A DNA stretch of 23,777 nt from a virus. Shown one piece after another: positions 1 to 23,777 of this stretch; position 1 is the first letter of the stretch; each line of letters starts with the position of its first letter. Location of the stretch: the IMG/VR virus record IMGVR_UViG_3300044237_000025, positions 1-23,777 of that record, one strand, 5' to 3'. The translations under genes were made by a program, and so were the position numbers. The notes under the pieces were generated by a model. The model saw only the letters and a list, made by a program, of their open reading frames with translations, had not been told where the DNA came from and made no database searches.

Positions 1-42
1 TGTGCTACGGCTAACTGTAGCGTACATGGAGACCTCGCATAA
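1..42 (+). CDS. Tail-fibre-like protein, 3' end only
   Basis: Only the last 13 codons are in the window, ending NCSVHGDLA and a TAA stop. The final residues HGDLA are identical to the end of the next gene, so this is very probably a paralogue of that short tail-fibre-like protein. Its TAA overlaps the next ATG by one base. Nothing can be said about the rest, which lies outside the window. Confidence 0.6.
   Translation, partial: CATANCSVHGDLA
28..40 (+). repeat. Gene-junction repeat, copy 1
   Basis: The 13 bases GGAGACCTCGCAT occur here and again at 396-408. Each copy encodes the GDLA end of one gene and also supplies the GGAG ribosome binding site of the next gene. The ATG of the gene at 42 lies 10 bases after GGAG. 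The copies look like the footprint of a tandem gene duplication. Confidence 0.7.
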
Positions 43-410
43 TGGCTAGTGAACTTAGAGTAAACACCCTGAAGGATGCCAGCGGGAACAACAGCGTGGG
101 TATGTCGTATGTCGCAGAAGGCACTGCGAAGGTGTGGTGTGCGTTTAATGGTACTGGAACTATTGCAGTTAGAGATTCATTCAATACGGCCAGTCTTACT
201 GACAATGGAACAGGCACACACACTGTCAATTATACGTCGGCGATTGCAACAGTCGAATATGCAGTGACAACAAGTCATCAAGAAAATCAAGTTAATTGCT
301 GCTACGTAGGACCAACAGTAAATAGTGTTAGAGTTGATAGCCGAAACGATGCTGGAACATATTCTGATATTGACCATAAAACGGCAGTAGCACACGGAGA
401 CCTCGCATGA
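42..410 (+). CDS. Short tail-fibre-like protein (122 aa)
   Basis: This 122-residue protein starts MASELRVNTLKDASGNNS and ends AVAHGDLA. Both ends match a family of short proteins that I know from tail-fibre clusters of marine phages. The middle is rich in Thr, Ser, Asn and Gly, as in beta-structured fibre or receptor-binding proteins. No enzyme motif is visible. The gene starts in a TAATG overlap with a partial gene whose last residues are the same, and it ends in an ATGA overlap with the long fibre gene at 407. The three therefore form one translationally coupled fibre cassette. A role in host recognition or as a fibre tip or chaperone is inferred. Confidence 0.6.
   Translation: MASELRVNTLKDASGNNSVGMSYVAEGTAKVWCAFNGTGTIAVRDSFNTASLTDNGTGTHTVNYTSAIATVEYAVTTSHQENQVNCCYVGPTVNSVRVDSRNDAGTYSDIDHKTAVAHGDLA
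396..408 (+). repeat. Gene-junction repeat, copy 2
   Basis: Second exact copy of GGAGACCTCGCAT, at the junction between the 122-residue gene and the 369-residue fibre gene. Here GGAG is 7 bases before the ATG at 407, a near-ideal spacing. It again encodes the GDLA terminus of the upstream gene. Confidence 0.7.
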
Positions 411-1516
411 GTAAGGCAGCAGAACTCGCCGCACTGATTGGTTCGCAGTCGGCGTTGTCGAACAGGAACCTTGTTATCAACGGTGCTATGCAGGTGGCGC
501 AGCGGGGGACGAGTGAGACTGGAATCACAAGTAGTAAGTACGCAGGCGCACCTGATAGATTTTTTATCGGCCTTACAACAGCAGGAACTTGGACAGCAGC
601 ACAAAGCACAGATGCTCCTGCTGGTTTCTCTAGTTCTTACAAATTAGATTGTACAGTCGCAGACTCTAGCCTCGCTGCTGGAGACTTGTTAGTTTTTCAA
701 CAGGCTATTGAGGCTCAAAATTTACAGCATCTTAAAAAGGGTACATCCAGTGCTGAAAGTGTAACTGTTTCTTTTCATGTGAAATCTAATAAAACTGGTA
801 CGTATATAGCTGAATTATATGATGCAGATAACACTAGACAAATATCGCAAGCCTATACCATTTCATCCGCTAACACTTGGGAAAAGAAAACTCTCACATA
901 TGCGGGTGATACAACAGGTGCGTTAAATAATGACAATGGAATTGGGCTTTATCTTGTCCTCTGGCTTGCTGCTGGGAGTTCGTACTCATCTGGAACTTTA
1001 TCTACATCTTGGACTACTGTAACAAATGCTAACCGTGCAGTGGGTGTGGTTAACCTTGCAGATAGCACAGACAACGAATGGCTCATCACCGGCGTCCAGC
1101 TTGAGGTCGGCGAACAGGCCACGCCGTTTGAGCATCGGTCGTTTGCGGATGAGTTGCGTAGATGTCAGAGGTACTATGAAACTTCGTTTGATAGCGACCC
1201 AAGCACCACCAACACAAGCAACAATGGCCTTATTGCGTCTGGTGGCATAGCTGGCGATACAACCACTAGCTTTAGCCCTGAAGCATCAGCAACATATAAA
1301 GTTAGCAAACGAGCCGTGCCAACTGTGACTTTTTATGACTTAGCAACTGGTAGAAATACTGGCAAATGTCATCGTTTTCAGCTTGGCGCACAGGCGCACG
1401 ATAATTCTGATGTAACTATTGCAGATAGTGGTCTTACACGTTTTAACGCCTACTCTGGCAGCGGCAATGCTTGTTCAGGGATTGCGTTTCACTACGAAGC
1501 AGATGCGGAGTTGTAG
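407..1516 (+). CDS. Tail fibre / receptor-binding protein
   Basis: The 369-residue protein begins MSKAAELAALIGSQ, followed by a NLVINGAMQVAQRGTS segment (about residues 22-37). Both are hallmarks of phage tail-fibre proteins. Residues about 40-225 look like a beta-sandwich, carbohydrate-binding-type domain rich in Thr, Ser and Ala. At about 227-258 comes the very common fibre signature ITGVQLEVGEQATPFEHR and then CQRYYE. The last 110 residues would be the variable tip. The start is fixed by GGAG 7 bases upstream and an ATGA overlap with the previous gene. It probably binds the host surface. The family assignment rests on these recognised motifs; the ligand is unknown. Confidence 0.8.
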   Translation: MSKAAELAALIGSQSALSNRNLVINGAMQVAQRGTSETGITSSKYAGAPDRFFIGLTTAGTWTAAQSTDAPAGFSSSYKLDCTVADSSLAAGDLLVFQQAIEAQNLQHLKKGTSSAESVTVSFHVKSNKTGTYIAELYDADNTRQISQAYTISSANTWEKKTLTYAGDTTGALNNDNGIGLYLVLWLAAGSSYSSGTLSTSWTTVTNANRAVGVVNLADSTDNEWLITGVQLEVGEQATPFEHRSFADELRRCQRYYETSFDSDPSTTNTSNNGLIASGGIAGDTTTSFSPEASATYKVSKRAVPTVTFYDLATGRNTGKCHRFQLGAQAHDNSDVTIADSGLTRFNAYSGSGNACSGIAFHYEADAEL

Positions 1517-1518
1517 AC

Positions 1519-1701
1519 ATGGATGAGATGAATATTACATCAGCCCAGTATGAAAATAATCGTGAGGGCAATAAATATATGATTGTTGCAGTTATTGATG
1601 GCACAACCATGCACGTTCCCCTTGAAGTGGGCAACCGCCACTACGACGAGATAATGAAACAGGTCGCAGCCGGTGACTTGACAATCGCTGACGCCGACTG
1701 A
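1519..1701 (+). CDS. Hypothetical protein (60 aa)
   Basis: I do not recognise this 60-residue protein. I chose the ATG at 1519 because GGAG lies 8 bases before it (1507-1510) and it follows the fibre stop by two bases; an in-frame ATG 48 bases further upstream would lie inside the fibre gene with no site. The sequence (MDEMNITSAQYE...) has an acidic C-terminus (DLTIADAD) and a short beta-like stretch with the words MIVAVIDG and MHVPLEVG. It has no membrane segment or cysteine. Its TGA overlaps the ATG of the following membrane protein, so the two are probably co-translated. Confidence 0.55.
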   Translation: MDEMNITSAQYENNREGNKYMIVAVIDGTTMHVPLEVGNRHYDEIMKQVAAGDLTIADAD

Positions 1702-1913
1702 TGAAGCTGATGCAGGAGCCTCGCTTGGAACAAGAAATCAAAACACAGTTGCAGCTAGAAGCGCACGAGAAAGAGTGTGCCATGTTCCGTGAGTTGGTGC
1801 ATGGTAAGCTGGACAGCTTGGACAAGCGCATGTGGCGTCTTGAGGCAATGATAATGGGCAGCACACTGCTTGTGGTTGCAATGGTGGTCACAGTATTTAT
1901 GGGAATGAATTAG
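1701..1913 (+). CDS. Coiled-coil membrane-anchored protein, holin-like candidate
   Basis: This is a 70-residue protein with two visible parts. Residues 1-48 are charged and helical, with heptad-like spacing (EQEIKTQLQLEAHEKE, KLDSLDKRMWRLEAM). Residues about 50-67 form one hydrophobic segment (IMGSTLLVVAMVVTVFMG) that runs to the C-terminus. The layout resembles XhlA-type lysis accessory proteins and some class III holins, so a role in membrane permeabilisation is plausible. It could equally be a tail-associated anchor. The start overlaps the previous stop (TGATG). The wall hydrolase of this phage lies far away in the other arm at 22456-22875, so the two would not share a transcript. Confidence 0.5.
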   Translation: MKLMQEPRLEQEIKTQLQLEAHEKECAMFRELVHGKLDSLDKRMWRLEAMIMGSTLLVVAMVVTVFMGMN

Positions 1914-1914
1914 T

Positions 1915-4152
1915 ATGGCTGTATTCAGAGCATTTAAACCAGAAGCGATGAACAAAATCGCCAAAGCTATGGGCTATACAGGTAATATGGGCCAGTTCCA
2001 AAGTTTCATTGAACAAGACCCAATGCGTCAGCAGCAGATGCAACGGTACACCAATGCTGCCATGCAGATGGCAAAGGGCGGTGTAGTGAAGATGCAGACA
2101 GGTGGACTGCCCGGAAGTTTTGACAAGCCTAAAAAGGGTGGTGGTCAGTATAGCCCACAAAATGCACCCGGCTATCAAGACTTTTTACAGTCTGATATCT
2201 ACAAACAAAGGGTCATGGGCGGCGGTGACGGTTTGTTAGGAGTTGCTGCACCTGCTGTTCTTGACCCTGTACAAGTAGATGGGCAAACATATAACTTTGC
2301 AAATCCCGTAATAGGCGGTGCGTACCGTGAGTACATGGCAAGTCGTGGTCAAAATACTGGTGTAGGTAAGTCTAACTACCCACAACCCCAACCACCAGAA
2401 GGCCCAATCGGCGGTAGTTTTTTGACCGCTGCTCGTATACCACAAACCACACCACCCACTACAACCACACCACCTGCTGCACAGACACAAGGCGCAGCTA
2501 AAAATGTACAAGAAGCCAGTGTGCAGCGCATGTTCCAACCGGGACTGCCTCAAGGTGGTGTCACTGTAGCTGCAACAACGCCATCTGAAGCCGGTCAATA
2601 TATTGCCCCGCAAGTAGGCACTGTAACTGGTACAACGGCTGTACCTACGGGCATGGCTACAACAGCACAAGCTGCACCTGCGCAAGAAGATCAGGCAGCG
2701 CAAATGCAAGCCGCCACAGCCGCGCCAGCAGTCGATGCAGCGGTACAGGCTACACAGGCAGCACAGGGTACTGTAGACCCCCGTGCGCAGGTCACAGCGG
2801 CCCAGCAAACGGCATCTAGTGTAGGCAATGTCACTGCCGCACAGGGTAATGCTATTCTTATAGACAACCCTGTACAAAGACAGATTCAACAGGGTGAACT
2901 TGTCACAGGTGCCGCTGACGCGCAAAAAGCTGCACAGTTTACGGAACAAATACAGGCTGCAGAAGCCACACCGACCACACAAGCTACAGTGCAGGGACAG
3001 CTTGCGCAGCTTACGGCTAACTTTGATGCAAAGAACCCACCGGCATGGGCGGCAGGAGCATTACGTAGTGCAAACGCACGGATGGTTGCACGGGGTCTTG
3101 GAGCAAGCAGTATTGCTGGTCAAGCAATTGTACAAGCTACTATGGAAGCGGCTCTTCCAATTGCACAAGCTGATGCACAAATTATATCACAGTTTGAATC
3201 TCAAAACTTATCCAACAGGCAACAACGTGCCATGCTTGCGGCACAGCAACGTGCAGACTTTATGGGCATGGAGTTTACGCAAGAGTTTCAGGCTCGTGTG
3301 CAAAACGCCGCCAAGATCAGCGATATTGCCAATCAAAATTTTACAGCAGAACAACAGGTTCAGCTAGAAAATAGTAAGATAGCTAACACTGTAAATCTTA
3401 ACAACCTGTCAAATAGACAAGCTGTAGTTATGGCAGAAGCCGCCGCTCTGGCGCAAATGGACGCATCTAATTTAAATAACCGTCAACAAGCTGCAGTGCA
3501 AAATGCAGAGTCTTTTTTGCAGACAGACATGGCTAATCTTAGCAATAGGCAACAGACAGAACTGTTTAGTTCTCAACAGCTTATACAATCTTTGTTTACA
3601 GATCAGTCTGCGGAAAATGCAGCACGTCAATTTAATGCCACTTCGCAGAATCAAGTAGATCAGTTCTTTGCTAATCTAGCTAATCAAGTGTCGCAGTTTA
3701 ATGCTGCACAAGCAAATGCACAATCACAGTTTAACGCAGGACAAGTTAATACGGTTGAAAGATTTAACGCAGAAATAAACAATCAACGTGATCAATTTAA
3801 CGCCCAGAACCAGCTTGTAATTGCACAAAACAATGCTCAATGGCGTAGAGCAATTGCCACTGCTGACACTGCCGCAGTCAACCGTGCAAATGAGTTGAAC
3901 GCTAATGCAGTTCTAGACATTAGTAAAACTGCATACGACAATCTTTGGAATTATTATGCTGATACTATGGAATGGGCATGGAAATCTTCAGAGAGCGAAC
4001 TGGAGAGAATAAATAACTTAGCCGTTGCAGAACTTGATGCAGCAGCACAAGAAGCTGTCGCCAAGCGACAAGCAGCAACAGGTGCAGGTAAAGCTATTGG
4101 AAGTTTAATTGGTACACTTGGTAGTGCCGCTATTGGAGCAGGATGGTTTTAA
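1915..4152 (+). CDS. Gln/Ala-rich virion protein, possible DNA-ejection protein
   Basis: The 745-residue protein has three zones. Residues 1-180 are mixed with Gly-rich words. Residues about 180-400 are a low-complexity Ala/Gln/Thr/Pro linker. Residues about 430-640 are a helical repeat region with four L-S/N-NRQ words and, from about 572 to 627, five F-N-A words (QFNA or RFNA) spaced about 12 residues apart. The C-terminus (about 720-745) is a Gly/Ala hydrophobic tail ending IGAGWF, reminiscent of membrane-interacting tails of internal virion proteins. No catalytic motif is visible. Its place at the head of four further large or structural-looking genes suggests an ejectosome or internal core component, analogous in position to T7 gp14. 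This is inference from layout and composition. Confidence 0.5.
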   Translation: MAVFRAFKPEAMNKIAKAMGYTGNMGQFQSFIEQDPMRQQQMQRYTNAAMQMAKGGVVKMQTGGLPGSFDKPKKGGGQYSPQNAPGYQDFLQSDIYKQRVMGGGDGLLGVAAPAVLDPVQVDGQTYNFANPVIGGAYREYMASRGQNTGVGKSNYPQPQPPEGPIGGSFLTAARIPQTTPPTTTTPPAAQTQGAAKNVQEASVQRMFQPGLPQGGVTVAATTPSEAGQYIAPQVGTVTGTTAVPTGMATTAQAAPAQEDQAAQMQAATAAPAVDAAVQATQAAQGTVDPRAQVTAAQQTASSVGNVTAAQGNAILIDNPVQRQIQQGELVTGAADAQKAAQFTEQIQAAEATPTTQATVQGQLAQLTANFDAKNPPAWAAGALRSANARMVARGLGASSIAGQAIVQATMEAALPIAQADAQIISQFESQNLSNRQQRAMLAAQQRADFMGMEFTQEFQARVQNAAKISDIANQNFTAEQQVQLENSKIANTVNLNNLSNRQAVVMAEAAALAQMDASNLNNRQQAAVQNAESFLQTDMANLSNRQQTELFSSQQLIQSLFTDQSAENAARQFNATSQNQVDQFFANLANQVSQFNAAQANAQSQFNAGQVNTVERFNAEINNQRDQFNAQNQLVIAQNNAQWRRAIATADTAAVNRANELNANAVLDISKTAYDNLWNYYADTMEWAWKSSESELERINNLAVAELDAAAQEAVAKRQAATGAGKAIGSLIGTLGSAAIGAGWF

Positions 4153-4154
4153 TA

Positions 4155-4376
4155 ATGAGAACAGACTTCGTAAAACAAATACACTCTTATTATACAACTC
4201 TTAAACTTGCGCCAGAAGACCAGCCGCAAGAAAAGTTTAGTGGGTTGCTTGCGCCTAAGAAAATGATGGGCCGCGAGACAGGCAAAGCTGATCCAAGATA
4301 TGAGTCCCTGATCAAAGCAATGAGAATAACTCAGCAAATTCAAAGCAAAAGAGACGAAATAAATGGAAGAACTTGA
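4155..4376 (+). CDS. Hypothetical small basic protein (73 aa)
   Basis: Not recognised. From the ATG at 4155 the product (MRTDFVKQIHSYY...) is 73 residues, basic and mostly helical. It has no cysteine and no membrane segment. An in-frame ATG at 4143, inside the end of the previous gene, would add four residues and has GGAG only 4 bases before it. I prefer 4155 because it sits directly after the previous TAA, a pattern also seen at 6153. The 3' end overlaps the next gene by 14 bases. It lies inside the putative internal-virion block, so a virion or scaffold-like role is possible but not shown. Confidence 0.45.
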   Translation: MRTDFVKQIHSYYTTLKLAPEDQPQEKFSGLLAPKKMMGRETGKADPRYESLIKAMRITQQIQSKRDEINGRT

Positions 4377-4863
4377 CGTAGCATTCAATAGACCTATTCC
4401 CGGCACTGCTATGACGCATGAAGTCGGCGCTCGTCCTTGGCAAAATCCATCACAGTTTTCTCGTGTGGAAGAGGCTGCAGAGGATTATTTGCAGCGCATG
4501 ACCTCTCCAGAGTTTTCTAATCAGCTAGTTGATGTTATGCGCATGGGCATACCTTTGACTACACTTGCTAACACTATTCAATTGGCAGGTGTAATGGAAG
4601 GTAAACACAACATTGACGTTGGTATTCTTTTGCTTCCAGTGCTTGTTGAAGGTATGATGCTCATTGGCGACAGGGCTGGAGTAGAATATACAACAGGGAT
4701 GGAAGAAAAGAAACCAGATCGCACTAACAGCATGGTTGCACGAGCATTGAACGAGTCATCAGAGCAACCGCTTATGTCAGAAGAACCAGCAGAAGAAGAG
4801 CCTATGCCTGTGCCTGTTGAGCCAGAGCCACAGATGGGCCTCATGTCGAGGAGAGTGCAATGA
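4363..4863 (+). CDS. Conserved phage structural-type protein (166 aa)
   Basis: The N-terminus has DVAFNRPIPG, then MTHEVGARPWQNP, and the C-terminus ends GLMSRRVQ. I recall this combination from a conserved, uncharacterised protein found next to internal virion genes in marine podoviruses. The middle is helical with a hydrophobic stretch around residues 87-101 (VGILLLPVLVEGMML) that may be a buried helix or a weak membrane segment. Residues about 135-158 are a Glu/Pro-rich tail. The gene overlaps both neighbours (ATGA at 4860). Probable role: minor virion or ejection component; function unknown. Confidence 0.5.
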   Translation: MEELDVAFNRPIPGTAMTHEVGARPWQNPSQFSRVEEAAEDYLQRMTSPEFSNQLVDVMRMGIPLTTLANTIQLAGVMEGKHNIDVGILLLPVLVEGMMLIGDRAGVEYTTGMEEKKPDRTNSMVARALNESSEQPLMSEEPAEEEPMPVPVEPEPQMGLMSRRVQ

Positions 4864-6149
4864 CGTTTTTTATGGGATTGGCCGAAGGCATATCTGAATC
4901 TCTTGACGTTGGCCTACGACAAAATTTAAAAGATGAAAAAACTAGATTGAATGCTCTTATTGATAGGGGCGTTGCTACAAGTGATGCAGAAATTGCAGAG
5001 TATGAAAAAATATACCAAGAAAATAAAAAAGCTGTAGACCTTATGAAATCACAGCTAGATGGTAATATGGATCAAGTCATGTATTACGTAAGTAATTATG
5101 GAATTGAAGAAGCTGCAAATCTAGTTAAGAAGATGTATGATGGGCAAGTAGCAGGGGGCCGTAAAGCAACTGAATATATCAGTGTTGCGAGAGCGGGAGA
5201 TCAACCTGCGCCTACTGCTGATCATATTACACGTCTTGCATCGTATGAATTTGCTCCAAAGGGAATTTCGCCTACACTTGGTGCGGGGCTTGCACCTACA
5301 ATGTCTATCTTTTCGGATGAAGACAGAGGACAGGCTTTTGTGCAACAAGGTATATCTGGTCAGATTAGAACGCCACGCTATAAAACAAACATTGATGATC
5401 TTCCAGACCCAGCAAAAGTTCTTATGGAATTTAAGCCATATAAACTAGGCACTTTGGCAGACCCGAAGGCAGAAGCGGAGCGTCTTGAGCGGCTTGCTTT
5501 AAATAGACTGTCTGCTAAAAATGCAACAAAAGCAGATATACAAGAAGCATACGCAATTAAAGCTGACGCAACATTTGCACGTGCTATCGCACAACTACAA
5601 GATAATCGTAAAGCATTAACAAATTCAGAGATTGATAGAATTACTCAAGGGTTTGCTGTATCCATTTCGCAAACTAATGGTCTTGGTGGTACGTATGATG
5701 GACAGGGTAACTTTATTGATCCATCAGATAGTGTTGAACTATACAAAAACATTATGGGTGTGGCTAGACTTCTTGCTAATGATGCGGCGAAAGCTGCATT
5801 AGAAGGCATGTCTTATTCTGACATAATGTTTACAGTTGAAAGTGCTATTGCCAACAACAAACCATTAATTTATCAAGAGAAGAATCCTGAAGATATGTTT
5901 AGCACTCCTAGACTGATGGTGGATATGAACAGTAAAACGCCGCTCTTTATCCCCCCTTCTGGAGTAAAAACTACAGGAACTGGCACGGCTCCAAAACTTC
6001 CTGACCCGGCGATGAATAGCCTTGTAGACCGACTTGTTGCGGAATATCAAACTAATATCACAGATTCTAGGAAGGATACTATTCTTGGTGAACTAATGCG
6101 TCTTCTTCCGGGCGGTCTGCCAGAGGCTAAAAGACGTTTAGGTATATAA
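4860..6149 (+). CDS. Putative internal virion protein (429 aa)
   Basis: I do not recognise a domain. The start MTFFMGLAEGISESLD is preceded by GAGGAG and overlaps the previous stop (ATGA). Residues about 15-75 look like a long charged helix or coiled coil. The middle holds several Asp-Pro and Gly-rich turns, and the C-terminal 40 residues are basic and helical, ending KRRLGI. There are no cysteines in the parts I checked and no membrane segment. Its position between the 166-residue protein and the largest gene matches that of the gp15-like internal core proteins of T7-like phages. That assignment is inference from order and size, not from sequence similarity. Confidence 0.45.
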   Translation: MTFFMGLAEGISESLDVGLRQNLKDEKTRLNALIDRGVATSDAEIAEYEKIYQENKKAVDLMKSQLDGNMDQVMYYVSNYGIEEAANLVKKMYDGQVAGGRKATEYISVARAGDQPAPTADHITRLASYEFAPKGISPTLGAGLAPTMSIFSDEDRGQAFVQQGISGQIRTPRYKTNIDDLPDPAKVLMEFKPYKLGTLADPKAEAERLERLALNRLSAKNATKADIQEAYAIKADATFARAIAQLQDNRKALTNSEIDRITQGFAVSISQTNGLGGTYDGQGNFIDPSDSVELYKNIMGVARLLANDAAKAALEGMSYSDIMFTVESAIANNKPLIYQEKNPEDMFSTPRLMVDMNSKTPLFIPPSGVKTTGTGTAPKLPDPAMNSLVDRLVAEYQTNITDSRKDTILGELMRLLPGGLPEAKRRLGI

Positions 6150-6152
6150 TAA

Positions 6153-9100
6153 ATGTTCTACAATGAAGCTGAAACAATTGAAAAAGAAAATCTTGTTTCT
6201 GATCAGGACTTTTTGATAGATGCGACTACGTTTCTTACAGCCCGTGAAGGTTATGATCCAGAGAACTTGCAAGACCCTGAAGATGTCTATGACGCCTTCA
6301 TGGAACACTTTCGGTATCAAAATGTAAACGAGGTCACTGCGCTTCGTGATCTCGCTTATGCCCAAAGCACAGATGATTTAGGGCGTGAGCGCATGGGCCG
6401 TCTCATGTCGGCTTTTGACAAGATGGATTCAGATTTAGGTCTGGCTGCTGCTGGCGATTATCTTGGCGGTGTATTTACTGCACCGTCAACATACGCTGGC
6501 CTTTTTTCTTTTGGGGCAGGAAAAGCGGGTGCTGTTGCCGCTAATCAGGGAATAAAGTTTGGTATACGACAAGCATTAGCGCCGTCATTGAAAAGAGCAG
6601 CATTGCAAACGGCACTCATTGATGCACCAGCGACAGCAGCAACAGTAGCTGCACAAGAAAAAATCCGTGTAGATACAGATCAACAAAAAGAAATGGACCT
6701 TGGTAATATTGGTTTGTCAACTGCGTTGGCTACGGTGCCTAGCTTTGGTCTTTCCACCGCAGCCGGTGTAAAGCGTGAGTTGAGTGCTTTTGGCGGGGAG
6801 AAAATACTGCTAGAAACTAAAAAGATGTCAAAGAAAGCCCATGAGGAAGCATTTGGCGTCTACTCAAAAGAGGTGCTAGATTCAGATACTGCCGCTGGAA
6901 AACTAGCAAGAGACTTTCAAGAGGATTTAAACAAGAAATCTCTATCAGAGACCATACCGGAAGACCTAGCTAAAGGAAAAAAACTACGTGAAGAGAGAAT
7001 AGCAAAGGGTCAAATTCCCGCAGGACTTGACGAAACAATAATTGCAAACATCTCCGCTGCTGGCGCTAGGGTGTACAGCATGATACCACCACGCCTTATA
7101 GAAGAGGGTGCTGATGCTGGTAAGCGTTTGGCTAAAGGCAGTAAAGAAGATTTAGAAGAACGCTTCACGTCTCGCATTGAGCGTGGGTTGCTTGGCGGTG
7201 AACTGAAGACTGAAGAGTTCGCCCGTGTTCTTAAAGAACATAACATCACGATAGAACAGCTTGGTTATCTGTACGCAGAAGAAGTGTCTCGTGCTGGTAG
7301 AATACTTGGTTCGCAGGGACGCATATCAAAAGAAGCATCTAAACAAATGCTCAAAACCATGCATGAACTTGATGCAAAGCTACTTGACATGGGCAGCTTC
7401 ACATCAACTGCCAAACGCAGACTAAATGAAGAAACTGGTGTGGACATTCTGGGTGTAGTCGGGAAGGGCGTAAGGCACCTAGACAAAGCTAGAATTGGTC
7501 TTATGACAATTCAGTTTGCTACAACTGCACGTAACACAACTAATGGTTACATGCGTAACTATGTGTACGGTCTAGACAATTTGGGTGCTGGCGTTGCTCG
7601 TGTTGTTGCTGGCGGTGCGAAGTTATCAACGGTGGGTATTTTTGACACTATTGCCAGAGAAGAAGCAGGTAGGGCTGTCCGGGCAGGTGTAGCGCAATTG
7701 CGTACAGGCGCACAGTCTATGATGATGAAAGACCTGTGGTTAAACACTACTAGTGTTACCACAGATGCTGCCGTGCGACTTTTAAAAGACACAGAACTTG
7801 GAAACAATGCTGTAGCAAAAGAACTATTTAAAGAAATGGGAGACATTGGCAGCTTTACAGACGCAGATGGTGGTCTGGTAGCTACGGCTCGTTGGCTCAA
7901 CGGCTTGAACACAATGAGTGATAACATGTTCAAACGCGCTATTTTTAGCCGTGAATTGGACAGGCTTATCTTTACACAAACAGGTGAATCCCTAGAAACT
8001 GTGTTGAAAGAAGGTAAGTTTCCGCTAATAGACAATAAGCTAATTGCAGAAGCGGCAAATGAAGCCCTTGAATTTACTTATCAAACTGGTAGGTTTAAAG
8101 GTAGAGAGGGTATCGCCAATGATATATTTGACACAACAATTAAAGTGTTTAGCACTCCGGGCCTGTCGGCAGCAGTTCCCTTCCCCCGTTACCTTGTAAA
8201 TCAACTTAGATTTTGGTACGAACATATGCCAGTGTTAGGCATGGTAAATATGGGCGGTATTTTAAATAAACCCGGCAAGAAAGGAACATACAATAAGTTA
8301 AAACTTGATGCCGATAGTTTTGGAAAACAGATTACGGGTGGCGCAACTCTGTTTGCTTTCCTGCAAATGAGGGCAAATCTGGGTGATGAATCTACAGGTG
8401 CGTTTGAATATAATTATCCAGAGCCAGATCAAGGGTATTTTGCACAGGCAACTGGAGTAGGCGGCACAGGTTTCTTTGACGCTCGTGCTTCACTTGGTCC
8501 TTTCGCAATGTTTGCTGCTGTAGCAGATGTTCTATATCGCATGATGCCCCACCTTGACGAAGAAACATATATGTTCACTCCGCAAAATCCAGACGTTGCG
8601 AAAGGCATTACCACTTCTCCACGAGATTTAGTATTCGCTTTGACAGGAGGATTAGGACGGGCTGGTACAGGTGCAAACATTATTGATGCGGGTGTTGATA
8701 TCGCCCTTAATGGACTTGACTCTGGCGACACAATGGAAAATATTTCGGAAAACTTTGTGGAGTTTGTAGGTGACTTGGTAAACTCAACAACTGTGGGCGC
8801 TGGCGTCATAAAAGATATGGTTGCTACAGTCGATCCTGATTTTAGAAAAGTTCCAGACAACACAGATGTTAGCCTGATGGGATACTTTATGAAACAGGCG
8901 ACACGTTCTTTCCCACAAACGTATGATAAAAACCTTGACGGTTTATACACTCCCTTTGGATATTATACAGGTTTAGGTCCAGAGAGGGAGGGATATACGC
9001 AGATACCCACGAGAAGCACGGGTATTGATGTTGTTAATCCCATACTGAAGCAGCTTACAGGCTTAACAGAGCAACAAGAACGAACCGCTGTTGAGAGAGA

Positions 9101-9644
9101 ACTTAGTCGTCTTCGTTTTGATTTTGTTGAAATAACACCAAAAAGAATTAGGATGGACAAGCCCTTTACAAACGAAGCAAGAGGAATTATGGGAAAATAT
9201 GTAGAGCGAGAGATTGCCTCTTACATACAGTCCGATACATATCTTAATAGTGGAATGTCTGATGTTGAAAAGCGCATTGCGCTTGATAACAGATTGTCAG
9301 AATTTCAGACAAAAGCTAGGGCAATGGTATTAGACCCCAATAGAGCGACATCAGATGAAGAAGTGAACCGCATTCATCGTGCCATGTTCTATAATTTAAG
9401 TAGAAAAGATAGACAAATACTTAATCATAGATACAGAGACATACTACGCAAGCAAGGATGGACTGCGGATACCTCTGAAGAAATAACAGGAGATTTGGCA
9501 GACGATGGTGCTTTTGTAAGGGCATTTGCTATCTTGGAAGATATGAGAAGCAGTGAACCAGACATCCACGCTCGTTTTGAGAGAGATTATGACTACGTAA
9601 AATCTTCTCTAGGTAGAAAAATGTCATTACCATTCTTCAAATAA
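6153..9644 (+). CDS. Very large virion protein, possible ejection protein (1163 aa)
   Basis: This is the largest gene of the window and the last of its arm. Size and terminal position resemble T7 gp16 (about 1300 residues), but I see no lytic transglycosylase motif near the N-terminus. Visible traits are Gly/Ala-rich hydrophobic stretches around residues 95-160, a long charged helical zone (about 205-440), a conserved-looking segment LMTIQFATTARNTTNGYMRN (about 450-470), aromatic patches such as PRYLVNQLRFWYEHMP (about 678-693), and a basic C-terminal 200 residues. It starts 3 bases after the previous stop with only a weak site, suggesting coupled translation. It stops directly at a hairpin terminator. 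DNA ejection is inferred. Confidence 0.5.
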   Translation: MFYNEAETIEKENLVSDQDFLIDATTFLTAREGYDPENLQDPEDVYDAFMEHFRYQNVNEVTALRDLAYAQSTDDLGRERMGRLMSAFDKMDSDLGLAAAGDYLGGVFTAPSTYAGLFSFGAGKAGAVAANQGIKFGIRQALAPSLKRAALQTALIDAPATAATVAAQEKIRVDTDQQKEMDLGNIGLSTALATVPSFGLSTAAGVKRELSAFGGEKILLETKKMSKKAHEEAFGVYSKEVLDSDTAAGKLARDFQEDLNKKSLSETIPEDLAKGKKLREERIAKGQIPAGLDETIIANISAAGARVYSMIPPRLIEEGADAGKRLAKGSKEDLEERFTSRIERGLLGGELKTEEFARVLKEHNITIEQLGYLYAEEVSRAGRILGSQGRISKEASKQMLKTMHELDAKLLDMGSFTSTAKRRLNEETGVDILGVVGKGVRHLDKARIGLMTIQFATTARNTTNGYMRNYVYGLDNLGAGVARVVAGGAKLSTVGIFDTIAREEAGRAVRAGVAQLRTGAQSMMMKDLWLNTTSVTTDAAVRLLKDTELGNNAVAKELFKEMGDIGSFTDADGGLVATARWLNGLNTMSDNMFKRAIFSRELDRLIFTQTGESLETVLKEGKFPLIDNKLIAEAANEALEFTYQTGRFKGREGIANDIFDTTIKVFSTPGLSAAVPFPRYLVNQLRFWYEHMPVLGMVNMGGILNKPGKKGTYNKLKLDADSFGKQITGGATLFAFLQMRANLGDESTGAFEYNYPEPDQGYFAQATGVGGTGFFDARASLGPFAMFAAVADVLYRMMPHLDEETYMFTPQNPDVAKGITTSPRDLVFALTGGLGRAGTGANIIDAGVDIALNGLDSGDTMENISENFVEFVGDLVNSTTVGAGVIKDMVATVDPDFRKVPDNTDVSLMGYFMKQATRSFPQTYDKNLDGLYTPFGYYTGLGPEREGYTQIPTRSTGIDVVNPILKQLTGLTEQQERTAVERELSRLRFDFVEITPKRIRMDKPFTNEARGIMGKYVEREIASYIQSDTYLNSGMSDVEKRIALDNRLSEFQTKARAMVLDPNRATSDEEVNRIHRAMFYNLSRKDRQILNHRYRDILRKQGWTADTSEEITGDLADDGAFVRAFAILEDMRSSEPDIHARFERDYDYVKSSLGRKMSLPFFK

Positions 9645-9675
9645 AAAAGGGGGGCTTAATTGCCCCCTTTTCTTT
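9643..9675. terminator. Bidirectional intrinsic terminator between convergent arms
   Basis: A run of A, a G run plus C (to 9655), a TTAATT loop, then GCCCCC and TTTT form a strong hairpin with U-tracts on both strands (TTTTCTTT on +, TTTTTTAT on -). It starts at the stop of the 1163-residue gene and its far edge touches the MazG stop codon, so it can end both arms. Confidence 0.85.
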
Positions 9676-10057
9676 ATCGGTTATCACCTGAACCTGCCAG
9701 AGTACCACGTTTCTTTCTGTCGGCCAACTTCTCCAAGTTCTTTTCCATAATGTGTCCAAGGTCCATTCCAAGTTCTTCGGCAAGCACAGCACAGTACCAC
9801 ATAACGTCGCCAATCTCGTAGGCAATCTGTATCTTCTTGGCTTCGTACTCATCGGGTGGTGCGCCGTCGCGTATAAACTTCTTGACCTTGTTAGCGATCT
9901 CTCCTGCTTCTCCTGTAAGACCAAGAGTAAGATACTCCATAGCCTTGTTCTTTGGGAAGATGGCAGTATCACATGCTGCTATTTGATAGGCTGTCCCAGT
10001 TATACCAAACATATATTTTTCCTTCATCCACTGTTTAGCTTCTTGCTCTAAGTCCAT
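9674..10057 (-). CDS. mazG: MazG-like nucleoside triphosphate pyrophosphohydrolase
   Basis: The 127-residue protein carries the MazG metal-binding pattern: E50 and E53 in GLTGEAGEIANK and E81 and D84 in YEIGDVMWY, 27 residues apart. The C-terminus KLADRKKRGTLAGSGDNR is typical of phage MazG. The family hydrolyses (d)NTPs to monophosphates and pyrophosphate in the cytoplasm. In phages it is proposed to recycle host nucleotides or lower (p)ppGpp, and the substrate here is not known. The start at 10057 is supported by GGAG 7 bases upstream and lies 23 bases inside the preceding Rmf-like gene. It is the last gene of the - arm, directly before the terminator. Confidence 0.85.
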   Translation of the reverse strand: MDLEQEAKQWMKEKYMFGITGTAYQIAACDTAIFPKNKAMEYLTLGLTGEAGEIANKVKKFIRDGAPPDEYEAKKIQIAYEIGDVMWYCAVLAEELGMDLGHIMEKNLEKLADRKKRGTLAGSGDNR

Positions 10058-10250
10058 TTAGTTTCTCCAAATTCTCAAAGTATGCAGTATTCCAACCTCT
10101 CTGCCACTCACGGCGTCCAGTAGCGTTCTTCTTGCTTATTGGATTTGCAACTTGATGGAAAAACTTTCCCCGTAGAGCCACATGACTAAATGCTGCGTAG
10201 CCGTCTTCAAAGTTTTTGAGCAGCTTCTCATTGACAATAGGTTGTTTCAT
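10035..10250 (-). CDS. Rmf/CrpP-like small protein (71 aa)
   Basis: From the ATG at 10250 the protein is MKQPIVNEKLLKNFEDGYAA..., 71 residues and basic. This start has GGAG 6 bases upstream and follows the previous stop, while an upstream in-frame ATG at 10298 lies inside the neighbour with no site. The pattern GYAA (17-20), NP (36-37), W49-x-x-GW (52-53) and a following Ala resembles the Rmf/CrpP fold family, whose bacterial member Rmf binds the ribosome and drives its dimerisation during hibernation. The similarity is short, so function is inferred. It overlaps MazG by 16 bases. A generic phage protein with a chance GW motif remains possible. Confidence 0.5.
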   Translation of the reverse strand: MKQPIVNEKLLKNFEDGYAAFSHVALRGKFFHQVANPISKKNATGRREWQRGWNTAYFENLEKLNGLRARS

Positions 10251-10251
10251 T

Positions 10252-10458
10252 TTAGTCTCCTTCGGGCCAGTTTTTGAGAATTGCAAGTCTATCTTCATGC
10301 ACAGCCATCTTATCTAACTCACCTTGCATTGCTTCCATAATATCAGAATGTTCTCCGATACCCGCTGGATTTTTTAGATACGCTTCAATATTCATCATAT
10401 GAAGATGAATGTTAGACTGTGCATGATTTTTTAGCACATTAATCATTTTTGTTCTCAT
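10252..10458 (-). CDS. Hypothetical protein (68 aa)
   Basis: The protein is helical and mixed in charge. It has a central NIEAYLKNPAGIGEHSD segment that I recall from an uncharacterised phage protein family, and the C-terminus AILKNWPEGD. It contains no cysteine or membrane segment. AGGAG lies 7 bases before the ATG at 10458. Its 3' end provides the GGAG of the Rmf-like gene, and its 5' end overlaps a 43-residue gene by 20 bases. It belongs to the chain of tiny genes between the reductase and MazG. Function unknown. Confidence 0.6.
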   Translation of the reverse strand: MRTKMINVLKNHAQSNIHLHMMNIEAYLKNPAGIGEHSDIMEAMQGELDKMAVHEDRLAILKNWPEGD

Positions 10459-10570
10459 TCTCTTTCTCCTTTCGTTTTTTCATCCACTCTTCGTAACAAG
10501 GATGGTGACGTGGAGGATTGTATTGAATCCACCCATCACCTTGCTTCCACACTAGCTTATTTTTATCCAT
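10439..10570 (-). CDS. Hypothetical micro-protein (43 aa)
   Basis: This gene was read by hand from the - strand. The ATG at 10570 has AGGAG 7 bases before it. The product starts MDKNKLVWKQGDGWIQYNPP, continues through a His/Cys stretch (PRHHPCYEEW) and ends in a very charged Lys/Glu/Asn tail. It overlaps the next gene by 20 bases and the preceding membrane micro-protein by 8 bases. The site, the packing and the lack of any other gene here make it likely to be real. The H-H-P-C stretch could bind a metal, but one such cluster is weak evidence. Function unknown. Confidence 0.6.
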   Translation of the reverse strand: MDKNKLVWKQGDGWIQYNPPRHHPCYEEWMKKRKEKENENKND

Positions 10571-10679
10571 GTGTCAACTCCTTTCGCTGTCTAAATCTAT
10601 GCTTGAAGAATACGACCACGTTTATTGCGGTATTGACAGTGATGGCAAACAAAAGCCACCACTGCCACCAGTTAGGCAT
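10563..10679 (-). CDS. Single-span membrane micro-protein (38 aa)
   Basis: This gene was found by hand directly after the reductase. From the ATG at 10679 the product is MPNWWQWWLLFAITVNTAIN... with one hydrophobic span of about 20 residues, a Trp-rich N-terminus and a basic cytoplasmic-type tail (KHRFRQRKE). GAAGG precedes this ATG at good spacing. An in-frame ATG at 10697, in an ATGA overlap with the reductase stop, would add six residues and gives 44. It is probably an inner-membrane protein. Small membrane peptides of this kind often act in lysis inhibition or superinfection exclusion, but nothing here proves it. Confidence 0.55.
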   Translation of the reverse strand: MPNWWQWWLLFAITVNTAINVVVFFKHRFRQRKELTHG

Positions 10680-10693
10680 GTCAGAACCTTCAA

Positions 10694-12634
10694 TCATGCT
10701 GCGTTCAAATCAACCACTTCACAGGCATCTGCGGTGCAAGCTAATTCACGACCACCAGAAGTGGTGTCCTCTTTTTCATAGTCTTGTAGCCATGTCCAAT
10801 CTATAGACTTTGGCATTTTATTTAGCATCTCACCGTACTCTTCTACTGTACAATCTTGATAAGGTGCCTGTTTATATGTATGCTCACTGAAAGGTAAGAA
10901 GCTAATACCAGACACTTCATCAAAGTGATCATACACCCATGATCCTACTTCCATCCACTCATGCTCTTTGACAGAGATGGTGACAGAGGGCTTGTGTTCA
11001 CACCAGTGCCGCTGATACAGGAGCCACAGTTCAAGCTGCTCAATGGCAGACATGTCGAACCGGGTAACTGCTCCATGTGGAGACTTCATCGGGAAGCTAA
11101 ACACTGTTGTGCTATCAGGCTTCATTACATCAGGCTCAGACGGCACACCGGCACTGATCATAAATTGCGTCAGCGGGTCTTTGTTGTCGCCACGTACTGT
11201 ACGAACGTAGTACGGATTGTGACGAGCGTGGATGCCAGAGGCACTGTCTACAAGCTGTGAGACTGTTCCAGACGGCTTGACACATGTAATCGCTGCTGAC
11301 TGTGGGATACCAAGCTGTTCTGCTATAGCGGCGTTAGTAACGATGGCCTGTTCCTTTAGTGCGTTTAGCGTAGCGCCTATGTTCATACCAAGATGTGCAG
11401 ATTTACCCGACATCATGGCGTTGTCCATGATGCCTGTTAGCGACACTCCAAGCAATCGTTCTTCTTCCGTATTCTTTTTCCACACATTACGAAGATACTT
11501 GAAATCTGTTAGTGTAGATTGGAATGTGCCAAGAATAGTAGCAAGACGAACCTTCTCAGTAAGTGTTTGTTGCGTGTCTGATGCACGAACAACAACCTCT
11601 GACAGATTACAGAACTGATACGGGCGTAAGATAATTTCACTACATGGATTGCAGCCAAAGTCTTGATCTGCATCACGACGTCCATTTTTAGCAGCTTGTT
11701 CTTTTGCTGCTTTGCGGTTGAAGATACCACGCTCACCAGACTTGCTTTCATACAAGGATACCCACTCACGCATGAATGTACCCATCTCTGGCTTGCCTTT
11801 GTAGGCAACGCTGTTGTTTGCAAGCGCACGTTGCCCCTCACCTTCCCACCACTGACCTGACTTAGCATGACGCATTTGGTCATCGTTCAGGTTAGATAGA
11901 CTGATGAGTGCGCTTCGCCTAACACCCCCAACGACGACAACCTCACCAATCTTGCACATCAAATCGTGGCATTCAATGGGAAACAGCCCACGGCCTGATG
12001 CCTTCTTGAACATATCAACTGTAAACTGAAACAGTTCCTCAAGTGGGGCTGGGCCACTCGCACGACCACCGAAGGTCTTGAGACGTGCGCCAGCAGGACG
12101 AACCTCTGACGTGTCCCATTGTGGTACTTGCCCTGCGTACAAAAGCGAGATTAGTTCCCGCAGGGATTTGGCCCAGCCCGGACGAGAGTCGCCAACTTTG
12201 ATAACCGTATCGGTGGTATGCATATCTTCGTTGACGACAGGCAGCTTCTCTGTGTGGTGACGCTCCACAGAAAAGCCTACACCAGTGCCACACATGAGGA
12301 TATACATTGTCTCGTCAAAGGCACGAGGACTATCCACTGGTACATAGGAGCAATTGTAACCACCAACATGGCATCTATCCAGTGCGGGACCGGCAGTCAT
12401 CAACGCTCTCATGCTTGGCATGATGTCTTGGTTAAGCACAGCTTCTTCAAGTTCTGCGCGTAGTTCATCTGACAGGGCATAGTTATGCTTCTGTCCAAGG
12501 TGTTTTTCCATATAATCAAAGTATCGCTCGACTGTTTCACTCCAAGTCTCACGACGTTGTTCATCATCTTTCCAACGGGCATACCGGGAAAGAGCAATAA
12601 AATTTTGATAGTCCGTTGGCAAGTAATTGTTCAT
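10694..12634 (-). CDS. nrdJ: Class II (B12-dependent) ribonucleotide reductase
   Basis: The 646-residue enzyme matches the monomeric adenosylcobalamin-dependent ribonucleoside-triphosphate reductases, which make dNTPs from NTPs without oxygen or a second subunit. Visible residues are C95 (in YNCSYV), active-site NPCSE (C331 and E333), C342 in FCNLSEV, the CVKPSGTVSQ loop (451-460), and a C-terminal C633-x4-C638 pair that reloads the active-site disulphide. It is somewhat shorter than the Lactobacillus enzyme (about 740). GGAG lies 7 bases before the ATG at 12634. The phage would need cobalamin from the host. Neighbouring DUF3310 and MazG genes place it in a nucleotide-supply block. Confidence 0.93.
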   Translation of the reverse strand: MNNYLPTDYQNFIALSRYARWKDDEQRRETWSETVERYFDYMEKHLGQKHNYALSDELRAELEEAVLNQDIMPSMRALMTAGPALDRCHVGGYNCSYVPVDSPRAFDETMYILMCGTGVGFSVERHHTEKLPVVNEDMHTTDTVIKVGDSRPGWAKSLRELISLLYAGQVPQWDTSEVRPAGARLKTFGGRASGPAPLEELFQFTVDMFKKASGRGLFPIECHDLMCKIGEVVVVGGVRRSALISLSNLNDDQMRHAKSGQWWEGEGQRALANNSVAYKGKPEMGTFMREWVSLYESKSGERGIFNRKAAKEQAAKNGRRDADQDFGCNPCSEIILRPYQFCNLSEVVVRASDTQQTLTEKVRLATILGTFQSTLTDFKYLRNVWKKNTEEERLLGVSLTGIMDNAMMSGKSAHLGMNIGATLNALKEQAIVTNAAIAEQLGIPQSAAITCVKPSGTVSQLVDSASGIHARHNPYYVRTVRGDNKDPLTQFMISAGVPSEPDVMKPDSTTVFSFPMKSPHGAVTRFDMSAIEQLELWLLYQRHWCEHKPSVTISVKEHEWMEVGSWVYDHFDEVSGISFLPFSEHTYKQAPYQDCTVEEYGEMLNKMPKSIDWTWLQDYEKEDTTSGGRELACTADACEVVDLNAA

Positions 12635-12638
12635 ATCG

Positions 12639-12797
12639 TCACTCCGTTATTGTTTTCATATGCCGTATGTCAGCGCCGTCAATATCATAAAAGTATTCAC
12701 GTATGCTGTCTTCTATTTCTGTGCCAACATCCTCGTCAGCAGGTACAGGATATTCTTCGGGATCAATATCTATTGTAAGATATACCTTAACTTTCAT
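12639..12797 (-). CDS. Small acidic protein (52 aa)
   Basis: Read by hand, this product starts MKVKVYLTIDIDPEEYPVPA and is strongly acidic, with a predicted beta strand followed by a helix (EIEDSIREYFYDI). I recall similar short proteins with a Pro-x-Pro-Ala-Asp-x-Asp step beside replication genes of other phages, without known function. AAGG lies 8 bases before the ATG. It overlaps the DUF3310 stop by 11 bases and ends 4 bases before the reductase start, where it contributes the GGAG site. Packing and site support it as real. DNA mimicry is a possible role for such acidity, but only a guess. Confidence 0.65.
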   Translation of the reverse strand: MKVKVYLTIDIDPEEYPVPADEDVGTEIEDSIREYFYDIDGADIRHMKTITE

Positions 12798-13050
12798 CGT
12801 AGCAGCCTTCTACTTCCTCTATCAGTTTTCCCAAATACCACTGTGCTTTCTTCAGGTCTTCTGTTCCATTCTTATAGCGGTAACGCCATAGATACTTTAT
12901 AATGTTGCCTTGCAGGTAATACTCGTAACCTTCCTCTGTGGCTGCGCGAATAGCGTCAATGCACTCTATACCCGCTTTATTGTAGTGCGGAGGGCTGTTT
13001 ACCATATCTGCCTTTTTAGCAGCCTCTTTCATAAACTGTTCATGTCGCAT
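12787..13050 (-). CDS. DUF3310 protein (T7 gp1.7-like)
   Basis: The 87-residue protein shows the DUF3310 core: VNSPPHYNKAGIECID (17-32), then GNIIKYLWRYRYKNG (48-62) and a DLKKAQWYL helix. T7 gene 1.7, which contains this domain, acts as a nucleoside monophosphate kinase, so a role in dNTP supply is plausible. The protein here is much shorter than gp1.7 and the activity is not shown. The start overlaps the previous stop (TAATG), with AAAGG 9 bases upstream. A start at the internal methionine 7 is possible. It stands two genes before the ribonucleotide reductase, which fits nucleotide metabolism. Confidence 0.8.
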   Translation of the reverse strand: MRHEQFMKEAAKKADMVNSPPHYNKAGIECIDAIRAATEEGYEYYLQGNIIKYLWRYRYKNGTEDLKKAQWYLGKLIEEVEGCYDES

Positions 13051-13394
13051 TATGCATTACCTTTCGTTCTACTCTTGAAGTTTAGCTTTACTATATTGCT
13101 TTCTGTATACTCTATTTCTGGCTCAAAGTCAATGTTTAGATCGTCTTCGTCTGGCTCTTCAATAAACTTTTCTATTTCTTTTATCATATGGGGATTCTTT
13201 TCCATATAGGCCACGGAGCAGGCAACAATATCACTTAGATGTTTCATATGCAAATAACTTTCTCGTTCAAGAGGATTGTGTTCATCTGTAATAATGCTGA
13301 CTTCTAACTCGCCTGTCCATACAAAATCTTCATCAACCACGGGCTTTAGTTGTATACAAAATGATTTTGGATCAATTCTTCTGGTAATTTTCAT
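13050..13394 (-). CDS. Hypothetical acidic protein (114 aa)
   Basis: I do not recognise this protein. It begins with a basic MKITRRIDPKSF, has a beta-like first half (WTGELEVSIITD), a helical middle, and a very acidic stretch EEPDEDDLNIDFEPEIEY (about 79-96) before a basic end. AGGAG lies 6 bases before the ATG at 13394. The stop overlaps the DUF3310 start. It has one or two isolated cysteines and no membrane segment. Its place between endonuclease I and DUF3310 suggests a role in DNA or nucleotide metabolism, without direct evidence. Confidence 0.6.
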   Translation of the reverse strand: MKITRRIDPKSFCIQLKPVVDEDFVWTGELEVSIITDEHNPLERESYLHMKHLSDIVACSVAYMEKNPHMIKEIEKFIEEPDEDDLNIDFEPEIEYTESNIVKLNFKSRTKGNA

Positions 13395-13396
13395 GG

Positions 13397-13852
13397 CTAT
13401 CTCCTTTTTACTTTGGTTCCACTAAATTTTATAAACTTTGGATACTTATTCTTTCCTTTTTCTTTTAACCAATCTTCTGGGATGATCCTATCATAATACC
13501 GGAAGTTATACTTTATGCACCATTCTCCATATGTAGACTTTGCACCTTTTCGCAACTTACGTTTGCTGTTTTCAAACACAAACCTTATGTCAAGCTGTGG
13601 ATGTTGTTTTTTTATAGCGAGATGCTTTCTCCTGTCAGCGGCTGTAAACATGCCTTTTGTTTCTATTATGATTCCGTTGTACAGCACGAAGTCAGGTGTA
13701 TACGTTCTATACGCAAGGTCTTCCCATTCAATCTTTAACTTCTCGTATACATATTGTATTTTGAGTTCATCAAGATATACGGACAGCTTATGCTCTAGTC
13801 CGCTACGATACCCGTACTTACGTGCTGCACGAAAGGCTGTGTAGTTAGGCAA
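13397..13852 (-). CDS. Endonuclease I, Holliday-junction resolvase (T7 gp3-like)
   Basis: The 151-residue protein aligns by eye with T7 endonuclease I over its whole length. Catalytic residues are E20 (RSGLE), D54 (YTPDF), E64 and K66 (IETKG). DRRKHLAIKKQHP, LDIRFVF and the YGEWC and IPEDW words are also conserved. The T7 enzyme cuts four-way junctions, breaks down host DNA and helps resolve branched replication products. The start must be a TTG at 13852, because a TAG stands in frame 9 bases upstream and no ATG lies between; AGGT precedes it. The gene overlaps its upstream neighbour by 8 bases. A non-ATG start may keep its level low. Confidence 0.92.
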   Translation of the reverse strand: MPNYTAFRAARKYGYRSGLEHKLSVYLDELKIQYVYEKLKIEWEDLAYRTYTPDFVLYNGIIIETKGMFTAADRRKHLAIKKQHPQLDIRFVFENSKRKLRKGAKSTYGEWCIKYNFRYYDRIIPEDWLKEKGKNKYPKFIKFSGTKVKRR

Positions 13853-14066
13853 TGTTACCTACATTACGCCACGAGATAAACGGCGATTGATATCCAAGAG
13901 ACTGCATCTCTTCACGGATCAATGCGTCCGCTTCTTTACGAGCCTCAATAGCCGCACGAAGTCCCGCAGTTTTGCGCTCACGATATTCCTTACGCAAGTC
14001 GCCAAGTTTCTGTTCAGTAATTTTGATCTCTTCTGTGAGAGCCTCAAGTTCAAGTTTTTCATCCAT
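13845..14066 (-). CDS. Helical coiled-coil protein (73 aa)
   Basis: The protein is almost entirely predicted helix and coiled coil (LELEALTEEIKITEQKLGDL, then a Lys/Arg/Glu-rich run to about residue 55), ending SPFISWRNVGNIA. It is not recognised. GAGGAG lies 7 bases before the ATG at 14066. It overlaps the exonuclease stop by 8 bases and the endonuclease I start by 8 bases, so it is coupled to both nucleases. It might be a partner or regulator of one of them, which is speculation from position only. Confidence 0.6.
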   Translation of the reverse strand: MDEKLELEALTEEIKITEQKLGDLRKEYRERKTAGLRAAIEARKEADALIREEMQSLGYQSPFISWRNVGNIA

Positions 14067-14922
14067 TCTTATACTCCTCTAATAGTTCTACATACTGTAC
14101 AAGTTTAGGGTACTGTGCCTTTGATTTTACCTGTGGCGCTTCAATAAGATTAGGCCAGCAAGCATTTTTAAAATCACAGAACGTGCAGTTTTTATTCAAA
14201 ACGAAATTACCCGTAGGCTTTTTGTAAAAGAACTCTTCTTCAGGTTCAAAGCAACGCTTAAATTCGTTTGCTTGCACAGTCTGTACAGTTTCTTCAATGT
14301 GGTTTACCTCCTTGTCAATGTCAATACCCGTAGCAGGAACATATTTAAATTTTCCGTTAGACTTGTTTACTACCCACCAACCACCAGCACGTTTACCTGA
14401 TGCTTTAGCGTAGCCAGCGAGTTGTCCAATATAGCCAAAACCATCACCGTTAGATAAGGTTTCGTAAGAGTCAAATTTATGACGGTACGACCAATCAGAT
14501 GCAGACTTAACATCGTCAACGGCATCATCAATGACAAGATCATACGTTCCGTTAATCTCTGTTCCATCTGACAGAGTAAGCGTGACATTATCTGAATCAT
14601 CATACTCTACTCCTGCTTCTGTAAGTATACCCTTGAAGACAGCTTCAACGATGTCTCCAAGCATCATGTTCATCACGAAGTTACCAGCTTTAGGTTGCGC
14701 TGCCTCTGGCTTGTTCTTTTCAAACCATAGCTGACAGGTAGGTCTGCCAACATTAGACATGCGCAACTTAAAGTCTTTTGGATTCCTCTCGCCAAACTGA
14801 CGAGCGAGTGCATCAATGATATCTGCGGCAACTCTGTCCATAGTTTCTTTTGACATGGACGACTTACCTTTTGCGGCATCATTCATGTACTTATGTAGTG
14901 CCAGTTCAGCGGGATGGTTCAT
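14059..14922 (-). CDS. Cas4/RecB-like exonuclease with Fe-S cluster motif
   Basis: The 287-residue protein has the PD-(D/E)xK nuclease core: D128 in NGTYDLVID, D137-x-K139 in VDDVKSAS, and Q167 and Y171 in GYIGQLAGY. C63 (RPTCQLWF) together with C246, C249 and C255 (CTFCDFKNAC) gives the one-plus-three cysteine layout of Cas4 and AddB enzymes, which hold a 4Fe-4S cluster. In phages such proteins fill the place of the T7 gp6 exonuclease: host DNA breakdown, primer removal or recombination. The gene starts in a TAATG overlap with the ssDNA-binding candidate, with GAGG upstream. Polarity and substrate are unknown. Confidence 0.82.
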   Translation of the reverse strand: MNHPAELALHKYMNDAAKGKSSMSKETMDRVAADIIDALARQFGERNPKDFKLRMSNVGRPTCQLWFEKNKPEAAQPKAGNFVMNMMLGDIVEAVFKGILTEAGVEYDDSDNVTLTLSDGTEINGTYDLVIDDAVDDVKSASDWSYRHKFDSYETLSNGDGFGYIGQLAGYAKASGKRAGGWWVVNKSNGKFKYVPATGIDIDKEVNHIEETVQTVQANEFKRCFEPEEEFFYKKPTGNFVLNKNCTFCDFKNACWPNLIEAPQVKSKAQYPKLVQYVELLEEYKNG

Positions 14923-15857
14923 TATGCTACCTCACTTTCTATTTCAATAAAGTCCTCGACAAGTTCTGCTTCGTCTTCTGAAATGGCTATAACGCTTTCT
15001 TCTTGACGCTGTGTAGCTTTCTCGTCCCACTCTTTACATATGTAGTCATTAAAGTTTTTCACCCACTCCAAGAAACCAACAAGAAGTTCTTCGTCCTCTG
15101 GTTTGATTTCATGTGTTACAGAAGTATCTGCCTTACACTTTGGCGTAAAGAAACTGCTGCCATTAGGAAGATCATTTTTTACATTCTCAAAGAATAGAAT
15201 GTTATGCATTAGCGGTAGCCTTTCCTGCCGTGCAAATACACCAAACTGATCACCCACAGTCTTGTAAGCATCCTTGTTATCAATCTCCCAGATAAATGGA
15301 GTTGATACTTCAGACATTTCGTTTCCGTTGGCATCCACTGGATTGTCCAGCGTTACCACTCCAAACACTACACGAACACGCTTAATCTGTCGGATCAAGT
15401 CCTGCATATCTGTCGGCAGTGCTTTGAAGTCTTCAATGTACCCAGATGGTTTGCCACAGTTAAACCTACCTGTATTGTCTTTCAGGTCAATGTTTAGTGT
15501 GTCTGACATGATCGTGCGATGGAAGCTACCCTTTGGCTCATTTGGCTTTGGGTTTTTATTTGCTATATACCTACGATACATAAACCTCTGCATAAAAGGC
15601 CGCATGGTAATGGTCTTGCTATATGCAAATTGGGATGTGTCTCCGTCAATAATTTCAAGACGGAACATGCCTCCCTCAATAGTTTCTACATTAGTCAGCC
15701 TACCATTGACCTCTGCTTGCCCCATAACTGGTTGATGCCAAATGCGCAGACGATTGAGAGTGTTAGTCTTTTTATTAGACTTACCATCATCGACGATGCC
15801 CATCATCTTTGCCATTGCAGCGTAATTACCAGTATTAATAGTCGTTAGTTCACTCAT
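14922..15857 (-). CDS. Probable ssDNA-binding protein
   Basis: The 311-residue protein begins MSELTTINTGNYAAMAKMMG. It has central conserved-looking words such as ITMRPFMQRFMYRRY, GRFNCGKPSGYIEDFKALP and STPFIWEIDN, and an acidic C-terminal tail (ISEDEAELVEDFIEIESE). I recall this family from marine podoviruses next to the DNA polymerase. The acidic tail and its place between polymerase and exonuclease fit an ssDNA-binding protein working like T7 gp2.5. I see no classical OB-fold signature, so the function is inferred. AGGAG lies 6 bases before the ATG. It is the first gene downstream of a strong sigma70-like promoter, fitting a protein needed in quantity. Confidence 0.55.
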   Translation of the reverse strand: MSELTTINTGNYAAMAKMMGIVDDGKSNKKTNTLNRLRIWHQPVMGQAEVNGRLTNVETIEGGMFRLEIIDGDTSQFAYSKTITMRPFMQRFMYRRYIANKNPKPNEPKGSFHRTIMSDTLNIDLKDNTGRFNCGKPSGYIEDFKALPTDMQDLIRQIKRVRVVFGVVTLDNPVDANGNEMSEVSTPFIWEIDNKDAYKTVGDQFGVFARQERLPLMHNILFFENVKNDLPNGSSFFTPKCKADTSVTHEIKPEDEELLVGFLEWVKNFNDYICKEWDEKATQRQEESVIAISEDEAELVEDFIEIESEVA

Positions 15858-15887
15858 GTATTACTCCTTTCTCATTCAAGAGCCGTA

Positions 15888-15916
15888 GTTATATCACGCT
15901 ACGTCCTTTGTGTCAA
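15888..15916 (-). promoter_or_regulatory. Sigma70-like promoter before the ssDNA-binding gene
   Basis: On the - strand, TTGACA (15916-15911, full -35 match) is followed after 17 bases by TATAAC (15893-15888, five of six for -10). The expected start is near 15881, about 24 bases before the ATG at 15857. The -35 box lies inside the last codons of the polymerase gene, whose stop is in the spacer. It would give the SSB-to-MazG block its own transcript. Confidence 0.75.
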
Positions 15917-17936
15917 GCCAATTCGGACCTATTTTTGCTTCTAAAAGCATAGGAACATTTAGATTGACTCTAAAAGAGTTGTTTATCAACTCTGTAAGAT
16001 TGTTATTAACATCATTGATGTGCCACAATACTTGTGCCTCTTCATCAGGATGTATATCAATGACAACCGAATCATGCACAGTGTTTACAATGCAGCTATT
16101 CATATCGGATAGTCTCTTTTCTATTTCAATAAGAACAACGGGAACGATGTCAGCAGTTGCAAATCCCTGCACTGGATAATTCTTTATCTGCGTAAAATAA
16201 GATACAGTCCCGTTCATTTTTCTTACAACATTAGGAAAAGCATACTGTCGGCCTGATGGCGTTGTTATCATCTTAGTTGTTAGAGCCTCTTTAGCCAATC
16301 GGGAATGCCAATCTGCGATGCCTTTATACTTCTCCGTGAAGTGTGTGTAGTATTCTGCCTCTGCCGCTGTTCTACCGTATCCTGTGGCACCGTAGAGGGG
16401 CGCAAACGTGTGCGCTTTCGCAGTCTGCCTATCCGTAGGCTGACCAGCATCGGTAATAACTTTAGCGGTGTAACTGTGTACATCAAACCCAGTAGATACT
16501 TCATCAATAGCAACTCCATCTTGAGATAAGAAAGCAGCAGCCCTGAACTCCAACTGTGCAAAGTCAGCTTCCATAATCTTGCCGCCTTCCCACCGTGATA
16601 CGAACACTTTCTTCACAGGGAATGTTCCACCACGTGGCATGTTCTGCATGTTTGGATCAGCACCAGAGAAGCGACCAGTAGCTGTGCGGTGCTGTAGTAG
16701 ACGGACATGCAGTTTACCGTCATCTTTAATGTGTGTTTTTATTCCTTCTACAAAAGACGATAGATAAGTGTCTAGCGCACTCAAACGCTTTACCTTGCTT
16801 AAGAATAGGATTGCATCGTGCATGTCATTCTGACGAGCAAAACTCTCAAGGATGTCTAAGTTACCTTTGCTAGTAGTAAAGCCATTAGCACTGACCCACT
16901 TTGCATCTGGTGCAGTAAACCGTAGGCCAGCGATACGATCAGATTCTATAAACACATAACCAAATCCATCACAATCTTTGCAACTGTTAGGCCGTGCATA
17001 CTTGTTGCCATCTTTCTTTATGCGAAAGACCTGTCCCTTTCCTTTACACACTGTACACTGTCGTGGCTCTTTACGATAAACAACCTCACTGTTTTCTTTC
17101 ATAACAGATTTATATTCTTGCTTGGACATGTATGGATCAAAGTTGTTTTGCCACATTGCTTTGTCAATAGGCTTACGACTATAGATAACTTGAGACAATT
17201 GCTCTGGACTATTTAAGTTAACGTGACGATGCCCCATCAGATGCTGCACCATACGCTTTAGTTCTCCATTGAGTTTGCGTTTTTCAGATTCAAATTCTTC
17301 ACGAACCTCATTCAAAACTGTTTCATCAACCTCAAACCCACGCTGGTAAATCTTAGCCAGCACGACAGCAACTTGATTGGACAGTACAACAGTATCCATC
17401 AGACCTGCATACTCTTTGCTCAGTAGCTTTGCATACTGCCTGTCAGACAACTCCTGTGTCGCATGAAGGTCAGCCACAAGATACTCCGTCAGTTCATTGT
17501 ACGGTATGTCTCTGGTGCTTACACCCTGTTTGAAATATTCTTTAAGCGTGTCCTGCTTCTGCCAACTTAGTTCATAGCGTTGCGCACATGCATCAAGAGA
17601 CAGTGGTTCTTTCTGTCCACGCTGCATAACATACTCTGCCAGCATTGTGTCAAACACAGGGCCATCATACTTGAAGCCAGACTCCCACAACCACACAAGA
17701 TCGTGAGGGGCATTGTGGCATATCAAAATGGTAGCTTCATCCAGCATCATTTGTACACGCTCGTAGTAGTCTTCCTGATTGGGACGGTCAGCGTGGTCAA
17801 ATGGGAACGTCAGGCACTGGCCTTGGTCTGTTAGCATACCAACCATTACAAGTGAGTTAGTAGGCTCAAACGGATCAAGGTGCATCTTACCGTCCCGGTG
17901 TGTCACCGTATTTTCTACATCAAGTGTTAATTTCAT
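15894..17936 (-). CDS. Family A DNA polymerase with inserted DnaJ-type zinc finger
   Basis: This is a replicative polymerase of 680 residues. The 3'-5' exonuclease shows D6 and E8, N75 and D79, and Y152 and D156. The polymerase part shows motif A with D458 (ADFAQLEFR), motif B R503-K507-F511-Y515 (KAHTFAPLYG) and motif C H621-D622 (VHDS). F511 corresponds to position 762 of E. coli Pol I, where T7 has Tyr. Between the two domains (about 294-326) sit two CxxCxGxG words, CTVCKGKG and CKDCDGFG, half of a DnaJ zinc domain. This partial DnaJ insertion was described for phage HMO-2011. The start is in an ATGA overlap with the preceding gene. Confidence 0.95.
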   Translation of the reverse strand: MKLTLDVENTVTHRDGKMHLDPFEPTNSLVMVGMLTDQGQCLTFPFDHADRPNQEDYYERVQMMLDEATILICHNAPHDLVWLWESGFKYDGPVFDTMLAEYVMQRGQKEPLSLDACAQRYELSWQKQDTLKEYFKQGVSTRDIPYNELTEYLVADLHATQELSDRQYAKLLSKEYAGLMDTVVLSNQVAVVLAKIYQRGFEVDETVLNEVREEFESEKRKLNGELKRMVQHLMGHRHVNLNSPEQLSQVIYSRKPIDKAMWQNNFDPYMSKQEYKSVMKENSEVVYRKEPRQCTVCKGKGQVFRIKKDGNKYARPNSCKDCDGFGYVFIESDRIAGLRFTAPDAKWVSANGFTTSKGNLDILESFARQNDMHDAILFLSKVKRLSALDTYLSSFVEGIKTHIKDDGKLHVRLLQHRTATGRFSGADPNMQNMPRGGTFPVKKVFVSRWEGGKIMEADFAQLEFRAAAFLSQDGVAIDEVSTGFDVHSYTAKVITDAGQPTDRQTAKAHTFAPLYGATGYGRTAAEAEYYTHFTEKYKGIADWHSRLAKEALTTKMITTPSGRQYAFPNVVRKMNGTVSYFTQIKNYPVQGFATADIVPVVLIEIEKRLSDMNSCIVNTVHDSVVIDIHPDEEAQVLWHINDVNNNLTELINNSFRVNLNVPMLLEAKIGPNWLDTKDVA

Positions 17937-18169
17937 TTCTGTCTCTCTATCTTGTAAATCCTAAAACCAAATGCGTCACAATATTTTTTTATGCTACTAA
18001 AATTCGGTTTTGTTTTCCTGTCTTCGTAGTATATATTCTTTTTAAGATATGCTAGTATCTCTTTTTTTGTACCCATCTTTGTGTATGATGTGGATGTTTT
18101 TATATAGTCACCAAACCCATCATAGTCAAAGCATTCTTCATCATAGTCTTGTGCTAGAATGTATTTCAT
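17933..18169 (-). CDS. Hypothetical protein (78 aa)
   Basis: From the ATG at 18169 (AGGAG 7 bases upstream) the product starts MKYILAQDYDEECFDYDGFG. The first half is acidic and Tyr/Asp-rich; the second is Lys-rich and ends YKIERQK. A longer reading from 18208 would begin inside endonuclease VII with no site, so I reject it. It has a few scattered cysteines and no known motif. It overlaps the endonuclease VII end by 29 bases and the polymerase start by 4, so translation of the polymerase is coupled to it. Function unknown. Confidence 0.6.
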   Translation of the reverse strand: MKYILAQDYDEECFDYDGFGDYIKTSTSYTKMGTKKEILAYLKKNIYYEDRKTKPNFSSIKKYCDAFGFRIYKIERQK

Positions 18170-18584
18170 TATCTCTCTCCTCATGTTGTTGCAGATATAA
18201 CACAGCACGTCTCACTCTGTCAAGTGAATCTTTAAACGCACCAAGACCCGTATTGCAATGATGGCAAACCCAACCGCGAAATGTTTCTGTTTCGTGGCAG
18301 TGATCAAGAACCCAATTTTGCAATCGTCGTTGTCCCTTCCTAGCTATCTCTTCCATTTTCCTGTCGCATATAGGGCAAGCATAATTTTCATCGGGATATG
18401 GGTTTTCCTGCTTCAATCGTTTAACTAACTGTGCTTGATTACGGCTACACGTTCTACATTTTCTTTTTATTTCTCCTGATTCCATATGCTGAAACTGACT
18501 GATGGGCTGTAGTTCACCACAATTATTACACTCCAACCCCTCAACAATATCCTCTTTTGAGAATGTAAAGAGTTCGCCCTGCAT
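18141..18584 (-). CDS. Endonuclease VII-like HNH nuclease
   Basis: The 147-residue protein has the endonuclease VII core: CPIC (C70, C73), then LDHCHETETFRGWVC (D94, H95, H97), CHHCN (C107, C110, N111) and LGAFKDS. The T4 relative, gp49, cleaves Holliday junctions and branched DNA before packaging. Here an extra N-terminal zinc ribbon is visible (C19-x2-C22 and C43-x2-C46), which may add DNA binding. The start overlaps the helicase stop (TAATG). Lying between helicase and polymerase, it may trim branched replication intermediates. A free-standing homing-type HNH nuclease is less likely given the endonuclease VII signature. Confidence 0.85.
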   Translation of the reverse strand: MQGELFTFSKEDIVEGLECNNCGELQPISQFQHMESGEIKRKCRTCSRNQAQLVKRLKQENPYPDENYACPICDRKMEEIARKGQRRLQNWVLDHCHETETFRGWVCHHCNTGLGAFKDSLDRVRRAVLYLQQHEERDNEIHSSTRL

Positions 18585-19813
18585 TATACCATATACCTTC
18601 CTGTACGATAGTCTAACTCACAATGGACAACGCCGTGCCAGCCACTTAACTTATTCTTGACTATGTTGAGGTGACGCTGTAAGTCCTCTACGTTTGGATC
18701 GTCGTCTTGTTTTGCTGGGTTCTTTGCAATCAGAATCATCAGATCAGCCTCTGCTGCTTTGCCTGTGCGTGACCCTTCCATCATAGCTTGATTAAGAATA
18801 ACTTTACCCTCTGCCTCTGCCGATAGCTGGGACATATAAAACACGGCACAGTCATACTGCTTTGCAATCATACGTGCATGGATTGCATTCGCCTTGAGTG
18901 CTTCGTCAGGACGAGCGAACCCACCCTGTCTGGCAAACTTATCTCCCATGTCTAACAGGATGACATCTGGCTTGTATGTCTTACAAACAGACTCAACCCA
19001 TGACATGTCTCGACCTGTAGCATCCTTTATCCTGATGCGTTCCTTGATAGGCTGATACAGATCACGTGCCTTGCTAGGATTCTTTTTTATCTCACGCATG
19101 GTCATGCCTGTAGCAGCCGTTAGGTATCGTGCGCCCACACGGTGACTGCCTTCCTCATTACACAGGATGATACAGTTTGCACCCTGCGCTGCCATTCCAT
19201 TGGGACTAGCAATCAGGCTGGCATGGAACGATGTTTTACCTGTGTTGGGTCTGGCACCTATCTCAATCAAGTGACCAGCATTGACGCCCTCTACATGCCC
19301 AGCAAGCGTGGGAATATTAAACGTCCAACGTGCTTCAAGATCATTCTTAGCAAGAAGTGTATCAATATCCATATCGTCCCACTCCACATTCATGTCAGGT
19401 AGGAAGTCATCATTGTATTGCTCTAGAAGACGCCTCAGAGACTCCAGACTGCCCTGATCACCGTTTACGTACTCAAACCCTAACTCAGCGATGTCGGTGC
19501 CTACAACCTGCTGAAACAGCTTTGACAACACCTCTTGTGCCACATCACTGCCCATCGGGGCTTCTTTCTTGATCTGCCCAAACAAGCCACCAAACGCCAT
19601 CTTCTGTGACGGTGTGAGTGTGGGATTACTTGAAAGAAACAATGCCTCCACTTCCTCTGGTGTAACAGACCTGCTGTAACGATCCATGCAGACATCAATA
19701 GTCTTTTTGATCTTTCTGTTTTCTGCATTGAAAAGCCTGTCAGGGCATTTTGCTCCACGGTGATTGTCGTAGAACTCCTTGTCCATCAGGCTCCTAATTA
19801 TTGATAATTCCAT
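18584..19813 (-). CDS. DnaB-like replicative helicase
   Basis: The 409-residue protein is a RecA-fold ring helicase of the DnaB/T7 gp4 type, unwinding DNA 5'-3' at the fork using NTPs. Walker A is GARPNTGKTS (186-195), a catalytic Glu lies in CNEEGS (220-221), Walker B is VILLDMGD (D288), the polar sensor is YMSQLS (Q329), and the C-terminal KNKLSGWHG plus DYRTGRY words fit motif H4 and the family end. The primase half of gp4 is on the separate preceding gene, which it overlaps by 20 bases. An internal ATG at 19786 has AGGAG close by and could be the true start, removing nine residues. Confidence 0.9.
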   Translation of the reverse strand: MELSIIRSLMDKEFYDNHRGAKCPDRLFNAENRKIKKTIDVCMDRYSRSVTPEEVEALFLSSNPTLTPSQKMAFGGLFGQIKKEAPMGSDVAQEVLSKLFQQVVGTDIAELGFEYVNGDQGSLESLRRLLEQYNDDFLPDMNVEWDDMDIDTLLAKNDLEARWTFNIPTLAGHVEGVNAGHLIEIGARPNTGKTSFHASLIASPNGMAAQGANCIILCNEEGSHRVGARYLTAATGMTMREIKKNPSKARDLYQPIKERIRIKDATGRDMSWVESVCKTYKPDVILLDMGDKFARQGGFARPDEALKANAIHARMIAKQYDCAVFYMSQLSAEAEGKVILNQAMMEGSRTGKAAEADLMILIAKNPAKQDDDPNVEDLQRHLNIVKNKLSGWHGVVHCELDYRTGRYMV

Positions 19814-20552
19814 TTAGCTTCTCCATATCTGTCGGGTTACGATACTTGAGATCATAGTCCAAACGTAGAACTTTTACATTTTGTACATATCCACGCAACT
19901 CCTTTGCGTATTGCAAAGTCTTTGGCAGGGCATCGGGGTCTAGTGCCATAACGGCAGTTGAGAACTGTGCAAGGTATCCCTTATGCGATTCAGATAATGA
20001 TGTACCTAATATCGCAACCCCGACAAAGGATTTGCATTCACCAACAACGACTGCACTCACACAGTCCTCAACAACCACGGCGACATTACCACAACCATGT
20101 GTAAAAGGCAACCCACTATTTCCGTACCTTTTCCATTTGGGTAGTCTTCGCCCAAGTGAACGCCCTACCGCATCCACAGGAACGTGATTGTCATAACAAA
20201 CAAACACAGCACGATGATCCTTTACATCGTACATGAGATGATCTTCATCAAACCCCCATTGATCTGCAAATTCCACAACATCCCTACGGTCATCGTGAGG
20301 AACAATATATTCAGGAAGTACAAAAGGATCAGGCTCTGCCCTAACACTTTTCATCCTACGTATATCATCTACACTTAGCTTGACACGTACAGAACCACTA
20401 ACGCTACAAGATGCCTTGTAACAATTCCACAACAGTGACCCCATGTTATTTGTAGCTGTAAATGTTTTGTACGACTTACAGACAGGACAATTAAGCCTAC
20501 GAGATTCACCTGATGGTATATCTAAGTCTTCTACAAAATATCTAATATCCAT
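19794..20552 (-). CDS. DNA primase, zinc finger plus TOPRIM
   Basis: This 252-residue protein corresponds to the primase half of T7 gp4. The zinc ribbon is C22-x2-C25 and C44-x4-C49. The TOPRIM catalytic part shows E162-D163 in VVVEDCVSA and D205-x-D207 in ALDPDA. It would recognise a short template sequence and make RNA primers for lagging-strand synthesis. The helicase is encoded by the next, overlapping gene rather than fused. AGGTGA lies just before the ATG at 20552. A 52-base AT-rich gap separates it from the recombinase gene upstream. Confidence 0.9.
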   Translation of the reverse strand: MDIRYFVEDLDIPSGESRRLNCPVCKSYKTFTATNNMGSLLWNCYKASCSVSGSVRVKLSVDDIRRMKSVRAEPDPFVLPEYIVPHDDRRDVVEFADQWGFDEDHLMYDVKDHRAVFVCYDNHVPVDAVGRSLGRRLPKWKRYGNSGLPFTHGCGNVAVVVEDCVSAVVVGECKSFVGVAILGTSLSESHKGYLAQFSTAVMALDPDALPKTLQYAKELRGYVQNVKVLRLDYDLKYRNPTDMEKLNGIINN

Positions 20553-20604
20553 GTTATCACCTATTATATATGTTTATATATAGTCCGTTGGGCAATGACG
20601 ATAT
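20553..20604 (-). promoter_or_regulatory. AT-rich gap with inverted repeat, possible promoter or att-type site
   Basis: This 52-base gap between the recombinase and primase genes holds TATATA, four bases, TATATA (20565-20580) and, on the - strand, a TATAAT word right before the primase ribosome site. No -35 box at proper spacing is visible (a TTGCCC is 21 bases from TATAAT). It could be a weak promoter or a binding site for the adjacent recombinase. No core sequence can be named. Confidence 0.25.
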
Positions 20605-21492
20605 TCATCTACCATGATTTTGCCTAGCCGTCAAGGCTAAATCTGCACTGGCAAGTGTATTTTTCATGTACGGTTTTACACTTTGTGGATTAGCATGTCC
20701 TGTAACCGACATAATATTGCCCATAGACACACCTGCCTCTACCATTTCTGTTGTACCAGTGCGCCGCAGGTCAGATAGTCGCAGTTCTTTTGGCAGTTCT
20801 GCACTGTCCATGACACGTCTAGCCATACGTGGAAGATGCTGCAAGCTGTAAGGATAGTAGTTGCCGTTCTTTGGTTTGATTGAAGGGGCAACGTAGGGTT
20901 GAAACCCAAAATCTTCTTGCTGCTGCACTAACATCTCGTGTAAATCATCTGACATGGGCAAAAACACCTCTGCACGACGCTTTGACTGCTCTATGTAGAC
21001 CATTTTTTTGTTTAAATCTAGGTTTTCCCATTTTAGTAGCCTAATATCGCCCAATCTTTGGCACCATTCGTATGCCATGTGTGCTATAAGACCAATATTT
21101 CTGGTATTGAAGTCAGAATATGCCGTGTCAAGAAAATGACGCACCTGTTCTCTCGTCCAGACGGTTTTCCGACGCTGTGTGGTGCGCTTTTTTACCGCAC
21201 TAAATGGGTTGACAAGACAATTTTCCATGTGGACAGCATAGTTGAACACTATACGTGTCACAGAAAGGACATGATTAGCCATAGGAATGCCTTTTTCACA
21301 CCACTTGTTATATAATTGTTTTGCCATTCGTGTTGTAACATCTTCACAACTTTTCCAGCCAAACTGTTCGTTGTCTGGATTAGTGCTTACCATAACGTAT
21401 ATGAGATACTTATAGTGTTGTTGAGTTTCGTCCCTCAACGCACTGAAATCATGTGAAGAAAGGTAATCGTTGATTATATCTTGTACTAGCAT
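20605..21492 (-). CDS. int: Tyrosine recombinase / integrase
   Basis: The 295-residue protein has an N-terminal SAM-like core-binding part (about 1-108) and a catalytic domain. The catalytic set is R146 (CQRLGDIRLLKW), K171 (QSKRRAEV), R243 (LSDLRRTGTT), H266 (TGHANPQS) and Y275 (VKPYMKN). The usual His of the HxxR box is replaced by S240. I start at 21492, where AGGAGT lies 5 bases upstream; a longer reading would translate the terminator of the gene before. Such enzymes insert phage DNA at a host attB or resolve multimers. It suggests a temperate ancestor or lifestyle, but I see no repressor in the window. Confidence 0.88.
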   Translation of the reverse strand: MLVQDIINDYLSSHDFSALRDETQQHYKYLIYVMVSTNPDNEQFGWKSCEDVTTRMAKQLYNKWCEKGIPMANHVLSVTRIVFNYAVHMENCLVNPFSAVKKRTTQRRKTVWTREQVRHFLDTAYSDFNTRNIGLIAHMAYEWCQRLGDIRLLKWENLDLNKKMVYIEQSKRRAEVFLPMSDDLHEMLVQQQEDFGFQPYVAPSIKPKNGNYYPYSLQHLPRMARRVMDSAELPKELRLSDLRRTGTTEMVEAGVSMGNIMSVTGHANPQSVKPYMKNTLASADLALTARQNHGR

Positions 21493-21504
21493 GTAAACTC
21501 CTAT

Positions 21505-21532
21505 AAAAAAGGAAGGGGCCAAAGCCCCCTCC
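21505..21532 (-). terminator. Intrinsic terminator between DUF932 and recombinase genes
   Basis: On the - strand, GGAGGGGGC, loop TTTG and GCCCCTTCC form a nine-pair stem with one G-T pair, followed by TTTTTT. It lies 10 bases after the DUF932 stop and directly before the recombinase ribosome site, so recombinase expression would need read-through or another promoter. Confidence 0.9.
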
Positions 21533-21541
21533 ATTGGTTAT

Positions 21542-22390
21542 TTAGGCTGCAACAAGCTGCCGGAACTCTGGTGTATTGACCCACCCAACAACTTCTTGCT
21601 CACGCTTCCACAGGCTCTGCGCTTGCGTGTCATTGCCTGTGCGGCGAAGGGCAAAGCCATTAGTGTCCACGTTGAGTGGGTTAGCATAGCTGGTGAAAGC
21701 GGAATACAACGCCCACACATTGCGGCCACGTGTCACAGTCTCGTGATTGTACAAGCTGAACATTTTCTCTGCTTTTTCTTCGGACATGATAGACTTGAGC
21801 ATCTGGCTAATATCAATCGTGTGCAGCTTTGTCTCTGCCCACTGTTGGTACATGTCAGCGTTGTTGTCAAAGTCAGACATGGTTTTCTCCAGTTCACCGA
21901 TAAAACGATCCAAGTCAAAGTTGGTAGTGTTCTTACGTTTGATCTTATCGTAGTCACCAGTAATCATACCATTCGTACAGAAGAAGTCGATGGCTCCGTA
22001 GTACACCTGATTGGAACAGCTACCGTCGATGCCGTGCAGGGCGATCAGACGGGGTGCAATCGTCGTCGTGTGCTTGTCTGTGACAATCTTACGCAGCACG
22101 TTAGGCATGACCATCTCCATCATCACCCACGCATTGTTACGGGCAGTGCGGAAGTTAAGGTTCATGTTGTCACATACCTCTTCTCCAAGATGCTCCGACA
22201 CAGCATTGTGCGCACGGGTAAAGAAGTCACCGTGGCTGGCACATTTGAACTTCTTACCGACGATGCCAAGGTACTCCCCTGTGTCGCCGTTGATGACGTA
22301 CTTGGACTTGTGGAAGTGAGTGTCCTCGTACACCACAGGAAAGTTGATGTTGTTGGGGATCAGTTCTTCAGCAGTAAAATCTAATGGCAT
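21542..22390 (-). CDS. DUF932-like phage protein
   Basis: The 282-residue protein resembles the DUF932 family (phage/plasmid-like proteins) common in early regions of marine phages. Recognisable parts are YVINGDTGEYLGIVG near residue 31, the central DGSCSNQVYYGAIDFFCTNG (about 121-140), and the C-terminal WALYSAFTSYANPLNVDTNG followed by an Arg/Gln-rich stretch to QLVAA. The biochemical role of the family is not established. It is the first gene after a strong sigma70-like promoter and ends at a strong terminator, so it is probably an abundant, independently transcribed early product. GGAG lies 7 bases before the ATG. Confidence 0.65.
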   Translation of the reverse strand: MPLDFTAEELIPNNINFPVVYEDTHFHKSKYVINGDTGEYLGIVGKKFKCASHGDFFTRAHNAVSEHLGEEVCDNMNLNFRTARNNAWVMMEMVMPNVLRKIVTDKHTTTIAPRLIALHGIDGSCSNQVYYGAIDFFCTNGMITGDYDKIKRKNTTNFDLDRFIGELEKTMSDFDNNADMYQQWAETKLHTIDISQMLKSIMSEEKAEKMFSLYNHETVTRGRNVWALYSAFTSYANPLNVDTNGFALRRTGNDTQAQSLWKREQEVVGWVNTPEFRQLVAA

Positions 22391-22425
22391 AGCAGTTCTC
22401 CTTTCGCCATGTTAAGTGATACTCT

Positions 22426-22454
22426 GTTATATAATATATTTGACCAAAAGTCAA
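22426..22454 (-). promoter_or_regulatory. Sigma70-like promoter before the DUF932 gene
   Basis: On the - strand, TTGACT (22454-22449) and TATAAC (22431-22426) are separated by exactly 17 bases, each matching five of six consensus positions. The expected start is near 22419, with a leader of about 28 bases to the ATG at 22390. It lies in the only AT-rich gap of this part of the arm, just downstream of the wall-hydrolase gene. Confidence 0.75.
22440..22454. promoter_or_regulatory. Dyad over the -35 box, possible operator
   Basis: TTGAC, five bases, GTCAA is a perfect inverted repeat that contains the -35 box of the DUF932 promoter. A dimeric repressor bound here would block RNA polymerase. The five-base spacer differs from the four-base spacer of Fnr/FixK boxes, so the regulator is unknown. 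Confidence 0.4.
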
Positions 22455-22455
22455 G

Positions 22456-22875
22456 TTAGTCCCACCGATAAAATACATGTTCTCCTATTTGTACAATCGG
22501 TGTCTTAGTCTCTGCCCATTCGGGCAGAACATAGGTTGCGTGATAGTGCGTAGCACCCTCAACAAAGTCATCAAGCTCACCGGAGTGTACACCCAGTGCA
22601 ATCATCAAGGCTTGTTGCCACGCATCCTCATCAGGTGTTTTGTCTGACTTGCCGTCACAGTACCAGCTAAACTGACAGCGGTGACGGACAGGGAAGTCAG
22701 GCTTCCATGAATATGTCGGGCCTTGATAGACCACATCACATACATCATCAGGATACCTGTCATCACGCACACGGTTCATCACCACTTGGGCCACCGCAAC
22801 CTGCCCAATGAAGGGCTGGTCACGGGCCTCGTGATACACGTTGAGTGCAAGGCATACGAGTGCTTCTGCAAACAT
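22456..22875 (-). CDS. SleB-type cell wall hydrolase (probable endolysin)
   Basis: The 139-residue protein matches the Hydrolase_2/SleB family. It has NVYHEARDQP with the likely catalytic E16, GQVAVAQVVMNRV, CQFSWYCDG, WQQALMIALG and a C-terminal GEHVFYRW. The family cleaves peptidoglycan, and in phages it serves as endolysin. No signal peptide or anchor is seen, so it would need a holin. The start is in a TGATG overlap with the preceding gene and has GAGGAGG upstream. It sits in the replication arm, far from the coiled-coil membrane protein at 1701-1913. Catalytic details are family knowledge. Confidence 0.85.
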   Translation of the reverse strand: MFAEALVCLALNVYHEARDQPFIGQVAVAQVVMNRVRDDRYPDDVCDVVYQGPTYSWKPDFPVRHRCQFSWYCDGKSDKTPDEDAWQQALMIALGVHSGELDDFVEGATHYHATYVLPEWAETKTPIVQIGEHVFYRWD

Positions 22876-23105
22876 CAGTCTTCATCCTCCTCTGCCAGCA
22901 CCCAGTCTGCGTAGGTCATACGATGTCCATCTTCGTCCTCTTTGGGTACAAACTTGAGGATGCGGTGCAGGTCACAGTATAGACTCTCCAACTTGCCCAC
23001 ATCAGACATCCAGATATCCTGACAATCCCAGATAGTCTGCAGGATAGTCTTCAGGTCATTGTGTGCTTTCAGTAAAGCTAGTCTGTCGTCATGTGCAATA
23101 TTCAT
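22875..23105 (-). CDS. Hypothetical protein (76 aa)
   Basis: From the ATG at 23105 (GGAG 7 bases upstream) the product starts MNIAHDDRLALLKAHNDLKT. It is helical, with one Trp/Asp-rich segment (WDCQDIWMSD) and an acidic end (WVLAEEDED). Earlier in-frame starts lie in the preceding gene or too close to the site, so I reject them. It overlaps the wall hydrolase start by one base. It is not recognised. It could assist the lysin next to it or be unrelated. Confidence 0.6.
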   Translation of the reverse strand: MNIAHDDRLALLKAHNDLKTILQTIWDCQDIWMSDVGKLESLYCDLHRILKFVPKEDEDGHRMTYADWVLAEEDED

Positions 23106-23107
23106 TG

Positions 23108-23617
23108 TCATTCTCCTTTCATCCAGTAGGGCATTTCTCTGCCGCCTTTGTCCCATCGGGCAAACGCAGCCTTGTCCACTTTGTAGAAGGCACGATACGC
23201 TTCAATCGGCCACGCCTCGTCCGTCTTGCAGTCATCGTGTCCACTGAAGCATTGCGGGTGTGGCGTCAGGCCACCAGCAGCCGACCACGGCATGAACTGT
23301 CGGCAGTTGAGCAACACCTCTCTGTGCTTAGATGCACCATGCACTTTGCCATACCTGTGAGTGTACTCCTTCAACATTGCGTCATACAACTGCCAAGCAA
23401 ATGTGTAGTTGGAACGATTGCGCTTTGCCCACAGCGTACACGGATGCTTCTGATGCACAGGCTTGTACAACCCATACTCCTCTGCAATGTCAGGGCGGTG
23501 ATGCCATACGCTAGTGCATAGCATCTGTGCTTCTTCCAATGGCATCTTGACAATGTGCTTGTCACACAATGACTTAGCGATAGCATCGGGGTGGTGTTCA
23601 ATCAGAAACCTGTTCAT
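23108..23617 (-). CDS. Conserved phage protein, weak resemblance to DenV-type glycosylase
   Basis: The 169-residue protein shows CDKHIVKMPLEEAQML (18-33), HPCTLWAKRNRSNYTFAW (58-75) and EYTHRYGKVHG (84-94). This pattern recurs in uncharacterised proteins of many marine phages and T4-like cyanophages. The order of a D-x-H helix, an aromatic NY helix and a later W-x-K-like end loosely resembles the T4 DenV pyrimidine-dimer glycosylase fold, but identity is too low to claim it. Many His, Trp and Cys residues are present. It starts in a TGATG overlap with a membrane micro-protein, with AGAGG upstream. Best described as conserved, function unknown. Confidence 0.65.
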   Translation of the reverse strand: MNRFLIEHHPDAIAKSLCDKHIVKMPLEEAQMLCTSVWHHRPDIAEEYGLYKPVHQKHPCTLWAKRNRSNYTFAWQLYDAMLKEYTHRYGKVHGASKHREVLLNCRQFMPWSAAGGLTPHPQCFSGHDDCKTDEAWPIEAYRAFYKVDKAAFARWDKGGREMPYWMKGE

Positions 23618-23760
23618 CAGCAGTATATCCTCTCCATAATTCCATTAAAGGCATGAAACATCATCCATCCCAAGAAGGCCCAACAGCACACAAACAGGAA
23701 TATCTCAATGTCATCGTGCGTGAGGCAATATTCCACAGCTTTGTCCCATAGCTTACTCAT
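23617..23760 (-). CDS. Single-span membrane micro-protein (47 aa)
   Basis: Read by hand at the window edge. The product starts MSKLWDKAVEYCLTHDDIEI, has one hydrophobic span (FLFVCCWAFLGWMMFHAF, about 21-38) with two adjacent cysteines, and ends MERIYC. An in-frame ATG at 23772 would add four residues; its ribosome site would fall at or beyond the window end. Its stop overlaps the next ATG (TGATG). It lies three genes before the wall hydrolase, so a holin or antiholin role is possible. It could also be an unrelated small membrane protein. Confidence 0.55.
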   Translation of the reverse strand: MSKLWDKAVEYCLTHDDIEIFLFVCCWAFLGWMMFHAFNGIMERIYC

Positions 23761-23777
23761 GCTCACCCCCATTACCT

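Follow-up and report, generated by a model that had tools for sequence, protein, structure and literature searches.

The window, by which we mean the whole 23,777-base IMG/VR virus record analysed here, belongs to a marine phage related to the HMO-2011-type phages, which count as one of the dominant phage groups in the sea (PMC9038755). For the operon between positions 9500 and 13500, the nearest sequences were those of Puniceispirillum phage HMO-2011 and of roseophages of that type. Between positions 15894 and 17936 (minus strand) the window encodes a family A DNA polymerase containing a DnaJ-like stretch of CxxCxGxG type, by which HMO-2011-type phages are known to be marked (PMC9038755). No tRNA genes that could serve as a pointer to the host were found in the window, and a host link through two genome matches was discarded: these were small metagenome-bin contigs, and the one labelled Maricaulis has the same length (8235) as an IMG/VR viral contig. 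The following features were located at the end of the operon:

10694 to 12634, minus strand: class II (B12-dependent) ribonucleotide reductase (RNR), constant upstream neighbour of the rmf-like gene
10252 to 10458, minus strand: 68-residue phrog_1811 protein (E 8.1e-24), upstream neighbour of the rmf-like gene
10257 to 10262, minus strand: Shine-Dalgarno-like AAGGAG of the rmf-like gene, as read from the sequence
10035 to 10250, minus strand: rmf-like gene, 71 residues, predicted net charge +7
10065 to 10068, minus strand: Shine-Dalgarno-like GGAG of mazG, as read from the sequence, within the rmf-like coding sequence
10035 to 10057, minus strand: reading-frame overlap of the rmf-like end and the mazG start, 23 bp with the stop included
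9674 to 10057, minus strand: mazG, 127 residues with a single MazG domain, its ATG at 10057 inside the rmf-like gene
9650 to 9667, minus strand: terminator-like hairpin 3' of mazG, at the end of the replication operon and convergent with the late operon

Both genes lie on the minus strand where an earlier note on this DNA had placed them, and they overlap by 23 bp. The overlap as such agreed with that note, as did the length of 71 residues and the presence of GYAA, NP and W-x-x-GW words in the upstream product (G17-Y18-A19-A20, N36-P37 and W49-Q-R-G-W53). The rmf-like reading frame is a real gene, on the basis of its dN/dS of 0.12 against the nearest relative (purifying selection) and of relatives in 206 distinct loci; synonymous changes were saturated in most of the other pairs. 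Throughout a family of 204 members G17, F21, E48, W49, R51 and G52 were invariant, Y57 was nearly so and N60 was conserved in 96%. The basic character was the same as in the ribosome modulation factor RMF (mean charge +6.2 in the family and +5.8 in RMF). Judged from these invariant residues and from PF04957 being the most frequent Pfam match of the relatives, the shared words are beyond chance. The idea that the C-terminal ENLEKLN is conserved merely through the mazG overlap was rejected, this segment being kept also in relatives without mazG.

The product of the downstream gene matched the MazG family PF03819 above its cut-off (E 1.1e-8, 35.7 bits against 22) as well as phrog_229 (E 1.2e-35), and its metal-binding motif (E50xxE53 ... 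E81xxD84) reads as intact, so that the MazG identity proposed earlier stands and the protein is predicted to be an ordinary single-domain NTP pyrophosphohydrolase. The earlier note had further supposed that MazG may lower (p)ppGpp. For phage MazG this claim goes back to work in E. coli, whose own MazG was reported to lower the alarmone (cited in PMC9038755). The purified MazG of cyanophage S-PM2, likewise a phage MazG-type pyrophosphohydrolase, neither binds nor hydrolyses (p)ppGpp and prefers dGTP and dCTP (PMC6850273), and a survey of HMO-2011-type phages described mazG as sporadic in the group and left its role open (PMC9038755). The window sequence offers no argument against the cyanophage result, and alarmone control by MazG is not supported. 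Moreover, in E. coli it is (p)ppGpp that induces rmf (PMC8778775); on this axis an alarmone-lowering MazG would therefore work against a phage Rmf. The rmf-like gene and mazG very probably do not form an alarmone pair.

Profile searches with the window Rmf-like protein alone gave zero matches in Pfam, NCBIfam or PHROG, and the Rmf/CrpP models were reached only by its relatives. PF04957 was matched by 16 of 49 relatives (best E 7.8e-4) and by 22 of 32 relatives with a short linker, being the Pfam family matched by most of the latter; four of the 49 matched the NCBIfam phage Rmf-like model NF041887 (best E 1.8e-5), and relatives also matched the Rmf/CrpP family model NF041886 (E 3.4e-4). Where scored individually, all these matches lay under the curated cut-offs (best relative 19.9 bits against the gathering cut-off of 27.9 for PF04957, and 24.1 against 40 for NF041887). 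Comparison of whole families was clearer: the profile of 204 Rmf-like members scored 24.2 against that of 26 true RMFs, and the profile of 83 short-linker members scored 25.0, in each case more than all of 300 column shuffles. The same comparison was marginal with the first 49 members (one of 300 shuffles reached the score), and with a small subset six of 300 shuffles did. The family profile, run against PDB sequences, retrieved no RMF but only a dynein-complex chain (E 0.48). Resemblance to RMF is therefore real at the level of the family.

Predicted structures followed a similar trend. Modelled with AlphaFold2 (pLDDT 81.9), the window protein showed one helix at residues 8-22 and a second at 44-66, with a long linker between them predicted as a beta hairpin. 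With VIA, RMF occupied four of the top five rows for this model (Z 5.2-5.5), the unrelated complement C5a being among them (5.2), whereas Foldseek gave nothing significant, either against the PDB, where no RMF appeared at E ≤ 10, or against viral models, again without RMF. For the fold comparison this weaker model was replaced by that of a short-linker relative, L059 (pLDDT 90.3). Foldseek then placed RMF entries 2jrm and 9iot at the top (probability 0.96, TM 0.64-0.68), and in VIA three RMF entries led all others (Z 7.1, 6.4, and 6.3), with complement anaphylatoxin domains at Z 4.6-5.0; by the tool's own note these values are middling. The helix-linker-helix fold of RMF was thus predicted for L059 by both tools and for the window model by VIA. 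Because sequence and structure agree independently, and not on the Z values alone, we have little doubt that the protein has the Rmf fold. The Rmf-like nature claimed earlier held in this sense, as a matter of fold seen through the family and L059. The same motifs also run in the same order as in RMF (G16-Y17, P30, W40, and G43-W44 in register). As a phage gene with this fold and with the words G-Y, P and W-x-x-G-[WFY] in register, it falls among phage Rmf/CrpP-fold genes in the broad sense. A shared RMF fold does not, however, show function.

In RMF, ribosome binding has been assigned to R3, K5, and R11 and dimerisation to G23 and R45 (reviewed in PMC8778775). A merged alignment showed that the packing residues G16, W40, and G43 were kept in all 49 phage members included, Y17 in 44 and P30 in 37. 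The columns of R3, K5, and R11 were unconserved, most of the 49 members having a gap or a different residue there (I, K, or E at R11); the N-terminal part of this alignment is uncertain, and no RMF-like N-terminal K/R-rich motif was evident among the aligned members. At R45 the phage proteins carried N (42 members), E (six) or D (one) and never R, at G20 all 49 carried F, and G23 was kept in 23 members and is absent from the window protein. The mapped functional residues of RMF are thus essentially lost, leaving only those involved in packing, and ribosome silencing, the role that the earlier note suggested for the protein, is unsupported because R3, K5, R11, and R45 are lost in the family. 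The phage branch has invariants of its own among its 204 members (F21, E48, R51, and, nearly, Y57 and N60). E48, R51, N54, Y57, and N60 follow one another at every third position along helix 2 and could form one face.

In viral contigs, the best 80 MazG relatives had the Rmf-like gene directly upstream in 78 cases, and in 70 of these 80 loci the stop-to-stop distance was 361 bp, as in the window. The remaining two carried it about 0.8 kb downstream of mazG, behind an endonuclease-like gene; this arrangement was seen at 3494-4709 in L162 and at 3977-5216 in L206, and the intervening gene is CxxC-rich and, by eye, of HNH/endonuclease VII type. Seen from the Rmf-like side the association was looser: among 195 distinct loci that either extended far enough downstream or gave a direct match, mazG came directly next in 120 and not in 75, and it was next in none of 40 loci with a class I RNR. 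These counts start from similarity to the Rmf-like family and so describe one phage group, not all phages. Cultured members displayed both arrangements. HMO-2011, CRP-1, and CRP-345 share the order RNR, small genes, Rmf-like gene overlapping mazG, and convergent virion gene, and their Rmf-like proteins, 28-38% identical to that of the window, stand as 'hypothetical protein' in the records; in CRP-3, CRP-212, and CRP-235 MazG is annotated before the RNR and the Rmf-like frame follows it, unannotated directly after the RNR in CRP-3 (MK613345, 12882-13016) and CRP-212 (MZ892988, 12998-13147). The pair put forward in the earlier note is therefore conserved within a subgroup, where the overlapping arrangement recurs, and is not obligatory in general; that the two genes work as a functional pair is not supported.

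The constant neighbour was the RNR. Of 206 distinct Rmf-like loci, 201 had it no more than 3 kb upstream (class II in 153, class I in 48); of the other five, four were truncated and CRP-3 has an RNR directly upstream according to the record annotation, so that every assessable locus had one of either class. In two loci (L353 and L359) the Rmf-like gene directly followed nrdB or the RNR. A freshwater group presented the order ThyX, nrdA, nrdB, glutaredoxin-like gene, and Rmf-like gene, usually with no MazG seen. L155 and L274-L328, a group in which some settings are probably freshwater-like, judging from the related record MW202701, carried ThyX, class I RNR, and a glutaredoxin-like gene, with the Rmf-like gene occupying that slot. 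RNR class changes at least two times on the Rmf-like tree. The region read in CRP-603, a related phage with an RNR, contained no detectable Rmf-like copy. The rmf-like gene keeps its slot at the operon end after the RNR, which is no proof of a functional link; a link to the RNR was not adopted as a sure function, synteny alone being enough to explain the adjacency.

Rates of divergence differed clearly between these genes. In loci whose MazG was 93-98% identical to that of the window, median identity was 87% for the RNR, 84% for the well-conserved 68-residue phrog_1811 protein (10252-10458), 95.5% for MazG, and 54% for the Rmf-like protein. Within the latter the helix-2 core stayed at 83% whereas the linker, of 17 to 35 residues, dropped to 46%. 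Divergence of the Rmf-like protein is thus much more rapid than that of the neighbouring gene products and affects chiefly the parts other than helix 2. Such a combination of conserved helix and labile linker suits a binding partner that is itself conserved but varies in detail with the host.

Compared with RMF itself (PF04957; PDB 2jrm, 4v8g, 6h4n, and 9iot), the phage proteins are likewise basic, with two helices and a linker, and share W-x-x-G-W in helix 2, a P within the linker, and G-Y close to where helix 1 ends; they differ in lacking the N-terminal R3/K5 motif and R11, in having N in place of R45 and F in place of G20 as counted above, and in a linker that is often longer. The families described by NF041887 (Rmf_like_phage) and NF041886 are also phage-encoded Rmf/CrpP-fold proteins, but matches from the branch of the window, where scored individually, all lie below their curated cut-offs. 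The RMF-domain proteins of Agrobacterium phage Milano (PMC6588377) are small too and have G, NPY, and W-x-x-G words in common with ours, whereas they have 46 residues, belong to another clade, and sit beside a macro-domain gene with no RNR or MazG annotated alongside. Phage RMF-domain proteins were therefore already known, and the earlier statement that no such phage system had been described held, within the literature searched, for the Rmf-MazG pair alone. In that literature phage-encoded RMF appeared in genome notes and in no functional study. What is new is an unannotated branch outside those cut-offs that differs in functional residues and in genomic setting; any function given to it is putative.

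Our preferred reading, to which we assign a probability of about 40%, is that the Rmf-like protein belongs to a branch of the Rmf/CrpP fold carried by phages and still acts on the host translation machinery through a changed surface. The ribosome as its target is equally tentative, and because the mapped binding and dimerisation residues of RMF are not kept, the target may be a different one. A basic two-helix protein, encoded among the last genes of a replication and dNTP-supply operon after the RNR, would dock on the translation machinery of the host, probably on 30S rRNA, by means of a remodelled surface made of the invariant or nearly invariant E48, R51, Y57, and N60 of helix 2, and its variable linker could fit different hosts. 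Translation would in this way be tuned during phage DNA synthesis without the formation of RMF-type 100S dimers. MazG would be a separate housekeeping enzyme trimming NTPs or dNTPs, its co-translation with the rmf-like gene in part of the group being presumably due to gene position. In a more specific picture, a widespread unannotated RMF-fold branch would have lost the hibernation chemistry and turned to host ribosomes (or their initiation step) by way of a linker adapted to the host and a new invariant surface on helix 2, with its position behind the RNR coupling its timing to dNTP synthesis. This is possible, although we would not expect all of it to hold.

The persistent RNR neighbourhood, with both RNR classes and with MazG, ThyX, and glutaredoxin as frequent companions, could also mean that the protein is an accessory factor of dNTP supply that adjusts the production of DNA precursors by binding the RNR or some other replication-module enzyme, the RMF fold being only a scaffold. 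We consider this possible but rather unlikely: the same helix-2 motif beside unrelated RNR classes speaks against specific contact with the RNR, synteny is shared by all these phages, which may simply have inherited the slot, and CRP-603 has the RNR without a detectable copy. Fast divergence and the variable linker would suit a small host-specific inhibitor or counter-defence protein whose linker recognises a host factor; the perfectly conserved positions of helix 2 point instead to a conserved target, and rapid change would also be expected after a change of host ribosome or partner, which makes this explanation unlikely. That the resemblance arose by chance, in a helical hairpin not homologous to RMF, might be argued from the sub-threshold matches, the simplicity of two-helix folds, and the anaphylatoxin domains found with L059; it is highly improbable given that sequence and structure agree independently, with the motifs in register, and that RMF came first in the Pfam matches of the relatives and, for L059, in VIA and Foldseek. 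Very improbable as well is the model of the earlier note, in which a ribosome-silencing Rmf and a (p)ppGpp-lowering MazG jointly set the growth state of the host. Its Rmf fold, the gene overlap in many relatives, and the report on E. coli MazG speak for it, but the functional residues of RMF are lost, the two activities would push opposite ways, and the Rmf-like gene persists without adjacent MazG, its constant neighbour being the RNR.

Among 190 genomes of the host class searched, RMF was found above the cut-off in one. Should ribosomes be the target of the Rmf-like protein, the phage would be making its own translation modulator from the fold of a hibernation factor, in hosts mostly without RMF; should they not be, the case would show that hibernation must not be read into a small pattern of RMF-like words. 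Its function can be tested either way in cultured roseophages, the gene being 'hypothetical' or unannotated in six cultured HMO-2011-type members.

Two further genes of the window displayed low identity beside conserved neighbours. A 114-residue protein (13050-13394, minus strand), the second fast-evolving gene of the operon, was about 31% identical where its flanking genes were 76-95% identical. The convergent 1163-residue virion protein (6153-9667) was 21-41% identical in phages with MazG at 93% or more, which places a mosaic boundary between the replication and late modules at or near the terminator after mazG.

Follow-up and report, generated by a model that had tools for sequence, protein, structure and literature searches.

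DNA polymerases of HMO-2011-type phages carry a short cysteine-rich segment that goes by the name of a partial DnaJ domain, and the question raised by the locus described here is what such a segment does in a polymerase. Descriptions from 2019 (PMC6918029) and 2022 (PMC9038755) credit every polymerase of this type with a central, partial DnaJ domain containing two CXXCXGXG words, situated between the exonuclease and polymerase domains, and cite the original genome paper for it. The domain serves as an identification criterion for the group in PMC9038755 and PMC8528129, and the GenBank record of phage HMO-2011 annotates PF00684 on the polymerase gene. In the accessible portions of the literature mentioning both HMO-2011 and DnaJ, we found no experiment on the function of the domain. 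The observation is real, conserved, and already in the literature (2019, 2021, and 2022); added here are the placement of the segment in the thumb, its single gain, its basic charge, and an insert-free sister clade.

In the window analyzed, which is the whole 23,777-base virus record IMGVR_UViG_3300044237_000025, the genes are arranged as in HMO-2011-type phages: integrase, primase, DnaB-like helicase, endonuclease VII, DNA polymerase, hypothetical protein, Cas4-like exonuclease, endonuclease I, and class II ribonucleotide reductase (RNR). The replication module of the group (primase-helicase-polymerase-hypothetical-exonuclease-endonuclease-RNR) is present, and the order is alike in outline to gp10 to gp18 of HMO-2011; in the window, helicase and polymerase are separated by a gene for endonuclease VII. 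The polymerase matches PF00476 (E = 8.1e-52) and PF01612 (E = 4e-8), the family A polymerase and 3'-5' exonuclease combination by which HMO-2011-type enzymes are recognized, and is 67.9% identical to the DNA polymerase of Puniceispirillum phage HMO-2011 over 100% of the length. Exonuclease residues D6, E8, D79, Y152, and D156 are invariant across the family alignment. Membership was defined by identity to known members (25% or more, across 80% or more of the length) together with a position within their clade; the window polymerase passes the identity threshold, is placed by the tree inside the clade of insert-bearing enzymes (the zinc clade), and has the two-word DnaJ-like domain between its catalytic domains that PMC9038755 takes as diagnostic. 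The polymerases of HMO-2011, roseophages CRP-1, CRP-2, and CRP-3, and pelagiphage HTVC033P share its domain order and four-cysteine insert at 36 to 68% identity, with neighboring genes alike in outline. We see no essential difference from these phages and regard the window phage as another member of the group.

Table 1. Features of the polymerase locus (positions within the window)
Feature	Position	Strand	Basis or remark
Family A DNA polymerase gene, 680 aa (3'-5' exonuclease and polymerase)	15894..17936	-	ORF, Pfam, identity to HMO-2011
3'-5' exonuclease domain match	17442..17774	-	Pfam
Thumb insert, residues 257-351, ~95 residues	16884..17168	-	Alignments; not in sister clade; ordered in AlphaFold2 models
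First CxxCxGxG word, CTVCKGKG, residues 294-301	17034..17057	-	In frame; Cys in 108/108 (nr90)
Basic hairpin loop between cysteine pairs, residues 302-318, QVFRIKKDGNKYARPNS	16983..17033	-	Charge, nr90 set
Second CxxCxGxG word, CKDCDGFG, residues 319-326	16959..16982	-	CxxCx(G/A/T/S)xG in relatives
Polymerase (palm/fingers) domain match	15915..16862	-	Pfam
Putative SSB-like partner gene, 311 aa, acidic C-terminal tail	14922..15857	-	Directly downstream of polymerase

Several peculiarities of the lineage were observed along the way. Motif C reads VHDS, where Pol I has VHDE (polymerase residues 621 to 623; window 16068-16076), and since H621, D622, and S623 are invariant in both the zinc clade and its insert-free sister clade, serine stands in place of the motif C glutamate throughout the lineage. 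In Alcaligenes phage QDWS535 (L086:1983-3898), the family A polymerase is annotated as two adjacent genes of 396 and 241 aa, with the junction between the exonuclease/thumb part and the palm. HMO-2011-type contigs also occur in metagenome bins assigned to Flavobacteriales and Neomarinimicrobiota (L192/L193 and L197/L198; the two bins hold contigs that agree in name and length), and one (L194) occurs in a bin labeled "Euryarchaeota"; these are probably misbinned rather than evidence of hosts.

The initial annotation had reported two CxxCxGxG words at about residues 294 to 326 (window 16965-17065) that form one four-cysteine zinc site between the exonuclease and polymerase domains, and had noted the same insertion in HMO-2011. 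Both words are in frame within the 680-residue reading frame, the span given was correct to about 8 bases, and the site lies between the two catalytic domains; its presence in HMO-2011 is borne out by sequence comparison, the GenBank record, and the published descriptions. The pattern C-x2-C-x21-C-x2-C occurs in 81 of the 81 closest sequences, and both CxxC pairs are found in each of the 235 collected family members of at least 640 aa, separated by 21 residues in 232 and by 33 in 3. Because the cysteine pattern is kept in all relatives examined, the words are not a chance occurrence. Among 108 nonredundant relatives (the nr90 set, with pairwise identity below 90%), G299, G310, and G326 occur, like the four cysteines, in every sequence, residue 307 is always K or R, and K308 is kept in 98%. 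Residue 324 of the second word is glycine in 60% only and otherwise mostly Ala, Thr, or Ser, so that the second word is often not a CxxCxGxG and the constant element consists of the four cysteines and selected glycines. The four cysteines probably bind one structural zinc. The first third of the insert is variable, with a mean commonest-residue frequency of 0.49 compared with 0.75 in palm and fingers. That the insert varies at most positions and least at the cysteines and turn glycines is what would be expected if the zinc hairpin were purely structural, stiffening an extension of the thumb and touching no partner directly; we return to this alternative with the charge of the loop.

How far the name DnaJ should guide interpretation depends on the comparison with other zinc modules. 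PF00684 matches the window polymerase at 22.9 bits over profile positions 13 to 54, which are words 2 and 3, the Zn II pair, and the best local match is to 1exk; the description of the insert as half a DnaJ domain therefore stands. The curated cutoff of that profile is 32.7 bits, and it was reached by none of the five polymerases scored (the four relatives gave 29.0, 26.3, 19.6, and 14.9 bits). DnaJ has four CXXCXGXG words and two zinc sites, and the window polymerase has two words; a Pfam search of the 680-aa protein gave no match to a J domain with its HPD motif. The same profile gives 20.7 to 23.8 bits, over positions 16 to 51, to UvrA-like frames of ~950 to 1,000 aa in about 20 bacterial genomes, and the two such matches checked by sequence are UvrA (GGRCEACQGDGV...CETCKG). 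Anti-TRAP scored 24.6 in HMO-2011; it and the lambdoid antiterminator Q have similar zinc hairpin words in other proteins and contexts. Searched against the PDB, a profile of the polymerase family's hairpin found E. coli DnaJ (1exk) at E = 3e-6 and UvrA at E = 1, and a fold search with the insert alone placed the DnaJA2 zinc domain nearest (Foldseek probability 1.00, E = 0.028, 3.3 Å), with DNA-bound UvrA2 also matched (probability 0.87, 2.0 Å over 35 columns). The insert thus resembles DnaJ in its CxxCxGxG pair, similar spacing, and best profile and fold matches, but differs in having two of the four words, in lacking a J domain, in the 21 rather than 18 residues between its pairs, and in a lysine-rich loop where DnaJ has QGFF. 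UvrA offers a CxxCxGxG ... CxxCxG pair and an equal PF00684 score but is an unrelated host protein with an acidic loop. Since all five polymerases fall below the cutoff and UvrA modules score as well, the DnaJ label is weak functional evidence: "DnaJ-like zinc hairpin" is a fair description, and the function that "DnaJ domain" implies is not supported by these sequence comparisons.

These results bear directly on the idea that, by mimicry of DnaJ, the insert attracts the chaperone DnaK/Hsp70 or a further host protein, for example thioredoxin; the initial annotation had suggested recruitment of a host chaperone or replisome protein. The J domain, the part of DnaJ that drives DnaK, is absent here, as is one of the two zinc sites, and QGFF, present in eight of eight DnaJ segments among the sequences listed, is replaced by the lysine-rich loop. 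The nearest solved sequence relative is nevertheless E. coli DnaJ, the nearest fold is that of DnaJA2, the matched words are the Zn II site, and DnaJ takes part in the replication of phage lambda, a parallel that PMC9038755 points out. Thioredoxin fares no better as the recruited factor, as T7 polymerase binds it at a different insertion point. We found nothing in support of chaperone recruitment, which is unlikely; given the subthreshold PF00684 score and the equal claim of UvrA, mimicry of DnaJ is kept only as a low-ranking and most improbable rival.

Structure prediction, proposed earlier as a check, yielded a confident AlphaFold2 model of the whole polymerase (76-sequence alignment; mean pLDDT 91.6, pTM 0.85) with an ordered hairpin. 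Blocks of 10 residues within the insert have pLDDT values of 84 to 93, the cysteine hairpin lies between strands 287-293 and 327-335, and the insert also folds when modeled alone (mean pLDDT 84.1). The arm, as modeled, is ordered and continuous with the thumb. A fold search with the whole model returned ordinary Pol I structures, the sole phage enzyme among the matches listed being phage G20c Pol I, the paper on which does not mention zinc.

Alignments with relatives put the zinc hairpin at the center of the insert. On one side, NLNSPEQLSQVIYSRK, immediately ahead of the insert, is aligned to Klenow FNLSSTKQLQTILFEKQG; on the other, NGFTTSKGNL, immediately behind it, matches up with KGAYKTDKATI of the insert-free polymerase of Stenotrophomonas phage StenR_269; these flanks place the insert in the thumb, in the loop that follows the H1 motif (N-x-S-x2-QL; N240-x-S..QLSQVIY). 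The thumb deletion that Minnick and colleagues made in E. coli Pol I reportedly comprises residues 590-613, which we take to be the same loop. The thioredoxin-binding domain of T7 polymerase lies before H1, which starts at T7 N335; this site was placed by eye from the motif because MAFFT misaligned T7 in the H1/insert region. In the window polymerase, the insert follows H1 instead. The earlier remark that the zinc site is near the T7 thioredoxin site holds insofar as the two are neighbors at the thumb tip and fails insofar as they are different sites on opposite sides of H1, and identity of the insert with the T7 thioredoxin-binding site was rejected on that ground. T7 gp5 offers a thumb insert of similar size, bearing basic residues, in a family A phage polymerase; it differs in lying before H1, in having no paired-cysteine zinc words, and in requiring host thioredoxin. 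Judged from motif order, the HMO-2011-type insert and the T7 domain are independent insertions, near one another but separate.

The nearest insert-free relatives (StenR_269, L191, and L210-L230) form a clade that adjoins the zinc clade. In a tree built from sequences from which the insert had been removed, its distribution requires one gain and zero losses (support 95/89; 96% of bootstrap trees); T7 and a few distant rows sit on long branches in this tree, and the contrast between the zinc and StenR-like clades rests on moderate ones. Repeated gains or losses were rejected in favor of this single change. A search of 50,697 phage records with the insert only retrieved 12 records, all HMO-2011-type. 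Just upstream of its polymerase, StenR_269 encodes a thioredoxin-domain protein (L087:1388-1654).

The insert is also set apart by its charge. Over the 108 sequences, it averages +8.7 and the rest of the polymerase -11.9; between the cysteine pairs the mean is +5.5 and the minimum +4, and this segment carries K or R at 305, 307, 308, and usually 318. The equivalent segment averages +2.1 (range, 1 to 3) in 30 bacterial DnaJ proteins and is acidic in four UvrA proteins (-2 to -4), indicating that the basic loop is a property of the HMO-2011-type family and not general to the DnaJ-type word. In L180, L181, and L084 (roseophage CRP-738), the loop is 12 residues longer, with 33 rather than 21 residues between the pairs, and is still basic. 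A purely structural knuckle would have no need of a loop whose charge never falls below +4, and we therefore consider that explanation improbable.

The reading that we prefer is that the insert is a zinc-braced arm of the thumb that grips the product duplex and raises processivity, a proposition that we regard as evenly balanced. According to this proposal, a lysine-rich arm would have been grafted once into the thumb tip of the HMO-2011-type family A polymerase; its four cysteines would coordinate a single structural zinc, fixing the base of the beta-hairpin, and the loop, with its basic residues at 305, 307, 308, and usually 318, would run along the backbone of the new duplex. Such contact would slow dissociation and make the enzyme processive by itself, with no need to borrow a factor such as thioredoxin. 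Precedents for a DNA grip exist in related settings: E. coli Pol I is less processive and less accurate when its thumb is truncated (PMC10061031, citing Minnick et al. 1996), in T7 the insert in the thumb serves as an intrinsic clamp on DNA by way of basic residues, lysines exposed by thioredoxin (PMC5984650), thumb inserts of plant organellar polymerases have been modeled in contact with duplex DNA (PMC7699545), and a hairpin joined to the third zinc module of UvrA touches DNA (PMC7835731). In the UvrA module the equivalent loop is acidic, so that a zinc hairpin close to DNA does not have to bind through that loop, and the longer loop in three members means that the exact geometry is not fixed, which weighs against a DNA grip. 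The evidence fits that reading better than it fits contact with a chaperone, and processivity is a plausible role; the earlier suggestion that the insert replaces a processivity factor is possible and close to what we propose, so that the initial interpretation is supported in part. More tentatively, a DnaJ- or UvrA-like zinc hairpin may have been turned into a built-in processivity arm, a factor-free counterpart of the T7 thioredoxin clamp at a different insertion point in the thumb.

Also counting against a DNA grip is that basic patches can dock acidic protein tails, and the main rival is built on this: the insert would be a docking platform for the phage replisome (an SSB-like protein or the primase/helicase), its basic surface holding an acidic tail. 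The neighboring 311-aa protein, possibly the single-strand DNA-binding protein of the phage, is a candidate partner with a strongly acidic tail, the 40 C-terminal residues carrying a mean charge of -10.6 across 111 relatives. The T7 SSB tail binds the thioredoxin-binding domain (PMC7699545), and for a C. perfringens A-family polymerase SSB is predicted to bind at the thumb tip (PMC10061031). The neighbor has, however, no Pfam, PHROG, or PDB profile match, to an SSB or otherwise, and in HTVC033P-like phages its tail reaches just -4.8. Insert and tail charge are correlated (Spearman, +0.66, uncorrected for kinship) such that a more basic insert accompanies a less acidic tail; simple charge-matched docking of insert and neighbor tail was rejected for this wrong sign of covariation, with the same lack of correction for kinship. 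We consider docking a serious but doubtful alternative to DNA gripping. The QDWS535 counterpart of the 311-aa protein ends in MEDDIPF, which resembles an SSB tip.

HMO-2011-type phages are a globally abundant marine group, and the partial DnaJ domain that defines them is a published marker. Its placement in the thumb, together with nearest relatives that are free of the insert, turns a curiosity of naming into a testable question. If the insert is a DNA-gripping arm, these phages would have evolved their own zinc-braced hold on DNA where T7 borrows host thioredoxin, the arm might provide a module for engineering processive Pol I-type enzymes, and a processivity device would be a constant feature of a phage group that ranks among the most abundant in the ocean.
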